Of a stretch of 64,000 nucleotides of DNA, positions 1 to 64,000 are shown piece after piece (the stretch's first letter is position 1; each line of letters opens with the position of its first letter). The translations under genes were made by a program, and so were the position numbers. The notes under the pieces were generated by a model. That model was given only the letters and a program-made list of their open reading frames with translations, was not told the origin of the DNA and did no database searches. The stretch is from Pseudomonadota bacterium. GTDB taxonomy: Bacteria > Pseudomonadota > Alphaproteobacteria > Acetobacterales > Acetobacteraceae. The DNA lies in assembly GCA_021818505.1 (NCBI GenBank), contig JAKADX010000003.1, forward strand, positions 1 to 64,000, read 5' to 3'.

Positions 1-61
1 CGGCCTCCTGCTCGCGCAGAACGCCGATGATCTGTTCCTCGGTGAACCGACTTCGCTTCAT
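1..61 (-). CDS. IS3-family transposase OrfA, N-terminal fragment
   Basis: Reading from the ATG at 61-59 gives MKRSRFTEEQIIGVLREQEA and runs off the left edge. This is the well-known N-terminus of IS3-family OrfA proteins (IS407/ISR11-like groups), the start of the helix-turn-helix that binds the terminal repeats. A GA-rich ribosome-binding stretch (complement of the run of C at 71-75) lies about ten bases upstream of the ATG. In complete elements OrfA is fused to the DDE integrase OrfB by programmed frameshifting. That part cannot be checked here. Only 20 codons are present, but the match to the family start is strong. Confidence 0.8.
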   Translation of the reverse strand, partial: MKRSRFTEEQIIGVLREQEA

Positions 62-127
62 CCATCCGTTCCCCCTCAGGGTCGCGGACTCTATCTCAGC
101 CTGGAGGAGTTTTCGGGGCTCAGGTCA
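1..127 (-). mobile_element. IS3-family insertion sequence, terminal fragment cut by window edge
   Basis: The first 61 bases encode, on the minus strand, the start of an IS3-type OrfA. The non-coding DNA behind that start ends at about position 127 in a sequence that reads TGACCTGAGCCCCGAAAACT on the minus strand. A TG start followed by a C/G-rich stretch is typical of IS3-family terminal repeats, so the element probably ends at 127. The other end, OrfB and any target duplication lie outside the window. The boundary is inferred, because only one inverted repeat is visible. Confidence 0.65.
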
Positions 128-348
128 CAGGCTGCTGAAATTCGGATCCGGCGGCGCCAGTTGAATTGCGATTCCCTGTCTGTCGGTAAGCGGATTGGCA
201 GTGTGGGGATGCGCGGGAGCGATGCGGTCAGCGGCAAGTTGTTCAGTCACGTGAACCTTGAGAAGCGCGTTCCTGCCGATCACCCCCGACGGGTGATCCC
301 TGGGACCGCCACTTGCCCAGCCCAACCTGTTGTGTTAGTTATACTGCC

Positions 349-942
349 ATGCCCTCCGGCCTCCCCACCACCCCAACCGACCGCTTCGCCAGCGTCATCG
401 ACGGGCTGTGCCGGGCGGTGGCCGAGGCGGGCGGGCGGCGGCGGCTCGCCGGGCCGCTGGTCATCCTGATCTGGCGGCACCTGCGCCGCCTCGGCGTCCG
501 CTTCGCCGCCCTGGCCGGGCGGATCGCGGCGGGACGGCAGCGGCGCTTTCCCGCTCGCCGCCGGCCGCGTCCGGCGCCGCGGCGACAGTCGGCGCGGGTG
601 CTGCCGCACGGCCCGGCCTGGCTGGTGCGCCTGGTGCCGCAGGCGAGCGCCTACGGGTCGCAGATGCAGTATCTGCTGGCCGACCCCGACTTTGTCGCCC
701 TGGTGGACGCGGCCCCGCAGGCACGCCGCCTGCTGCGCCCGCTCTGCCGAATGCTGGGGGTCGCCCTGCCCCCGCCGCCGCGCACCGCGCCGCCTGCCCC
801 GCCGCAGGCCGTCACCGCCCCGCCGCAACCGCCGGCCGGTTCCCCGGCACCGTCACCGCCGCCGCGACCGCCTCGCCCGGCGGCGCCCCGCCCCGCCCCG
901 CCCGTCCTCCCCGCCGCCCGGCCGCCGCCGCAACGGGCGTGA
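349..942 (+). CDS. Small arginine- and proline-rich protein of unknown function
   Basis: The 197-residue product has two parts. Residues 1 to about 145 are rich in Arg, Ala and Leu and look helical and strongly basic. The C-terminal ~50 residues are almost entirely Pro, Ala and Arg and are probably disordered. No catalytic motif, signal peptide or clear membrane segment is visible. The ATG at 349 is chosen over a TTG at 313 because the upstream 12 residues look non-coding. From memory, proteins starting like this one (MPSGLPTTPTDRFASVIDG) recur in Acetobacteraceae, often near mobile DNA, and the IS fragment 220 bases upstream would fit. No ribosome-binding site is obvious. I do not assign a function. 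Confidence 0.6.
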   Translation: MPSGLPTTPTDRFASVIDGLCRAVAEAGGRRRLAGPLVILIWRHLRRLGVRFAALAGRIAAGRQRRFPARRRPRPAPRRQSARVLPHGPAWLVRLVPQASAYGSQMQYLLADPDFVALVDAAPQARRLLRPLCRMLGVALPPPPRTAPPAPPQAVTAPPQPPAGSPAPSPPPRPPRPAAPRPAPPVLPAARPPPQRA

Positions 943-1034
943 GCGCCTCAGGGCGACGCGCGACGATGACGTTGCGATGTAGCAATGACATGCCGTGCGC
1001 ATGGCCGCCTGCCGAGCGGCCGCGACGGTCCGCG

Positions 1035-1700
1035 TCAGTCGGCGGCCAGCGCCATCGACCGCGCCGCCATGGTCTTTTTCACGTAGTCCTCGACATGCGC
1101 GGCGATGGCGTCGGCGTGACGGGCGAACACATGGTCCGCGCCGGGGATGATGCGGTAATCGACCTGCACGCCCTTCTGCGTGTTCAGCTTCTCCACCAGC
1201 TTGCGCACCGCCGCCTCCGGCACCAGCTCGTCGCTGTCGCCATGCAGCATCAGCCCGCCGCACGGGCAGGGCGCAAGGAAGCCGAAATCGTAATGATTGG
1301 CCGGCGGTGCCACGCTGACCCAGCCGGAGATTTCCGGCCGGCGCATCAGCAGTTGCATCCCGATGAAGGCGCCGAAGGAATAGCCGGAAATCCACAGACT
1401 GGTCGAACTCGGGTTCACCGCCTGCATCCAGTCCAGCGCCGCCGCGGCGTCGCCGATCTCCCCGATGCCGCCGTCATAGCGGCCCTGGCTGCGCCCGACC
1501 CCGCGGAAGTTGAAGCGCATCACCGAAAAGCCCAGACGCTGGTACGACTGGTACATCGAATAGGCGATGCGGTTGTTCATGGTTCCGCCGTGCAGCGGAT
1601 GCGGATGCAGGATCAGCGCCAGCGGCGCCCCGCTCTCCTTGGAGTGGTGGTAGCGACCCTCCAGCCGGCCATCCGGCCCGGCGAACATCACTTCAGGCAT
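1035..1700 (-). CDS. Alpha/beta hydrolase (COG2945-like)
   Basis: A 221-residue alpha/beta-hydrolase-fold protein with no signal peptide, so probably cytoplasmic. The oxyanion region (HPHPLHGGTMNN, about residues 31-42), the nucleophile elbow GYSFG, an aspartate in LHGDSDELVP and a histidine in PGADHVF give the Ser-Asp-His order of the fold. This compact type is usually annotated as a dienelactone-hydrolase-like or acyl esterase, and the substrate is unknown. The ATG at 1700 directly precedes the conserved start MPEVMFAGPDG. It is transcribed divergently from the cysteine desulfurase operon, with about 500 bases of non-coding DNA between them. Confidence 0.85.
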   Translation of the reverse strand: MPEVMFAGPDGRLEGRYHHSKESGAPLALILHPHPLHGGTMNNRIAYSMYQSYQRLGFSVMRFNFRGVGRSQGRYDGGIGEIGDAAAALDWMQAVNPSSTSLWISGYSFGAFIGMQLLMRRPEISGWVSVAPPANHYDFGFLAPCPCGGLMLHGDSDELVPEAAVRKLVEKLNTQKGVQVDYRIIPGADHVFARHADAIAAHVEDYVKKTMAARSMALAAD

Positions 1701-1911
1701 GACACGACGCGATCCATTCTGCTGCTGTGCCCGCGCCGCCGCGCGGCCGGGCCGAACCATCCCTCGGGCACCCTTCGTACGGCGCCGCCATCATGACCTG
1801 CGCCGGCATCGTCGGCGCTGGCGCGGAACCTGCATGACCAATCCCCATTGAGAAGCTGCAAATAGGTATCGTTCCCCGTTCCGGCCAGTGGCACGATGCA
1901 GGGGCGCGCGT

Positions 1912-1931
1912 ACGTGATAACACGTGATAAC
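1912..1931. repeat. Two abutting copies of ACGTGATAAC
   Basis: Positions 1912-1921 and 1922-1931 are identical 10-base units. The ten-base period places both copies on the same face of the helix, as expected for cooperative regulator binding, but no regulator can be named. It lies 212 bases upstream of the hydrolase start and about 280 bases upstream of the desulfurase start. Confidence 0.6.
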
Positions 1932-2135
1932 GCGCCACGCCCGCCGAAGTGCCCGCCCGGGCGATCCGGTCGCGGCGCGCCCGACCGACCCGCCCGAGGT
2001 GTCCCCTGCCTGGCCGTCACGCGCTCCTCCCCGTCGTCGCCTGGACACGCGGCCCCGGCCCGCCCACATCACGATCACAGGCCGCCCCCGCCGCCGCCGG
2101 GCGGGTCGACGGCCGACTATAGGTCGCGGCGGGTT

Positions 2136-2150
2136 TTTCCCTAAGGGAAA
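2136..2150. promoter_or_regulatory. Perfect palindrome TTTCCCTAAGGGAAA, possible operator of the sulfur-transfer operon
   Basis: Seven-base arms flank a single central base. It sits 60 bases upstream of the first cysteine desulfurase start, in an AT-richer patch of an otherwise GC-rich intergenic region. That position suits an operator or promoter-proximal protein site. The sequence does not match the IscR consensus I know, so the binding protein is not identified. Confidence 0.4.
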
Positions 2151-2209
2151 TGTGGCGTGGCATTCATCTTTTCCGTTCAGCGCGTCATTTCGACAGGCTT
2201 CCTAACCGC

Positions 2210-3298
2210 ATGACCTATCTGGATGCGAACGCCACCGAGCCTGTCCGCCCGGCCGCGCTGGCGGCGGCATTGGCGGCGCTGCAGGCGGTGGGCAACCCCT
2301 CCTCGGTCCACGCCGCCGGCCGTGCCGCGCGCCGCGTGCTGGAGGACGCGCGTGAGCGCCTCGCCGCCCGCTTCGGCGCAGCGCCGGCCGACCTCGTGTT
2401 CACCTCCGGCGGCACCGAGGCGGATGCCTGGGCCATCGCGGCCTTCGGCCGCGGGCGGCGGCTGATCGTCGGCGCAACCGAGCACGACGCCGTGCGCGCC
2501 GCCGCGACGGGGGCGGCGGTGCTGCCGGTGGACGGACAGGGCATCGCCGATCTCGATGCATTGCGCCGCCTGCTGGCCGAGGGCGCGCCGGCGCTGGTCT
2601 GTCTCATGCTCGCCAACAATGAAACCGGGACGATCCAGCCGGTGGCGCAGGCCGCCGCGCTGTGCCGGGACGCAGGGGCGCTGCTGCATGTCGATGCCGT
2701 GCAGGCGGCCGGCCGCATCCCGCTCGATCCGGCCGCCCTCCATGCCGACAGCATCGCCCTGTCGTCGCATAAGCTCGGCGGGCCGCCGGGGGCCGGGGCG
2801 CTGCTGCTGGGGCCGCGCGCCGCGGGGATCATCACGCCGCTGATCGCCGGCGGCGGGCAGGAACGCGGGCGGCGCGGCGGTACCCCGCCGCTGCCCGCGA
2901 TCGCCGGCTTCGCCGCCGCCGCCATCGAGGCGACCGGCGCCGCCGCGCTGTCCGGGTTGCGCGATGCGATCGAGCAGGCGGCGGTCGCGGCAGGCGCCGT
3001 CGTGATCGGTGCCGGCGCGCCACGCCTGCCCAACACCACCTGCCTCGCGCTGCCGGGCGTGCGCGCCGAGACGCAGGTGATCGCGCTCGACCTGGAAGGC
3101 GTGGCGGTCTCCGCCGGGGCGGCGTGCAGTTCCGGCAAGGTGGCGCGCAGCCATGTGCTCGACGCCATGGGCCTCGGCGCTCTGGCCGGGGAGGCGATCC
3201 GCATCTCCCTGCCCTGGTCGGCGACGGCAGCTGACGTGGCGGCCTTCGCGCGCGCCTACCCGCGCGTCGCCGCGCGGCTTTCCCGCGCCGGACACTGA
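2210..3298 (+). CDS. Cysteine desulfurase (NifS/IscS family), first of two
   Basis: A PLP-dependent enzyme (362 residues) that converts L-cysteine to alanine and leaves a persulfide for Fe-S or thiouridine synthesis. The N-terminal YLDANAT motif, the PLP lysine in SSHKLGG (K188) and the active-site cysteine in AACSSGK (C306) are all present. The GGGQE(R)GRRGGT phosphate-binding region also matches the family. The ATG at 2210 aligns with the usual family start. The next gene encodes a second, different desulfurase 15 bases downstream, followed by ferredoxin and mnmA, so an operon is likely. Compared with its neighbour it is shorter and its active-site loop carries SSGK, so the two probably serve different acceptors. 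Confidence 0.9.
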   Translation: MTYLDANATEPVRPAALAAALAALQAVGNPSSVHAAGRAARRVLEDARERLAARFGAAPADLVFTSGGTEADAWAIAAFGRGRRLIVGATEHDAVRAAATGAAVLPVDGQGIADLDALRRLLAEGAPALVCLMLANNETGTIQPVAQAAALCRDAGALLHVDAVQAAGRIPLDPAALHADSIALSSHKLGGPPGAGALLLGPRAAGIITPLIAGGGQERGRRGGTPPLPAIAGFAAAAIEATGAAALSGLRDAIEQAAVAAGAVVIGAGAPRLPNTTCLALPGVRAETQVIALDLEGVAVSAGAACSSGKVARSHVLDAMGLGALAGEAIRISLPWSATAADVAAFARAYPRVAARLSRAGH

Positions 3299-3313
3299 CA
3301 CCATGTGGCCCGG

Positions 3314-4495
3314 ATGACGCCGCGCCCGAACCGTCCGGTCTATCTGGATTGTCAAGCCACCACGCCCTGCGATCCGCGCGTGGTGGCGGGAATGCTCCCC
3401 TGGTTCAATGAAAATTTTGGCAATCCGCACAGCATCGAGCATGTGATGGGCCGCGCAGCGGACGCGGCGGTTGAACAGGCGCGGGGGGCGCTCGCGGCAT
3501 TGATCGGCGCCGATCCGCGTGAGGTGGTGTTCACCTCGGGGGCCACGGAAAGCAACAATCTCGCCATCAAAGGCGCGGCCCGCTTCGCCGCCGCCGAGGG
3601 CGATCCGCGCCGCCGCGTGGTGACGCTCGCCACTGAGCATAAATGCGTCCTGGAAAGTGTGGCCGACCTCGCCGCCGAGGGGTTCGCGCCGGTGGTGCTG
3701 CCGGTGCGCGCCGACGGGCTGCTCGACCCCGACGCTCTGCGCGCGGCGCTCGTCGCGCCGACGCTGCTGGTCAGCGTCATGGCGGTGAACAATGAGATCG
3801 GGGTGGTGCAGGACCTCGCCGCGCTGGCGGCAGCGGCGCATGAACACGGGGCGCTGTTCCACACCGACGCGGCGCAGGCGGTGGGCAGGATCCCGCTCGA
3901 TGTCCGCGCGCTCGGCATCGACCTGCTCTCGGTCAGCGGCCACAAGTTCTATGCGCCCAAGGGGGTCGGCGCGCTCTATGTCCGCCGCCGCCCGCGCGTG
4001 CGGCTCGCCCCCCTGTTCTCCGGCGGCGGGCAGGAGCGCGGACTGCGCTCAGGCACCTTGCCGGCGCCGCTGCTGGTCGGGCTGGGCGAGGCCAGCCGCA
4101 TCGCCGCGGCCGAGATGGACGCCGAGGCCGCGCGCATCGCCGCCCTGCGTGACCGGATGCTGGCGGGGCTGGCGGCGGCGCTGCCGGGCGTGGTGGTGAA
4201 CGGCAGCCGCACCGCGCGCATCCCCGGCAATCTCAGCCTGACTTTCCCGGCCGCGCGCGCCCAGGCGCTGATGGCGGCCTGTCCGGACCTCTGCGTCTCC
4301 ACCGGCTCGGCCTGCGGCGCGGCGGAGGTGGAACCGTCCCATGTGCTGCGCGCGCTGGGCTTAAGCGAGGACGCGGCGCGGCGCACCTTGCGGATCGGGA
4401 TCGGACGCTTTACCTCGCCGGCGGACATCGACTTCGCGGTCGCGGCGCTGGCGGCGGCGCACGCGTCGGTGGCATCGCAGCGGACCGAGGCCTGA
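3314..4495 (+). CDS. Cysteine desulfurase (IscS-like), second of two
   Basis: A 393-residue fold-type I PLP enzyme. Features are [12 protein letters not shown] at the N-terminus, FGNPHS, the ATE(H)K motif, the PLP lysine in GHKFYAP (K211) and the catalytic cysteine in [10 protein letters not shown] (C334), followed by [12 protein letters not shown] as in IscS. An in-frame GTG at 3305 is an alternative start. The ATG at 3303 is out of frame and stops at once, so ATG 3314 is preferred. It lies 15 bases after the first desulfurase and 10 bases before the ferredoxin. It is the better candidate for the general IscS role that hands sulfur to MnmA. Confidence 0.9.
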
Positions 4496-4505
4496 ATCCA
4501 CGCCC

Positions 4506-4838
4506 ATGCCCAGGATGACGTTCATCGAGCGCGACGGCACGCGCCGCGAGGTGGAGGCCCCGCTCGGCCTCTCGGTGCTGGAGATCGCCCACAAGCACGG
4601 CATCGATATCGAAGGCGCGTGCGAGGGTTCGCTCGCCTGCTCGACCTGCCACGTGATCGTCGATCCGTCGTGGTTCGCGAAGCTGGCGCAGCCGACCGAG
4701 GACGAGGAGGACATGCTCGACCTCGCCTTCGGGCTTGAGAAGACGTCGCGTCTGGGCTGCCAGATCGTGATGACGCCGGCGCTTGACGGGCTGGTGGTGC
4801 GGCTGCCGGCGGGCAGTCGCAACCTGCTCAACGGCTAG
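4506..4838 (+). CDS. fdx: 2Fe-2S ferredoxin of the ISC/adrenodoxin type
   Basis: A 110-residue cytoplasmic electron carrier. The cluster ligands C39, C45, C48 and C85 follow the C-x5-C-x2-C...C pattern of adrenodoxin-like ferredoxins, with the acidic stretch [10 protein letters not shown] between them and RLGCQI around the last cysteine. In the ISC pathway this protein supplies electrons for cluster assembly on the scaffold and for persulfide reduction. Its position between the desulfurases and mnmA supports that role. No IscU, HscA/B or Suf scaffold genes are seen in the window, so the scaffold must be encoded elsewhere. Confidence 0.93.
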
Positions 4839-4851
4839 CGGGGCGCCCCCG

Positions 4852-5919
4852 ATGCGGGTGCTGGTGGCGATGTCGGGCGGTGTGGACAGCAGCACGGTGG
4901 CCGGGCTGCTGGCCGAGGCCGGGCACGAGGTGATCGGCGTCACCCTGCAGCTCTACGACCACGGCGCCGCAACCGGGCGCAAGGGCGCCTGTTGCGCCGG
5001 GCAGGACATCCACGACGCCCGCCGCGTCGCCGACCGGCTCGGCATCCCGCACTACGTCATCGACGCCGAGGCGCGGTTCCGTGCCGCCGTGATTGCCGAC
5101 TTCGCCGACAGCTACGCGGGCGGAGAGACCCCGGTGCCCTGCGTGCGCTGCAATCAGACGGTGAAGTTCGCCGACCTGACGGCGCTGGCGCGCGACCTTG
5201 GCTGCGAGCGGCTGGCAACCGGGCACTACGTCCGCCGGATCGACGGCGCCGACGGGCCGGAGCTGCACCGCGCGGTCGATGCCGCGCGCGACCAGAGCTG
5301 GTTCCTGTTCGCCACCACGCCGGCGCAACTGGCGATGAGCCTGTTCCCGCTCGGCACCATGCCGGACAAGGCGGCGGTGCGCGCGGCGGCCGAACGGCTG
5401 GGGCTGCCGGTCGCGGCCAAGCCCGACAGCCAGGACATCTGTTTCGTCCCCGCCGGCAGCTACGCCGACACGGTCGCCAGGCTGCGCCCCGACGCGCTGC
5501 TGCCCGGCGAGATCGTGGCCGAGACCGGCGAGGTGCTGGGTCGCCACGACGGCATCGCGCGCTACACGGTGGGCCAGGCCAAGCGGCTGGGCGCGGCGGC
5601 GCAGGGCGGCGGGGTGCGGCGCGTGGTGGTGGGGCTGGACGCGGCGCGGCGGCGCGTGGTCGTCGGCGCGGCAGGCTCGGGCAGCCGGCATGTCGCCGTG
5701 CGCGAGGTGAACTGGCTCGCCGCGCCGCGCCCCCGCCGCTGCAGCGTGAAGCTGCGCGCGCGCGAGGCGCCTCATCCGGCGGACCTGCTCCCGACCGCCG
5801 AGGGCGCCGAGGTGCGGCTGGACGCGCCGGCACTGGCCGCGCCCGGCCAGGCCTGTGTGTTCTACGATGGCAGCCGTGTGCTTGGCGGCGGTTTCATCCG
5901 CGCCCCCGCTAGCGGCTGA
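4852..5919 (+). CDS. mnmA: tRNA-specific 2-thiouridylase MnmA
   Basis: Adenylates U34 of tRNA-Lys, -Glu and -Gln and replaces the C2 oxygen with sulfur taken from a persulfide chain that starts at IscS. The 355-residue protein has the PP-loop SGGVDSS at residues 8-14. The catalytic pair is C100 in VRCNQTVKF and C197 in SQDICFVP. The tRNA-binding GHY and KPDSQD motifs are present. The start ATG at 4852 gives the standard [10 protein letters not shown] opening. It is 13 bases after fdx, so production is coupled to the desulfurases that supply its sulfur. The tRNA gene 56 bases downstream has its own promoter-like sequence. Confidence 0.95.
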
Positions 5920-5927
5920 TGCGGCGG

Positions 5928-5957
5928 TTGACGCGGCTGCCCGCGCGGCGGTATGTG
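5928..5957 (+). promoter_or_regulatory. Possible promoter of tRNA-Met
   Basis: TTGACG (5928-5933) and TATGTG (5952-5957) are separated by 18 bases. The -35 match is good and the -10 match is only fair. Transcription would start near 5964, about ten bases before the mature tRNA. Confidence 0.4.
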
Positions 5958-5974
5958 CGCGCCCTCGGCCGGAT

Positions 5975-6049
5975 GGCGGCGTAGCTCAGCGGTAGAGCAG
6001 GGGAATCATAATCCCTTGGTCGGTGGTTCAAATCCGCCCGCCGCTACCA
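5975..6049 (+). tRNA. tRNA-Met (elongator), anticodon CAU
   Basis: A complete cloverleaf of 75 bases including an encoded CCA. The acceptor GGCGGCG (5975-5981) pairs with CGCCGCT (6039-6045), with a G-U at the first pair, followed by discriminator A6046 and CCA 6047-6049. The D arm is GCTC/GAGC. The anticodon stem GGGGA/TCCCT holds loop ATCATAA with CAT at 6007-6009. The T arm GGTGG/CCGCC holds TTCAAAT. The overall body resembles alphaproteobacterial elongator tRNA-Met rather than initiator tRNA (paired 1-72, G-U) or tRNA-Ile2. Confidence 0.92.
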
Positions 6050-6068
6050 TCTTTCTTGTCGCCGGGCG

Positions 6069-6088
6069 CGCAATGTTATAGCATTGCG
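6069..6088. promoter_or_regulatory. Zur box upstream of znuA
   Basis: CGCAATG and CATTGCG form perfect 7-base arms around TTATAG. The core AATGTTATA-n-CATT closely follows the alphaproteobacterial Zur consensus, built around TGTTATA(A)CA. It lies 23 bases upstream of the znuA start, where bound Zur would block transcription when zinc is plentiful. A zur-type gene sits at the far end of this same operon. Confidence 0.75.
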
Positions 6089-6110
6089 TCATTCCTCCCA
6101 GGAGGCCGTC

Positions 6111-6983
6111 ATGATGCGTCGCTTCGCCCTGGCCGCAGGCGCGTGGGCGCTTGCCGTCGTGGCGGCGGCGCCGGTTCGGGCGGCTTCGCCGGTTGCGATC
6201 GTGGCGGCGGAAAATGTCTACGGCGACGTGGCGGCGCAGCTTGGCGGGCCGGACGTGCGGGTCACCAGCATCCTGTCCCATCCCGACCAGGACCCGCACA
6301 TGTTCGAGGCGAGTCCCTCCGTCGCGCGGGCGGTCGCCGCCGCGCGCGTCGTGATCTACAACGGCATCGGCTACGACCCCTGGATCGAGAAGCTGCTCGG
6401 CGCGGCGGGGGCTGCCGGCCGCCATGTCATTGCGGTCGCCCCGCTCGCCGGCCACAGGACCGGCGACAACCCGCATGTCTGGTACGATCCGGGGACGCTC
6501 CTGGCCCTCGCGGACACCCTCGCAGGCACGCTCGCCAGCATCGACCCGGCGCACGACGCCGCCTTTCGCCAACGTCTCGCGCGGTTCCGGCAATCGGTGC
6601 AGCCGGTCACGGCGAAAATCGCCAGCCTGCGCGCGCGGCTGGCCGGAACGGCGGTGACCGCGACCGAGCCGGTGTTCGGCTATATGCTCGCCGCCCTCGG
6701 GCTGCGCGTGCACAATATGGGCTTTCAGATGGCGGTGATGAACGATACCGAGCCAAGCCCTTCGATGGTCGCGGCGTTCGAGAGCGATCTGCGGACGCAC
6801 GCGGTCCGGCTGCTGATCTACAACAGCCAGGCGACCGGCCCGATGGCCGCGCGCATGGTCGCGCTGGCCCGCGTCGCGCAGGTCCCCGTGGTCGCGGTAA
6901 CGGAGACCGAGCCGCCGGGCATGACCTATCAGGCCTGGATGCTCGCCGTGCTCGACGCGGTCGATCGCGCCTTGCCCGATTAG
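6111..6983 (+). CDS. znuA: Zinc/metal ABC transporter periplasmic binding protein (ZnuA-like)
   Basis: The periplasmic metal receptor of the transporter encoded by the next two genes (290 residues). A signal peptide ending near AAPVRAA precedes the cluster A-I fold. Metal-ligand histidines are visible in SHPDQDPHMFE and NPHVWYDP. The place where classical ZnuA has its third histidine reads TEPVFGY here, and the His-rich loop is absent, so the metal geometry differs from E. coli ZnuA. GGAGG at 6101-6105 supports ATG 6111, with ATG 6114 also possible. The preceding Zur box supports zinc as the substrate. Manganese is the main alternative. Confidence 0.85.
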   Translation: MMRRFALAAGAWALAVVAAAPVRAASPVAIVAAENVYGDVAAQLGGPDVRVTSILSHPDQDPHMFEASPSVARAVAAARVVIYNGIGYDPWIEKLLGAAGAAGRHVIAVAPLAGHRTGDNPHVWYDPGTLLALADTLAGTLASIDPAHDAAFRQRLARFRQSVQPVTAKIASLRARLAGTAVTATEPVFGYMLAALGLRVHNMGFQMAVMNDTEPSPSMVAAFESDLRTHAVRLLIYNSQATGPMAARMVALARVAQVPVVAVTETEPPGMTYQAWMLAVLDAVDRALPD

Positions 6984-6986
6984 CAC

Positions 6987-7805
6987 GTGAGCGCGATCAT
7001 CCTGCGCGACGTTCGCCTCGCCCTCGGCGGACGCGTGGTGCTCGACCGCGTCAGCCTTGACATCCCGGCGGGCGCCTTCGTGGGCGTGCTGGGGCCGAAC
7101 GGAGCCGGCAAGACCACGCTGCTGCGCGCCGTGCTGGGGCTCGTGCCGCCGCGGCAGGGCACGCTGCGCGTGCTCGGGCAGCCGCCGTCGCGCGGCAATG
7201 CGGCGATCGGCTACATGCCGCAGGCGCGCGGGCTTCTCGCCACGCTGCCGCTGCGCGGCTGGGACTTTGTCGCCGGCGCGGTGAACGGCCACCGCCTGGG
7301 CCTGCCGGTGCTCGGCAAGCTGGAGCGGGCGGAGGTGGACCGGGTGCTCGATCTGGTCGGCGCGGGCGCGCTCGCGCGTCGGCCGCTTACGGACCTCTCG
7401 GGCGGGGAGCGGCAGCGGCTGTTGCTGGCGCAGGCGCTGATCGGCCGCCCGCGGCTGCTGCTGCTCGATGAGCCGCTGATCAGCCTCGACCCGCATCACC
7501 AGCACGGCGTCGTGGACCTGGTGAAGTCCGTGCAGCGCGAGCTTGGCGTCACCGTGCTGTTCAGCGCCCATGAACTCAACCCGCTGCTCGGCGCGCTCGA
7601 CCTCGTGCTTTATCTCGGCGGCGGGCAGGCGGCGCTGGGCACGGTCGAGGAAGTCATCACCGGCCCGGTCCTGTCGCGACTCTATGGCGCGCCGATCGAC
7701 GTGGTGCGGCTGGGCGGCCGCATCTTCGTCATGTCTGGTGGCCACGACATGGAGCACGACGCCCACCGGCATGATGTGGCGGAAGCGGGACACGATCATG
7801 CTTGA
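6987..7805 (+). CDS. znuC: Zinc/metal ABC transporter ATP-binding protein (ZnuC-like)
   Basis: A cytoplasmic ATPase of 272 residues powering metal uptake. Walker A is GPNGAGKTT (residues 36-44), the signature is LSGGERQR, Walker B is LLLLDEP, and the switch histidine is in FSAHEL. It starts with GTG three bases after znuA. The C-terminus carries an unusual tail with six histidines alternating with acidic residues (GHDMEHDAHRHD...GHDHA), probably able to bind zinc. Its stop overlaps the start of the permease gene by eight bases, indicating translational coupling. Confidence 0.9.
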   Translation: MSAIILRDVRLALGGRVVLDRVSLDIPAGAFVGVLGPNGAGKTTLLRAVLGLVPPRQGTLRVLGQPPSRGNAAIGYMPQARGLLATLPLRGWDFVAGAVNGHRLGLPVLGKLERAEVDRVLDLVGAGALARRPLTDLSGGERQRLLLAQALIGRPRLLLLDEPLISLDPHHQHGVVDLVKSVQRELGVTVLFSAHELNPLLGALDLVLYLGGGQAALGTVEEVITGPVLSRLYGAPIDVVRLGGRIFVMSGGHDMEHDAHRHDVAEAGHDHA

Positions 7806-8583
7806 CTACGACTTCATGCGCACCGCCTTCGCCGCCTCCGGCGTGGTCGCGCTGGTGGCGGGCGCGGTCGGGTATTTCCTCGTGCTGCGCGGCCAGACCT
7901 TCGCCGGTCATGCGCTCGCCCATGTCGGCTTCACCGGCGCGACCGGCGCGGTGCTGCTCGGCGCCGCGCCGCTCTGGGGGCTGGTGGTCGCCACGCTCGC
8001 CGCCGGGATCGGCATGGGGGCCGCAGGCGAGCGGCTCGCCCAGCGCGACGTGGCGATCGGGCTGGTGCTGGCGCTGGCACTCGGCCTGGGCCTGCTATTC
8101 CTGCATTTCTACACCGCCTTCGCCACCCAGGCGACCGCGCTGCTGTTCGGCAACGTGCTCGCGGTGGACAGCGAAACGCTGCGCACGCTGCTGGCGCTCG
8201 GCGCGGTCAGTCTTGCGGCACTGGCCGTGATCGCGCGCCCGCTGCTGTTCGCCAGCCTGCAGCCGGAGCTGGCCGAGGCCAGGGGTGTCAGCCCGCGGCT
8301 GTATGGCGTGGCATTTCTCGCTCTGGTGGCGCTGGCCACGGCCGGATGCGCACAGATCGTCGGCGTGCTGCTGGTCTTCGCGCTGATGGTCGGCCCGGCG
8401 GCGACGGCGCAGCGCCTGACCGGTGGTGTTGGCAGCGGCGTCGCGCTGTCGGCGGCGCTGGCGCTGGCCGAGGCCTGGCTCGGGCTGGCGCTCGCCTATT
8501 ACACCGACTGGCCGACCAGTTTCTGGATCACCGCACTCAGCGCCGCGGTTTATCTGTTCGCTCACATCCGGGTCGGCGCCTGA
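7798..8583 (+). CDS. znuB: Zinc/metal ABC transporter permease (ZnuB-like)
   Basis: An integral membrane subunit (261 residues) with about seven to eight hydrophobic helices typical of the ABC-3 (ZnuB/MntB) family. The HALAHVGFTGATGA region and the later GVSPRLYG coupling-loop segment and GVLLVFALMVGPAATA helix are family hallmarks. The ATG at 7798 lies inside the end of znuC, giving an eight-base overlap. It is followed 13 bases later by the convergent zur-type gene. Confidence 0.9.
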   Translation: MLDYDFMRTAFAASGVVALVAGAVGYFLVLRGQTFAGHALAHVGFTGATGAVLLGAAPLWGLVVATLAAGIGMGAAGERLAQRDVAIGLVLALALGLGLLFLHFYTAFATQATALLFGNVLAVDSETLRTLLALGAVSLAALAVIARPLLFASLQPELAEARGVSPRLYGVAFLALVALATAGCAQIVGVLLVFALMVGPAATAQRLTGGVGSGVALSAALALAEAWLGLALAYYTDWPTSFWITALSAAVYLFAHIRVGA

Positions 8584-8596
8584 CGGCCGGGCCGCG

Positions 8597-9058
8597 TCAA
8601 GCGGCGTGCGCGCAGGCGGCGCAGGTGCCGTCGATCTCCACCACCGCGCGGGCGGGATGGAATCCCACGCGTTCGGCGGCACGGTCCAGCGCGTGCGCGA
8701 CGGCGTCGTCCTCGATCTCGGCCACCGTGCCGCAGCGGCGGCAGATCAGGAACTGGGCGGCGTGCTCGTGTGGGTCGGACTCCGCGCAGGGAACGAAGGC
8801 ATTCAGCCGCTCGATCCTGTGGATCAGCCGTTGCTCCAGCAGGAACTCCAGCGCGCGATAGGCCGTCGGCGGCGTCGCCCGCCTGCCGGTCTGCTTCAGC
8901 CGGTCGAGCAACTGATAGGCGGTCAACGGCCCCTCCGCCTGCAGGATCAGCGCCAGCACGAGCCGGCGCAGCGCGGTCAGTTGCGCGCCCTGCCGCGCGC
9001 AGGCCAGCGCGGCGGCGTCGAGTTGCGCTTCAACGGTCGGACGGTCGTGCGCACGCAT
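8597..9058 (-). CDS. zur: Fur-family transcriptional regulator, probably Zur
   Basis: A 153-residue metal-dependent repressor. An N-terminal winged helix (about residues 20-85, including TAYQLLDRLKQTG and TAYRALEFLLEQRLI) is followed by a dimerisation/metal domain. The domain contains DPHEHAAQFLICRRCG and a C-terminal CAAC, the two CxxC pairs of the structural zinc site, plus the His/Glu regulatory-site residues. Location next to znuABC and the Zur box at 6069 argue for Zur rather than Fur. Start ATG 9058 gives the normal family length. It is convergent with znuB. Confidence 0.85.
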   Translation of the reverse strand: MRAHDRPTVEAQLDAAALACARQGAQLTALRRLVLALILQAEGPLTAYQLLDRLKQTGRRATPPTAYRALEFLLEQRLIHRIERLNAFVPCAESDPHEHAAQFLICRRCGTVAEIEDDAVAHALDRAAERVGFHPARAVVEIDGTCAACAHAA

Positions 9059-9161
9059 CGGCGGACCCCGGCGTATCCATTCCACCAAACCTAGCATGAA
9101 TTCCGCCACGCGGCGCCGCGACGCTGGCAGAGGCAACTTGCAATTGCGCCGGCGCGCTGAA

Positions 9162-12011
9162 ATGAACGATGTCCTGTCCGACAATGACCGGAGTCGCCAG
9201 ATGCCTGACGCCGCCCTGCCGGTGACGCCGTCCGCGGCCGAGCAGGAGGTCGTGTCGGCCGCGGCGGCCTGCGCGCGCGGCGTGGCGGCCCGGCAGTCCG
9301 GCGACCGCGCGGCGGCGGCGGAATGGTTTCGACGCGCACTGACCTTCGAGCCGGAGTCGCGGCAGGCGCGCTTCGAGTTGGCAACGACCCTGCGCGAGCA
9401 GGGACGCTGCGCGGAAGCCGAGCCGATGCTAGAGGCCCTGCTGGCCGAGCAGCCGGGGTGGTGGCCGGCACTGATCGGCTTGGGCATCTGCGCCCGCCAA
9501 AGGCGCGACCTCGCCGCCTCCGCCGGCCACTTGGCGGCGGCGCTGGCGCTGGCTCCGCGCGAGCGGTCGGTGCGGCACGAATATGCCACCACGCTGCGCG
9601 AGCAGCACCGTATCGAGGAGGCGGAGCCTCTGTACCGCGCGCTGCTGACCGAGGACGCGAAATTCTGGCCGGCGCTGGTCGGCCTTGGCATCTGCGAGCG
9701 GCTGCGGCGCGATCTTGCGGGCTCGGCAGAACACCTCGCGGCGGCGCTGGCGCTGGCGCCGCGCGACCGCGCGGTGCGGCACGAATATGCCACCACGCTG
9801 CGCGAGCAGCAGCGCGCCGATGAAGCCGAGGCGCTGTACCGCTCGCTGCTCGCCGATGACCCCGGATTCTGGCCGGCTTTGCTCGGCCTTGGTCTGTGCG
9901 CGCGGCTGCGCCGGGATCTGGCGGCCTCCGCCGGGCATCTGACGGCGGCGCTGGCGCTGGCGCCGCGGGACCGCTCGGTGCGGCTGGAACTTGCCACCAC
10001 CCTGCGCGAGCAGCGTCGGGTGACGGAGGCCGAGGCCGCCTATCAGGCGCTGCTGGCCGATGCGCCGGGCTTCGCGCCGGCGCTGCTCGGGCTGGCGCTG
10101 TGCGCGCGCCAGCGCAACGACCGCGCCGCCGCGCTTGCGCACCTGCGCGCCGCGACCGAAGCGGCGCCGCAGGTCGAGGGGCCGTGGTACGAACTGGCCC
10201 TGGAACACCGCGACGCCGGCCAGTTCGAGGAGGCGCGGGCGGTGCTGCGCGCCTTGGCGGAACGCAATCCGGCCGGCGGCCAGGCCTGGCTCGGCCTGGG
10301 ACTCGTCGAGCGGGCGGCCGGCGACCGGGCGGCGGCGCTGGAGGCGTTCCGGGAGGGCTTCGCCCGCGACCCGCAGCGGCACGCGCTGATGCTGGAGATC
10401 GCCAACGAGGAACGCGCGCTCGGCCGCTTTGCCGAGACCGAGCAATGGCTGAAGCGCGCCGCCGAGACCCCCACCGTCGCCGCGCAGGCGCTGGTCCAGC
10501 TCGGCGAGCTGGCCCGCGCCCGTCAGCAGTTCGACGCGGCACTCGACCTGTTCCGCGAGGCGGCGGCGCGGCCGGGTGTGCCGGTCGCGGCCCACGCGGC
10601 GCTGGCGCAGACCCTGGCCGAACTCGGCCAGGGCGCGGCGGCGCTGGCGGCGCTCGACGCGGCCGAACAGCGCCTCGGCCAATGGCCGGAACTGGCACTC
10701 AGGCGCGTCGCGCTGCTGCGCCGGGCGGGCCTGCGCGACCAGGCGCTGGACGTCGCCCGCGCCGCGACGGCGGCGATGCCCAACCACTTCCCGCTATGGA
10801 ACGAATGGTTCGAGACCGAGCGTTTCTCCGGCGATTTCGCCGGCATGGACCGCGTGCTCGCCGCCGCTCCGATTGGCACAATACAGGAACGCGCGCAGTG
10901 GTACAACGCGCGTGGCCAGCTCGCCGCGCAACGCTGGCAGTTCGAGGCGGCGGAGGCGGCGTTCGCCGAGGCGGTGGCGCTCAATCCACTGATGACCGGC
11001 GCGCATGAGGCGCTGGCCCGGGTCAGCCTGCTGCGCTTCGACATCGCGGCGGCGCGGGCGCATCTGCGCGTCTTTCAGGAGCAGCGGGCGGCGCAGCAGA
11101 AGGCGCTCGGGCTGTCGCCGCACCTGTCGCACACGCATATCGGCAATCTGTTCGACGAGTTCGCGATCGACGAGGACGCAATCGCCACCCTGGCCGACGC
11201 CCAGCGCCTGCCGCCGGAGGCGCGGATCGAGCGGCTGCTCGGGCGGATGAGCGCCACCCCCGAGCATACCGCGACGGCGGTGGCGCTGCTGGTGGCGCTG
11301 CGCCAGGCGGGACGCCTCGACGGGCCGTGGCCCGATGCGGAGGCGCGCACCATCCCTCCGACCATCGCGCAGTTCTGGGACGAGCCGACGCCGCCCGAGG
11401 ACATCGCGGCGCTGATGCGCAGTTGGCAGGAATGCAACCCTGGCCATCGGCATCAGTGTTTCAGTACCGAATCGGCGCTGGCGTTCCTGACCGCGCGCTG
11501 CCCGCCGGAGGTGGCGCGGGCGTTCCGGCGGGCGCGGGAGCCGGCGCAGAAGGCCGATCTGTTCCGCCTCGCCTTCCTGTTCGCCGAGGGCGGCTGCTAC
11601 GCCGATGCCGACGACCGCTGCCTGCGCCCGATCGACCAACTGCTGCCCCCGGCAGTGCGCTTCGCCGCGTTCCAGGAGGAATACGGCACGCTCGGCAACA
11701 ACTTCCTCGCCGCCGCCCCGCTGCATCCGGTGCTGGGCGCGGCGCTGGACGCGGCGGTGACGGCGATCAACCGGGGCGATGAGGACATGATCTGGCTGGC
11801 GACCGGGCCAGGCCTGATCACGCGCGCCTTCGCCCACACCCTGGCCGCCTCGAAACTGGCGCCCGGTCCGTGGCTGGAGCGCAGCCGCATTCTCGACCGC
11901 CACGAGCTGGAGCGGGTGGTCGCGACGCATTGCGCCGTCGGCTACAAGCAGTCGCGCCGGCACTGGCTGCGCGCCAGCTTCGGCCAACCCAAGGCGGTGG
12001 GCAAGCCGTGA
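9162..12011 (+). CDS. TPR-repeat protein with C-terminal OCH1-like glycosyltransferase domain
   Basis: A 949-residue protein. Residues about 30-690 are tetratricopeptide repeats, including four near-identical 68-residue blocks at DNA positions 9372-10187. Residues about 735-900 form a DXD-type sugar transferase domain of the OCH1/Gly_transf_sug group. It opens with IPPTIAQFWD, continues with QKADLFRLAFLFAEGGCY, and has the metal-binding D815-A-D817-D818. It probably transfers a sugar to a glycan or protein docked by the repeats. There is no signal peptide, so it acts in the cytosol. An in-frame ATG at 9096 would add 22 Arg-rich residues, and neither start has a clear ribosome-binding site. 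The next gene overlaps it by four bases. Confidence 0.8.
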   Translation: MNDVLSDNDRSRQMPDAALPVTPSAAEQEVVSAAAACARGVAARQSGDRAAAAEWFRRALTFEPESRQARFELATTLREQGRCAEAEPMLEALLAEQPGWWPALIGLGICARQRRDLAASAGHLAAALALAPRERSVRHEYATTLREQHRIEEAEPLYRALLTEDAKFWPALVGLGICERLRRDLAGSAEHLAAALALAPRDRAVRHEYATTLREQQRADEAEALYRSLLADDPGFWPALLGLGLCARLRRDLAASAGHLTAALALAPRDRSVRLELATTLREQRRVTEAEAAYQALLADAPGFAPALLGLALCARQRNDRAAALAHLRAATEAAPQVEGPWYELALEHRDAGQFEEARAVLRALAERNPAGGQAWLGLGLVERAAGDRAAALEAFREGFARDPQRHALMLEIANEERALGRFAETEQWLKRAAETPTVAAQALVQLGELARARQQFDAALDLFREAAARPGVPVAAHAALAQTLAELGQGAAALAALDAAEQRLGQWPELALRRVALLRRAGLRDQALDVARAATAAMPNHFPLWNEWFETERFSGDFAGMDRVLAAAPIGTIQERAQWYNARGQLAAQRWQFEAAEAAFAEAVALNPLMTGAHEALARVSLLRFDIAAARAHLRVFQEQRAAQQKALGLSPHLSHTHIGNLFDEFAIDEDAIATLADAQRLPPEARIERLLGRMSATPEHTATAVALLVALRQAGRLDGPWPDAEARTIPPTIAQFWDEPTPPEDIAALMRSWQECNPGHRHQCFSTESALAFLTARCPPEVARAFRRAREPAQKADLFRLAFLFAEGGCYADADDRCLRPIDQLLPPAVRFAAFQEEYGTLGNNFLAAAPLHPVLGAALDAAVTAINRGDEDMIWLATGPGLITRAFAHTLAASKLAPGPWLERSRILDRHELERVVATHCAVGYKQSRRHWLRASFGQPKAVGKP
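9372..10187 (+). repeat. Four tandem 204-base repeats inside the TPR gene
   Basis: Units begin at 9372, 9576, 9780 and 9984, exactly 204 bases apart. Each encodes two TPRs (68 residues) with shared landmarks ATTLREQ, WPAL-GLG and AAALALAPR. The DNA of units 1-3 is highly similar, including identical stretches around CACGAATATGCC in units 2 and 3, which indicates recent duplication. Unit 4 is more diverged. Confidence 0.85.
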
Positions 12012-12844
12012 CCGAGGCGCCGGAGCAGGATTTGCAGGCGCGGCTGGAGGCGCTGCTCGACCTGCTGGCCGGCAAGGGCGAAGGCCGCCCGCTGCTGCGC
12101 CGGCTGCTGGCGCAGGACGAGACGCCCGGCCGGATCGCCGAATGCATCGCCGCCACCCCCGCCTTCGCCTTCCGCTACAAGGAGGCGCGCACGCGCGATA
12201 TCGGCGTGGGCGGCGTCAGGCAGGCCGATCCGGCGTTCGTCGGCCTGCCCCCCCTGCCCGCCAGAATGCCCTTCGCCGAGCAGTTCGCGCAGCATTTCCG
12301 CCCCCGGCTCGGCCGCCGCGCCGAGGGGTTCGCCGCGATCTTCGCCGCCCTCGCGCAGGCGCGCGCGGACCTGCTGATCCTTGAGACCGGCTGCATGCGC
12401 ATCCCCGACAACTGGGAGGGCGACGGGCAGAGCACGTTCATGTTCGACGCGCTGGCGCGCGACCGCGGCGGGACGGTGATCTCGATCGACATCACGGCGG
12501 AGAGCATCGACACCGCGCGCCGCGCGTGCTCCTCGGCGACGCAGTTGATCCTCGGCGATTCGGTCGCGGCCCTGCACGCGCTGGCGCGACTGGCGGCGCG
12601 GCCGGCGAGCCTGCTGTATCTCGACAGCTACGACCTCGACCTGGCCGACCCAATGCCGAGTGCGATCCACCACGCGCTGGAACTGGCGGCGGCCCGGCCG
12701 CTGATCGGGCCGGGGACGGTGGTGTGCGTGGACGATTATGGCATCGCGGCGGGCGGCAAAGGATTGATCCTGGACCGCTTCTTTGCCGCGATCCGGGCCG
12801 AGGTTCTCCACAGCGGCTATCAGAAGGTCTGGCGCGTGGCCTGA
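12008..12844 (+). CDS. Class I SAM-dependent methyltransferase (Methyltransf_24 / CmcI-like)
   Basis: A 278-residue protein. After a ~100-residue helical N-terminal region, the Rossmann core starts at LLILETGC (motif I) and continues with GGTVISIDIT (acidic loop II) and LILGDSV. SLLYLDSYDLD and GTVVCVDDYG follow, the metal/substrate-side acidic motifs of the cephalosporin-hydroxylase-like/Methyltransf_24 group. The GTG start at 12008 overlaps the TGA of the glycosyltransferase gene (GTGA), so the two are translationally coupled. It probably decorates the same glycan or acceptor. The actual substrate is not deducible. Confidence 0.75.
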   Translation: MTEAPEQDLQARLEALLDLLAGKGEGRPLLRRLLAQDETPGRIAECIAATPAFAFRYKEARTRDIGVGGVRQADPAFVGLPPLPARMPFAEQFAQHFRPRLGRRAEGFAAIFAALAQARADLLILETGCMRIPDNWEGDGQSTFMFDALARDRGGTVISIDITAESIDTARRACSSATQLILGDSVAALHALARLAARPASLLYLDSYDLDLADPMPSAIHHALELAAARPLIGPGTVVCVDDYGIAAGGKGLILDRFFAAIRAEVLHSGYQKVWRVA

Positions 12845-12855
12845 CGCCGCCGCGC

Positions 12856-12874
12856 GCCCGCCCGCCGGGCGGGC
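12856..12874. terminator. GC-rich hairpin between convergent genes
   Basis: GCCCGCCCG and CGGGCGGGC form a perfect 9-base inverted repeat around one base. A further C/G alternation on both sides (12846-12855 and 12885-12894) can extend the stem. It lies between the convergent methyltransferase and boxB genes and could stop transcription from both sides. No T-run follows, so intrinsic termination is uncertain. Confidence 0.4.
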
Positions 12875-12903
12875 CGGGGTGAGGGCGCGCGCGGCTTCGC
12901 CGC

Positions 12904-14352
<1,449 letters not shown>

Positions 14353-14377
14353 GTCGCTCCTCCCTCTGCTCGCGCGC

Positions 14378-16030
14378 TCAGACGCGCTCGGGGTCGAATT
14401 CGGGTTTCAGCCCGCTGCCGTAGCGTTTCAGCGCGCCCGCCTCGCCCACCGCGTTGGGGCGCTGGAACAGCCAGTTCTGCCACGCCGTCAGCCGGCCGAA
14501 GATGCGCGTCTCCATCGTCTCCGGCCCGGCGAAGCGCAGGTTCGCCTCCATAGCGGTCAGCGCGTCAGGTGAGAAGCTCGCCCGCTCCTCCAGCATGATC
14601 CGCACCCCGTCGTCCCAGTCGAGATCGTCATGCGCGACCGTCACCAGCCCGAGTGCCAGCGCGTCCTCCGCCTCCAGCGCGCGCCCGATCGCCGCGTGCG
14701 CGCGGTCCACGCTGTCGGGCTCGCCGAGGAAGCGCGTCTGCAGGCGCGTCAGCCCGTTGGACATCGGACAGGCGGAAAAGTTCATTGCCGAGAGGTGCAG
14801 AGCCGCCGCCGGCCGGTTGTCGCCCGCGCGCGCACCCGCGAACATCACCGCGCGGTCGGCGGCGAAGACGAGTTCGGCGAGCGTGCCGGCGAAGCAGCTT
14901 CCCGGCTCGATCAGCGCGATCAGGCTGCGCGAGGTCAGATCGAGCCGTTTGAAGGTCCGCTTGAGCAGCAGACGGATTTCGCGCACCAGCCAGTCCTGCG
15001 CGTGCGCGAGCAGCAACGTGTCGGCCGCCAGCACGCGCGCCGGATCGCCCTCGCTGCGCAGCACGATCAGGCCGAGCGTGGGTTCGTTGAAGCGCAGATG
15101 CAGCACGGCGTCATCGAGTTCGCGCGCCATCGCCAGCGGCCAGAACGCCGCGCCCGCCGCATGGATGCCGGCGAGATCGGCCGGCACATCCGCGGGGCCC
15201 GTCACGGAGATCGTCGCGCGCCGCGCCGCGCGGTCGATCGCCACGCGCACATGCCGGTACTGCACGCCATCGCCGTCGAACCGCCGTTGCAGCGGTGTCA
15301 GCGCGATGCCGCGCGCGGCGTCCGGCCGGTCCGACAGTGCGGCCAGCTCCGCCGCGCGCTGCGCCACCGTCGCAGCCCAGCGCGAGGGCGGCACAACCTC
15401 ATCCACCAGCCGCCAGTCCACCGCACGCCGGCCGCGCACGCCTTCCTCCAGCGAGCAGAACAGGTCGGCGAGGTCGCGGCGCACGCGGCGCTTGTCGGTG
15501 AGCCGCGTCAGCCCGCCGGTGCCCGGCAGCACCGCGAGCAGCGGCATCTCGGGCAAGGACACCGCGCTGCGGCGGTCGTCGATCAGCAGGATGCGCTCGG
15601 CACAGGCGGCGAGCTCATAGCCGCCGCCGGCGCACGGACCCGACACGGCCGCCAGATACCGCTGGCCGCTGGCGTCGCTCGCGTCCTCGATGGCGCAGCG
15701 GGTCTCGTTGGTGAACTTGCAGAAGTTCACTTTGTGGCCGTGGCTGGCGCGGCCGAGCATCCGGATGTTGGCACCGGCACAGAACACGCCCTCCTTGCCG
15801 GAACGCAGCACGACGCAGCGCACCTCGGGATGCTCGAAGCGCAGCCGCTGCACGGCGTCGGCGAGTTCGATGTCCACGCCGAGATCATAGGAATTCAGCT
15901 TGAGTTCGCAGCCGGGAAAGATGCTGGCGCCCGGGTCCACGTCCAGGATCAGGTCGGCCACCGGCCCCGCCACCTCGATCCGCCAGTGGCGGTAACGGTC
16001 GGGATGCGTCTGGAAGTCGATGCGGTCCAT
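14378..16030 (-). CDS. boxC: Benzoyl-CoA-dihydrodiol lyase BoxC
   Basis: Opens the epoxidised ring formed by BoxB, giving 3,4-dehydroadipyl-CoA semialdehyde and formate. It is 550 residues, the expected size, and belongs to the crotonase superfamily. The N-terminal half carries the CoA/oxyanion elements VFCAGANIRMLG and SGPCAGGGYELA. The C-terminal half has the diverged second crotonase-like region (SLIALIEPGSCFAGTLAELVFAADR region, about residues 360-385). It stands between the hydrolase gene (30 bases upstream) and boxB (25 bases downstream), clearly one transcription unit. Confidence 0.92.
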   Translation of the reverse strand: MDRIDFQTHPDRYRHWRIEVAGPVADLILDVDPGASIFPGCELKLNSYDLGVDIELADAVQRLRFEHPEVRCVVLRSGKEGVFCAGANIRMLGRASHGHKVNFCKFTNETRCAIEDASDASGQRYLAAVSGPCAGGGYELAACAERILLIDDRRSAVSLPEMPLLAVLPGTGGLTRLTDKRRVRRDLADLFCSLEEGVRGRRAVDWRLVDEVVPPSRWAATVAQRAAELAALSDRPDAARGIALTPLQRRFDGDGVQYRHVRVAIDRAARRATISVTGPADVPADLAGIHAAGAAFWPLAMARELDDAVLHLRFNEPTLGLIVLRSEGDPARVLAADTLLLAHAQDWLVREIRLLLKRTFKRLDLTSRSLIALIEPGSCFAGTLAELVFAADRAVMFAGARAGDNRPAAALHLSAMNFSACPMSNGLTRLQTRFLGEPDSVDRAHAAIGRALEAEDALALGLVTVAHDDLDWDDGVRIMLEERASFSPDALTAMEANLRFAGPETMETRIFGRLTAWQNWLFQRPNAVGEAGALKRYGSGLKPEFDPERV

Positions 16031-16060
16031 CCGGCGCGCCCTCCCTCGGCACGGGGGAAA

Positions 16061-16858
16061 TCATAGTGCCTGGTCGGCGCCAAGCACACCACCGGCGAAC
16101 CGCGCGACCGCGGCGAGCGTGGCCTCCGGCGCCTCAAGATGCGGCGAATGGCCGATGCCCGGCAGCAGCAGCGTCTCGACCGGGGCAGGGATGACGCGCG
16201 TGGCGACGCGCACCTGTTCGGCGGTGCCGTAGGGATCGGCGAGACCCTGCACCACCAGCGTCGGGACCGTGATGCCGGCGGCGGCATCGCTGATATCCCA
16301 GGCGCGGAAAGCCGGGTCGAGCCAGGCACCGTTCCAGCCCCAGAAGGCAGCGTCCACGTCGTCGTGGTGGCGCGCCAGGCGCGCGCGCAGATCGCCGTGA
16401 AGATACCGCTCGCGCGCCGCCGCGATGCCCTCGATGCAGACATCCTCGACGAAGAAATGTGGCGCCAGCAGCGCCAGGCCCCGCACCCGCGCGTCCCGCC
16501 GCAGCCCGGCATAGAGCACGGCGATCGACGCGCCGTCGGAATGCCCCACCAGCACGCAGTCGCCGATGCCGGCGGCGTCCAGGACCGGGCCGACGCGCCG
16601 CCCGGCCTCCTCATGCATGTAACTCAGCGGCCGCGGTGGCACGATCGGCTCGGACCGGCCATAGCCGGCGCGCGACCAGGCGAACACCGGCCGGCCGGTC
16701 GCCTCGGCCAGCGCGGCCGGAAAGCCCCGCCACAGCCCGACCGAGCCCAGTCCCTCATGCAGCAGCACCAGCGCTGGGCCGCCGGGGCGGCCCCACCACG
16801 CGCTCTCCAGACGCTGGCCGGCGGCGCGCAGGATATCGTGGGTCATGGCAATCGGCAT
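16061..16858 (-). CDS. Alpha/beta hydrolase of the box (benzoate) cluster
   Basis: A 265-residue cytoplasmic hydrolase with HEGLGSVGLW (oxyanion region), nucleophile elbow VGHSDGAS, acid in VQGLADPYG and histidine in GIGHSPH. Hydrolases of this type are commonly found in aerobic benzoyl-CoA (box) clusters, where a lactone- or thioester-hydrolysing role is assumed. Its place directly upstream of boxC supports that. Two in-frame ATGs (16858 and 16846) are possible. Enzymatic function is by association only. Confidence 0.8.
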   Translation of the reverse strand: MPIAMTHDILRAAGQRLESAWWGRPGGPALVLLHEGLGSVGLWRGFPAALAEATGRPVFAWSRAGYGRSEPIVPPRPLSYMHEEAGRRVGPVLDAAGIGDCVLVGHSDGASIAVLYAGLRRDARVRGLALLAPHFFVEDVCIEGIAAARERYLHGDLRARLARHHDDVDAAFWGWNGAWLDPAFRAWDISDAAAGITVPTLVVQGLADPYGTAEQVRVATRVIPAPVETLLLPGIGHSPHLEAPEATLAAVARFAGGVLGADQAL

Positions 16859-16890
16859 GGCGCACCAGATGGGACGGGCCGGGCGGCGCG

Positions 16891-17190
16891 CTACTTCTGC
16901 CCCTCCAGGATCTGCAGCGCCCGGCGCAGCCGGCGCAGCCCGCCGCGGATCAGGCCGGTGTCGCACATCCGCTGCCCCTCCTGCGCCAGTTGCACCACCT
17001 CGGGCGCGGCCGGGGAATGTTCGCGCTGCTCGGCGGCGAAGCGACCGGCCAGGTCGTTGCAATATTCCGGTGTATCCGAGGTCACCCGCAGCGGCGGCAC
17101 GGACGTGCTCTGCACCGGTTGCGACAGCGCCCCTGGCGGGCCGAGCGCCAGCAGCCCGATCAACACAAGCGCGTTGCGATAGGACGTCAT
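16891..17190 (-). CDS. Small secreted protein of unknown function
   Basis: A 99-residue product with an N-terminal hydrophobic signal (residues 4-20, LVLIGLLALGPPGALS) and a probable cleavage after ALS or SQP. The mature part is helical and contains two cysteines (in EYCNDL and RMCDTG) that could form a periplasmic disulfide. It starts seven bases after the histidine kinase stop, so it is probably cotranscribed with the two-component system. I recognise no domain. A periplasmic accessory of the sensor is possible but unproven. Confidence 0.7.
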   Translation of the reverse strand: MTSYRNALVLIGLLALGPPGALSQPVQSTSVPPLRVTSDTPEYCNDLAGRFAAEQREHSPAAPEVVQLAQEGQRMCDTGLIRGGLRRLRRALQILEGQK

Positions 17191-17197
17191 GCCCGCA

Positions 17198-18667
17198 CTA
17201 TGCCGCAGCCGTCTCGGTCTGACGCTGATCGGAAGGTGAAGTTGCGTTCACACGCGGCGGGGGGCGGGTGTTCAGGGTCAGCGTCGCCTGCAGGCCGGGC
17301 TGGTTATCCTGAAGCAACAATATTCCCCCGTGCAGCGTCGCCACCGCCTGCACCAGCGACAGGCCCAGCCCGCTGCCCGGCGTGCTGCGCGCGCTCTCGC
17401 CCCGGAAGAACCGCTGGGTCGCCCGCGCGCGGTCGGCCTCGGGGATGCCTGGCCCCTGGTCGGCAACCACGATATGGATGCCATCGCCCGGCTCGGCCCT
17501 GGCGGCAAGGCGGATCGTGCCGCCGTCGGGGGAGAATTTCAACGCGTTGTCGAGCAGGTTCGCGACCGCCTGCTGGATCATGTCGCGGTCGCCATAGCCG
17601 GGCAGGCGCGGCGGAATCTCCGGCAGCAGGCGCTGCCCGCGCTCCTCCGCCACCGCGCCGTAGAGGTCGGCGAGGTCGAACAGCAGCGGCGCGAGGTCGA
17701 GATCGGCAAAGGCCGAGCGGCGCGCACCGGCCTCGATCTCGGCGATGCGCAGCAGCGCCTGGAAAATCGCGATGACGCCGTCCAGGTCGGCCTCCGCCCG
17801 CTCGATCGCCGCGCGCAGGTCGGCCTCACCGGCGGCGTGGGCGGTCGCGTCCTCCAGCCGCGCGCGGGCCCGCGCGATCGGCGTGCGCAGGTCGTGCGCG
17901 ATCGCGTTGGACACCTGCCGCACCCCGTCCATCAGCCGGCCGATGCGGTCGAGCATGTCGTTGATGGTCTCGGCCAGTCGGTCGAACTCATCGCCGCGCC
18001 CGCTGACGCGCACGCGCCGCGTCAGGTCACCGGCACTGATCGCCGCCGCGGTGGCCGATACGTCCGCCAGCGTCATGCGGAACAGGCCCCGCACGGCCAG
18101 CGCCCCGATCGTGCCGAGCACGAGCGCGATGCCCGCCGCCCAGAGCAGCGCATCCCGGAGCAGCCGCGCCATCTGCGCGTGCGCCTCGACATCGCGCCCG
18201 ACCAGCAGGTGGAACCCACCGGGCAGGTCATAGCGATGCAGCCGCGCCATGCCGCGCCGTCCCGCCCGCTCGATCTGCACGTTGAACCAGTCGGTGCGGA
18301 CGCGGAAGGCGGGCGGCCAGCCGGCGACGTTGCCGACGACGTGGCGGTAGTCGGGATCGACCAGCAGGTAGATCGCGTCGTCATCGACATTGCCGGCCAG
18401 CCGCTGCTGGATCGTGTCCACCAGCGCCGGCAGCCCGCCCTCCTGATACCGTTCCGACAGGCCCTGGGTGTCGGCGTTGATCGCGGTGTCGGTCTGCCGG
18501 TCGAGCAGCCCGGCGGTGGACCACCACAGGAACACCGCCAGCGCCAGCGTCGCCAGCGCGAACGCGACCGCATAGATCATGCCGAATCGCACGCCCGCCG
18601 AGCGCATCAGCGGGCGGCGCTGCCGCATCCCGCGCCGCACCGCACTACGATCGGGCGTGTCCGGCAC
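17198..18667 (-). CDS. Two-component sensor histidine kinase
   Basis: A 489-residue inner-membrane kinase. TM1 lies at about residues 28-50, a periplasmic sensor region at 51-168 and TM2 at about 172-194. HAMP spans about 195-248. HisKA carries the phospho-acceptor in AIAHDLRTP (H258). The ATPase domain has N-box NLLDNALKFSP, G1 DQGPGIP and G2 GSGLGLSL. The periplasmic loop has no recognisable ligand domain. It is encoded 34 bases downstream of its likely partner regulator and two genes downstream of an HtrA-type protease, so envelope stress is a reasonable but unproven signal. Alternative starts exist at M14 and M21. Confidence 0.9.
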   Translation of the reverse strand: MPDTPDRSAVRRGMRQRRPLMRSAGVRFGMIYAVAFALATLALAVFLWWSTAGLLDRQTDTAINADTQGLSERYQEGGLPALVDTIQQRLAGNVDDDAIYLLVDPDYRHVVGNVAGWPPAFRVRTDWFNVQIERAGRRGMARLHRYDLPGGFHLLVGRDVEAHAQMARLLRDALLWAAGIALVLGTIGALAVRGLFRMTLADVSATAAAISAGDLTRRVRVSGRGDEFDRLAETINDMLDRIGRLMDGVRQVSNAIAHDLRTPIARARARLEDATAHAAGEADLRAAIERAEADLDGVIAIFQALLRIAEIEAGARRSAFADLDLAPLLFDLADLYGAVAEERGQRLLPEIPPRLPGYGDRDMIQQAVANLLDNALKFSPDGGTIRLAARAEPGDGIHIVVADQGPGIPEADRARATQRFFRGESARSTPGSGLGLSLVQAVATLHGGILLLQDNQPGLQATLTLNTRPPPRVNATSPSDQRQTETAAA

Positions 18668-18701
18668 GATGCCGCCCCGCCGCGTCAGGCGCCGGGACGC
18701 A

Positions 18702-19385
18702 TCAGGGCTGCTCGGGCCGCAGCATGTAGCCCGCGTTGCGCACGGTGTGGATCATCGGGGTGGGGAACGGCTTGTCCACTTTCTGGCGCAGGCGGGAGAC
18801 ATGAACGTCGATGACATTGGTCTGCGGGTCGAAATGGTAGTCCCACACGCCTTCCAGCAGCATCGTGCGCGTCACCACCTGGCCGGCGTGGCGCATCAGG
18901 AACTCCAGCAGCCGGAACTCGCGCGGCTGCAGGTCGATGCGCTGGCCGGCGCGCTTCACGCCGCGCGAGAGCAGGTCCATCTCCAGGTCGCCGGCGACGA
19001 GTTTCGTGGTCGGGCCTTCGCCCTTGCCGCGCCGCGCCAGCGCCTCGACGCGCGCCAGCAGTTCGGCGAAGGCGAACGGCTTGGTCAGGTAGTCGTCGCC
19101 GCCCGCCTTCAGCCCGCGCACCCGGTCATCGACCTGCGCCAGTGCCGAAAGGAACAACACCGGCGTGTTGTTGTTCTGCGCCCTGAGCGTCTCCAGCAGG
19201 CGCAACCCGTCGATGCCGCCGGGCAGCATGCGGTCGAGCACGATCGCATCGAAGTTCTCGCTCGCCGCCATGAACAGCCCGTCGCGGCCGTTGTCGGCGT
19301 GTTCCACCACATGCCCGGCCTCGCGCAGGCCCTTGATCACGAAGCCGGCCACGTCCTTGTCGTCTTCCACCACCAGGATACGCAT
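18702..19385 (-). CDS. OmpR/PhoB-family response regulator
   Basis: A 227-residue DNA-binding regulator. The receiver domain (1-118) has the acidic pair E7/D8-D9, phospho-acceptor D51 in IVLDRMLPGG and the conserved lysine in YLTKPF. The C-terminal winged helix (about 128-224) has LQPREFRLLEFLM and NVIDVHVSRLRQKVD, typical of OmpR-type recognition regions. It is placed between the protease gene (23 bases upstream) and the kinase gene (34 bases downstream), all in the same orientation. It probably autoregulates this set. Confidence 0.93.
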   Translation of the reverse strand: MRILVVEDDKDVAGFVIKGLREAGHVVEHADNGRDGLFMAASENFDAIVLDRMLPGGIDGLRLLETLRAQNNNTPVLFLSALAQVDDRVRGLKAGGDDYLTKPFAFAELLARVEALARRGKGEGPTTKLVAGDLEMDLLSRGVKRAGQRIDLQPREFRLLEFLMRHAGQVVTRTMLLEGVWDYHFDPQTNVIDVHVSRLRQKVDKPFPTPMIHTVRNAGYMLRPEQP

Positions 19386-19408
19386 GGTTGCCGTTCACCC
19401 CTGTCCGG

Positions 19409-20485
19409 TCAGCCCTGGCCCTTCGGTCGGTGCCCGACCGTTATGCCCACTTCCATCTGCTGCCCGCCGCGGCGCAGCGTCAGCCGCACCTGCGTGCCGG
19501 GCGGCACCTGCGCGATCTGGCGGATCAGTCCGCGCGCGCCGTCCACCGCCTGCCCGTTCACTGCCGTCACCAGATCGCCGGGACGCAGGCCAGCGTGCAT
19601 TCCCGGCCCGTTGCGCTCCACCGCCGCGATCAGCGCGCCGGCCTGTCCCTTGTAGGCCGGGTCGTCCGGCGCGTCCTGCACCGAGACGCCAAGCCAGCCC
19701 CGCTCCACGCGGCCGTGCTCGCGCAGGTCGGCGACGATGCGGCGCGCGATCTCGGAGGGAATGGCGAAGCCGATGCCCACCGAGGCGCCGGTCGGCGAGG
19801 CGATCGCGGTATCGACGCCGATCACTTCGCCCGCCTCGTTGAACACCGGGCCCCCGGAATTGCCGGGATTGATCGGCGCGTCGATCTGGATGAAGTCGTC
19901 GAACGGCCCGGCACCGATGTCGCGCCCGCGCGCCGAGACGATGCCGGCCGTCACCGTGCCGCCGAGCCCGTAAGGATTGCCCGCCGCGATCACCCAGTCG
20001 CCGACTTCGACCGAGCGGCTGTCGCCCCAGTCCACCGAGGGCAGGCTGGTCTTGGCGATCACGCGGATCAGCGCGATGTCGGTCAGTTCGTCGGTGCCCA
20101 CCACCTTGGCCGGCAGTTCGGTGCCGTCGGCGAGATCGACCATGATCTGGTCGGCGTTGCCGACGACGTGGACATTGGTGACGATGTAGCCGGCGGGGTC
20201 GATGATGAATCCCGACCCGGCGCCCTGCAGCTTTTCCTTGGGTGCGCGGAAACGGTCGCGGAACTGCCGGCGCAGCTCCGGCGGCAGGAACGACAGCGGG
20301 TCTTCCTGCGTGGTCACCGTCTCGGTGATGCGGATGTTCACCACGGCGGGCAACACGCGCCGGATCATCGGCGCGAAGCTGTTGGGGCCGGCGGCGGTCG
20401 CCGGGCCGCAGGCAGCCAGCCCCGCCGCCAGCAGAACCGCGGCGACCAAGCGGCGTCGGTGGACCGGCATGCCAGGGTTCCTCAT
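19409..20485 (-). CDS. HtrA/DegP-type periplasmic serine protease, lipoprotein form
   Basis: A 358-residue protease/chaperone of envelope quality control. A lipobox (AAGLAAC, C26) ends the signal sequence, suggesting membrane anchoring. The trypsin-like domain has the triad H106 (TNVHVV), D136 (TDIALI) and S210 (PGNSGGP). It is followed by a single PDZ domain (about residues 262-350) with GWLGVSVQDAP at its start, unlike DegP/DegQ, which have two. Start ATG 20485 is used and ATG 20470 is also possible. It leads a protease-regulator-kinase run, the arrangement expected when the two-component system senses envelope damage. Confidence 0.9.
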   Translation of the reverse strand: MRNPGMPVHRRRLVAAVLLAAGLAACGPATAAGPNSFAPMIRRVLPAVVNIRITETVTTQEDPLSFLPPELRRQFRDRFRAPKEKLQGAGSGFIIDPAGYIVTNVHVVGNADQIMVDLADGTELPAKVVGTDELTDIALIRVIAKTSLPSVDWGDSRSVEVGDWVIAAGNPYGLGGTVTAGIVSARGRDIGAGPFDDFIQIDAPINPGNSGGPVFNEAGEVIGVDTAIASPTGASVGIGFAIPSEIARRIVADLREHGRVERGWLGVSVQDAPDDPAYKGQAGALIAAVERNGPGMHAGLRPGDLVTAVNGQAVDGARGLIRQIAQVPPGTQVRLTLRRGGQQMEVGITVGHRPKGQG

Positions 20486-20538
20486 CGCGTTCGTCCATCG
20501 TAAAATTGGCGGCAGCGGACGCCCGGAACAAGATCGCG

Positions 20539-22917
20539 TCAAGCTCTGCGCGGGCCGCCCCGGCCGGCGTCCGCCTCGGCGGGGTTGTCGGGCCAGTGGT
20601 GGCGGGGATAGCGCCCGCGCATGTCGCGGCGCGCATCCGCCCAGGCGCCGCGCCAGAACGCCGCCAGATCGCCGGTGATCGCGACCGGCCGCCCGGCCGG
20701 CGACAGCAGCGCCAGCCGCAGCTTCACCCGCCCGTCCGCCAGACGCGGCGTGGCGGCCATGCCGTAGAAATGCTGCGCCCGCGCCGCCGCCAGGGGCACC
20801 GGCTGGGTGTAGTCCACCGCCGCGCGCCCGCCCGGAAGGTCAAGCTGCGCCGGCAGGGCGCGGTCGAGCAGCCGCGCCTGCGCCGGATCGAGCATCCCGC
20901 GCAGCACCGCAACCAGGTCGATCCGCGCCACCTCCGCCAGCCGGGTCATGCCGGCCAGATGCGGCACGAGCCAGGAGCGGTCGGCATCGAGGGCGGCGTC
21001 CGACAGGTCGGGCCAGCCGGCATCCGGCTCCAGCGCGCGCATCAGGCCGACACGCGCCTGAAGCTGCCGTGCCGCCTCGCCCCACGGCACGCTCGCCGCC
21101 GCGGCGAGGCGGGCGGCGGTTTCGGCCGGGTCGGCCGGGCCGGTGCGGTCGGCGAGCACCAGTGCGCCCAGCCGCGTGCGCCGCCGCGACAGCACCGCGC
21201 CGGACACCGGGTCGAGCGTGGTTTCCACGGTTTCGGCGATCCGCGCCGCCACCGCCTCCGGCAGCGCGGCGGGGTCGAGCGGGGCCGCCAGCCGGATGCG
21301 CCCGCCGGCGTCCAGCCCGGCGATCGCCAGCAGATCGGCGCGGGCCAGCGCGTCGCGTGCCGGCAGCTTCGCCCCGCCGCCACCAGCGAGGCGGAAACTG
21401 CCCGGCTCGCCGCGACGCTGGGCGATGCGGTCGGGAAAGCCGGCAGCGATCAGCCGCCCGGCATCGCCGGCCGGCGCGGCGGCAACGCGCAGCCGCCGGC
21501 GGTACTGCGCTGCCGCCCGCCGCAGCGACGGCGCGCCGAGCCGCAGCGTGATGTCGGCCGGCGCTTCCGGGCCGGGCAGCGGGTCGCGTTCCTCCAGGAT
21601 GGCCGCCAGCTCGGCCGCCAGCGCCGCCTCCGCCTCGCCGCCGGCCGCCAGCATCATCGCCGCGAGCCGCGGATGCGCGCCGAGCCGCACCATGCGCCGG
21701 CCCAGCCCGCTGATCCGCCCCGCCGCGTCCAGCGCGCCCAGGTCCGCGAGCAGCGCGCCGGCGGCGGCGAGCGGGCCGGGCGGCGGCGGGTCGGGAAACG
21801 GCAGGTCGGCGGGCGCGGCACCCCAGGCAGCGCAGTCGAGCAGCAGGCCCGACAGCTCCGCCTCCAGGATTTCCGGCCGGTCGAAGGCCGGCAGGCCGCG
21901 ATGCAGCGCGGCGGTCCAGAGGCGGACCGCGACCCCCGGCCCTTCCCGGCCCGCCCGGCCGGCGCGCTGCTCGGCCGCGGCCCTGCTGATGCGCAGTGTC
22001 GCCAGCCGCGTCAGGCCGGTGGACGGATCGAGCCGCGGCGCGCGCCGCCAGCCGCCATCGACCACGATGCGCACGCCCGGCACGGTCAGCGAGGTTTCCG
22101 CGATGCTGGTCGCCAGCACCACGCGCCGGGTGTCCGCCGGGCGCAGCGCGCGCTCCTGCTCGGCCGGCGGCAGATCGCCGTGCAGCGGCAGCACCAGCGC
22201 GCCGCAGCCCGCCAGCGCGGCGGCGGCGCGGCGGATTTCCGCCATGCCGGGCAGGAAGGCGAGCACGTCGCCCGGATGCGCGCCCAGCGCCGCCCGCACC
22301 GCGCCTGCCACCGCCTCCGGCAGGTCGCGTGGGGCAACGAGATCGCGCTTCGCGTGCTCGATCGCGACGGGATGGGCCTGACCGGCGCTTTCGATCACCG
22401 CGGCGTCGAGCAGGGCCGCCAGCCGCGCCGCGTCGGCGGTGGCCGACATCGCCAGCAGGCGCAGCTCCGGCCGCAGCCCGCGTTGCAGATCGCGGCACAG
22501 CGCCAGCGCCAGATCGGCGTCGAGCCCGCGCTCATGCACTTCATCGAGGATCACCGCCGCCACGCCCTCCAGGCCGGGGTCGGATTGCAGGCGGCGCACC
22601 AGCAATCCCTCGGTCACGACTTCGACGCGGGTCGCCGCGGAGACCGCGGCATCAAGCCGGGTGCGATAGCCCACCGTCTGTCCGACCGGCTCGCCGCGCA
22701 GCGCCGCCATGCGCGCGGCGGCGGCACGGGCGGCGAGGCGGCGCGGCTCCAGCATCAGGATGCGCCCGTCGCCGCGCCACGGCGCGTCCAGCAGCGCCAG
22801 CGGCACCAGCGTGGTCTTGCCGGCACCGGGCGGGGCGATCAGGACCGCGTTCGGGCGCCGGGCCAGGCTGTCGCGAAGCGCCGGCAGCACCAGGGTCACA
22901 GGCAGGTCTGGTGGCAT
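20539..22917 (-). CDS. hrpB: ATP-dependent helicase HrpB (DEAH family)
   Basis: A 792-residue superfamily 2 helicase. Walker A is APPGAGKTT (residues 28-36), the DEVH box is at 125-128, motif III is SATAD, and motif VI is QRAGRAGR. These are followed by the HA2/OB-like region and the HrpB-specific C-terminal domain ending in WPDNPAEA. The physiological role of HrpB in bacteria is poorly defined (RNA metabolism is assumed). It has the full usual length. It starts at ATG 22917, 30 bases from the divergent dsbD-type gene, so both promoters overlap. Its stop lies 53 bases before the protease gene that follows on the same strand. Confidence 0.93.
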   Translation of the reverse strand: MPPDLPVTLVLPALRDSLARRPNAVLIAPPGAGKTTLVPLALLDAPWRGDGRILMLEPRRLAARAAAARMAALRGEPVGQTVGYRTRLDAAVSAATRVEVVTEGLLVRRLQSDPGLEGVAAVILDEVHERGLDADLALALCRDLQRGLRPELRLLAMSATADAARLAALLDAAVIESAGQAHPVAIEHAKRDLVAPRDLPEAVAGAVRAALGAHPGDVLAFLPGMAEIRRAAAALAGCGALVLPLHGDLPPAEQERALRPADTRRVVLATSIAETSLTVPGVRIVVDGGWRRAPRLDPSTGLTRLATLRISRAAAEQRAGRAGREGPGVAVRLWTAALHRGLPAFDRPEILEAELSGLLLDCAAWGAAPADLPFPDPPPPGPLAAAGALLADLGALDAAGRISGLGRRMVRLGAHPRLAAMMLAAGGEAEAALAAELAAILEERDPLPGPEAPADITLRLGAPSLRRAAAQYRRRLRVAAAPAGDAGRLIAAGFPDRIAQRRGEPGSFRLAGGGGAKLPARDALARADLLAIAGLDAGGRIRLAAPLDPAALPEAVAARIAETVETTLDPVSGAVLSRRRTRLGALVLADRTGPADPAETAARLAAAASVPWGEAARQLQARVGLMRALEPDAGWPDLSDAALDADRSWLVPHLAGMTRLAEVARIDLVAVLRGMLDPAQARLLDRALPAQLDLPGGRAAVDYTQPVPLAAARAQHFYGMAATPRLADGRVKLRLALLSPAGRPVAITGDLAAFWRGAWADARRDMRGRYPRHHWPDNPAEADAGRGGPRRA

Positions 22918-22947
22918 CGGTGCGGCGTATCCCCTATGTTGCGCTGC

Positions 22948-25004
22948 ATGGCAAAACTGCTGCGGCCGCTGCTGTTGGCGCTCGCCCTGCTGGCCGGCGG
23001 GGCGGTCACGGCGCGCGCCGCCGAGAGTGTTGCCGTGACCAGCGCACGGGCAACCGCGACGCTGGTGAGCGCGAGCGACACGGTGGCGCCGGGCCAGAAA
23101 TTGCGGGTTGCCCTGCGGTTGCGCCTCGCCCCCGGCTGGCACACCTACTGGCGCAACCCGGGCGATGCCGGGGTCGCACCCGACCTGACCTTCGCCCTGC
23201 CGCCCGGCGTCGTCGCCGGCCCGGTCGCCTGGCCCGCGCCGCACCTGGAAATCGAGGGGCCACTCGCCACCTACGCCTACACCGGCGATCTGCTGTTGCC
23301 GGTGACGATCACCGGCGCAAAGGGGCCCACCGACATCCAGCTCACGGCGAGCTGGCTGGTCTGCGCCAATGTCTGCGTGCCGGAGTCCGGCGCCTTCCGC
23401 CTGTCGCTGCCGGCGGGCGACGGCGCGCCATCGGCGCAGGCGCGGCTATTCACCGCGGCAGATGCGCGCACCCCCCGCCCCTCGCCCTGGCCGGCACGCA
23501 TTGGCCCGGACGGCTCGCTGGCGGTGCCGGGACTGACTGACGCGCGTTCCGCCTGGTTCGCCGCCGAACTGCCGGGGGCGATCGAGATCGGGGCGAAGCA
23601 AACCCTCCTGCAGACCCCCGAGGGCCTGGTCCTGCGCCTGCGCACGGCGCACGACTTCCAGCCGGACGCGAAGCTGCCCGGCGTGCTGACGGTCACCGAC
23701 CGCAACGGCACCGAGACGTATCTGCACCTGGTCGCGACCCCCGGTGCGGTCGTGCTGCCTACGCAGGCCGTGGCGGCCCCGGCATGGACGGCCGGCGTGC
23801 CGCGATTGCTCGGGCTCGCGCTGCTCGGCGGGCTGGTGCTGAACCTGATGCCCTGCGTCTTTCCGGTCCTCGCCCTGAAGACCGTGGGGCTGGCCGGGCT
23901 GGCCGGCCGCGGCGGCGGCAGGCGGCGGCCCATGCGGCGAGTTATGCCGCCGGGGTGCTGATCGCCTTCGCCGCGCTCGCCGGCGCGCTGTTGGCCGCGC
24001 GCGCGGCCGGCTTGGCAGCGGGCTGGGGGTTCCAGTTCCAGCATCCGGGCTTCGTCGCCGCCATCGCCTGGATTCTATTCGTGGTCGGACTGAACTTCTC
24101 GGGCGTGTTCTCGCTGGGCGGCAGCTTCACCGGCGCCGGGCAGTCGCTCGCCGGGCGGGAGGGGCATGGCGGCAGCTTCGCCACCGGCCTGCTCGCGGTC
24201 GTCGTCGCCGCCCCCTGCACGGCGCCGTTCATGGGGGCCGCGATCGCCGGCGCCCTGGCCGCGCCGCCGGCCGCGGCACTCGCGGTGTTCCTGGCGATGG
24301 GGCTCGGCATGGCCGCACCTTATGTCGTGCTGGCGCTGATCCCCGGCGTGGCACGCGCGTTGCCCCGGCCGGGCGCCTGGATGGAGGTGCTGCGCCAGGC
24401 GCTGGCATTCCCGATGTACGGCGCCGCCGCGTGGCTGGTCTGGGTGATGAGCGAGGAGGCCGGGCCGCAGGGCGTGTTGGCCACACTGGCCGGCGCGGTG
24501 CTGATCGGGCTGGGCGCCTGGGCGCTGGGGCTGGCAGAACGGGCGCAGGGACGCGGGCGGCGGCTGGGACGCGCGGTCGCCGGGGCGGCGCTGCTGGCGG
24601 CGCTGGCGGTGCTTCCCGGCATCGGCGTGGCGCCGCTGCCGCAGGCCCGCGCCGCCGTCGAGGGCAGCGAAGCGTTCTCCTCCGCGCGGCTCGCCGCGCT
24701 GGTCGATGCTGGTCGGCCGGTGTTCGTCGATGCCACGGCGGCGTGGTGCATCACCTGCAAGGTGAACGAGCGGCTGGCGCTGACGCCGCGCGTGCGCGCC
24801 GCCTTCGCCGCCGAGGGAATCACCTATCTGGTCGCCGACTGGACGCGGCAGGACAGGTCGATCTCGGCGTTCCTGCGCGCGCACGGACAGGAAGGCGTGC
24901 CGCTCTACGTGTTCTACCCGGGCCATGGCCGCGCCCCGGTCGTGCTGCCGCAGCTGCTGACCGAGACGACCGTGCTGGACGCAATCCGCGCGCCGGCAAG
25001 TTGA
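22948..25004 (+). pseudogene. dsbD: DsbD-type thiol:disulfide interchange protein, interrupted by a frameshift
   Basis: The gene would encode an inner-membrane reductant conductor. The first frame (22948 to stop at 23961) has a signal peptide, a DsbD alpha-like periplasmic domain with a VCANVCVPE cysteine pair, and the first membrane helix with LMPCVFPVLALK. After about 23915 the sequence continues in the -1 frame with SYAAGVLIAFAAL, the remaining helices including VVAAPCTAPFMGAA, and a C-terminal thioredoxin domain with AAWCITCK, ending at 25004. All conserved cysteines are intact, and a single missing base in the GGC/GCG run at about 23905-23930 explains the break. It may be a sequencing error, a recent mutation or recoding. 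An in-frame ATG at 22936 is an alternative start. Confidence 0.85.
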
Positions 25005-25138
25005 CGGCGCGCGCGGCCGCCGGATGATCGACAAGCGCCGCCGGCATAAGCTATGCATCGTCACGGAATAAAGCCCGCCTTGGCGACCAGGCGCCGCCCA
25101 AGGCGGGACCGACGTTGCCGCCCGGACAGGAACCGACG

Positions 25139-27646
25139 ATGAGCCAGGCCCGCGTCCCTTCCTCGGTTGCCAGCAACGGCGCAGTCGCACGCATCGCCCT
25201 TCCCGCCCAGGACGAAGACATCGCCACGCTGCGCCGCGCGGTGATTGCGAAGCTCACCTACGCCGTCGGCAAGGACCCGATCGTCGCCAGCGACCGCGAC
25301 TGGTTCGTCGCCGTCGCGCTGACCGTGCGCGACCGCATCGTCGAACGCTGGTTCCCTTCGACACGCGCGATGTACGCGAAAGGGCGGAAGCGGGTCTATT
25401 ATCTGTCGCTGGAGTTCCTGATCGGCCGGCTGCTGCTCGACAGTCTGAACAATCTCGGCCTGACCGAGCCGATGCGTGCGGCCCTCGGCGAACTCGGCGT
25501 CGATCTCGACCGGCTGCGGCAGATCGAACCGGACGCGGCACTGGGCAACGGCGGCCTGGGGCGGCTCGCGGCGTGCTTCATGGAAAGCATGGCGACCCTC
25601 TCGGTCGCCGCGCACGGCTACGGCATCCGTTACAACCACGGCCTGTTCCAGCAGGTCATCAAGGACGGCTGGCAGCACGAATATCCCGAGAACTGGCTCA
25701 GCTACGGCAACCCGTGGGAGTTCGAGCGGCCCGAGGTGATCTATGCCGTCGGCTTCGGCGGCACGGTGGAGGCGATCACCGGCGCCGACGGTTCGACGCG
25801 GCACATCTGGCACCCCGCCGAGATCGTCGATGCGATGGCGTATGACACCGCCGTGGTCGGCTGGCGTGGCAGGCACGTCAACACGCTCAGGCTGTGGTCG
25901 GCGCGCGCGCCTGATCCCTTGAAGCTCGATGCGTTCAACCGCGGCGATCATGTCGGCGCGCTGGCGTCGCGCGCGCGCGCCAATGCGATCTCGCAGATCC
26001 TCTATCCCAGCGACGAGACCGCGGCGGGGCAGGAGCTGCGGCTGCGGCAGGAGTATTTCTTCACCTGCGCCTCGCTGCAGGACCTGCTGCGCCGGCACAT
26101 GCGCCAGCACAAGGACATCCGCACGCTGCCCGACAAGGCGGCGATCCAGCTGAACGACACGCATCCCGCGATCGCGGTCGCCGAGCTGATGCGCCTGCTG
26201 ATGGACGTGCACGACCTGCCATGGACGGAAGCCTGGCGGATCACGGTCGCCACCCTCTCCTACACCAACCACACGCTGCTGCCCGAGGCACTGGAGAGCT
26301 GGCCGGTGCCGCTGATGGAGCGACTGCTGCCGCGGCACATGCAGATCATCTATCTGCTCAACTGGCTGCACCTGGACAGTGTGCGCGCCGCCGGGCACAG
26401 CGACGACGCGCTGCTGTCCGCGATGTCGCTGATCGACGAGAGCGCCGGGCGGCGGGTGCGCATGGGCGTGCTGGCATTCATCGGATCGCACAAGGTCAAC
26501 GGCGTCTCGGCGCTGCACACCGATCTGATGCGCGAGACGGTATTTCACGACCTGAACAGGATGTTTCCCGACCGCATCACCAACAAAACCAACGGCATCA
26601 CCTTCCGCCGCTGGCTGTTCGAGGCCAATCCCGGCCTCACCTCGCTGCTCACCGAGGTGGTGGGGCCGGCGGTGATGGATGACGCCGAGGTGCTTGCGCA
26701 GCTTGCGCCCCATGCCGACGACACCGCCCTGCACGACCGGCTGATCGCGGTGCGGCGCGCGAACAAGGTGCAGCTGGCCAACCTGATCGCCGAGCGGGTG
26801 CAGATCCAGGTCGATCCCGACGCGATGTTCGACGTGCAGATCAAGCGCATGCACGAATACAAGCGCCAGTTGCTGAACATCCTGGAGACCATCGCGCTGT
26901 ACAGCGCGATGCGGGCGCAGCCGATGCGTGACTGGGTGCCGCGCGTGCGGATCTTCTCCGGCAAGGCGGCGGCGAGCTACCACCGCGCCAAGCTGATCAT
27001 CAAGCTGATCCACGACGTGGGCCGCGTCGTCAACAACGATCCCACGCTGCGCGGCCTGCTCAAGGTCGTGTTTCTGCCGAACTACAATGTCAGCCTGGCG
27101 GAATCGATCATCCCGGCGGCCGACCTGTCGGAGCAGATCTCCACCGCCGGCATGGAAGCCTCCGGCACCGGGAACATGAAGCTGGCGCTGAATGGCGCGC
27201 TGACCATCGGCACGCTCGACGGCGCCAATGTCGAAATCCGCGAGCGCGTCGGCGAGGACAACATCTTCATCTTCGGCATGTCGGCCGAGGAGGTCGAGGC
27301 GCGGCGCCGCACCAACGGCATCGGCGCGGCCGACGCCATCGACGCCTCCCCGATATTGCGCGACGTGCTGGACGAGATCGGCTCCGGCGTGTTTTCGCCC
27401 GAGGAGCCGGACCGTTATCGCGAACTGGTCGATGTGCTGACGCACCACGATCACTTCATGGTATCGGCGGATTTCGACGCCTACGCGCGCACGCAGCGCC
27501 AGGTGGCGGCGCGCTGGCGCGACCGCAAGGCCTGGTGGCGCGCGAGCGTGCTCAACACGGCGCATGTCGGCTGGTTCTCCTCCGACCGCACCATCCGCGA
27601 ATACGCGAGCGAGATCTGGAACGTGCCGGCGGCCACGGACTCATGA
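25139..27646 (+). CDS. glgP: Glycogen/alpha-glucan phosphorylase GlgP
   Basis: Releases glucose-1-phosphate from the non-reducing ends of glycogen. The 835-residue protein shows the family pattern [33 protein letters not shown] and KVNGVSALH, and the PLP-lysine motif [11 protein letters not shown] (K681). The N-terminus lacks an obvious allosteric extension, as in other bacterial enzymes. ATG 25139 follows a weak ribosome-binding stretch (GACAGGAACC). It is the first gene of a five-gene same-strand glycogen set, with 79 bases to glgB. Confidence 0.95.
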
Positions 27647-27670
27647 GCGCCGGCGCGATTCTCACCCCGC

Positions 27671-27694
27671 CCCTCTCCCGCGCGCGGGCGAGGG
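27671..27694. repeat. Intergenic inverted repeat between glgP and glgB
   Basis: CCCTCTCCCGC (27671-27681) faces GCGGGCGAGGG (27684-27694), pairing throughout except one T-C mismatch. Similar CCTCTCCCGC-type hairpins are scattered between genes in many GC-rich proteobacteria. No T-run follows, so it may protect or attenuate the transcript rather than terminate it. Confidence 0.45.
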
Positions 27695-27725
27695 TCATTG
27701 GCACCACGATCTGAGGAGCTGCGCC

Positions 27726-29936
27726 ATGAATACGTCCCCGTGGCAGTTGAGCGACGAGGACGTGGCGCTGATCGCAGAGGCCCGACACCCCGACCCGTTC
27801 GCGGTGCTCGGCCTGCACCGCGCGCCGCCCGGCCTGGCGCCCGGCATGGTGTTGCGGGCCTTCGTGCCCGGTGCCGAGACCGTGAGCGCGATCGACGAGG
27901 CCGGCGCGCCGATCGCGCGGCTGGAACAGCACGGCCAGACGCCTGTTTTCGAGGCGTTCCTGCCCAAGCGGACGGCGCGCTTTGCCTATCGCCTGCACGC
28001 GACGCGCGCGGTTTCACGCTGGACCTTCCGCGATCCCTACGCCTTCGGCCCGGTGCTCGGCGCGCTCGACGAGCACCTGCTGATCGAGGGCACGCACCGG
28101 CGTCTGTATGAGCGGCTCGGCGCGCACCCGATGACGCATGAGGGCGTGGAGGGCGTGCATTTCGCCGTCTGGGCACCGCGGGCACAGCGCGTCTCCGTCG
28201 TCGGCGACTTCAACGCCTGGGACGGCCGGCGGCACGTCATGCGCAAACGCATCGACAGCGGGCTGTGGGAAATCTTCATCCCCGACATCGGCGAAGCGGC
28301 GGTCTATAAGTACGAGATCATCGGCGCGCATGGCGAGCTGCTGCCGCTGAAGGCCGATCCGTTCGGCACCGCCGCCGAACTGCGGCCCTCCACGGCGTCG
28401 GTGGTGGCGCGGACCGACAATTTCCACTGGAACGACGCCGCCTGGATGAACGCGCGGGCACGCAGCGAGGCGCGGCGGGCGCCGATGTCGATCTACGAGG
28501 TGCATCTCGGCTCCTGGCAGCGGCACGCGGACGGGTCATTCTTGAACTGGGACGAAATCGCCGCGCGGCTGGTGCCCTACGCGACCGATCTCGGATTTAC
28601 GCATCTGCAGTTCCTGCCGATCACCGAGCATCCGCTCGACGCCTCCTGGGGCTACCAGCCGATCGGCCTGTTCGCACCGACGCGGCGTTTCGGTGATCCA
28701 GCCGGATTCGCCCGTCTGGTCGATCGCGCGCACGAGGCGGGCCTGGGCGTCATCATCGACTGGGTGCCGGCGCATTTTCCGACCGACGTGCACGGGCTCG
28801 CGCATTTCGACGGCGAGGCACTGTACGAGCATCCGGATCCGCGCCGCGGCTTCCACCCCGACTGGAACACCGCGATCTACGACTACGGCCGGCGGGAAGT
28901 CGCGAACGTGCTGGCGGCGAGCGCGCTCTACTGGCTCGACCGCTTCCACATCGATGGGCTGCGCGTCGATGCCGTTGCCTCGATGCTGTATCTCGACTAC
29001 TCGCGCAAGCCCGGCGAGTGGCTGCCCAATGCCGAAGGCGGCAACGAGAACCGCGACGCGGTCGGCTTCATGCAGCGCACCAACACGCTCGCGTACGCCG
29101 CGCATCCCGGGATCGTCACGATCGCCGAAGAATCGACGGCCTGGCCCGGCGTGTCGCATCCGGTCGATGCCGGCGGCCTCGGCTTCGGCTTCAAGTGGAA
29201 CATGGGCTGGATGCACGACTCGCTCGATTACTTCTCGCGCGATCCGGTGCACCGCCGCTGGCACCACAATGAGCTGACCTTCGGCCTACTCTATGCCTTC
29301 ACCGAGAATTTCGTGCTCCCGCTCAGCCATGATGAGGTCGTTCATGGCAAGGGCTCGATCCTCGGGCGGATGCCGGGCGACGAGTGGCAGCGGTTTGCCA
29401 ATCTGCGCGCCTATTACGGCTTCATGTGGGGCTATCCGGGCAAGAAGCTGCTGTTCATGGGGCAGGAGTTCGGGCAGGGGCGGGAATGGAACTCCGCTGA
29501 CCAGCTTGAATGGTACGTGCTCGACTACGCAGTGCATCGCGGCGTGCGCGACTGCGTGCGCGACCTCAACCGCCTGTATCGCTGTGAGCCTTCGCTGCAC
29601 GCGCGCGACTGCGAGGGCGAGGGATTCCGCTGGATCGTCGTCGATGACGCCGATCAGTCGGTGTTCGCCTGGCTGCGGCTGGGCGGGGAGGGCAGCGCGC
29701 CGGTCGCGGTGGTGAGCAACCTGACGCCGGTGCCGCGGCACAACTACCGCATCGGGCTGCCGCAGAGCGGGCCGTGGCGCGAGATTCTGAACACTGACGC
29801 GGCGCAGTACGGCGGATCGGGAATGGGAAACCTGGGGCGCGTGACGGCCACCGACACGCCCTCGCACGGCTTCCCGGCCTCCGCCGAGGTTTTGCTGCCG
29901 CCGCTTGCCACCATCTATCTGCGGGCGGGGGAATGA
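27726..29936 (+). CDS. glgB: 1,4-alpha-glucan branching enzyme GlgB
   Basis: Creates alpha-1,6 branches in glycogen (736 residues). An N-terminal carbohydrate-binding region precedes the CBM48 domain ([23 protein letters not shown], about residues 140-162). It is followed by the GH13 barrel with the nucleophile D415 in LRVDAVAS, the acid glutamate in IAEEST (about 468-469) and [13 protein letters not shown]. The C-terminal beta domain ends in [10 protein letters not shown]. The start ATG at 27726 gives [12 protein letters not shown], matching the family. Length is normal. Confidence 0.95.
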
Positions 29937-29985
29937 CGCACCCGACCGGCCGGCGCGTGGGGGAACGGATCAGGGAGGATATGAC

Positions 29986-31257
29986 ATGATGAACGCCTAT
30001 ATCGCCCCCGGCGGGCCGCTGGCGCGTCACGCCATGGCCTATGTCCTGGCGGGCGGGCGCGGCAGCCGGCTGCTGGAACTGACCGACGCGCGCGCCAAGC
30101 CGGCGGTGTATTTCGGCGGCAAGACGCGCATCATCGACTTCGCGCTGTCGAATGCGATGAACTCCGGCATCCGGCGCATCGCGGTGGCAACGCAGTACAA
30201 GGCGCACAGCCTGATCCGCCACCTGCAACGCGGCTGGAATTTTTTCCGCCCCGAACGCAACGAGAGCTTCGACATCCTGCCGGCCAGCCAGCGCGTGTCG
30301 GAGACGATGTGGTACATGGGAACGGCCGACGCGGTCTATCAGAACATCGACATCATCGAGAGCTACGCCCCGAAGTTCATCGTCGTGCTGGCCGGCGATC
30401 ACGTGTACAAGCAGGACTACGAGCCGATGCTGCAGCAGCACGTCGAGGCGAACGCCGACGTGACCGTCGGCTGCCTGGAAGTGCCGCGCATGGAGGCCGT
30501 GGGCTTCGGCGTCATGCATATCGACGAGAACGACCGCATCATCTCCTTCCTGGAAAAGCCCAAGGACCCGCCGGCGATGCCCGGCAAGCCGGACTCCGCG
30601 CTCGCCAGCATGGGCATCTACGTGTTCGAGACGAACTTCCTGTTCGACATGCTGCGCGCGGATGCCGCCGATCCGAATAGCAGCCACGATTTCGGCAAGG
30701 ACATCATCCCCAGGCTGGTCAAGGGCGGCAAGGCGATGGCGCACCAGTTCGCCCGCTCCTGCGTGCGTTCCACCGCCGAGGCGGTGCCGTACTGGCGCGA
30801 CGTCGGCACGGTGGATGCGTACTACCAGGCCAATATCGACCTGACGGATATCGTGCCGGACCTCGATCTCTATGATCGCGACTGGCCGATCTGGACCTAT
30901 GCCGAGATGACGGCGCCGGCGAAGTTCGTGCATGACGAGGACGGGCGCCGCGGCATGGCGGTGTCCTCGCTGGTCTCCGGCGGCTGCATCGTCTCCGGCG
31001 CCGGCCTCAATCGCTCGCTGCTGTTCACCGGCGTGCATGTGCATTCCTTCGCGCAGATCGACCATGCGGTGATCCTGCCCAATGTCGATATCGGCCGCGG
31101 CGCGCGGCTGTCGAAGGTGATCGTCGATCGCGGCGTGCAGATCCCGCCGGGCATGGTGGTCGGCGACGACCCGGAGCTCGACGCGAGCCGCTTCCGCCGC
31201 ACCGAAAGCGGCGTGTGTCTGATCACCAAGGCCATGATGGAACGGCTGGAGGGCTGA
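29986..31257 (+). CDS. glgC: Glucose-1-phosphate adenylyltransferase GlgC
   Basis: Makes ADP-glucose from ATP and glucose-1-phosphate, the committed and usually allosterically controlled step of glycogen synthesis. The 423-residue protein has the nucleotide-binding [13 protein letters not shown] with the downstream lysine in [10 protein letters not shown], the Asp in VLAGDHVYK, the G1P-binding EKPKDPP, and a C-terminal left-handed beta-helix region. AGGGAGGA at 29972-29979 supports ATG 29986 (a second ATG follows immediately). It lies 49 bases after glgB. Confidence 0.96.
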
Positions 31258-31296
31258 GAACGTGACGCCACGCGCCGACGGCGATCACTGACCCGC

Positions 31297-32733
31297 ATGG
31301 ACGTTCTCTCGGTCGCCTCGGAGGCGTATCCACTGATCAAGACCGGCGGGCTCGCCGATGTCGCGGGCGCGCTGCCGGGGGCGCTCCGCGCCGAGGGTGT
31401 GGCGATGCGCACGCTGCTGCCCGGCTACCTCGCGATCACCGAGGCGCTGGTTTCGGCGGAAGTCGTGCTGCGCTGGGACGATCTGTTCGGGGGTGCGGCC
31501 CACCTGCTGGCAGCCAGCCTGCACGGGCTCGACCTGTTCGTGCTCGACGCGCCGCATCTCTACGCGCGTCCCGGCAACATCTATCTCGGCCCTGACGGGC
31601 GCGACTGGCCGGACAACGCACTGCGCTTCGCCGCGCTGGCGCGTGTCGGCGCGTGGCTGGCGCAGGGCCGGCTGCCGTCCTGGCGGCCGGCGGTGGTGCA
31701 TGCACATGACTGGCAGGCCGCGCTGCTGCCCGCCTATCTGCACTACGACGGCGGCCGGCCGATCGGCAGCGTGCTGACGGTCCACAACCTTGCCTTTCAG
31801 GGCGTGTTCCCGCCGTCGCTGCTGCCCGCCCTGGGGCTGCCGCCGGAATCCTTCGCGCTCGACGGCGTGGAGTATTTCGGCGCGATCGGCTTCCTCAAGG
31901 CCGGGCTGCTCTTTGCCGACCGCATCACCACTGTCTCGCCGACCTACGCGGCGGAAATCCGCACACCGGCCGACGGCATGGCGCTGGACGGGCTGCTGCG
32001 GGGGCGCGGCGCGGCGGTCAGCGGCATCCTTAATGGCATCGACACCGGGATCTGGAACCCCGCCACGGACCCGCTGTTGCCGGCGCATTACGATGCCACA
32101 CGGCTTGAGGCGCGGGCACGCAACCGGGCAGAGGTGCAGTTCCGCTTCTCGCTCGCCGCCGGCGAAACGGCGCCGCTGTTCGCGGTGGTCAGCCGGCTGA
32201 CCGGGCAGAAGGGCATGGACCTGCTGCTCGCCGCACTGCCGGTGCTGCTGGCCGAGGGCGGGCAACTGGCCGTGCTCGGCGCCGGCGATCCCGCGATCGA
32301 GCGCGGCTTTCGCGACGCCGCCACCGCGCATCCAGGGCGCATCGGCTGCTTCGTCGGCTATGACGAGGGGCTGGCGCATCTGGTGCAGGGCGGCACCGAT
32401 GCGCTGCTGGTCCCGTCGCGTTTCGAGCCGTGTGGACTGACGCAGCTCTGCGCGCTGCGCTACGGCGCGGTGCCGGTGGTGGCGCGCGTCGGTGGCCTGG
32501 CCGACACGGTGATCGACGCCTCGCCGATGGCCCTGGCGGCCGGGGTCGCGACGGGCGTGCAGTTCGCGCCGGTGACCGCGGAGATGCTGGAGGCGGCGAT
32601 CCGCCGCGCCGCCGCGCTGCGCCGACAGCCGCAGACATGGCAACGGATGCAGCGCAACGGAATGGCGACCGACGTGTCGTGGCGCGACCCGGCGCGGCGC
32701 TACGCGGCACTGTACCGGGAACTGGCGGGTTGA
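31297..32733 (+). CDS. glgA: Glycogen synthase GlgA
   Basis: A GT5 glycosyltransferase elongating alpha-1,4-glucan with ADP-glucose. The 478-residue protein carries the ADP-glucose-binding KTGGLADV near the N-terminus (about residues 15-22), [18 protein letters not shown], and the C-terminal catalytic [10 protein letters not shown] motif. It starts 39 bases after glgC and ends five bases before the debranching gene, consistent with cotranscription of the pathway. Confidence 0.96.
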
Positions 32734-32738
32734 ACCTG

Positions 32739-35700
32739 ATGGACGTGACCGAAGGCGCGCCGGAACCGCTCGGCGCCACGCCCGACGCGGCGGGAACCAA
32801 TTTCGCCGTGTTCTCGGCCCATGCGACGGCGATCGAGGTGTGCCTGTTCGACGCCGAGGGCGAGCGCGAGACCGCGCGCGTCGCGCTGCCGGGACGCAGC
32901 GGCGACGTCTGGCACGGCCACATCGCGGGCATCGGGGAAGGCGCGCGCTACGGCCTGCGGGCGCACGGGCCGTACGCGCTGCGGGACGGCCACCGCTTCA
33001 ATCCGCGCAAGCTGCTGCTCGACCCCTACGCGACCACGATCGATCGCAAGCTGCGGCTCGATCCGACCATGTTCAGCGACAACCTGGAGACCGACAGCGC
33101 GCCGCACATGGCCAAGGCGATCGTGGGCGCGCCTGACGGCGGACCGTGCAACACCGTCCCGCTGGTGCCGTGGGATCGCACCGTGATCTACGAGCTGCAC
33201 GTGCGCGGCTTCACGATGCGCCATCCCGACATCCCCGAGCCACTGCGCGGCACCTTCGCGGCACTGGCGCATCCGGCGGCGATCGCGCACCTGACTGGCC
33301 TCGGCATCACCAGCGTCGAGCTGATGCCCGCCGCCGCCTGGATCGAGGAGCGGCACCTGGCTTCGCTCGGGCTGGCGAATGCCTGGGGCTACAACCCGGT
33401 GGGCTTCCTCGCCCCCGATCCGCTGCTGGCGCCGGGCGGCTGGGCGGAGGTGCGGCAGGCGGTCGCAGCGCTGGCGCAGGCGGGGATCGAGACCATCCTC
33501 GACATCGTGCTCAACCACAGCGGCGAGGGCGACGAGCTGGGGCCGACGCTGTCGCTGTGCGGGCTGGACAACGCCACCTACTACCGGCTGCAAGACGACC
33601 GGCGCCTTTATGTGGACGACACCGGCTGCGGCAACACTTTGGCGCTGGACCGGCCGCCGGTCTTGCGGCTGGCGATGGACGCGCTGCGCTGCTGGGCCCG
33701 GCGGGCCGGCGTACACGGCTTCCGCTTCGACCTCGCCACCACGCTCGGGCGGCGCAACGGCGGATTCGATCCGTCCGCGCCGCTGCTCGGGGCGATCGCG
33801 CAGGACCCGGAGCTGCGCCGGCTGAAATTGATCGCCGAGCCGTGGGACCCGGGACCGGACGGCTACCGGGTGGGGCAGTTCCCGCCGGCCTGGGGCGAAT
33901 GGAACGACCATTTCCGCGACGGCGTGCGGCGATTCTGGCGCGGCGACGCGCAGCGCGCCGGCGACCTCGCGACCCGGCTCGCCGGCTCGGCCGACCTGTT
34001 CTGGCCCAAGCGCCTGCCGTCGCGCAGCATCAACTTCGTGGTCGCGCATGACGGGTTCACGCTCGCCGACCTGGTCAGCTACGCCGCCAAGCACAACGAC
34101 GCCAACGGCGAGGGCAACCGCGACGGCAGCGACGACAACATCTCCTGGAACCATGGTGTCGAGGGGCCGAGCACCGACCCGGCAATCGTGGCGGCGCGGC
34201 TGGCCGACCAGCGCGCATTGCTCGCCACGCTGCTGCTCGCGCGCGGCACGCCGATGCTGGCGATGGGGTCGGAGCTGGGCCACACGCAGCGCGGCAACAA
34301 CAATGCCTACGCGCAGGACAACGCCACGACCTGGCTGAACTGGGTGGCCGCCGAGCCGGGGCTGGCGGCGTTCGTCGCGCGTCTGACCGCACTGCGGCAG
34401 GAGCATCCGGCGCTGCGCCGCGACCGCTTCCTGACCGGCGCGGTCGATGCCGGGACGCTGCTGCCCGACGTCGTCTGGCTGGCGGCGAACGGCGCGACGA
34501 TGGCCGACTGGGACCATGCCGAGACGCTGGTCGCGGTGTTCGCCGCCGATGCCGACCGCGTGGCGGTGGTGCTGCACCGGGGCGCGGTGCCGGTGCCCGT
34601 CACGCTGCCGGCGGCCCGCGACGGATTCGCCTGGCAGGTCGGGATCGACAGCCGCACCGCCACGCCGCCGCGGCTGCTGGACGCCAATACACTCACCTGC
34701 CCGGCGCGCGCGGTGCTGGCGGTGGCAGAGGTCGCGGCACCGCAGCGGCGGCGCGGCGGCGTGGATCCGACCGTTCTGGAGCGGTTGGCCGTCGCCGCCG
34801 GCATCGCGCCGGACTGGTGGGACATCGACGGCGCGCGCCACAAGGTCAGCCCCGACACCCAGCGCGCCCTGCTCGCTGCCATGCGGCTTCCGGCCGGCGC
34901 CACCGAGCAGGCGCGCGACTCGCTGCGCCGCTTCGCCGAGGAACAGCACCGCCGCGCCGTGCCGCACGCGCTGGTGGTGCGCGAGGGCACCGCGGCGGAG
35001 TTGATGCTCGCTGTCGAGCCGGCGCGGCATCTGGTGCTGGAGGGTGAGGACGGCGCCCAGGAGCCGATCGCCATCACCGCCGAGGAAGCCGGCGAACGCA
35101 CCTGCGCGGATGGCAGGCGGTGCCCGACCTGGCGGGTCAGGCTGCCGCTGCTGCCGGTCGGTCGCTGGCGGCTGTGGCTGGAGGGCGCGCCTGGGATCGT
35201 CTGCGCGCTGACCGTCGCGCCCGCGACCTGCTACCTGCCGCCGGCGCTGCGCGGGGGCGGACGCCGGTTCGGCGTGGTGGCCCACCTCTATTCGGTGCCG
35301 CGGGCCGGCGACCAGGGCATTGGCGACTTCACCACGCTGGCCAGCCTGGCCGGCGCGGCGGCGCGGGCGGGCGCGGCAGTCGTCGGGCTCAACCCGCTGC
35401 ACGCGCTGTTCCCCGACCAGCGCGAGCGCGCCAGCCCCTATCACCCCTCCGACCGCCGTTTCATCGACCCGATCTATATCGACGTGACCGGCGAGGAGGG
35501 CGGGCTGGACGCGCCGGCCGCCCGCGCGGCGGTGGCGCACCACGCCGCCGCCTTTGCCGAGCTGTCCGCCGCCCGGCTCGTGGATTACCCCGCCGTCTGG
35601 GCCGCCAAGCGGGCGGTGCTGGAGGCCGCCTGCGCGGCTTTCCGCCGCGACGGCGACATGGACCTCTTCCGCGCCTACGGCGGCAGCGCGCTGGAGCGTT

Positions 35701-36776
35701 TCGCCACATTCCAGGCCATCGCCGAGCAACGGCCCGGCGAGGACTGGCATCACTGGCCGGAGGCGCTGCGCGACCCGGAGCGCGCCACGGCCGATCCGGC
35801 ACGGGTGCGGTTCCATATCTGGCTGCAATGGCTCGCTGACCAGCAGCTTGCGGCGGCGGCCGAAGGTTCGGGGCTGGCGATCGGCCTGTATCGCGACCTC
35901 GCGGTGGGCACCGCACCGGATGGCGCGGAGGCCTGGGCGGGCGCGCGGCTGCTCGCCGCCGGCGTGTCGGTCGGCGCGCCGCCCGACCCGTTCTCGGCGC
36001 ACGGGCAGATCTGGCACCTCCCGCCGTTCGACCCGTGGCGGCTGCGCGCCGACGGCTATCGCGGTCTTGCGGGCGTGCTCGGCGCCAACATGCGCCACGC
36101 CGGGGCGCTGCGCATCGACCACGCGATGGGGCTGGCGCGGCTGTTCTGGGTGCCCGAGGGCGCGAGCGGGGCCGACGGAGCCTATGTCGCCTATCCGCGC
36201 GATGACCTGCTCGGTGAGCTGGCTCTAGAGAGCCAACGGGCGCGCTGCCTGATCGTCGGCGAGGACCTCGGCACCGTGCCCGAGGGCTTCCGCGAGGCGC
36301 TCGCCGCGGCCGGGGTGTTCAGCTACCGGGTGCTGTGGTTCGAACGCGACGGCCCCGGCTTCCTGCCGCCCGCCCGCTATCCGGCGCAGGCGGTCGCCTG
36401 CGTCTCGACCCACGACCTGCCGACTTTGGCCGGCTGGCGCGCCGGCGCGGACATCACCGAGCGCGCCGCCCTCGGTCAGATCGACGCGGCCGCGGCGCGC
36501 GCGGAGCGCACCGCCGAGATCGCGGCACTGACGCAGGCGATCGGCGGGCCGCCCGACGCGCCGGCGGTGCATGGCTTCCTTGCACAGTCGCCCTGCGCGC
36601 TCGTGCTGACGCAGGCGGACGACCTCTCCGGCGAGCGCGACGCGCTGAACCTGCCCGGCACCGACCGCGAGCGACCCAATTGGCGGCGCAAGCTCGCCCA
36701 GCCCGTGCCGGCGCTGCTGGAGACGCCGGACGCGCGCGCCGTCCTCGACCGGCTGCGCACCGGTCGGACCGGCTAG
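32739..36776 (+). CDS. Fusion of glycogen debranching enzyme GlgX and 4-alpha-glucanotransferase MalQ
   Basis: A single 1345-residue reading frame holding two complete enzymes. Residues 1 to about 665 are GlgX. They comprise a CBM48-like N-terminus and a GH13 barrel with nucleophile D331 (GFRFDLAT), acid E367 (AEPWDPG) and D438 (VAHDGFTL). Residues about 675-1345 are MalQ (GH77), with DPTVLERLAVAAGI opening the domain and D1127 (LRIDHAMG), E1175 (VGEDLGTVP) and D1226 (STHDLPTL). All catalytic acids are intact, so both activities are expected: debranching limit dextrins and recycling the released maltooligosaccharides. ATG 32739 is used, and a TTG at 32730 overlaps the glgA stop. It is the last gene of the glg operon. 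Confidence 0.93.
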   Translation: MDVTEGAPEPLGATPDAAGTNFAVFSAHATAIEVCLFDAEGERETARVALPGRSGDVWHGHIAGIGEGARYGLRAHGPYALRDGHRFNPRKLLLDPYATTIDRKLRLDPTMFSDNLETDSAPHMAKAIVGAPDGGPCNTVPLVPWDRTVIYELHVRGFTMRHPDIPEPLRGTFAALAHPAAIAHLTGLGITSVELMPAAAWIEERHLASLGLANAWGYNPVGFLAPDPLLAPGGWAEVRQAVAALAQAGIETILDIVLNHSGEGDELGPTLSLCGLDNATYYRLQDDRRLYVDDTGCGNTLALDRPPVLRLAMDALRCWARRAGVHGFRFDLATTLGRRNGGFDPSAPLLGAIAQDPELRRLKLIAEPWDPGPDGYRVGQFPPAWGEWNDHFRDGVRRFWRGDAQRAGDLATRLAGSADLFWPKRLPSRSINFVVAHDGFTLADLVSYAAKHNDANGEGNRDGSDDNISWNHGVEGPSTDPAIVAARLADQRALLATLLLARGTPMLAMGSELGHTQRGNNNAYAQDNATTWLNWVAAEPGLAAFVARLTALRQEHPALRRDRFLTGAVDAGTLLPDVVWLAANGATMADWDHAETLVAVFAADADRVAVVLHRGAVPVPVTLPAARDGFAWQVGIDSRTATPPRLLDANTLTCPARAVLAVAEVAAPQRRRGGVDPTVLERLAVAAGIAPDWWDIDGARHKVSPDTQRALLAAMRLPAGATEQARDSLRRFAEEQHRRAVPHALVVREGTAAELMLAVEPARHLVLEGEDGAQEPIAITAEEAGERTCADGRRCPTWRVRLPLLPVGRWRLWLEGAPGIVCALTVAPATCYLPPALRGGGRRFGVVAHLYSVPRAGDQGIGDFTTLASLAGAAARAGAAVVGLNPLHALFPDQRERASPYHPSDRRFIDPIYIDVTGEEGGLDAPAARAAVAHHAAAFAELSAARLVDYPAVWAAKRAVLEAACAAFRRDGDMDLFRAYGGSALERFATFQAIAEQRPGEDWHHWPEALRDPERATADPARVRFHIWLQWLADQQLAAAAEGSGLAIGLYRDLAVGTAPDGAEAWAGARLLAAGVSVGAPPDPFSAHGQIWHLPPFDPWRLRADGYRGLAGVLGANMRHAGALRIDHAMGLARLFWVPEGASGADGAYVAYPRDDLLGELALESQRARCLIVGEDLGTVPEGFREALAAAGVFSYRVLWFERDGPGFLPPARYPAQAVACVSTHDLPTLAGWRAGADITERAALGQIDAAAARAERTAEIAALTQAIGGPPDAPAVHGFLAQSPCALVLTQADDLSGERDALNLPGTDRERPNWRRKLAQPVPALLETPDARAVLDRLRTGRTG

Positions 36777-36899
36777 CCGGGGCTGTTACAGTTCGCTACG
36801 ATCCGATGCCGCATCTGCCCGACATCTATGCTGCAGTGCGGTGCCGGTCGCCCGGCGAACCGTGATAGCGAGCGCGTTGCAAGCCAAGGGAGTTCCCCC

Positions 36900-37265
36900 A
36901 TGATGAGAGTCCTGATTGCCGGTCTGCTGTTGGCCGGCGCCTCCACCGCTGCCCTCGCCGCCGATCCCGCCGCTGGCGAAAAGGTCTTCAAGGCGCAGTG
37001 CGGCATTTGCCATTCGGCCGTGAAGGGCAAGAACGGCATCGGTCCGAGTCTGTTCGGCGTGATCGGTCGGCAGGCCGGCACCGAGCCAGGGTTCCACTTC
37101 ACCGCCGACCACAAGAAGCTCGGTGTCACCTGGGACACCGCGACGATGGAGAAGTACCTCGCGAATCCGCGCGCGATGGTGCCCGACACGTCGATGACCT
37201 ATGCCGGGCTGAAGGACGCCGACAAGCGCGCCGACGTCGTCGCGTATCTCGCAACACTGCATTGA
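36900..37265 (+). CDS. Small class I cytochrome c, periplasmic
   Basis: A 121-residue soluble cytochrome. A cleavable signal peptide (residues 1-20, ending AALA) precedes a CxxCH heme site C34-C37-H38 (CGICH). The axial methionine is probably in DTSMTYAG, and NGIGPSLFGVIGR is typical of the cytochrome c2/c550 group. AAGGGAG just upstream supports ATG 36900 (the next codon is also ATG). It is followed by a hairpin and then the Cyc2-like cytochrome-porin gene 95 bases downstream, so it is a natural periplasmic electron partner for that protein. Confidence 0.9.
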   Translation: MMRVLIAGLLLAGASTAALAADPAAGEKVFKAQCGICHSAVKGKNGIGPSLFGVIGRQAGTEPGFHFTADHKKLGVTWDTATMEKYLANPRAMVPDTSMTYAGLKDADKRADVVAYLATLH

Positions 37266-37274
37266 ATTTTAGTG

Positions 37275-37312
37275 TCACGGCGGCGGATTGATCCTGATCA
37301 ACGCCGCCGTGA
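37275..37312 (+). terminator. Hairpin after the cytochrome c gene
   Basis: TCACGGCGGCG (37275-37285) and CGCCGCCGTGA (37302-37312) form a perfect 11-base stem. The loop itself contains the palindrome TTGATCCTGATCAA, which can continue the stem. The downstream sequence is only moderately T-rich (CATTCTT...CTTTCT), so termination may be partial, allowing some readthrough into the next gene. Confidence 0.55.
37288..37301. promoter_or_regulatory. FNR/FixK/Anr-type binding site
   Basis: TTGAT-CCTG-ATCAA is an exact match to the symmetric consensus TTGAT-N4-ATCAA of FNR/FixK/Anr regulators. Its centre is 66 bases upstream of the ATG of the Cyc2-like gene, allowing a class II promoter with a start near 37336. 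No clear -10 is seen there. It coincides with the loop of a transcription-terminator-like hairpin, so it could also be incidental. Confidence 0.5.
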
Positions 37313-37360
37313 GCATTCTTGCCCTTTCTGCTCCCGTGAACGGCATGAAAGGAGTTAATC

Positions 37361-38722
37361 ATGCGGAGCGTTCGAATGCGCCTGCTGGGGGCGCTGGCAG
37401 TGGGGCTGGTCTCACTGCTGTCCTTGGTGAAACCGGCAGAGGCGGTGCCGAGTTTCGCGTCCCAGACTGGTCAACCCTGTAGCGCCTGTCACATCGGCTC
37501 GTTCGGTCCGTACCTCACGCCGTTCGGCCGCGCCTTCAAACTCAGCGGTTACACGCTGGGCGGCGGCGACGGGCTGGCGTCCGAAATCCCGCTTTCGGGA
37601 ATGGTGATCACGTCGTTCACCCACACCGCCAGCGCGCAGCCCTCGCCGCCAGCGCAGGGTTTCTATGACAACAACAACCCCGCCCTTGACCAGATCAGCC
37701 TGTTCCTGGCTGGACGCGTCAACGACTACGTTGGCGGCTTCGTGCAGGGCACGTACGACGGCGTGGGCCGCGCGTTCCTGTGGGACAACACCGACGTCCG
37801 CGTGTCCACCCCGATCAACCTGCCGAGCGACACCAATTTGCGGCTCGGTGTGTCGTTCAACAACGGCCCGACCGTGCAGGACCCGTACAACACCACCTAT
37901 GCGTGGGGCTATCCGTTCGCTTCCTCGGCGCTGGCGCCAACCCCCACGGCCGGTCCGATCATCGGCGCGCTGATCGGCAACACGCTGGGCATGACCGTCA
38001 ACGCCTGGTACGACAACTCCCTCTACGTCGAAATCGGTGCCTACGGCACGCAGAGTCCGGCGCTCGCCAAGATGCTGGGTCAGTACACGTATCCCGGCAC
38101 ATCGGTCGGGCCGATGCCCTATGCCCGTGTCGCGTATGAATGGGACTGGTCCGGACAGGCGGCCGAGGTCGGCGGACTGATCTTCAACGCCCGACTGCAG
38201 CCGGGTGGCATACCGGGGTTCGGCACTGACGGCTACACCGACATGGCGATCGACGGCACCTACCAGTTCATCGGCGATGGCACGAACACCGTCTCGATCC
38301 TCGGCATCTTCACGCACGAGATCCAGCACCTCAACTCATCCGTGGCGCAGGGCCTCGCGGGGACCACGAACGGCTACCTGAACCAGTTCACCGCCACCGC
38401 CACGTACTTCTACGAGAAGACCTATGGCATCAACTTCTCGATCCAGAAGACCAGCGGTTCGTCCGACGCGGTGCTCTATGCGCCGGCCCCGCTCACCGGC
38501 AGCAACAACGGCAGCCCGAACAGCCTGGGCCTGATCACCGAGCTTGACTGGGTGCCGTTCGGCAAGAACGACTCCTGGGCCCAACCGTTCGTCAACATGA
38601 AGTTCGGCTTGCAGTACGCGGTGTATCCGCAGTTCAACGGCGGCGGGAGCAACTATGATGGCTTCGGTCGGTCAGCGGGCGCGAACAACACGCTCTACGC
38701 CTTCGCCTGGCTGGCGTTCTGA
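37361..38722 (+). CDS. Cyc2-like fused monoheme cytochrome c / outer-membrane beta-barrel
   Basis: A 453-residue protein. The signal peptide (to about residue 28) is followed at once by a single heme site C40-C43-H44 in a VPSFASQTG-x-x-CSACH context. This leads into FGPYLTPFGRAFKLSGYTLGG. The rest alternates polar and hydrophobic residues with many Asn, Gly and aromatic residues and ends in AWLAF, as outer-membrane barrels do. A short N-terminal heme region plus a ~16-strand barrel is the architecture of Cyc2, the iron-oxidising outer-membrane cytochrome of Acidithiobacillus and others. The heme-region wording also matches that family. AGGAG at 37350-37354 fixes ATG 37361. The family call is strong for architecture and tentative for function. 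Confidence 0.75.
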   Translation: MRSVRMRLLGALAVGLVSLLSLVKPAEAVPSFASQTGQPCSACHIGSFGPYLTPFGRAFKLSGYTLGGGDGLASEIPLSGMVITSFTHTASAQPSPPAQGFYDNNNPALDQISLFLAGRVNDYVGGFVQGTYDGVGRAFLWDNTDVRVSTPINLPSDTNLRLGVSFNNGPTVQDPYNTTYAWGYPFASSALAPTPTAGPIIGALIGNTLGMTVNAWYDNSLYVEIGAYGTQSPALAKMLGQYTYPGTSVGPMPYARVAYEWDWSGQAAEVGGLIFNARLQPGGIPGFGTDGYTDMAIDGTYQFIGDGTNTVSILGIFTHEIQHLNSSVAQGLAGTTNGYLNQFTATATYFYEKTYGINFSIQKTSGSSDAVLYAPAPLTGSNNGSPNSLGLITELDWVPFGKNDSWAQPFVNMKFGLQYAVYPQFNGGGSNYDGFGRSAGANNTLYAFAWLAF

Positions 38723-38740
38723 GCCCGGGGGTACACGCAC

Positions 38741-39196
38741 ATGACACGCAGGAGATGGCTACTGACGACGGCCGTTCTGCTCGGACTGGCATTGTCGGCG
38801 GGCGGCGCCCGCGCCGACGGGTCGGAACAGGCGACCAAGGCCCGCGCGATGCTGGACCGCGTGGTGGCGGCGCTGAAGGTCGATGAGCACGCGGCGCTCG
38901 AGTCCTTCACCAAGGGCACCAACGGGTTCGCGGACGGCGACATCTATCCGTTCTGCGCCCGCGCGCGCAGCGGCTGGGTGGTGGCGCATCCGTCGCGGCT
39001 CGGTGAGAACCTCGCCACGGTGTCCGACATGTACGGCAAGCTGTTCGGCAAGGAGATCCTCAACACCGCTGTCGTCGGCGAGGTGAAGGAAATCCACTAC
39101 ATGTGGCCGAAGCCCGGCCACAAAACGCCGGAGCGCAAGGACACGTACTACACGAAGGTCGATCACTTGGTCTGCGGCGTCGGCTACTACCCGTAG
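38741..39196 (+). CDS. Secreted single-cache-domain protein
   Basis: A 151-residue protein with a twin-arginine-like start (MTRRRWLLTTAVLLGLALS) and a cleavage site near ARADG. The mature part (KARAMLDRVVAALK ... DGDIYPFCARARSGWVVAHP ... GKEIL) reads like a single cache (sCache_2-type) ligand-binding domain. The W-x-K-x-Y-type region is YYTKVDHLVCGVGYYP. There is no membrane segment beyond the signal, so it is a free periplasmic protein. It follows the Cyc2-like gene by 18 bases and is probably cotranscribed. Its role could be sensing or carrying a small molecule for the cytochrome system. Confidence 0.8.
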   Translation: MTRRRWLLTTAVLLGLALSAGGARADGSEQATKARAMLDRVVAALKVDEHAALESFTKGTNGFADGDIYPFCARARSGWVVAHPSRLGENLATVSDMYGKLFGKEILNTAVVGEVKEIHYMWPKPGHKTPERKDTYYTKVDHLVCGVGYYP

Positions 39197-39223
39197 CCGA
39201 CACCGCCCGGCCTGGCCGGCATC

Positions 39224-39266
39224 ACGGCCGCGACGGATGCGCAGGCATCGTCGCGGCCGTTGTTTT
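39224..39266. terminator. Rho-independent terminator
   Basis: ACGGCCGCGACG (39224-39235) and CGTCGCGGCCGT (39249-39260) form a perfect 12-base stem around a 13-base loop, followed by TGTTTT. It closes the cytochrome/cache unit and lies between convergent genes, so it may also serve the lipoprotein gene arriving from the other side. Confidence 0.8.
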
Positions 39267-39285
39267 GCCTGCGGAAGACGCTCCG

Positions 39286-39930
39286 CTAGGATTTTTCCGG
39301 CGTACCGAGATTCTGCTGCTCCACCGGCGGCGGCGGCGGTGCGGCCGGCGTCGTGGATTGCAGCCAGTCGCCGAGCGAGTGGCGGACCTGGTACTCGAAC
39401 TCGACATTCATGTCGCGCATCGTCGCCTTCACCAGATCATAGAGCGCCTGCCGCACCGCCTCCGGGGCATAGTTGCTGATGGTGCGCGTGCGCGCGACCT
39501 TGGCCTCGGCATAGCCCGAGCGGGTGCCGTCGGCGTTGTGGATGTCCATGTGAACGGCGAAGCTCGCCTCGAACCGGTCGGCGACACGCGTCAGCGACGC
39601 GTCGTCGATGGTGACGGTTGCCTGCCCCTGGCTGCCACCGGGGATCAGCCGGTCCTGCACCATGCGGCGCAGCGCATCGACCGGCTGCACGGGCGACTGG
39701 TTCTCGACATGCTCGCCATTCGCGACCGGCTGCGGCGTCCAGGCCACGTCTTCGGCGATATTGGCCACATCGAGCTTGATCTTGGTCAGGTAGCCGAAGG
39801 TGAGCGGCGGATAGGTCTTCGGCGGCGGCGGCTCCACGCAGCCCGCCAGCAGCGCGGGCAACGCACCGCCCGCCACCGCGAGCACGGCGCGGCGGGTCAG
39901 GGGGCAAGGCGGGGCGACATGGGTGGTCAT
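39286..39930 (-). CDS. Putative lipoprotein of unknown function
   Basis: A 214-residue protein with an Arg-containing signal sequence and lipobox PALLAGC (cysteine near residue 30), followed by a Pro-rich linker (VEPPPPKTYPP). The folded part has TIDDASLTRVADRFEASFAV and ends in another Pro/Gln-rich tail. I recognise no named domain, but the strand-helix pattern suggests a small periplasmic alpha/beta domain. ATG 39930 is chosen because it gives a proper signal peptide, whereas the upstream ATG at 39966 does not. It is convergent with the cache gene across a terminator. Confidence 0.75.
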   Translation of the reverse strand: MTTHVAPPCPLTRRAVLAVAGGALPALLAGCVEPPPPKTYPPLTFGYLTKIKLDVANIAEDVAWTPQPVANGEHVENQSPVQPVDALRRMVQDRLIPGGSQGQATVTIDDASLTRVADRFEASFAVHMDIHNADGTRSGYAEAKVARTRTISNYAPEAVRQALYDLVKATMRDMNVEFEYQVRHSLGDWLQSTTPAAPPPPPVEQQNLGTPEKS

Positions 39931-40024
39931 GGCGACTCCGACTCCGGCTTCAGTGGCATCGATCACGATTATGCAACCTGCGCAAGGCCGGCCGCGCGGT
40001 CAATGTTCCCCGCGCCGCATTATC

Positions 40025-40999
40025 CTACATGCGGCCGGCGGCGCCGCCATGCGCCTGGCCGCGCACATCCTCGCGCGGGAAGCGGAAATCCAGGTTGCAG
40101 AACTCACAGGTCATCGTGATGTCGCCGCCGACCGCCATATGGTCGAGGTCGTCGGCGCCGAATCCCTCCAGGATGCCGGCGAGCCGTTGGCGCGAGCAGC
40201 GGCAGCCATAGGCAAGCGCGCGCGGCCGGTCGGCCGCGACGCCGAGGCTGTGAAACAGCCGGTAGAGCAGCCGCTCCGGCGCCAGCGCGTCGTCCAGCAA
40301 TTCCGCGTCCGTCACGGTGGCGGCCAGCGTGGTCGCGCTCTGCCAGCTTTCCTCCTGCGCCGCAGCGTCCATTTCCGGGTCGATCCCGCCGGCGCCGGCA
40401 ACCCGCTCCAGGATCAGCGCACTGGCTCGCCAGCCGGCCGCGGTCCGCGCGGCGGCAAGGTGCAACTGGCAGCGGAGCTGTTCGCTGGTCTCGAAATAGT
40501 GCAGCGCCATCTCGGCGAGGCTGCCGCCGCTGATGCTGACGATGCCCTGGTAGCGGTCGCTGTCGGCCCCCTGGTCGGCGGTCAATGCCAGATAGCCCTG
40601 GCCGAGCAGTGCCGCCGCCGACGGCGCGGGGTCGCCGGCCAGCAAGGCCGCAAGCCTCTCCGGCTCGGCGCGGGCATAGCCGCGCAGCGCGCCCGTATCC
40701 GTGCAGTCGGCGAGCAGCATCCCGACCGGACCGTCGCCCTTGAGTTGCAGGGAGAAGGAGCCGCGGAACTTCAGCGCCCCGGCCAGCCCTGCCACCAGCG
40801 CCAGCGCCTCGCCGGCCAGTCGGGTGACGGCGGGGTGGTTGTCATGGCGGGTGAGCAGCGCGTCGGCGAGCGCGCCGAGTCGCACCAGCCGCCCGCGCAC
40901 CGGCTGGCCGGGCAGATGGAAGGGGGTGATACCGCGCGGGATCACGATGTCCGGCACGTCAGGACGGCCGGGGTCGAGGAAAGCCGGGGTCTGGGACAT
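40025..40999 (-). CDS. hslO: Redox-regulated chaperone Hsp33
   Basis: A holdase chaperone activated by oxidative unfolding and zinc release. The 324-residue protein has the N-terminal domain with DCTDTGALRGYA and the redox switch GCRCSRQRL ... MTCEFCNLDF. That is the canonical C-x-C ... C-x-x-C zinc-binding arrangement at the C-terminus. ATG 40999 gives MSQTPAFLDP. It lies 32 bases downstream of the nucleoside hydrolase on the same strand, so it may be a last gene of that transcript, although it has no metabolic link. Confidence 0.94.
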   Translation of the reverse strand: MSQTPAFLDPGRPDVPDIVIPRGITPFHLPGQPVRGRLVRLGALADALLTRHDNHPAVTRLAGEALALVAGLAGALKFRGSFSLQLKGDGPVGMLLADCTDTGALRGYARAEPERLAALLAGDPAPSAAALLGQGYLALTADQGADSDRYQGIVSISGGSLAEMALHYFETSEQLRCQLHLAAARTAAGWRASALILERVAGAGGIDPEMDAAAQEESWQSATTLAATVTDAELLDDALAPERLLYRLFHSLGVAADRPRALAYGCRCSRQRLAGILEGFGADDLDHMAVGGDITMTCEFCNLDFRFPREDVRGQAHGGAAGRM

Positions 41000-41031
41000 G
41001 GCCGGTAGATAGGGGCGCGCAATCCTCGCCG

Positions 41032-41988
41032 CTACCGCCCCTCGCCCCGCATCGCCGCCATGAACCGCTCGGTGAAGCGCGGCACGTCCACGCCCGTGCA
41101 GACCGCCGCGTTCGGCCGCGTCGTGCCGGTCGCGCGGCGGTCGGCCACCATCTGCCCGCGCGTCAGTTCGCCCGCCAGTTCGATATCGACCTGCATCGGC
41201 TCGGCAGTGACGAGAGATGCGTCCTCCGCCACCGCCACCGCCAGCGGATCGTGCAGGCCGCAGCCGGCGATGGATGGGTACTGGCGCAGATAGGCATCGA
41301 CGTAGAAGCGCGCGATCCGCATCATCGTCGCGGCCGCGTCGCCGGCCTGCGCGATCGCCTCCGTCATCGCCGGCGTCAGCAGTGCGCGCATGGTCACGTC
41401 CATGCCGACCAGCGTGAGCGGCGCGCCCGAGCGCAGGACGATCCGCGCCGCCTCCGGGTCGTTCCAGAAATTCGCATCCGCCATCGGGCTCGGGATGCCG
41501 GGGATGCCGGGATGGAACAGCGTGCCGCCCATGACGACGATGCCGCGCAGCTTCTGTGCGATGTCCGGCGCACGCGCCAGCGCCAGCGCGATATTGGTCA
41601 GCGGTCCGACGGGGCAGAGCGTGAGCGCGCCGGGATGGGCGCGCACCATGCGGATGATGAGATCGGCGGCGTGCTCGTCGAGCGGACGCGCCGACGGTTC
41701 GGGCAGCGTCACCTCGCCCAGCCCGTTCTCGCCGTGGATATGCGCCGCCCCGCGCACGAACGGCCGCGTCAGCGCATGCGCCGCGCCGGACGCGACCGGA
41801 ATGTCCGCGCGCCCCGCCAGTTCGAGGATTTGCAGCGTGTTGCGTGTGGCGGCCGGCACGTCGATGTTGCCGAACACCGTCGTCACCGCCTCCAGCACGA
41901 TCCCGGGCCGGTGGAGCGCGTAGAAAATCGCCATGGCATCGTCGATGCCGGTGTCCACGTCCAGGATCATGCGGCACGGCGCGGTCAT
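41032..41988 (-). CDS. Nucleoside hydrolase (IunH family)
   Basis: A cytoplasmic N-ribohydrolase of 318 residues that splits imported nucleosides into base and ribose. The calcium-binding DVDTGIDDAMAI motif at residues 10-21 is diagnostic. CPVGPLTNIALAL, GGTLFHPGIPG and CGLHDPLAVA provide further active-site positions. Its ATG overlaps the stop of the ABC permease gene by four bases (ATGA), tying hydrolysis directly to uptake by the upstream BMP-type transporter. Confidence 0.93.
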   Translation of the reverse strand: MTAPCRMILDVDTGIDDAMAIFYALHRPGIVLEAVTTVFGNIDVPAATRNTLQILELAGRADIPVASGAAHALTRPFVRGAAHIHGENGLGEVTLPEPSARPLDEHAADLIIRMVRAHPGALTLCPVGPLTNIALALARAPDIAQKLRGIVVMGGTLFHPGIPGIPSPMADANFWNDPEAARIVLRSGAPLTLVGMDVTMRALLTPAMTEAIAQAGDAAATMMRIARFYVDAYLRQYPSIAGCGLHDPLAVAVAEDASLVTAEPMQVDIELAGELTRGQMVADRRATGTTRPNAAVCTGVDVPRFTERFMAAMRGEGR

Positions 41989-42872
41989 GCTTGCCTCCGT
42001 CGATGGCTCAGGATCAGGGCCGCGAGTGTCACGACATAGGGCGCGATGTCGGTCAACTGGTTCGGCAATCCCTGGCCCTGCAACCGCAGCCCGAACGCAT
42101 CGGCAAAGCCGAACAGCACACAGGCGGCCGCGGCGCCGAGCGGGTTGTTGCGCCCCAGCATCACCGCCACCACCGCGATCCAGCCGCGCCCGGCGCTCAT
42201 GTCCTCGGAAAACACGCTGACCGCGCCGAGCGACAATTGCACGCCGGCAAGTCCCGCCAGCACGCCGCCGGCCAGCACCGCGCCGACGCGCCATGCCTGC
42301 ACATCGACGCCCAGGGTCGCCGCCGCATCGGGCTGCTCGCCCAGGCCGCGCAGGCGCAGCCCGAATGGCGTGCGGAACAGCCCGACCGCGACCAGCACAA
42401 CCAGCGCCCAGGCGAACCAGGTCAGCACGCTCTGCCGCGACAGCGCCGCCGCCAGCAGCGGCACGCCGGCAAGGCCGCCGATCGCGATCGGCGCAAGGCC
42501 GACGATGGCCGGACTGTCGAAGGTGCCGCTGACGCCGAACATCTGGCGCAGCAGATAGGCGGTCAGGCCGGAGGCCAGGAGATTGATGCCGATGCCGATC
42601 ACGATGGCATCGCCGCGCAGTACGGTGCTGCCATAAGCGAGAATGAGCGCCAGCGCCGCGCCGGCCAGTGCGCCCGCGGCCACGCCCGCCACGGCGCTGC
42701 CGGCGAGATAGCTGCCGGCCACACCGGCGAAGGCACCGACCAGCATCTCGCCTTCCAGAGCGATGTTGAACACGCCGGCCTGCCCGCACAGCACGCCCGC
42801 CAGCGCGGCCAGCAGGATCGGCGTGATGGCCTGCACCGCCGAATGCACCAGGAACGGCGAAAGCACGCTCAT
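41985..42872 (-). CDS. Nucleoside-type ABC transporter permease, second subunit
   Basis: An integral membrane protein (295 residues) of the BPD_transp_2 family with about nine hydrophobic helices. The motif GQAGVFNIALEGEMLVGAF near residues 30-48 is typical of the YufQ/NupQ-type permeases that partner BMP-family receptors. It overlaps its neighbour permease by four bases on one side and the nucleoside hydrolase by four on the other. The pair of different permeases forms the translocation channel. Confidence 0.9.
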   Translation of the reverse strand: MSVLSPFLVHSAVQAITPILLAALAGVLCGQAGVFNIALEGEMLVGAFAGVAGSYLAGSAVAGVAAGALAGAALALILAYGSTVLRGDAIVIGIGINLLASGLTAYLLRQMFGVSGTFDSPAIVGLAPIAIGGLAGVPLLAAALSRQSVLTWFAWALVVLVAVGLFRTPFGLRLRGLGEQPDAAATLGVDVQAWRVGAVLAGGVLAGLAGVQLSLGAVSVFSEDMSAGRGWIAVVAVMLGRNNPLGAAAACVLFGFADAFGLRLQGQGLPNQLTDIAPYVVTLAALILSHRRRQA

Positions 42873-43879
42873 GGCGCCGCCCGGCGCCGCAGACCGTGGC
42901 GGGCGGCGAGGAACAGGATCACCAGCGCCTGCAACACCATCGTCAGCACGCGCGGCACCGCAGTCTCACGCTGCATGGCGAAGCCGCCGGTCTGCAACGC
43001 CGCGAAGAACAGTGCGGCGCCGATGGTGCCGACCGGCTCCCCGCCCGCCAGCAGCGCCGCCATGAGCCCCGACCAGGTGTAGTTCGGCGTGACCAGCGCG
43101 CCGTCAGTGAAGCGGAACTGCGCGCCGAGGACGATCGTCGCCCCGGTCAGCCCGGCGATGCCGCCGCTCGCGAACATCGTCGCCACTGCCTGCCGCCCGA
43201 GTGCGATGCCGCCGTAGCGGGCGAAGCGTGGGTTCAACCCGCGCAGCCGCAACTCGTAGCCGACGACGCTGCGCCGATCGAAGACCACTACCGCGATCGC
43301 GATGACGAGAATGGCAAAGGCGCCGACATTCAGCACGTCGCCCAGCGGCGGCAGGCGCGCATCCGGCGGGATCATCACCGTCTGCGGCAGTCCACTCGAC
43401 CGGTCGCGCAGGGGGAAACCCGACAAATACGAAGCCAGCCCCATCGCCGGATAGCTCAGCAACAGGCTGGAGATCAGCATCGGCACGCCGTGCCGCACCT
43501 CGCCCCAGGCGGCGAGTGCCGCGTACAGCCCGGCGACAAGCGCGGCTGCCAATATGGCCGCGAACATGCTCAGGACGCCGGGCAGCGGCAGATAGAGCGG
43601 CACCAGCGCGGCGACCAGCCCGCCGAGAACCAGCTGTCCATCGCCGCCGAGATTGACCATGCCGCCGCGCAGCGGGATCGCCACCGCCAGCGCCATGCCA
43701 GTCAGCGGCACCGCCCAGTTGAGCGTGTTCGGAAGGTTGTCCGGTGCCAGCGCGCCGACCGCGATCTGCCAGTAGGCCGCGAGCGGATCGCCGCCGCTCG
43801 CCGCCACCAGCACAGCACCGGCAACGACGGCGAAGCCCACCGCCAGCACCACTGACGGCACGCGCGGCGGCAAGCTCAT
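42869..43879 (-). CDS. Nucleoside-type ABC transporter permease, first subunit
   Basis: A 336-residue membrane protein of the YufP/NupP type. The hallmark GGMVNLGGDGQLVLGG appears about residue 70, where the partner has N-x-A-x-E-G-E-M. It is followed by hydrophobic segments and the coupling-region sequence GLNPRFARYGGI. It overlaps the ATPase gene and the second permease by four bases each, so the transporter subunits are translationally coupled. Confidence 0.9.
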   Translation of the reverse strand: MSLPPRVPSVVLAVGFAVVAGAVLVAASGGDPLAAYWQIAVGALAPDNLPNTLNWAVPLTGMALAVAIPLRGGMVNLGGDGQLVLGGLVAALVPLYLPLPGVLSMFAAILAAALVAGLYAALAAWGEVRHGVPMLISSLLLSYPAMGLASYLSGFPLRDRSSGLPQTVMIPPDARLPPLGDVLNVGAFAILVIAIAVVVFDRRSVVGYELRLRGLNPRFARYGGIALGRQAVATMFASGGIAGLTGATIVLGAQFRFTDGALVTPNYTWSGLMAALLAGGEPVGTIGAALFFAALQTGGFAMQRETAVPRVLTMVLQALVILFLAARHGLRRRAAP

Positions 43880-45390
43880 GCCGCGACGCCGGGCCGCCCC
43901 GCCATCAGCAGGCCGAGCCGTTCCTCATCGGCCTGCGCGGCCGGCAGGTCGGCGATGATGCGGCCCCCGAACATCACCAGCACCCGGTCGCTGAGCGCCA
44001 TCACCTCCGACAACTCGGCCGAGACCAGCAGGACCGCGCGGCCGCGCGCCCGCTCGGCCAGCAGTTCGCCATGCACGAATTCGGCGGCTCCCACGTCCAG
44101 CCCGCGCGTCGGCTGCTCGGCGATCAGCACCGGAGCGGCGTGGCTCAACTCGCGCGCCAGCACGACCTTCTGCATGTTGCCGCCGGAGAGTGTCGCGACC
44201 GGCGTGCGCTCGCTGCCGATACGAATGTCGAAGCGGGCGATCAGGCGGCGCGCCCAGTCACGAACGGCAGTGCCATCGAGCTTCCAGCCGCGCCGCAACG
44301 GCGGCCGGCGATGGAACCCCATGGCAAGATTGTCGGCGGCACTCGCCGTCGGCGCGGTGCCGACGGCGGCGCGATCCTCGGGGATATAGGCAAGCCCTGC
44401 CTCCCGCCGCGCGGCGACATCGGACTGCGTCACGTCGCGCCCGTTCACCTGCACGCGCCCCGAGGCGACTGCGCGCAGGCCGACCAGTGCCTCGACCAGT
44501 TCCGTCTGGCCGTTGCCGGCGACGCCGGCGATGCCGACGACCTCCCCGCCATTGACCGAGAGGTTGGCATCCGCGACCAGCACGCGGCCGTCCCCGCGCA
44601 CGGTGATCGCCTCGGCGTGCAGCAGCGCCGCACCCTGTGGCATCGACACGCGATCGGGACGGTCGGCGACCACGCGGCCGGTCATGGCGCGGACGATCTC
44701 TCGCGCGCTGGTCTCGCGAGTCGTCATGCGCGCCGCGACCCGTCCGGCGCGCAGCACGGTCACGCGGTCGCTGATCGCCAGCACCTCGTCAAGCTTGTGC
44801 GTGACGAAGATCACGCTGCGCCCATCGACGACCAACCTGCGCAGCACCGCGAACAGCACGTCACGCTCCGGCGGCGTCAGCACCGCGGTCGGCTCGTCGA
44901 GGATCAGAACGCGTGCTTCGCGGTACAGCGCCTTGAGGATTTCGACGCGCTGCCGCACGCCGACCGACAAACGCGCGACCAACGCGCCGGGATCGACCGC
45001 CAGCCCGTACCGCTCCGCCAGCGCCACCGCCGCGCGCCGCGCCGCGGCCCCGTCGATGAATGGCCCTCGCCGCGGCTCTCGACCATAGACGATGTTCTCC
45101 CAGACGGTGAGGGACGAAAACAGCTTGAACGCCTGATGCACCATGCCCAGGCCGTGCGCGATCGCCTCCGCCGGAGAGCGGAAGCGCACGGCCACACCGT
45201 CCAGCCGGATCGTGCCGCCGTCCGGCGCCTGCATGCCGTAGAGTATGCTCATCAGCGTTGATTTGCCGGCGCCGTTCTCGCCCATCACCGCATGGACCTC
45301 GCCGCGCGCCACGTCGAGGTCGATGCCGTCGTTGGCGAGCAGCGGGCCGTAGCGTTTGACGATGCCGCTTGCCTGCAGCGCCGGCGCCAT
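43876..45390 (-). CDS. Nucleoside-type ABC transporter ATP-binding protein (two NBDs)
   Basis: A 504-residue protein with two nucleotide-binding domains in tandem, as in YufO/NupO and RbsA-type ATPases. NBD1 has GENGAGKSTLM, LSVGVRQRVEILKAL and LDEPTAVL. NBD2 (from about residue 250) has the degenerate Walker A GVAGNGQTELVEAL, signature LSGGNMQKVVLARE, and EQPTRGLD. Start ATG 45390 lies 11 bases after the BMP receptor gene. Powers uptake of the ligand delivered by that receptor. Confidence 0.93.
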   Translation of the reverse strand: MAPALQASGIVKRYGPLLANDGIDLDVARGEVHAVMGENGAGKSTLMSILYGMQAPDGGTIRLDGVAVRFRSPAEAIAHGLGMVHQAFKLFSSLTVWENIVYGREPRRGPFIDGAAARRAAVALAERYGLAVDPGALVARLSVGVRQRVEILKALYREARVLILDEPTAVLTPPERDVLFAVLRRLVVDGRSVIFVTHKLDEVLAISDRVTVLRAGRVAARMTTRETSAREIVRAMTGRVVADRPDRVSMPQGAALLHAEAITVRGDGRVLVADANLSVNGGEVVGIAGVAGNGQTELVEALVGLRAVASGRVQVNGRDVTQSDVAARREAGLAYIPEDRAAVGTAPTASAADNLAMGFHRRPPLRRGWKLDGTAVRDWARRLIARFDIRIGSERTPVATLSGGNMQKVVLARELSHAAPVLIAEQPTRGLDVGAAEFVHGELLAERARGRAVLLVSAELSEVMALSDRVLVMFGGRIIADLPAAQADEERLGLLMAGRPGVAA

Positions 45391-45401
45391 GCGCCGCGCG
45401 C

Positions 45402-46412
45402 TTACTTCGCCATCATCGGGTCGGAGAGCTTGATCGCACCGCTCTCGATCTGGCCGCGTAGCGCCTTCAGCTTCGCGATCACTTCGGGATACTTGACGAT
45501 CTCACACTGCGACTGCGCGGCGTCGGGGCGCAGGCCGGTCAGCGTCAGCCCGCCCTCCTTCAGTCCGAAGGAAGCGAATTTCGGCTGATTGCCGCGGAAA
45601 ATGCCGGCGACCGAGGACTCGATCGCCTTGTCGGTATGTTTCTCGACATTGTCCAGCACGTAGCCGGGCGCCTGCGGGCACTGGTTCACGTCCACGCCGA
45701 TCGCGAGCGCGCCGGGCGATTCCTTCATCGCCTTGAAGATACCGCCGTTGCTGCCGGCCCCCGCGGCATAGATGCGGTCCACGCCGTCGCCCAGCATCGC
45801 CGCCGCGCGCTGCTCCCCGCGGGCGGGGTCGGAGAACGGGTTGCTGCCGCCGACCCACAGCGTCGGCAGGACCGTCAGGTCGGGGCGGACGTGTTTCGCG
45901 CCCTCGATGAAGCCATCGGTGAAGCGGTGCAGGAAGGGAATGTCGATCGCGCTGATGGCGCCGACCTTGCCGCTCTTGCTGGTCCACGCCGCCTCCGCGC
46001 CCGCCAGGAAGCTCGGCTCGTATTCGCGAAAGCCCGCGCAATAGACGTTCGGCCCTGGCTTGGGCACGCACGTATCGACCATCAGGAACGTCACGTTCGG
46101 ATGCTGCGCGGCGACCGGCGGCACCAGGTCGTTGAACTCGAAGCCGACCGCGACCACGACCTTGGCCCCCGCCTTCGCCGCCGCCTCCAGGTTCTGGCGT
46201 TGGGTCGTCGGATCGCTGCTCTCGAACGTCTTGGCCTCGGCACCCACCTCCTTCGCCGCCGCCTCGATGCCGACGCGGCCGAGCTTGAGGAAGTCGTTCA
46301 CGCCGATCGGGTTGGGCGAGACATAGACGATCAGCGGCCTGGCCTGCGCCACCGCCGCGACGGTCAGTGCGAACACCAATGCGGCAGCGCCGAGTGCCTT
46401 GCGGAACGACAT
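45402..46412 (-). CDS. BMP-family periplasmic substrate-binding protein (nucleoside type)
   Basis: The receptor of the transporter (336 residues). An ordinary signal peptide (to about residue 24, VAAVAQA) and no lipobox cysteine indicate a free periplasmic protein. The BMP/PnrA fold markers are VYVSPNPIGVNDF, VVAVGFEFNDLVPPVAAQHP, the YCAGFREYEPSFLAGAEAAW stretch, and IGVDVNQCPQAPGYVL. Family members bind purine nucleosides. The nucleoside hydrolase in the same operon supports this ligand class. It is the first gene of the minus-strand unit and faces the enolase-superfamily gene across about 160 bases. Confidence 0.92.
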   Translation of the reverse strand: MSFRKALGAAALVFALTVAAVAQARPLIVYVSPNPIGVNDFLKLGRVGIEAAAKEVGAEAKTFESSDPTTQRQNLEAAAKAGAKVVVAVGFEFNDLVPPVAAQHPNVTFLMVDTCVPKPGPNVYCAGFREYEPSFLAGAEAAWTSKSGKVGAISAIDIPFLHRFTDGFIEGAKHVRPDLTVLPTLWVGGSNPFSDPARGEQRAAAMLGDGVDRIYAAGAGSNGGIFKAMKESPGALAIGVDVNQCPQAPGYVLDNVEKHTDKAIESSVAGIFRGNQPKFASFGLKEGGLTLTGLRPDAAQSQCEIVKYPEVIAKLKALRGQIESGAIKLSDPMMAK

Positions 46413-46489
46413 CTTCCGGCTCCCTCAACCCTTCATTGCAGCCATGCTCCGCGAGCCGGACGGCCGAGTCAATCGGGTCCGGTCAATTA

Positions 46490-46504
46490 TGTAACCAGGT
46501 TGCA
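46490..46504. promoter_or_regulatory. Near-palindromic site in the divergent promoter region
   Basis: TGTAACC-A-GGTTGCA has one mismatch between arms and lies in an AT-rich patch (46485-46509) between the divergent BMP-receptor and enolase-superfamily genes. It resembles half-sites bound by GntR- or LacI-class regulators. No regulator gene is adjacent. Confidence 0.4.
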
Positions 46505-46575
46505 TTAATAGCCGCGTGGCCGGCGCCGCCGTTCCGTCCTAGGATCACCGCGTGCTGGAGGAGGAGGTGCGCGCG

Positions 46576-47664
46576 ATGGCGGCGATCGGCCGGCTGGAAC
46601 CTGCCCTGTACCGCATCCCGCTGCCGACCGTGCTCACCGACAGCACGCATGGCGAGATCCGGGCATTCGAATTGCTGACCGTGCGCGTGCGCGATGCCGA
46701 GGGCGCGGAAGGCGTGGGCTACAGCTACACCGTCGGCCGCAACGGCCGCGCGGCGTTGAGCGTGCTGGCCCACGAAATTTCGGAGATCGCCGCCGGCGCC
46801 GATGCCGAACGGATCGAGGCGCTGTGGCAGCGCGTCTGGTGGGCGACGCATTACGGCGGGCGCGGCGGGCCGACCGTACTGGCGCTGTCGGCCTTGGACA
46901 TGGCGCTGTGGGACCTGAAGGCGCGGCGCGCCGGGCTGCCGCTGTGGCGGCTGCTGGGCGGCAACGACCCGCGCGTGCCGTGCTATGCCGGCGGCATCGA
47001 CCTCGATCTGCCCACCGCCGACCTGCTGCGCCAGACCGACGCCAACCTCGCCCACGGCTTCCGCGCCATCAAGATGAAGGTCGGGCGGCCGGACCTCGCC
47101 GACGACATCTCGCGCGTCGCGGCGATGCGGCGGCATCTCGGCGATGGCTTCCCGTTGATGCTGGACGCCAACATGAAATGGACCGCCGACGAGGCGATCC
47201 GCGCCGCCCGCGCCTTCGCCCCGTACGATCCGCTGTGGCTGGAGGAGCCGATCGTGCCCGACGACGTGGCCGGCCATGCGCGCGTCGTCCGCGACGGCGG
47301 GCTGCCGGTCGCGGCCGGGGAGAACCTGCGCACGCTGTGGGATTTTCGTCATCTGATCGCCTCCGGCGGCGTCACCTTCCCCGAGCCGGACGCGACCAAC
47401 TGCGGCGGCGTGACCGTCTTCATGAAAATCGCGCACCTGGCCGAGGCGTTCAGCCTGCCAGTGACCTCGCACGGCGCGCACGATGTGACGGTGCACCTGC
47501 TCGCCGCCGTGCCGAACCGCTCGTATCTGGAGGCGCACGGCTTCGGCCTGGACCGCTACATTGCCGAACCGCTGGTGCTGCATGAGGGTTTCGCCATCGC
47601 GCCGGAGCGGCCGGGGCACGGCATCAGCTTCGACTGGGCGGCGTTGGAAGCGATCCGCGCTTGA
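46576..47664 (+). CDS. Mandelate racemase/muconate lactonizing enzyme family protein
   Basis: An enolase-superfamily enzyme of 362 residues that abstracts the proton next to a carboxylate. After the capping domain, the barrel shows KMK (K-x-K base motif), metal ligands in MLDANMKW (D), WLEEPIVPDD (E) and VAAGENL (E), and the SHGAHDV histidine region of the mandelate-racemase subgroup. It is likely an acid-sugar dehydratase or racemase, but the substrate cannot be read from sequence. GGAGGAGG (46557-46564 region) fits ATG 46576 well, and a GTG at 46552 is the alternative. It is followed by a secreted beta-propeller gene. Confidence 0.88.
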   Translation: MAAIGRLEPALYRIPLPTVLTDSTHGEIRAFELLTVRVRDAEGAEGVGYSYTVGRNGRAALSVLAHEISEIAAGADAERIEALWQRVWWATHYGGRGGPTVLALSALDMALWDLKARRAGLPLWRLLGGNDPRVPCYAGGIDLDLPTADLLRQTDANLAHGFRAIKMKVGRPDLADDISRVAAMRRHLGDGFPLMLDANMKWTADEAIRAARAFAPYDPLWLEEPIVPDDVAGHARVVRDGGLPVAAGENLRTLWDFRHLIASGGVTFPEPDATNCGGVTVFMKIAHLAEAFSLPVTSHGAHDVTVHLLAAVPNRSYLEAHGFGLDRYIAEPLVLHEGFAIAPERPGHGISFDWAALEAIRA

Positions 47665-47690
47665 CGCGATCCCTTGTGCGGAGACCAACG

Positions 47691-49163
47691 ATGCGCGCTC
47701 TCCTTGCCGCCGCCGTGTCCTTCGCCTTGGCCGCCGGTCTGTCGGGACCGGCGGCGGCGGACGATGCCGTGCCGACCTATCACGCCGATGTCGCCCGCAC
47801 CGGTCATTACGTTGTCCCAGGCCTCACCTGGGCCCGCGCAGGCGACCTGCATCAGGACACGGCGTTCGACGGGCGGGTGCAGGGGCACGTCTATGCCCAG
47901 CCGCTCTACTGGCGTCCGCCCGGCGCGCCGCACGGGCTGGTGATCGTGGCGAGCGAGGACAACATCGTCACCGCGTTGGACGCGGCCAGCGGCGCCACCG
48001 TCTGGCGTCGCGGCATCGGCCCGGCGGCGGCACGCGCGACGCTGCCCTGCGGCAACATCGACCCGCTGGGGATCACCGGCACGCCGGCGATCGATGCGCG
48101 CGCCGGCACGATCTATTTCGACGCCATGGTCGCCGGCGCCCGTCCGCGCCACCTGATCTTCGCGCTGGCACTGCGCGACGGGTCGCTGCGGCCCGGCTGG
48201 CCGGTCGATATCGCCGCCGGGCTGCGCGATCGCAGCATGACGTTCCGGTCGCGGCTGCAAAACCAGCGCGGGGCGCTGACCCTGATCGGTGACCGCCTGT
48301 TCGTCCCGTTCGGCGGCCATCTGGGCGATTGCGGCGACTATCACGGGTGGGTGGTTGGGGTGCGGGTGAACGAGCCGGCGGTGTTCGGTGCCTGGAAGAC
48401 CTGGGCCAACAAGGGTGGCATCTGGGCGCCGGGCGGACTGGCCTTCGACGGCAGCGCCCTGTTCGCCGCCACCGGCAACACCGACGGCGCGCAGCAATGG
48501 AGCGGCGGCGAGGCGATCATCCGCCTGCCGGCCGACCTCCGCTGGCGGCCCGACCCGCGCGACTATTTCACGCCGGCGGACTGGCACCGGCTGGATGCCG
48601 ATGATGCCGACCTCGGCGGCACCAATCCGCTGCCGATCGATGTGCCGGGCCGCGCCCTGCTGCTGGGGCTTGGCAAGGACGGCAAGGCGTATCTGCTCGA
48701 CCGCGCCGACCTGGGCGGGATCGGCCATCCGCTTGCGGTGGCGCCGGTGGCCGAGGCAGCGATCATCACCGCACCCGCCACCTGGCGCGCCGGCAACGAC
48801 GCGATGGTCACCTTCGCGGCCCGCGCCTCGTCCTGGGCCGGCAGCACGGGACGGTCGGGGCTGCTGGCACTGCGTATCACAGGCGGGAAGCAGACCGCGA
48901 TCCGGCCGGCCTGGAGTGCGCGGCTGGACGGCTGGTCGGCGCCGATCGTGACCACCGCCGACGGCGGCGCCGATCCGATCGTGTGGGCGGTGGGCGCCGA
49001 GGGCGACGCGAGGCTGCACGGATTTCGCGGCGACAGCGGCGCGCCGGTGTTCGACGGCGGGCGGATGGATGGATTGCGGCATCTGGCCACCATCCTCGCC
49101 GCCGAGGGAAGGCTGTACGTCGCCGGCGATGGCCGGGTCTATGCCTTCGGGCTCACCCCTTGA
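47691..49163 (+). CDS. Secreted PQQ-type beta-propeller protein
   Basis: A 490-residue exported protein with signal peptide to about residue 24 (GPAAADD). The body contains repeated propeller strands of the PQQ_2/WD-like type, for example IVASEDNIVTALDAASGATVWRRGIG, GTPAIDARAGTIYFDA and RLYVAGDGRVYAFG. The clustered catalytic residues and disulfide-ring cysteines of true PQQ dehydrogenases are not evident, and the protein is shorter than those enzymes. It may be a scaffold or an unusual quinoprotein. ATG 47691, 26 bases after the upstream gene with GGAGA before it, is preferred over an in-frame TTG at 47661. Confidence 0.7.
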   Translation: MRALLAAAVSFALAAGLSGPAAADDAVPTYHADVARTGHYVVPGLTWARAGDLHQDTAFDGRVQGHVYAQPLYWRPPGAPHGLVIVASEDNIVTALDAASGATVWRRGIGPAAARATLPCGNIDPLGITGTPAIDARAGTIYFDAMVAGARPRHLIFALALRDGSLRPGWPVDIAAGLRDRSMTFRSRLQNQRGALTLIGDRLFVPFGGHLGDCGDYHGWVVGVRVNEPAVFGAWKTWANKGGIWAPGGLAFDGSALFAATGNTDGAQQWSGGEAIIRLPADLRWRPDPRDYFTPADWHRLDADDADLGGTNPLPIDVPGRALLLGLGKDGKAYLLDRADLGGIGHPLAVAPVAEAAIITAPATWRAGNDAMVTFAARASSWAGSTGRSGLLALRITGGKQTAIRPAWSARLDGWSAPIVTTADGGADPIVWAVGAEGDARLHGFRGDSGAPVFDGGRMDGLRHLATILAAEGRLYVAGDGRVYAFGLTP

Positions 49164-49239
49164 GGGCTTGGCCGGCAATGGTGGACGAGCCCCGTTGCAT
49201 CGACCAGGCTGCCTCGCCGTTCTTAATCGGGAGGGCGCA

Positions 49240-50121
49240 ATGGCTTACGTGACGGCAAGTGACGGCACCCGGTTGTGGGTGGAGGAAGCCGGGTCGGGCA
49301 GCGCCATCCTGTTCCTCCACGAATTCGGCGGCGACCATCGCAGTTGGGAGCCGCAGATGCGCGCCTTTGCCCGGCGGCACCGGTGCATCGTCTATGCGGC
49401 GCGCGGCTACACCCCCTCCGACGTGCCGGCGGACCCAAATGCCTACGGGCAGGATTTTGCAGTGTCCGATGCGATCGCCGTGCTGGATGGGCTGGGACTG
49501 GCGCGGGCGCACATCGTCGGGCTGTCGATGGGCGGCTTCGCGGCTCTGCACCTGGGCCGGCTGCATCCCGGACGCGCGATCTCGGTGACCGCCGCGGGCG
49601 CCGGCTATGGCGCGGAGAAAGAGCGCCATGCGCAGTTCCGCGACGAATCGCTGACCGTGGCGCGAAATTTCGAGCAGCAGGGAGCAGCGACCTTCGGCCG
49701 CATCTATGCGTCGGGCGCGGCGCGTGTGCAGTACCAGAACAAGGACCCGCGCGGCTGGGAGGAGTTCGCGCAGCGCCTGAGCGAGCATTCCACCGAGGGG
49801 TCGGCCCGCACCATGCGCGGCTTTCAATCGCGCCGGCCGTCGCTTTATGACTTCGAGGCTGAGTTCCGCGCCATGGACGTGCCGGTGCTGGTGATCAACG
49901 GCGACGAGGACGACTACTGCCTGATGCCCGGACTGTTCCTCAAGCGCACCATCCCGCGCTGCGGCCTGGCGGTGCTGCCAAAGGCGGGGGACACGCTGAC
50001 ACTGGAGGAGCCGGAGCTGTTCAACCGCCTGCTGGCGGAGTTCATCGCCAGCGTCGAGGCCGGCCGCTGGGACCGCCGCGACCCTCGTGCGGTGCCCACC
50101 GAGGTGATGAAGACCTCTTAG
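49240..50121 (+). CDS. Alpha/beta hydrolase
   Basis: A 293-residue cytoplasmic hydrolase. FLHEFGGDHRSWEPQM carries the oxyanion loop and GLSMGGF the serine nucleophile elbow. INGDEDDYC has the acid. The usual C-terminal histidine is replaced by the KAGDTLTLEEP region, where AGH is expected. If this reading is correct, the catalytic histidine is missing or displaced, an oddity worth checking. GGGAGGG before ATG 49240 is a strong ribosome-binding site. The next gene begins immediately after its stop (TAG-ATG), followed by the ThDP decarboxylase pair, so it is part of that catabolic unit. Confidence 0.82.
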   Translation: MAYVTASDGTRLWVEEAGSGSAILFLHEFGGDHRSWEPQMRAFARRHRCIVYAARGYTPSDVPADPNAYGQDFAVSDAIAVLDGLGLARAHIVGLSMGGFAALHLGRLHPGRAISVTAAGAGYGAEKERHAQFRDESLTVARNFEQQGAATFGRIYASGAARVQYQNKDPRGWEEFAQRLSEHSTEGSARTMRGFQSRRPSLYDFEAEFRAMDVPVLVINGDEDDYCLMPGLFLKRTIPRCGLAVLPKAGDTLTLEEPELFNRLLAEFIASVEAGRWDRRDPRAVPTEVMKTS

Positions 50122-50397
50122 ATGGCGGGGGCGCTGCTGGCGCGGCTGTTGCTCGACGTGGGGGTGGCGCCGGTCAACGTCGATACGGTGGAGATCGGGT
50201 TGGACGTGCTCTGCGAACGTCTCGGCGCGTCGCGCGCGGCGCTAGCCGAGGCGGTGGCCGAAGGGGTGCGGCGCGGTCTGCTGCACGATCCGGTGCGGCT
50301 GCCGCCGGGCGCGCTGCAATGCCACTGGCATCTGGAGCCGACCGCGCGCGGCCGTGCCGTGCTGCGCCGCCTGACGCGCCCGCGCAGCCCCGGGTGA
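50122..50397 (+). CDS. Small protein, possible winged-helix domain
   Basis: A 91-residue product whose ATG directly abuts the stop of the hydrolase gene, implying translational coupling. The sequence DVLCERLGASRAALAEAV... followed by a strand-turn-strand (RLPPGALQCHWHLEPT) and ARGRAVLRRL is reminiscent of a MarR/PadR-like winged helix. It lacks a clear dimerisation helix. It could be a small regulator or an adaptor for the neighbouring enzymes. I do not recognise a named family. Base composition and codon use match the neighbours. Confidence 0.6.
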   Translation: MAGALLARLLLDVGVAPVNVDTVEIGLDVLCERLGASRAALAEAVAEGVRRGLLHDPVRLPPGALQCHWHLEPTARGRAVLRRLTRPRSPG

Positions 50398-50447
50398 CAA
50401 GCCGCGCCGCGCCCGCCATGCTCGCAAAGGACGGGGGGCGGCGAGCG

Positions 50448-50963
50448 ATGGCGGGAGCCTGGCAGGACGAGGTGTTCGAGACATTGCGGCGGGCGGCGAT
50501 CCGCCAGATCGCCTATGTGCCCGATGCCGGGCACGCGCGGCTGATCGAGCGAGCGCACGCCGATCCCGACATGCGCGCGGTGGTGCTGACCACCGAGGAG
50601 GAAGGCGTGGCACTCGCCGCCGGCGCCTGGCTCGGCGGACAGCGCGCGGCGCTGCTGATGCAGTCCTCCGGCGTCGGCAACTGCGTGAACATGCTGAGCC
50701 TGCCGATGAGCTGCCGGATGCCGCTGCTGATGCTGGTGACCATGCGCGGCGAATGGGGCGAGTTCAATCCGTGGCAGGTGCCGATGGGCAACGCCACGCC
50801 CGGCGTGCTGGAGCGAACCGGCGTGCTGGTGCGTCGCGTCGAGCGTGCCGAGGATGCGGCAGAGACAGTAGCCGGTGCCGCGACGCTCGCCTTCGACAGC
50901 ACCGTGCCGGTGGCGGTGCTCCTGTCGCAACGGCTGATCGGCGCGAAGGTATGGGTGCGATGA
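50448..50963 (+). CDS. ThDP-dependent decarboxylase, alpha (PYR-domain) subunit, sulfopyruvate-decarboxylase-like
   Basis: A 171-residue protein holding only the pyrimidine-binding domain of a thiamin-diphosphate enzyme. TTEEEGVALAAGAWLGG carries the activating glutamate, followed by LLMQSSGVGNCVNML and WGEFNPWQ. A short separate alpha subunit is the layout of sulfopyruvate decarboxylase ComDE and of phosphonopyruvate-decarboxylase relatives. ATG 50448 matches the usual start, with an in-frame ATG at 50418 as alternative. Its stop overlaps the beta-subunit ATG by four bases, so the two form an obligate pair. The true 2-oxoacid substrate is unknown. Confidence 0.82.
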   Translation: MAGAWQDEVFETLRRAAIRQIAYVPDAGHARLIERAHADPDMRAVVLTTEEEGVALAAGAWLGGQRAALLMQSSGVGNCVNMLSLPMSCRMPLLMLVTMRGEWGEFNPWQVPMGNATPGVLERTGVLVRRVERAEDAAETVAGAATLAFDSTVPVAVLLSQRLIGAKVWVR

Positions 50964-51538
50964 CGCACGATGCTCTGGACCGGCGACAGGCGGTGGCGAC
51001 GCTGCTGCGCGACCCCGGCGATCTGCTGGTGGTGGCCGGCCTCGGCGCGCCGAACTGGGACGCGACCGCCGCCGGCGACCGGCCGCTGAATTTCTGCCTG
51101 TGGGGTGCGATGGGCGGGGCGGCGATGATCGGGCTGGGATTGGCGCTCGCGCAGCCGGCGCGGCGGGTGCTGGTACTGACCGGGGATGGGGAGATGCTGA
51201 TGGGGCTCGGGGCGCTCGCCACCATCGCGGTGCAGGCACCTCCCAACCTCGCCGTCGCCGTGCTGGACAACGGCCGATATGGCGAAACCGGGTCGCAGCA
51301 CAGCCATACCGCGCACGGCGTCGATCTCGCCGCGGTGGCGCGGGGCTGCGGCTGGCGCGCCGTCTGCACCGTAACGCAGGCCGCCGAGTTGGAGGGCCTG
51401 CGCGCGCGGTTGCGGCAGGAACCTCTGTTCGCCGTGGTGCGCATCGCGCCGGAAGAGGCGCCGCGGGTGATGCCGCCGCGCGACGGGGCGCTGCTGCACC
51501 ATCGTTTCCGCGCCGCCCTCCTCGGGTCGGAGAACTGA
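50960..51538 (+). CDS. ThDP-dependent decarboxylase, beta (PP-domain) subunit, sulfopyruvate-decarboxylase-like
   Basis: A 192-residue partner carrying the diphosphate/Mg-binding domain. The ThDP motif starts at GDGEMLMGLGALATI and ends in LDNGRYGETG, with WGAMGGAAMIGLGLALAQ before it. Together with the preceding subunit it would decarboxylate a 2-oxoacid such as sulfopyruvate or a related compound. It overlaps the alpha gene (ATGA) and is followed 98 bases later by a Liv-type transporter that may import the pathway substrate. Confidence 0.82.
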   Translation: MTHDALDRRQAVATLLRDPGDLLVVAGLGAPNWDATAAGDRPLNFCLWGAMGGAAMIGLGLALAQPARRVLVLTGDGEMLMGLGALATIAVQAPPNLAVAVLDNGRYGETGSQHSHTAHGVDLAAVARGCGWRAVCTVTQAAELEGLRARLRQEPLFAVVRIAPEEAPRVMPPRDGALLHHRFRAALLGSEN

Positions 51539-51636
51539 CCGCGCCGGGCCGCTTGCTTGCCAGCCAATCGGCCCCCGGGCTATGCAGCCGGCATCACGTA
51601 CGCGCGAAACGACGGGCGGGATGCAAGGAGGAGCCA

Positions 51637-52824
51637 ATGACGGCCAAGGCTTCGGGACAGGGCGTGCACCGCTCGGCGGTGCTGCGGTGCGTCGGACTCG
51701 GCGTTGCCCTCGCGGTATCTCTGGCGCTGCCGGGCACGGGGCGCGCGGCCTCAGACAGCATCCAGCTCGCTGATGTGGTGGAACTTTCCGGCAGCGGCGC
51801 CTCGGTCGGCACGCTGTGGCGCGATGCGGTGCGCATGGCCGCCGACGAGTTGAACGCCAAGGGCGGCATCCTCGGCCATCCGATCGCGATCACCGACTAC
51901 GACACGCAGACCAATCCCAGCACGTCGCGCGCGATGATTCAGAAGGCGCTGGACGCGCATCCCTATGCCGTTCTTGGCCCGATCTATTCCGGATCGGTCA
52001 AGGTGGATGAGCCGCTGACCCAGGCCGCCGGTGTCGCGGAATTCACCGGCGCGGCGGCCAAGGACATCACCCATATGGGCAGCGCCTACATCTTCCGCAC
52101 CGCCTTCAGCACCGAAAGCTCCGAGCCGCGGGTCGCGCGCTATCTGGTGGGCGACCTGCACGCGAAAAAGATCGCCGTGCTTTGGGTCAATGACGACGCG
52201 GGACGCAGCACGCGCGACGCGCTGGTCGATGCGCTGGGCAAACTCGGCGCAACCGTGGTGGCGGATGTGCCGAGCGAGGCCGGGCAGGTCAGCTTCGCCG
52301 CCGACGTGCTGAAGGCGCGGCGCGCGCAGCCCGATGCGATCTTCGTCTATCTGCACGAGGAGGAGAATGCCCGCTTCCTCAAGGAAGCGCGCAGGGAGGG
52401 CATCAAGGTGCCGCTGGTCGGCGACACCACGCTGATGGACGCGCAGACCATCAAGCTCGCGGGCGCCGACGCCAACGGGGTGGTCGGCCATGCGATGCTG
52501 ACGCCCAACGCGCCGATCCCCGAAGTGCAGGACTTCGTCAAACGCTTCGAGGCCCGCTACCATGTCGTGCCTGACCACAATGCGATCCAGGGCTACATGG
52601 CGGTCTGGATGGTCAAGGCGGCCACCGAGAAGATGGGCAAGCCGGATGCCCAGCATCTCGCCGCGACGCTGCACGGCATGACCATCGACCCCGCGACCGA
52701 GCCGGGCATCCTGATGAAGACGACGGTGCTGCCGAACGGCGACATGGACCGCCAGAGCTTCATGGTCGAGGTCCAGGACGGCCGCGCCAGGGTCATCAAG
52801 GTCCTGCCGATGCTCGGCGGCTGA
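51637..52824 (+). CDS. Branched-chain amino acid-type ABC transporter binding protein (LivK-like)
   Basis: A periplasmic receptor of 395 residues. A long signal sequence (to about residue 38, PGTGRAA) precedes a two-lobe Leu/Ile/Val-binding fold. Markers are LADVVELSGSGASVGTLWRDAVRMA, LNAKGGILGHPIAITDYDTQ and the second-lobe ILMKTTVLPNGDMDRQ. This class takes up branched-chain amino acids but also aromatic acids, amides and urea. AAGGAGGAG (51625-51633) fixes ATG 51637. The neighbouring decarboxylase and hydrolase suggest an organic-acid ligand. Confidence 0.88.
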   Translation: MTAKASGQGVHRSAVLRCVGLGVALAVSLALPGTGRAASDSIQLADVVELSGSGASVGTLWRDAVRMAADELNAKGGILGHPIAITDYDTQTNPSTSRAMIQKALDAHPYAVLGPIYSGSVKVDEPLTQAAGVAEFTGAAAKDITHMGSAYIFRTAFSTESSEPRVARYLVGDLHAKKIAVLWVNDDAGRSTRDALVDALGKLGATVVADVPSEAGQVSFAADVLKARRAQPDAIFVYLHEEENARFLKEARREGIKVPLVGDTTLMDAQTIKLAGADANGVVGHAMLTPNAPIPEVQDFVKRFEARYHVVPDHNAIQGYMAVWMVKAATEKMGKPDAQHLAATLHGMTIDPATEPGILMKTTVLPNGDMDRQSFMVEVQDGRARVIKVLPMLGG

Positions 52825-52830
52825 TCTCCC

Positions 52831-53703
52831 GTGCTGTGGGACAACATCGACCTGCTGATCGCCGGGCTTGCGACCGGGGCGACCTACGCGCTGGTGGCGA
52901 CCGGGTTCACGCTGCTGTGGCAGACCTCGGCGACGGTGAACTTCGCGCAGGGTGACTTCGTGACCCTGCCAGCCTTTGCCATCATCGGCCTGCACGCAGC
53001 GGGTCTGCCGCTGCCGCTGGCGCTGCTGGGCGGGCTGGTCATCGCGCTGATCGTGCTGGGGGCGATGTTCAAGCTGCTGCTGGTCGATCCGATGCTGAGC
53101 CACGGCCTGTTGCCGCTCGGCATCGCCGCAATCGCGCTAGGCGTGGCGTTGCAGGAGGGCACGAAAGCGGTGTTCGGGGCGGAGGCGTTTCCGTTCCCCA
53201 GTGTCGCCGGAGGCTTCGATCTCGGGCCGCTGTTCGTCAACTGGCAGGACGTGCTCGTGCTCGGCGCGGCACTGATCGCGGTGGCGGCGTTGCAGATGTT
53301 CCTCGCGCGCACGCGCACCGGGCGATGCATGCAGGCTACGGCCCAGAATCCGACGGTCGCGTTGATCCTCGGCATCCCGGTGAAGCGGATGGTCATGCTG
53401 ACGTTCCTGCTCAATGCGTCGCTGGTGACGCTGGCGGCGGTACTGATCAGCCCCGCGATCCTGGTGAAGTTCGATAACGGTGGCAGCATCGGTTTGTCGG
53501 CGTTCTGTGCCGCCATCATCGGCGGCTTCAACCAGGTGCGCGGGGCGATCGCGGGCGGACTGCTGCTCGGCGTGCTGGAGAATTTCGCCGCGACCTATGG
53601 GCCGGACCAGTATCGCGCCGCGGTGCCGATGCTGCTGCTGATCGGCTTCGTGCTGTTCCGCCCACAGGGCCTGCTGGGACGCGCGACCGAGCGCGCGGTG
53701 TGA
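52831..53703 (+). CDS. Liv-type ABC transporter permease (LivH-like)
   Basis: A 290-residue membrane protein with about eight helices. LIAGLATGATYALVATGFTLLWQTSATVNFAQGDFV is the classic LivH opening and ATAQNPTVALILGIPVKRMV the coupling loop. It starts with GTG six bases after the receptor gene. Its TGA shares its last base with the ATG of the next permease. Confidence 0.9.
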   Translation: MLWDNIDLLIAGLATGATYALVATGFTLLWQTSATVNFAQGDFVTLPAFAIIGLHAAGLPLPLALLGGLVIALIVLGAMFKLLLVDPMLSHGLLPLGIAAIALGVALQEGTKAVFGAEAFPFPSVAGGFDLGPLFVNWQDVLVLGAALIAVAALQMFLARTRTGRCMQATAQNPTVALILGIPVKRMVMLTFLLNASLVTLAAVLISPAILVKFDNGGSIGLSAFCAAIIGGFNQVRGAIAGGLLLGVLENFAATYGPDQYRAAVPMLLLIGFVLFRPQGLLGRATERAV

Positions 53704-54656
53704 TGGCGCATTCCTCGGGCCGCAGTCTCGCGGCTTCGCTGTTGCTGATCGCGCTGGCTTCGGTGTTGCCGATGGTGCTGCAACCCTACGGCATCTATCT
53801 GCTGTCGCTGTGGGCGGTGTACACGATCGCGGCGATCGGGCTTAATCTGACGCTGGGCTTCGCCGGGCAGATGTCGCTCGCCCATGCCGCCTTCGTCGGC
53901 ATCGGCGCCTATTGCACGGCCCTGCTCGGCGCACATGGCGTGCCGTTTCCGGCGACGCTGCTGGCGGCCACGCTGCTGGCCTATGGTGTCGGCTGGTGCG
54001 TCGGGTATCCGGCGTTGCGGGTGCAGGGCCATTACCTCGCGTTCGTCACCCTCGCCTTCACCACGCTCGTGTTCCTGGTGCTGCGCAACGAGGCGTGGCT
54101 AACCGGCGGAATCGCCGGAATCAGCAACATCGCGCGGCCACGCCTTTTTGCGACACCGACTGCCTATCTGCGGCTGTGCCTCGCGGCGCTGCTGGCGGTG
54201 TCGCTTGCGGTGTGGTGGCTGCTGCGCTCGCCGTGGGGCCGCGCCTTCATCGCGCTGCGCGAAAACCCGATCCGCGCGATGAGCCTCGGCGTCGACGTGC
54301 GACGCTACACGCTGCTGGCCTTTGCCATCGGCGCGGCGCTCGGCGGCATCGCCGGCGCCTTCTATGCGCCGCTGGTGCAGTATATCGAGCCGTCGCCGTT
54401 CGCCCTCGGCTTCTCGATCAACCTGCTGATGATGGTGGTGATCGGCGGGGCAGGATATTTCCTCGGTCCGTTCCTCGGCGCGCTGATCGCGGTGCTGCTG
54501 CCGGAGTGGTTGCGCTTTCTGCACGACGTGTACCTGGCGTTCTACGCGCTCGCGGTGATCCTGTTGCTGCTGGTCTGCCCGACCGGCCTGCTCGGTCTGT
54601 CGGAACGGCTGCTGGCGCAGCGCGGGGGACGCCCGGCGGAGCGAGCCGACGCATGA
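53703..54656 (+). CDS. Liv-type ABC transporter permease (LivM-like)
   Basis: A 317-residue membrane subunit with the LivM hallmarks ALGLNLTLGFAGQMSLAHAAF-type segment (here IGLNLTLGFAGQMSLAHAAF), GYPALRVQGHYLAFVTLAF and RENPIRAMSLGVDVRRY coupling loop. ATG 53703 overlaps the livH stop by one base (TGATG), while its own stop overlaps the next ATPase gene by four. It forms the heteromeric channel with the LivH-like subunit. Confidence 0.9.
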   Translation: MAHSSGRSLAASLLLIALASVLPMVLQPYGIYLLSLWAVYTIAAIGLNLTLGFAGQMSLAHAAFVGIGAYCTALLGAHGVPFPATLLAATLLAYGVGWCVGYPALRVQGHYLAFVTLAFTTLVFLVLRNEAWLTGGIAGISNIARPRLFATPTAYLRLCLAALLAVSLAVWWLLRSPWGRAFIALRENPIRAMSLGVDVRRYTLLAFAIGAALGGIAGAFYAPLVQYIEPSPFALGFSINLLMMVVIGGAGYFLGPFLGALIAVLLPEWLRFLHDVYLAFYALAVILLLLVCPTGLLGLSERLLAQRGGRPAERADA

Positions 54657-55396
54657 CCCCGCTGCTCCAGGCACACGATCTGCGCCGGCACTTCGGCGGC
54701 GTGCAGGCGGTGAACGGCATCTCCGTCACCGTCAACGCTGGCGAAATTCTCGGCGTCATCGGCCCCAACGGCAGCGGCAAATCGACCCTGTTCAACTGCC
54801 TCCTGGGCCAGATCGCACCGAGCGGCGGACAGGTGCTGCTCGACGGACGCGACGTGACCGGCTGGCGGCCGTGCGATCTGAACCGCCTCGGCGTGTCGCG
54901 CACGTTCCAGTTGTTACAGGTGTTTCCCCAGCTTTCGGTGCTGGAGAACCTGATCCTTGCCGGCCAGGAACATGTCGGCAGCCGGATCGGCCGGCTGTTC
55001 GGGCCGCGCGATGCCGGGCTGACGGCGTCGGCGGAGCGGATGCTGGCGCGCTTCCGTCTGCAGCCGCTCGCCCACGCGCGGGCCGGCGGCCTCAGCTACG
55101 GTCAGCAGAAACTGCTCGACATCGCGATGGCGTTCATGGCCGGACCGCGTCTGGTGCTGCTGGACGAGCCGGCCGGCGGCGTCAACCTGACCATGCTCGG
55201 CGGACTGCGTGACCTGCTGCGGGCGATGAACGAAGAGCAGGGCGCGACGTTCGTGGTGATCGAGCACAACATGGATTTCGTGATGTCGCTGTCGCATCGC
55301 GTGATCTGCATTGCCGAGGGCCGCATCATCGCCGACGGCCCGCCCGCCGAGGTGCGGGAGGATGCCCGGGTGATCGAGTCGTATCTTGGCACCTGA
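54653..55396 (+). CDS. Liv-type ABC transporter ATP-binding protein (LivG-like)
   Basis: A 247-residue ATPase with Walker A GPNGSGKSTLF, Q-loop region FQLLQVFPQLSVLEN, and the signature LSYGQQKLLDIA in place of LSGGQ (the SYGQQ form is usual for LivG). Walker B is RLVLLDEPAGG and the switch is EHNMDF. It overlaps livM by four bases and the second ATPase by eleven. Confidence 0.92.
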   Translation: MTPLLQAHDLRRHFGGVQAVNGISVTVNAGEILGVIGPNGSGKSTLFNCLLGQIAPSGGQVLLDGRDVTGWRPCDLNRLGVSRTFQLLQVFPQLSVLENLILAGQEHVGSRIGRLFGPRDAGLTASAERMLARFRLQPLAHARAGGLSYGQQKLLDIAMAFMAGPRLVLLDEPAGGVNLTMLGGLRDLLRAMNEEQGATFVVIEHNMDFVMSLSHRVICIAEGRIIADGPPAEVREDARVIESYLGT

Positions 55397-56138
55397 CACG
55401 CCCGCGCCGATCCTGTCGCTGCGGGATGTGGTCGGCGGATATGGCCGCATGACCATCCTGAACGGGTGCAGCTTCGACGTGGCGCGCGCCGCCATCACGA
55501 CGGTCATCGGCCCGAACGGGGCCGGAAAATCCACGACCTTCAAGGCGATTTTCGGACTGCTGCCGCTGCGCGCCGGGTGCGTCATGCTGGACGGGCAGGA
55601 CGTGACCGGACTGACGCCGCTGCAACTGATCGCGCGCGGCCTGTGCTACATCCCCCAGGGACGCAACATCTTTCCGGAATTGTCCGTGCGAGAGAACATC
55701 GAACTCGGCGGCGTGGCCCTGGGCCGGGCCGCCGCGATGCGCGCGCGCGTGGACGAAGCACTCGACCGCTTTCCGGTGCTGCGGCAGAAGGCGCACGCGC
55801 AGGCCTCGACGCTGTCCGGAGGGCAGCAGAAGCTTCTGGAAATCTCGCGCGGGCTGATCGGCCGGCCGCGACTGATGCTGATCGACGAGCCGTCGATCGG
55901 CTTGTCGCCGCTGCTGGTGCAGGAGGTGTTCGCGACCCTGCAAGACCTGCGCGAAGACGGCATGTCGGTGCTGATGGTCGAACAGAATGCCCGCAGCGCG
56001 CTGGAGATGTCCGACCGCGCCATCGTGCTGGAAGGCGGACGCACGCGGCTTGTCGGGACGGCGCGCGACATCCTCGCCGATCCCCGCGTGGCGCGGCTGT
56101 TCCTCGGTGCCGAGATCGAACTGGACGACACCCGATGA
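55386..56138 (+). CDS. Liv-type ABC transporter ATP-binding protein (LivF-like)
   Basis: A 250-residue ATPase with Walker A GPNGAGKSTT, the LivF-typical YIPQGRNIFPELSVRENIELG, signature LSGGQQKLLEISRGL, Walker B LMLIDEPSIGL and switch EQNARSAL. The only start that preserves the N-terminal strand (PILSLRDVVGGYG) is the TTG at 55386 inside the end of the livG-like gene. A GTG at 55428 would truncate it. The gene ends 20 bases before the convergent GntR regulator. Confidence 0.9.
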   Translation: MAPDTPAPILSLRDVVGGYGRMTILNGCSFDVARAAITTVIGPNGAGKSTTFKAIFGLLPLRAGCVMLDGQDVTGLTPLQLIARGLCYIPQGRNIFPELSVRENIELGGVALGRAAAMRARVDEALDRFPVLRQKAHAQASTLSGGQQKLLEISRGLIGRPRLMLIDEPSIGLSPLLVQEVFATLQDLREDGMSVLMVEQNARSALEMSDRAIVLEGGRTRLVGTARDILADPRVARLFLGAEIELDDTR

Positions 56139-56158
56139 GCCGGCCGCGATCGGCCTGA

Positions 56159-56854
56159 TCAGCGGACAAGCCCGTTGAGGGTGGCCGCCGCGTCTTCGAT
56201 GTCGCGGCGCAGCCCGGCCGCCGCGCCTGCCGCGTCGCCGTGCCGCAGGGCAGTCAGCACATCGCCATGCGCGACATTGGCGGTGTGCCAGTTGTCGGAG
56301 GCGCGCAGCACGTGGAAATACGGCCCGATCTGCAGCCAGAGCGACTCGATGATGCCGAGCAGCGTCGCCGAGCCGGCCGCGCGATAGATGGTGAAATGGA
56401 AGTCGTGGTTGGCCGGCACGAACAGCCGTCCGTCACCCCGGTCGGCAGCGATTCGCATGTGCTCGACCAGGCTTTCCAGGGCGCGCAGCTCGGCCGGGCC
56501 GATTCGCGCCGCCGCCCATGATGCGGCCAGCGGCTCGACCTCCCGCCGCACCCGCAGCAGGTCTGCCAACCGCTCGCGCGTCAGCCCCGGGATGCCGACC
56601 GAGCGGCCGGAAACGACGGTCAGCGCCTGCTCGGCGGTCAGTCGGCGCAGCGCCTCACGCACCGGCATGGCGCTGACCTGAAAGGCGTCGGACAGGCTCT
56701 GGATCGTGATGGTCTGTCCGGGCTCGACCTCGCCGTTCAGGATCATGTCCCGCAACTGGCGATAAACGCGGTCTTGCACCGTCTCCCGCCCGACCGGGCG
56801 CAGCGGCAGGCGCCGTTCCGGCATGCCGGCGTGGACGCCACGTGTCTCCTGCAT
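56159..56854 (-). CDS. GntR-family regulator with FCD domain
   Basis: A 231-residue regulator. An N-terminal winged helix (residues about 20-85, with ITIQSLSDAFQVSAMPVREAL as recognition region) precedes a helical FCD ligand/metal domain. His ligands of the domain are seen in NHDFHFTIY and VAHGDVLTALRHGD. It is transcribed divergently from the sugar ABC operon at 57026, and a perfect palindrome lies between them, so it most likely controls that operon (and itself) in response to a pathway metabolite. A second in-frame ATG at 56824 is possible. Confidence 0.9.
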   Translation of the reverse strand: MQETRGVHAGMPERRLPLRPVGRETVQDRVYRQLRDMILNGEVEPGQTITIQSLSDAFQVSAMPVREALRRLTAEQALTVVSGRSVGIPGLTRERLADLLRVRREVEPLAASWAAARIGPAELRALESLVEHMRIAADRGDGRLFVPANHDFHFTIYRAAGSATLLGIIESLWLQIGPYFHVLRASDNWHTANVAHGDVLTALRHGDAAGAAAGLRRDIEDAAATLNGLVR

Positions 56855-56918
56855 CCTCCCTCCCCCTGCCGTCCCCGTGCGTGGCTGCCTCGGGCCGTGC
56901 TTGCGGGCGGCGAAATCC

Positions 56919-56933
56919 TTGATCTATGATCAA
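56919..56933. promoter_or_regulatory. Palindromic operator TTGATC-TAT-GATCAA
   Basis: Six-base perfect arms around three bases lie 65 bases upstream of the gntR start and 93 bases upstream of the binding-protein start. Compact palindromes of this sort are usual operators for FadR/FCD-type GntR regulators. The spacing between TTGAT and ATCAA is five bases, not the four needed for FNR. Confidence 0.6.
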
Positions 56934-57025
56934 ATGGTCGTCCAGCAAAATCCGCCGTCGCGCGGATGGCGGCACCCGCGCCGGCGGTACCGCATGGCGC
57001 CCAGACAACGAGGAGGAAGCACCCA

Positions 57026-58150
57026 ATGAGATGGTTCCGTGCCGCCTGCGGCATGGCGATGGCGTTGTCAGTGAGCTTCGCCGCCCTGCACGCCAACGCG
57101 GCCGACAAGAAGTTCAAGATCTTCCTGTCGATGAGCTATATCGGCAACGACTGGCAGGCCGAGGCCGCCAATATGGTCAAGGCCATGGCCGCGTCGAAGG
57201 ACTTCCGCGACAAGGTCGATCTGCAGGTGCAGGTCGCCGGGCCGAACGCGCAGAAACAGATCCAGCAGATCAACGCCATGGTGCAGCAGGGCGCTCAGGC
57301 GATCGTGGTCTATCCGATCTCGCCGACCGCGCTCAACCAGGTGGTGCGCAACGCCTGCGCCCGCCACGTCGTCATCATCGCCTATGACGCGGAGATCACC
57401 GAACCCTGCGCCTACAACGTCCATATCGACCAGCCCGAAGCCGGCCGCGTCACCGCAGAATGGCTGGCGAAGAAACTCAACGGCAAGGGCAATATCGTCG
57501 TGCTGACCGGCGTGCCCGGCACCTCGGTCGATACGCAGCGCACAGCGGCGGCCAAGGAGGTCTTCGCCAAGCATCCTGACATCCACATCATCGCCGAGGG
57601 CGTGGGCATGTGGAGCCAGGCGGTCGCGCGCACCGAGATCACCAAGATCCTGACCACGCACCCGTGGAACGAGATCGACGGATTCTGGGTGCAGGTCGGC
57701 TGCTACACGATTGCATCGATGGAAAAGGAAGCGGGCATTCCCGACGACAAGCTCAAGCCTTGCGCCGGCGAGGGCGCCAACGGCCACCGCATCCAGATGC
57801 TGCCGGTGGGCTCGCCGGGAGTTGAGGGTGCGAGCGGCAATTATCGCCCGATGGGGCAACCCAGCATATCGTATGCCTCGCCGCCCTATTCCGGCGGGCT
57901 CGCGCTCAAGCTCGCGGTCGCCAAGCTGGAGGGTAAGGACATCCCCAAGCTGACCAAGCTGCCGCTGCCGGTGGTGACGAACGAAACGGTAAAGCTGTGC
58001 CAGCAGGGCACATGGCAGGAGATGCAGCAGGGCTGCAACGTCTTCCAGCCCAAGATCATCGGCAATCCCGGCTGGTTTGCCTCGATCTACTCGCCTGACA
58101 CGCCGGAGATCGGCCTGCAGGCCGCGCTGAACGGCAAGCCGGAGCAGTGA
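57026..58150 (+). CDS. Sugar ABC transporter periplasmic binding protein (RbsB-like)
   Basis: A 374-residue receptor. The signal peptide ends near ALHANAA and is followed by a two-lobe Peripla_BP_4 fold: FLSMSYIGNDWQAE, INAMVQQGAQAIVVYPISPTAL, GNIVVLTGVPGTSVDTQR and IDGFWVQVG. GAGGAGG just before ATG 57026 is a strong ribosome-binding site. It is the first gene of an operon with a two-domain ATPase, a fused permease and a lactonase. The family binds aldoses and related sugars, and the exact ligand is unknown. Confidence 0.9.
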   Translation: MRWFRAACGMAMALSVSFAALHANAADKKFKIFLSMSYIGNDWQAEAANMVKAMAASKDFRDKVDLQVQVAGPNAQKQIQQINAMVQQGAQAIVVYPISPTALNQVVRNACARHVVIIAYDAEITEPCAYNVHIDQPEAGRVTAEWLAKKLNGKGNIVVLTGVPGTSVDTQRTAAAKEVFAKHPDIHIIAEGVGMWSQAVARTEITKILTTHPWNEIDGFWVQVGCYTIASMEKEAGIPDDKLKPCAGEGANGHRIQMLPVGSPGVEGASGNYRPMGQPSISYASPPYSGGLALKLAVAKLEGKDIPKLTKLPLPVVTNETVKLCQQGTWQEMQQGCNVFQPKIIGNPGWFASIYSPDTPEIGLQAALNGKPEQ

Positions 58151-59736
58151 CCGCGTTGGCGCGGGAGGGTTCGCCCCTCCCGCCGCCGTCGGACAGCCGG
58201 GGCGTCGGGATCGCTCCCGCGCTCGCCGTGCGGGCGGTGACCAAGACCTACGGGGCGACGATGGCGCTGAACGAAGCCTCGTTCAGCGTCGCACCCGGCG
58301 ACGTGCATGCGCTGCTCGGCGAGAACGGCGCCGGCAAGTCCACGGTGGTCAAGCTGCTGTCGGGCCTGATCCAGCCGGATCGCGGGCGGATCGAACTGTT
58401 CGGCCGCGAGGTGGCGCTGTCGCGCCCGGCCGACGCGCAGCGCCATGGCGTGCAGACCGCGTTCCAGGAACTGACGCTGATCCGCGATCTCACGGTCGCC
58501 GAGAACATGCTGCTGCCGCGCGCGCCGCGCGGCCTGCTCGGACAGTTGCGCCGCCGCGAGGGCGAGCGGCTGGTGGAAGCGCATTTCGCCGCGGTCGGTC
58601 TCGCCGACATCGACCCGCGCGCCGAGGTCGGCGATCTCGATCTCGCCGTGCGGCAGAAGATCGAGATTGCGCGCGCGCTGTTCCGCCGCCCGCGCATCCT
58701 GCTGCTGGACGAACCGACCTCGACGCTGTCAGGCCGCGACATCGACTGGCTGGGCGCGCAGATTGAACGGCTGCGGCGCGAGGGCGTGACCATCGTGTTC
58801 ATCTCGCACCGGCTGCGCGAAGTGCGGCGCTTCTGCGACCGGCTGACGGTGCTGCGCAACGGCAGCAGCATCGGCACGGCGTCCGTCGCCGAAGTGCGCG
58901 ACGACGAGGTCATCCGCATGATCATCGGCCGCTCGCTCGCCAGCACGTTCCCGCCGCGTCCCGCCGCCGCGCCCCGCGACGTGCCGGTGCTGCAAGCGAA
59001 CGGACTGGCGACCGCGGGCAAGTTGCGCGGCGCCGGCTTTACGCTGCACAGGGGCGAGATTCTCGGCATCGCCGGGTTGCAGGGCATGGGCCAGCAGGAA
59101 CTGTTCCAGGCGTGCTTCGGCGTGGCGTCGCTGATTGCCGGATCGCTGACGGTGGATGGCCGGCGCGTCGTCCTGGCCTCGCCGCGCGACGCCATCGCGC
59201 AGGCCATCGGCATCAGCCTGGTGCCGGAAGAACGCAAGACCGAGGGCCTGTTCCTCAAGATGTCCGGCCGCTTCAACGTCTCGTTGCCGGTGATCTCGCG
59301 CTTCGCCCGACTCGGCGCGATCGACGCCGCCGCAGAGTCGCGCGCGGTCGCCGCGGTGCTGGAGCGTGTGGAGGTGCATCCGCGCGCGCTCTATACCGCG
59401 GCCGATGCGTTCTCCGGCGGCAACCAGCAGAAGCTGGTGATCGCCAAATGGTTGCTGGCGGGCAGCCGCATCCTGCTGCTGTTCGACCCGACGCGCGGTG
59501 TCGACGTCGGCACGAAGCACCAGATCTACGTGCTGATGCGCGACTTCGCCGATGCCGGCGGTGCCATCCTGTTCCACTCCACGGAGATCCCCGAACTCGT
59601 CAACATGTGCGACCGCGTCGCCGTGATGTATGAAGGCCGTATCGTCGACGAGCTGGCCGGCAGCGCGATCGAGGAAGAAGCGATCATGCGCGCGGCCCTC
59701 GGCGAGACGCTGGCCGAGAAGAGGGCGGCGGAATGA
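58147..59736 (+). CDS. Sugar ABC transporter ATP-binding protein (RbsA/MglA-like, two NBDs)
   Basis: A 529-residue ATPase with tandem nucleotide-binding domains. NBD1 has GENGAGKSTVV and LLLDEPTSTL, with a signature region DLDLAVRQKIEIARAL lacking the standard LSGGQ. NBD2 has GIAGLQGMGQQELFQAC as its degenerate P-loop, FSGGNQQKLVIAKWL and FDPTRGVDVGTK. Starts with GTG overlapping the receptor stop by four bases, and ends overlapping the permease ATG by four. All standard features of sugar-type ATPases are present. Confidence 0.93.
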   Translation: MTALAREGSPLPPPSDSRGVGIAPALAVRAVTKTYGATMALNEASFSVAPGDVHALLGENGAGKSTVVKLLSGLIQPDRGRIELFGREVALSRPADAQRHGVQTAFQELTLIRDLTVAENMLLPRAPRGLLGQLRRREGERLVEAHFAAVGLADIDPRAEVGDLDLAVRQKIEIARALFRRPRILLLDEPTSTLSGRDIDWLGAQIERLRREGVTIVFISHRLREVRRFCDRLTVLRNGSSIGTASVAEVRDDEVIRMIIGRSLASTFPPRPAAAPRDVPVLQANGLATAGKLRGAGFTLHRGEILGIAGLQGMGQQELFQACFGVASLIAGSLTVDGRRVVLASPRDAIAQAIGISLVPEERKTEGLFLKMSGRFNVSLPVISRFARLGAIDAAAESRAVAAVLERVEVHPRALYTAADAFSGGNQQKLVIAKWLLAGSRILLLFDPTRGVDVGTKHQIYVLMRDFADAGGAILFHSTEIPELVNMCDRVAVMYEGRIVDELAGSAIEEEAIMRAALGETLAEKRAAE

Positions 59737-61790
59737 CCGCGGTCACGCTCGGCACGGCACGCCGCGCGACGTGGCGGGGGCTGGCTGCCCGTCATCGCGG
59801 GCTGATCGTGGCCTGCGCCGTGTTCGCGGCACTGTTCCTCGTTGTCGATCTGATCACGCCCGGCCCCTTCAACTACTTCGAGTTCAACTTCCTCTCCGCC
59901 GGCGGAGCCGCGCTCGCGCTGGCGGCGATGGGGCAGACGCTGGTGATCCTGACCGGCGGTTTCGATCTCTCCGCCGGCGCGGTGGTCTCGCTGGTCAACG
60001 TCGTGCTGGCGAGCGCGATGGGCACGTCCGCCGTCTCGCAGATCGCCTGCTTCGCGCTGGCGCTGGCGATCGGCGGCGTGGTGGGCGCATTCAACGGCTT
60101 CTTCGTCGCCGTCGTGCGAATGCAGGCGATCGTGGTGACGCTGTCGGCTATGTTCATCGTGCAGGGCATTACCCTGCTGGTGATGGACAAACCGGGCGGC
60201 GCCATCGCGCCGGAATTCGTTGCCTTTTTTACCGGAAGTGCCATTCCCAACGTGCTGCCTGCGCCGGTTCTGGTTCTGCTGGCCGGCGCGGTGATCTGGT
60301 TGCTGCTGAAAAACTCGCGCTTCGGCGTCGGGCAGTACGCGGTGGGCAGCGATCCCGACGCGGCCTATGCCGCTGGAGTGCCGGCGCGGGCGGTCCTTTT
60401 CGCCGCCTATGTCATTGGTGGCCTGTTCTATGGCGCCGCCGGCGCATTCGTCTCGGCGCAGACCGGCTCAGCCGATCCGCTGGTCGGACGGCCGATGCTG
60501 CTGCAGGTGTTCACCGCCGTCGTGCTGGGCGGTACACGCCTCGGTGGCGGGCGCGGCGGTGCCATCGGCTCGATCGTCGGCGCCTACACACTGATGATCG
60601 TCGTCAACATCCTGCTGGTGCTCAACGTCTCCGCATATTTCAGCTCGATCGCGGAAGGCACGATCCTGCTGCTGGCGGTGCTCGTCGGCTCGCTCAACCG
60701 GCGTTCGCCGATCGCCTTCTACCTGCGGCTCGCGCGGACGAAGCTTGCCGCGCGGGTTGCCGGTGCGCAGGCGTCGCGCCGTCGCGACGCAGCGGCTGCA
60801 CCGTCGCTGCCGCGCGGAGCAAGCATCGCAACGCCGGCCCCGGTCGGCTGGGTGGAGCGCAATCGTGCCGCCTTGCGCATGGTGATACCAGCCTATGGCG
60901 GATTCGCGCTGGTGCTGCTGATCGGGCAGATGACGTTCGGCGGTACCTTGGACAATCTCGGCTACTACAATTCGCTGCTGGTGCTGTCGTCGTTCCTTGC
61001 CATCCTCGCGCTCGGCCAGGGCGCGGTGATCCTGACCGGCGGCCTGGACCTGTCGGTGCCGTGGACTGTCGGCTTCGTGGGCATCCTGACCTCGGGCCTG
61101 ATCCACGGCAACGACCCGATCGCCATCTGGGCCATCCCGCTCGGACTGCTGATCGGCATCGCGCTCGGTGCGGTCAACGGCATCGGCGTCGTGTTGCTCG
61201 GGCTGCCGCCGATCGTGATGACGCTGGCGATGAACGGCATCCTGCAAGGCGCGGCACTGCTTTACTGCAACGGCACGCCGTCCGGCTTCGCCTCGCCGGC
61301 GCAGCGCTGGTTCATGACCGGCCATCTCGGCGGGCTGACGCCGGTGGTGTGGTTCCTGCTGCTGTTCATCGCCGCGGCAACCCTGCTGCTCGGGCGTACC
61401 GTGTTCGGGCGCCGCATCTACGCCGTCGGCAACAGCCCGCTCGTGGCGCGGCTGAGTGCCGTGCGCGTCGGCGCGACGCTGATCGGCGTCTATGCGCTCT
61501 CGGGCTTCTGCAGCGCTCTTGTCGGCATGCTGCTGTCGGGCTTCTCGGGCCAGGCAAGTCTGGGCATGGGCGATGAGTACCTGCTCCCCTCGATCGCCGT
61601 GGTCGTGGTCGGCGGAACGTTGATCACCGGCGGACGCGGGCACTATCTCGGCATGATCGGCGGCGTGCTGCTGCTGACGGCGCTGTCCACGCTGCTGGCC
61701 GGCACGACGCTGCCGAATGCCGTGCGCGACATCATCTTCGGCCTGGTGGTGCTCGGCGCCGTGCTGGCGCTGCGCGAGCGCCGGGCCTGA
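59733..61790 (+). CDS. Sugar ABC transporter permease, tandem fusion of two RbsC-like domains
   Basis: The 685-residue protein contains two complete permease units. The first spans about residues 25-350. It includes MGQTLVILTGGFDLSAGAVVSL and GGTRLGGGRGGAIGSIVGA. The second spans about 395-682, with LGQGAVILTGGLDLSVPWTVG and GGTLITGGRGHYLGMIGG. A ~40-residue polar, Arg/Ala-rich linker joins them. Each half repeats the TGG-x-DLS and GGT-x-x-GG(R)G signatures, which in RbsC occur once per subunit. The fusion would give a built-in pseudo-heterodimeric channel. It overlaps the ATPase gene by four bases and precedes the lactonase gene by 25. Confidence 0.93.
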   Translation: MTAVTLGTARRATWRGLAARHRGLIVACAVFAALFLVVDLITPGPFNYFEFNFLSAGGAALALAAMGQTLVILTGGFDLSAGAVVSLVNVVLASAMGTSAVSQIACFALALAIGGVVGAFNGFFVAVVRMQAIVVTLSAMFIVQGITLLVMDKPGGAIAPEFVAFFTGSAIPNVLPAPVLVLLAGAVIWLLLKNSRFGVGQYAVGSDPDAAYAAGVPARAVLFAAYVIGGLFYGAAGAFVSAQTGSADPLVGRPMLLQVFTAVVLGGTRLGGGRGGAIGSIVGAYTLMIVVNILLVLNVSAYFSSIAEGTILLLAVLVGSLNRRSPIAFYLRLARTKLAARVAGAQASRRRDAAAAPSLPRGASIATPAPVGWVERNRAALRMVIPAYGGFALVLLIGQMTFGGTLDNLGYYNSLLVLSSFLAILALGQGAVILTGGLDLSVPWTVGFVGILTSGLIHGNDPIAIWAIPLGLLIGIALGAVNGIGVVLLGLPPIVMTLAMNGILQGAALLYCNGTPSGFASPAQRWFMTGHLGGLTPVVWFLLLFIAAATLLLGRTVFGRRIYAVGNSPLVARLSAVRVGATLIGVYALSGFCSALVGMLLSGFSGQASLGMGDEYLLPSIAVVVVGGTLITGGRGHYLGMIGGVLLLTALSTLLAGTTLPNAVRDIIFGLVVLGAVLALRERRA

Positions 61791-61815
61791 TCGAATGGGC
61801 AGGGAGGAAACGCAG

Positions 61816-62691
61816 ATGCGCATCGAGGTGGTGGTGGACGTAAAGACCACGCTGGGCGAAGGCCCGCTGTGGGACGTCGAGGAGCAGCGGCTCTACTGGA
61901 TCGACAGTTTCGACGGTCGCGTGTTCCGCTGCACCGCTGACGGACGCGAGGTGCGGGCCTGGGACGTGCCGCAGAAGATCGGCTCGATGTGCCTGCGCAA
62001 ATCGGGCGGCGCGGTGGTGGCGCTGGCGCGCGGATTTCATTTCCTGGATTTCCGTACCGGCGAGGTGACGCCGATCCGCGATCCCGAACCGGACCTGCCC
62101 AACAACCGCCTGAACGACGGCAAGGTGGACAAGCGCGGCCGCTTCGTCGCCGGCTCGATGGACACGCAGGAGGAAGGGCCGAACGGCGCGCTGTACCGCC
62201 TCGACCCCGACCTCTCGGTCACGAAGCTCGACAGCGGCATCGTGGTAAGTAACGGTCCGTGCTGGAGCCCGGACGGCAACACCTTCTACTTCACCGACAC
62301 CTGGTCGGGGCAGATCTCGGCCTATGATTATGACCAGGCGAGCGGCGCGGTCACCAACAAGCGGCGCTTCTGCGCGCGCTCGCTGACGGACGGCGGCGGG
62401 TTCGACGGCGCCACGGTCGATGCCGAAGGCTGCGTGTGGAGCGCGCAGGTCTATGTCGGCCAACTGGTGCGCTACCGCCCGGACGGCAGCATCGACAGGG
62501 TGATCGACATGCCGGTGAAGAAAGTCACCAGCGTGATGTTCGGCGGTCCCGAGCTCGACGTGCTGTACGTCACCTCGATGGCCAAGCCGCCGCTGCCGCG
62601 CTTCCCCGGCGACGGCGTGCTGCGCGGCTCGCTTTTCGCCATCTACGGCCTCGGAATCAGGGGCGTTCCCGAGCCACGCTTCGGCGGTTGA
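61816..62691 (+). CDS. SMP-30/gluconolactonase family protein
   Basis: A 291-residue six-bladed beta-propeller lactonase. The metal-site residues typical of the family are in LGEGPLWD (Glu), LNDGKVDKRG (Asn/Asp) and NGPCWSPDG with FTDTW (Asn, Asp). There is no signal peptide, so it works in the cytosol, hydrolysing a sugar lactone made by oxidation of the imported sugar. GGGAGGAA before ATG 61816 is a clear ribosome-binding site. It is the last gene of the sugar ABC operon. A dehydrogenase and dehydratase for the same path are not adjacent. Confidence 0.92.
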   Translation: MRIEVVVDVKTTLGEGPLWDVEEQRLYWIDSFDGRVFRCTADGREVRAWDVPQKIGSMCLRKSGGAVVALARGFHFLDFRTGEVTPIRDPEPDLPNNRLNDGKVDKRGRFVAGSMDTQEEGPNGALYRLDPDLSVTKLDSGIVVSNGPCWSPDGNTFYFTDTWSGQISAYDYDQASGAVTNKRRFCARSLTDGGGFDGATVDAEGCVWSAQVYVGQLVRYRPDGSIDRVIDMPVKKVTSVMFGGPELDVLYVTSMAKPPLPRFPGDGVLRGSLFAIYGLGIRGVPEPRFGG

Positions 62692-62710
62692 GGCGACGCG
62701 CTCGCCTGCG

Positions 62711-63502
62711 CTACGTCCGTGCCGCCAGCAGCCGGGCGAGGCGGTCGAACTCGGCCACCTCCAGCGTCTCGGCGCGGCGGGCCGGGTCGATGCTCGCATC
62801 GGCCAGCAGTGCCGCGCCGTCCAACGCGCGCAGCGCGCCGCGCAGCATTTTGCGACGTTGGCCGAACGCCGCGGCGGTCAGCCGCTCCATCGCCGCGAAC
62901 AGGCGCGGTTCCGGCTGCGCGTGGTGCGGCGTCAGCACCACCACCGCCGACCAGACCTTCGGCGGCGGCACGAACGCCGCCGGCGGCACGCGCATCCGCA
63001 GCTCCACGGCCGTCACCCATTGCGCGAGCACCGCGAGGCGTCCGTACGCAGCGGTGCCCGGCGCGGCGCAGATGCGCTCGGCGACTTCGAGCTGGAACAT
63101 CAGCGTCATCCGCTCCCACAGCGCGGCCTGCCGCAGCCAGCCGACCAGCAGCGGCGAGGCGATGTTATAGGGCAAATTGGCAACAATCTGCCGCGGCGAT
63201 GGCACCAGCGCGGCCAGGTCCAACGCCAGCGCGTCCGCCGCCACGACCCGAAGCTGCGGCGAGGCGACCGCCAGTTCCTCGATCGCGGCGACCGCGCGCG
63301 GATCGATCTCGACGGCGGTGACGCTGGCCGCCTCACTGGCCAGCAGCGCGCGGGTCAGCCCGCCGGGCCCCGGCCCCACTTCAACCACGTGCCTCCCGGC
63401 CAGGTCACCGGACTGGCGGACGATGCGGGCGGCCAGGTTGGCGTCGAGCAGGAAGTGTTGGCCGAGCGCGCGCCGCGCATCGAGCCCGTGCCGCGCGATC
63501 AC
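62711..63502 (-). CDS. rsmA: 16S rRNA dimethyladenosine transferase RsmA (KsgA)
   Basis: Dimethylates A1518 and A1519 of 16S rRNA late in 30S assembly. The 263-residue form begins with GTG and shows GQHFLLD, motif I VEVGPGPGGLTRAL, acidic loop VEIDPRA, ADALALDL, and the catalytic NLPYNIASPLL. The C-terminal domain has VPPPKVWSAVV. The family normally has about 12 more residues (LREVIARHGL), which are encoded upstream in frame from a CTG at 63538. That CTG overlaps the surA stop as CTGA, so CTG may be the real start. It belongs to the common surA-(pdxA)-rsmA neighbourhood. pdxA is not between them here. Confidence 0.92.
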   Translation of the reverse strand: MIARHGLDARRALGQHFLLDANLAARIVRQSGDLAGRHVVEVGPGPGGLTRALLASEAASVTAVEIDPRAVAAIEELAVASPQLRVVAADALALDLAALVPSPRQIVANLPYNIASPLLVGWLRQAALWERMTLMFQLEVAERICAAPGTAAYGRLAVLAQWVTAVELRMRVPPAAFVPPPKVWSAVVVLTPHHAQPEPRLFAAMERLTAAAFGQRRKMLRGALRALDGAALLADASIDPARRAETLEVAEFDRLARLLAART

Positions 63503-63534
63503 CTCGCGCAGCGGCGGCGGCGGCGCCTCGGCGC

Positions 63535-64000
63535 TCAGGACGAACGCTGGTCGATGACGGCGCGCCGCCGCAGATCGCGCATGAGCTGGCGCGAGGCGCG
63601 CTCGACACGCTCATTGACCAGGCGGTCCGTGATCTCGGCCTTGGTCGGGATGCCGACGTTCTTCTGCGTCCGCGAGCATACCATGATCACGAGGATGCCG
63701 TCCTGTGAGACCAACGGCCCGCTGGCCTGCTGGTCGGGCAGCTTCTCCAGCACCGCGCGCATCGTCGACGGCACGTTGTCGAACCGGATATCGCCGGGGT
63801 TGGGCGGGCGCACGCTGCCCGCCGCCTTGCCGGCCGCCTCGATCGTGGGGCAGTCATGCGCCGAGGCACTGAGCTGCTGCGCCTTGGCCAGCGTCTGCTT
63901 CTGCTGGTCGGTCGGATTCTGCGGATCGAGCCTGCTGGTGAAGGGCAGGAACGCCTGGCGCACATCCGCCACCGTCTCGATGTCGTTGCCGATCTCGCGC
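63535..64000 (-). CDS. surA: SurA-type periplasmic chaperone/PPIase, C-terminal part
   Basis: The last 154 residues of a protein open to the right edge. The visible part (DVRQAFLPFTSRL, PNPGDIRFDNVPSTMRAVLEKL, ASGPLVSQDGILVIMVCSRT) reads as the end of a parvulin-type rotamase domain. The C-terminal helix VNERVERASRQLMRDLRRRAVID follows, typical of SurA. SurA escorts outer-membrane proteins through the periplasm. Its stop overlaps or touches the rsmA reading frame, matching the conserved surA-rsmA gene order. The N-terminus and signal peptide lie beyond the window. Confidence 0.8.
   Translation of the reverse strand, partial: REIGNDIETVADVRQAFLPFTSRLDPQNPTDQQKQTLAKAQQLSASAHDCPTIEAAGKAAGSVRPPNPGDIRFDNVPSTMRAVLEKLPDQQASGPLVSQDGILVIMVCSRTQKNVGIPTKAEITDRLVNERVERASRQLMRDLRRRAVIDQRSS

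Follow-up and report, generated by a model that had tools for sequence, protein, structure and literature searches.

Could a bacterium of the Acetobacteraceae draw electrons through a cytochrome fused to an outer-membrane porin, and do the genes beside the porin gene belong to the same system? The question is raised by three consecutive genes in the window, by which we mean the whole 64,000-nucleotide stretch of DNA analysed here. The original prediction read them as a soluble class I cytochrome c, a Cyc2-like cytochrome-porin and a secreted cache-domain protein, together perhaps an undescribed arrangement. All three open reading frames were confirmed (Table 1). The identities of the outer two stood as well: the first matches PF00034 (E 1.3e-9), and the third, which starts 18 bases past the porin stop codon, matches PF17200 (sCache_2) at 30.8 bits, above the curated cut-off of 25. 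Cyc2 is a one-heme outer-membrane protein through which iron-oxidising bacteria gain electrons from dissolved Fe(II). We find that the Cyc2-like reading of the middle protein is right in design and kinship, and that the cache gene is an occasional neighbour rather than a conserved part.

Table 1. Features of the cytochrome-porin locus, in window coordinates
Feature	Position	Strand	Detail or basis
Class I (cytochrome c2-type) monoheme cytochrome c, 121 aa	36900..37265	+	PF00034; PDB match 1hro
Hairpin between cytochrome and porin genes	37275..37312	+	11-bp perfect arms, 16 nt apart
Cyc2-type fused cytochrome-porin, 453 aa	37361..38722	+	Sequence, AlphaFold2 model, structural matches, BLASTP, tree
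Motif AVPSFASQT, residues 28-36	37442..37468	+	AxPxFAR[Q/K][T/Y] with Ser34 in place of Arg; sequence, relatives
Putative heme c site CSACH (C40-H44), followed by P50-Y51-L52	37478..37492	+	Sequence, alignment
Predicted 16-stranded outer-membrane barrel, residues 78-452	37592..38716	+	AlphaFold2 model, Foldseek and VIA-align porin matches
Secreted stand-alone sCache_2 protein, 151 aa	38741..39196	+	PF17200, model, sensor-domain matches
Strong hairpin 3' of cache gene, then TTGTTTT; probable terminator	39224..39260	+	Hairpin and fold analysis

The middle protein holds one CxxCH near its N-terminus and a barrel-like remainder that ends in Phe, much as first read. The absence of a barrel had been named as grounds for abandoning the Cyc2 interpretation; AlphaFold2 instead predicts 16 strands (mean pLDDT 89.0, pTM 0.86), with the heme segment at the N-terminus of the porin, and the protein's length lies above the Cyc2 threshold of at least 365 aa. 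The top structural matches are porins: Vibrio OmpT and Omp32 rank first and second in Foldseek, and VIA-align Z scores reach 21.8, with OprP at 20.6, while identity to the listed solved porins is only about 6-14%. We take these best matches to be 16-stranded, and AlgE, Campylobacter MOMP and Wzi, also in the Foldseek list, to be barrels of other strand numbers. Searches of Pfam and NCBIfam gave no family for the protein at E 0.1, and a PDB sequence search gave no match. By eye, the N-terminus is hydrophobic; judged from sequence, the protein would have a signal peptide and lie in the outer membrane, and heme would be attached at the CSACH site. In all, the sequence and the predicted barrel support the Cyc2 design of one N-terminal heme site and a barrel. 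The MtrAB, PioAB and MtoAB systems likewise pair a heme protein with a barrel to carry electrons across the outer membrane; there the cytochrome is a decaheme protein of its own and the barrel has 26 strands (Keffer et al. 2021, PMC8406198). In contrast, the window protein has a single heme site fused to 16 predicted strands, and an Mtr/Pio-type complex was rejected on this account.

Kinship points the same way. The gene is no chance frame, because 503 of 568 pattern-matched stretches in genome contigs encode relatives of the porin, and matches turned up in 10 of 40 genomes searched, counting the organism's own, with one match partial. BLASTP aligns the protein over its full length with the Cyc2 of a rus-type operon at 30% identity (E 7e-55). 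That Cyc2, our stand-in for A. ferrooxidans Cyc2, is encoded together with COX1, COX2 and a protein resembling rusticyanin; its rusticyanin-like neighbour falls below the curated rusticyanin cut-off, as do all rusticyanin matches in the 63 genomes searched (18 match at E 0.001, none above the cut-off). With Zetaproteobacteria Cyc2 (Cluster 1, Cyc2PV-1 type) the window protein shares the published architecture and an N-terminal cytochrome segment (34% over 115 columns), but the barrel part barely aligns and the two form separate groups in trees. In a 51-row tree, a branch with 100/100 support parts 42 rows, among them the window protein and the rus-operon Cyc2, from nine Zetaproteobacteria-like rows, a label that we infer for the compared genomes. 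A 61-row tree with three groups supports a wider superclade at 100/99. Support for the window's own group is 68/91 in the smaller tree versus 96/90 in the larger one; rows were chosen by hand (the first alignment took in 34 of the 80 loci), both trees omit the long rows L176, L177 and L198, and the 51-row tree also omits the KY group. Placement in an unrelated family of porins whose heme site is degenerate had been named beforehand as an outcome that would count against Cyc2, and the tree does not place the protein there; the grouping with rus-operon Cyc2 against the Zetaproteobacteria-like rows suggests an assignment to Cluster 2.

With Cluster 2 type Cyc2 (A. ferrooxidans, rus-type operons), the protein shares the one N-terminal CxxCH, the AxPxFA and PxL motifs, the predicted 16-strand barrel, a length above 365 aa and the full-length alignment. 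It differs in having no adjoining rus operon and in a neighbouring cytochrome of the c2 type, not Cyc1, the cytochrome c4 described for rus operons in PMC10654088. It differs also around the heme site. The published Cyc2 recognition motif is AxPxFAR[Q/K][T/Y], upstream of CxxCH (Keffer et al. 2021, PMC8406198); the window protein fits six of its seven specified positions and, with Ser34 for Arg, does not match it. Of 78 near relatives, 21 keep the Arg and 57 lack it (two of the 80 loci, one truncated and one with N, were left out); among the references it is present in 80 of 83, a set that takes in partial frames, rows belonging to the pattern group of the window and one gene twice (L166 = L172). 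It is missing in 39 of the 41 loci nearest the window (L023-L064). Neither scan pattern fixes the Arg position, whereas the KY pattern itself contains Arg, so the KY group is uninformative on its conservation. With Arg replaced here and absent in most near relatives, the heme may be tuned differently or the substrate may be another one. The kind of protein is known, but most of this branch lacks the Arg by which it is recognised.

The PxL motif begins further from the heme site than in most references. P50-Y51-L52 lies five residues past H44, a spacing found in 17 of the 83 references against 3 in 38 and 4 in 25 (63 together), with no PxL found in 3. The spacing is 5 in all 78 near relatives, a uniformity that is partly selected because one of the two scan patterns spells out the stretch from CxxCH to PxL. 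C40, C43 and H44 are present in every one of the 112 aligned rows, each of which had been selected for a CxxCH. Met81, considered as a candidate distal heme ligand, occurs in 45 of 49 rows of the window's pattern group and 21 of 38 FPEL rows, and is not common in the other two; these four groups are defined by sequence patterns, and one FPEL-labelled row (L140) sits inside the window's group.

What would accept electrons from this heme? The upstream cytochrome has cytochrome c2 as its best PDB match (1hro, E 7.5e-28), with a Met ligand and a signal peptide visible by eye. Of the 73 loci with flanks of at least 800 bp on both sides, 53 have a class I cytochrome c gene within 800 bp of the porin by tblastn, and the other 20 have none within that distance. 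Elsewhere in 647,593 bp there are seven such matches, from which about 1.3 would be expected in the 73 loci (7 / 647,593 x 1,600 x 73). The seven loci excluded from the 80 have a flank shorter than 800 bp; counting them as well gives 56 of 80. The queries were the window cytochrome and four porin-adjoining cytochromes (L077, L080, L071, L092), which match by construction; frame-based counts, which miss genes with an open frame overlapping the porin gene, are lower at 36/73 and 47/73. The resemblance to cytochrome c2 and the adjacency make the proposed periplasmic relay probable. Cultured relatives that have the pair include Acidisphaera rubrifaciens, Limobrevibacterium gyesilva and Nitrospirillum iridis. 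As to this pair, the arrangement is not undescribed: Degli Esposti et al. (2023, PMC10715153) report that the Cyc2 gene of Acetobacteraceae often adjoins a mono- or diheme cytochrome c gene, and these homologs, judged from the description, are probably of the same family.

A further hairpin, which the earlier reading did not mention, lies between the cytochrome and porin genes; the fold of 37262-37330 around it reaches -27.6 kcal/mol (z -4.1). It is possibly a partial terminator or a processing site, so a single transcript is not certain, and a sigma-70 promoter scan gave no sites. A strong terminator had been proposed after the cache gene. The hairpin there is indeed strong (12-bp perfect arms; fold of 39205-39280 at -43.6 kcal/mol, z -3.5), but the T-run after it is weak and the terminator scan did not list it; that scan listed a small stem at 39271-39286, with two sites in the region against 1.3 expected by chance. 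We regard the hairpin as a probable terminator.

We think it probable that this Cyc2-type cytochrome-porin takes electrons from Fe(II) or a small reductant and passes them to cytochrome c2 and on to an oxidase, and that the cache protein stands apart. The protein would lie in the outer membrane, its signal peptide followed by a short c-type domain with one heme, facing the periplasm, and by the 16-strand barrel. Fe(II) in solution, or some other small reductant, would pass into the barrel and give an electron to the heme, which would in turn reduce the periplasmic cytochrome c2 encoded just upstream; from there electrons would reach a cytochrome oxidase or, in phototrophic relatives of the same genus, perhaps a reaction centre. 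Fe(II) as donor, the direction of flow and cytochrome c2 as acceptor are what we infer. The organism's own genome carries a form I-like RuBisCO (cbbL with cbbS-like and epimerase-like frames) and two heme-copper oxidase genes of PF00115, a family that cannot separate cytochrome c from quinol oxidases. Neither SoxB nor a photosynthetic reaction centre was found in this genome, and a HiPIP search found none. RuBisCO and oxidases, with no reaction centre or SoxB found, fit chemolithotrophic Fe(II) oxidation without proving it. The genome also gives matches resembling NiFe-hydrogenase, so H2 might be the donor for autotrophy instead.

The same pair might instead serve an outside partner other than Fe(II), such as reduced humics or phenols, another metal, or an acceptor to which electrons are exported. 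We consider this unlikely, though it is the alternative that survives best. The loss of the motif Arg among near relatives, and especially in the loci nearest the window, speaks for it, as does the spread of relatives over varied taxa. Among these are Dyella, Paucibacter and Nitrospirillum, none of which is known as an iron oxidiser. Eleven of the 80 loci, all among L065-L102, have a cytochrome b561 gene (PF01292 in L066) no more than 1 kb from the porin, an arrangement that suggests a link to the quinone pool; no b561 homolog was found at that distance in any of the 42 loci L023-L064. Keffer et al. (PMC8406198) caution that the tested proteins are distant from much of Clusters 2 and 3, and they allow for additional functions of Cyc2. 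Against a different partner stand the full-length kinship with rus-operon Cyc2 and the autotrophy genes in the organism's own genome. It is tempting to go further and picture a widespread Arg-less branch retuned to another donor or potential, which would feed cytochrome c2 for respiration or for the reaction centre of sister species, with the cache protein recruited in a few lineages as a helper for ligands or iron chelates; this is speculative, and we give it a rather small chance.

Is the cache protein a working third component? It could bind a carboxylate or an iron chelate, help ligands or Fe(III) leave the pore, or report them, but we hold this to be improbable. Its model (pLDDT 86.9) matches sensor domains of chemoreceptors, some of which bind carboxylates or urea, and a chaperone or ligand has been suggested to escort iron in the pore (Keffer et al. 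2021, PMC8406198). Apart from the sensor domain, the 151-aa chain shows just a signal-like N-terminus, with no membrane anchor or cytoplasmic output domain found on it, and so it is not an sCache_2 chemoreceptor or kinase. All three cache homologs in the 80 loci directly adjoin the porin, and in L031 and L034 gene order and strand are those of the window. In the 61-row tree these two group with Acidisphaera in a subclade distinct from the clade of three rows that holds the window protein. However, no cache gene was found beside the porin in the other 77 loci (a few cut short by contig ends), and in L024 it is convergent with the porin. Among 30 porin-carrying genomes searched, seven have both genes, on different contigs in four, and in 23 no cache gene was found at E 1e-5. 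The expectation that the three genes stay together therefore largely failed, and a conserved trio was rejected. Literature searches found nothing linking Cyc2 with a cache domain, or a secreted periplasmic sCache protein with a cytochrome; for cache domain-containing proteins and cytochrome c operons, the one paper returned concerns Tat-integrated tail-anchored proteins, and the word "cache" is absent from the main text of PMC10715153. In our preferred account of a Cyc2-cytochrome c2 pair, the cache protein would most likely be a separate periplasmic ligand-binding protein that lies beside the pair in some lineages only.

That the protein is an ordinary solute porin with a vestigial or accidental CxxCH would suit the missing Pfam family and the low identity to solved porins, but it is scarcely credible given how often a class I cytochrome c adjoins the gene, and a vestigial heme site was rejected because the surroundings of the CxxCH are conserved (A28 and F59 in 112 of 112 rows, and P30, P50, L52 and G56 in 109-111, in rows chosen for CxxCH).

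These results bear on how iron oxidation is recognized, since Cyc2 serves as its marker. By its wording, the published motif screen would miss most of the near relatives sampled here, because so few keep the motif Arg; those that lack it have nonetheless retained the heme site and, in many cases, a partner cytochrome. If the preferred reading of a pair fed by Fe(II) is true, Cyc2-based iron oxidation may reach many Alphaproteobacteria, including Acetobacteraceae and phototrophs that might feed their reaction centre from iron.

The three reading frames lie where the original prediction placed them, and its main inference, that the second encodes a Cyc2-like cytochrome-porin, is borne out in both design and kinship. 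The second-frame protein matched no Pfam or NCBIfam family and nothing among the sequences of solved structures. An AlphaFold2 model, built from an alignment with 77 relatives (mean pLDDT 89.0, pTM 0.86), has 16 predicted strands across residues 78 to 452, with short helices flanking the heme site ahead of the barrel. Porins were the top Foldseek rows for this model, at ~10-14% identity, and VIA-align gave Z scores up to 21.8; one of its matches, at 20.6, was the phosphate porin OprP, to whose family Keffer et al. had compared Cyc2 (PMC8406198).

Features of the window and of one near-relative porin locus (L066)
Feature	Position	Description
Branching-enzyme-like gene	27564-29936	Near GlgX/MalQ-like fusion
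Glycogen-synthase-like gene	31297-32733	Beside GlgX/MalQ-like fusion
GlgX/MalQ-like fusion	32736-36773 (+)	Single 1346-aa frame; isoamylase-type CBM_48 at start, GH77 4-alpha-glucanotransferase at end
Class I cytochrome c (first frame)	36900-37265	121 aa; PF00034
Strong hairpin	37275-37312	11-bp perfect arms; between cytochrome and porin genes
Cytochrome-porin (second frame)	37361-38722	453 aa; hydrophobic N-terminus, segment AVPSFASQTGQPCSACHIGSFGPYLTPFGRAFKLSGYTL, long remainder
Secreted sCache_2 protein (third frame)	38741-39196	PF17200; 18 bases downstream of second frame
Hairpin	39224-39260	Stronger than that at 37275-37312; after cache gene
Cytochrome b561	L066 5302-5964	PF01292; just upstream of cytochrome-porin

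Relatives of the cytochrome-porin made up 503 of the 568 stretches in one profile-derived scan of genome_contigs, and 80 loci were kept from these. Many relatives are titled Acetobacteraceae or Rhodospirillales; others come from Caulobacteraceae, Rhodanobacteraceae, Thauera, Paucibacter, Nitrospirillum, Novimethylophilus, and one Acidobacteriota metagenome-assembled genome (MAG). This Terriglobia copy (L094) is closest to that of a proteobacterial MAG, FK3.bin79 (L088), reflecting either inter-phylum transfer or wrong binning. Another copy (L011/L012, G008:C391:8505-9625) is broken across frames, with one TGA and a class I cytochrome c downstream. Profile matches occurred in 89 of 398 genomes of the phylum and, in a second class draw, in 63 of 369. 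A single family (f60), made up of small genomes that carry cytochrome-porin copies of two kinds, accounts for many matches of the 398-genome search. We infer these genomes to be Zetaproteobacteria; McAllister et al. report both Cluster 1 and Cluster 3 from that class (PMC7029218).

A rusticyanin search of the 63 genomes from the second class draw found one, G704, with a rusticyanin-like gene ~7 kb from its cytochrome-porin (1.0e-39, 137.2 bits, under the cut-off of 146.7). There, cyc2 is followed by a blue-copper-like frame, then by COX2 and COX1, further frames, and finally the rusticyanin-like gene, the frames without a Pfam match being named by eye. This arrangement is close to the one reported for the rus operon (PMC10654088) but lacks cyc1. 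The window protein aligns with G704 Cyc2 over its full length (30% identity, E 7e-55) and with a Zetaproteobacteria-like copy mainly across an N-terminal segment of 115 columns. In the tree, the window protein and G704 Cyc2 fall on the same side of a 100/100 branch, opposite nine Zetaproteobacteria-like rows. The superclade is supported at 100/99 in a tree with a third group added and G704 Cyc2 left out, and a 112-row quick tree agrees with it.

According to Keffer et al., the motif AxPxFAR[Q/K][T/Y] is unique to Cyc2, and their tree set was screened for PxFAR[Q/K][T/Y] (PMC8406198). In the window protein, Ser34 replaces the motif Arg. This Arg is kept in 21 of 78 near relatives versus 80 of 83 reference cytochrome-porins, and it is rarest nearest to the window (2/41 in loci L023-L064 versus 19/37 in L065-L102). 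When rows are grouped by sequence pattern, the window's group keeps it in 25 of its 49 members, and every one of the 54 FPEL and CHF rows has it. It is absent from 25 of 27 loci with an upstream cytochrome gene versus 11 of 26 with a downstream one; Arg loss and cytochrome-gene position both follow phylogeny. PxL lies 5 residues past CxxCH in all 78 near relatives, which were partly selected for this, versus 3 or 4 residues in 63 of 83 references. Because the Cyc2 motif was looked for and is incomplete, we do not file the window protein as strict Cyc2; on present evidence, it is a variant branch that works like Cyc2.

Of the 73 loci with both flanks, 53 have a class I cytochrome c gene no more than 800 bp from the porin, versus about 1.3 expected. 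Counted over the full set of 80 loci, 27 have this gene upstream and 27 downstream; one has it inverted, and one carries it on both sides. Among the 42 loci L023-L064, 26 share the window's upstream order; among the 38 loci L065-L102, 23 have the gene downstream. One locus from the window's genus (L007, G002) has a cytochrome-porin (45-48% identity) with a class I cytochrome c gene on either side. The best solved relative of the window's cytochrome is a cytochrome c2 (1hro, E 7.5e-28). The hairpin between the two genes is possibly a partial terminator, which would make the amounts of cytochrome and porin unequal. Within 1 kb of the porin, 11 of 80 loci have a cytochrome b561 gene, none of them among L023-L064. 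Besides L066, it is just upstream in L071, L077, L079, L080, L084, L093, L096 (on the other strand), L097, L099, and L102, and wherever a downstream cytochrome is present, the arrangement is b561, cytochrome-porin, cytochrome c. The b561 neighbor could tie the barrel to the quinone pool.

The proposal that all three genes form one unit is not upheld, as a cache homolog adjoins the porin in only 3 of 80 loci (the window's order in L031 and L034, convergent in L024). Whole-genome searches of 30 porin-locus genomes (E 1e-5) found a homolog in 7, adjacent in 3 and on other contigs in 4; a search of 60 relatives (E 0.001) found it in 6 genomes. The closest porin found (71%), from G003, has its cache gene elsewhere in the genome. 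The cache model (pLDDT 86.9, from 4 sequences) matches chemoreceptor sensor domains, some of them carboxylate- and urea-binding, and the protein has no output domain. Our search of open-licence literature found no paper that links a cache protein to Cyc2 or to a cytochrome operon, and the word "cache" appears nowhere in the main text of PMC10715153, PMC8406198, or PMC10654088.

Acetobacteraceae Cyc2 homologs adjoining mono- or diheme cytochromes have already been reported, with the proposal that they pass electrons from iron to c-type cytochromes (PMC10715153). A published similarity network ties Acidisphaera, Acidiphilium, and Acidocella to Acidithiobacillus Cyc2 (PMC10654088), and an Acidocella acid-mine MAG has a Cyc2-like gene (PMC8357290); PMC12285243 and PMC12442345 contributed no decisive evidence. 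Two things go beyond these reports: the branch that lacks the motif Arg, and the association of that branch with cytochrome c2.

The window's genome has form I-like cbbL (form read by eye), cbbS-like, and epimerase-like frames, two PF00115 heme-copper oxidase genes, and hydrogenase-like matches; searches of it found no HiPIP, SoxB, or photosynthetic reaction centre. Among five genomes of the genus, three have a reaction centre (G001-G003) and three have RuBisCO (G000, G002, and, in part, G003). It is plausible that the window's organism is autotrophic on some inorganic donor, for which Fe(II) is the best candidate.
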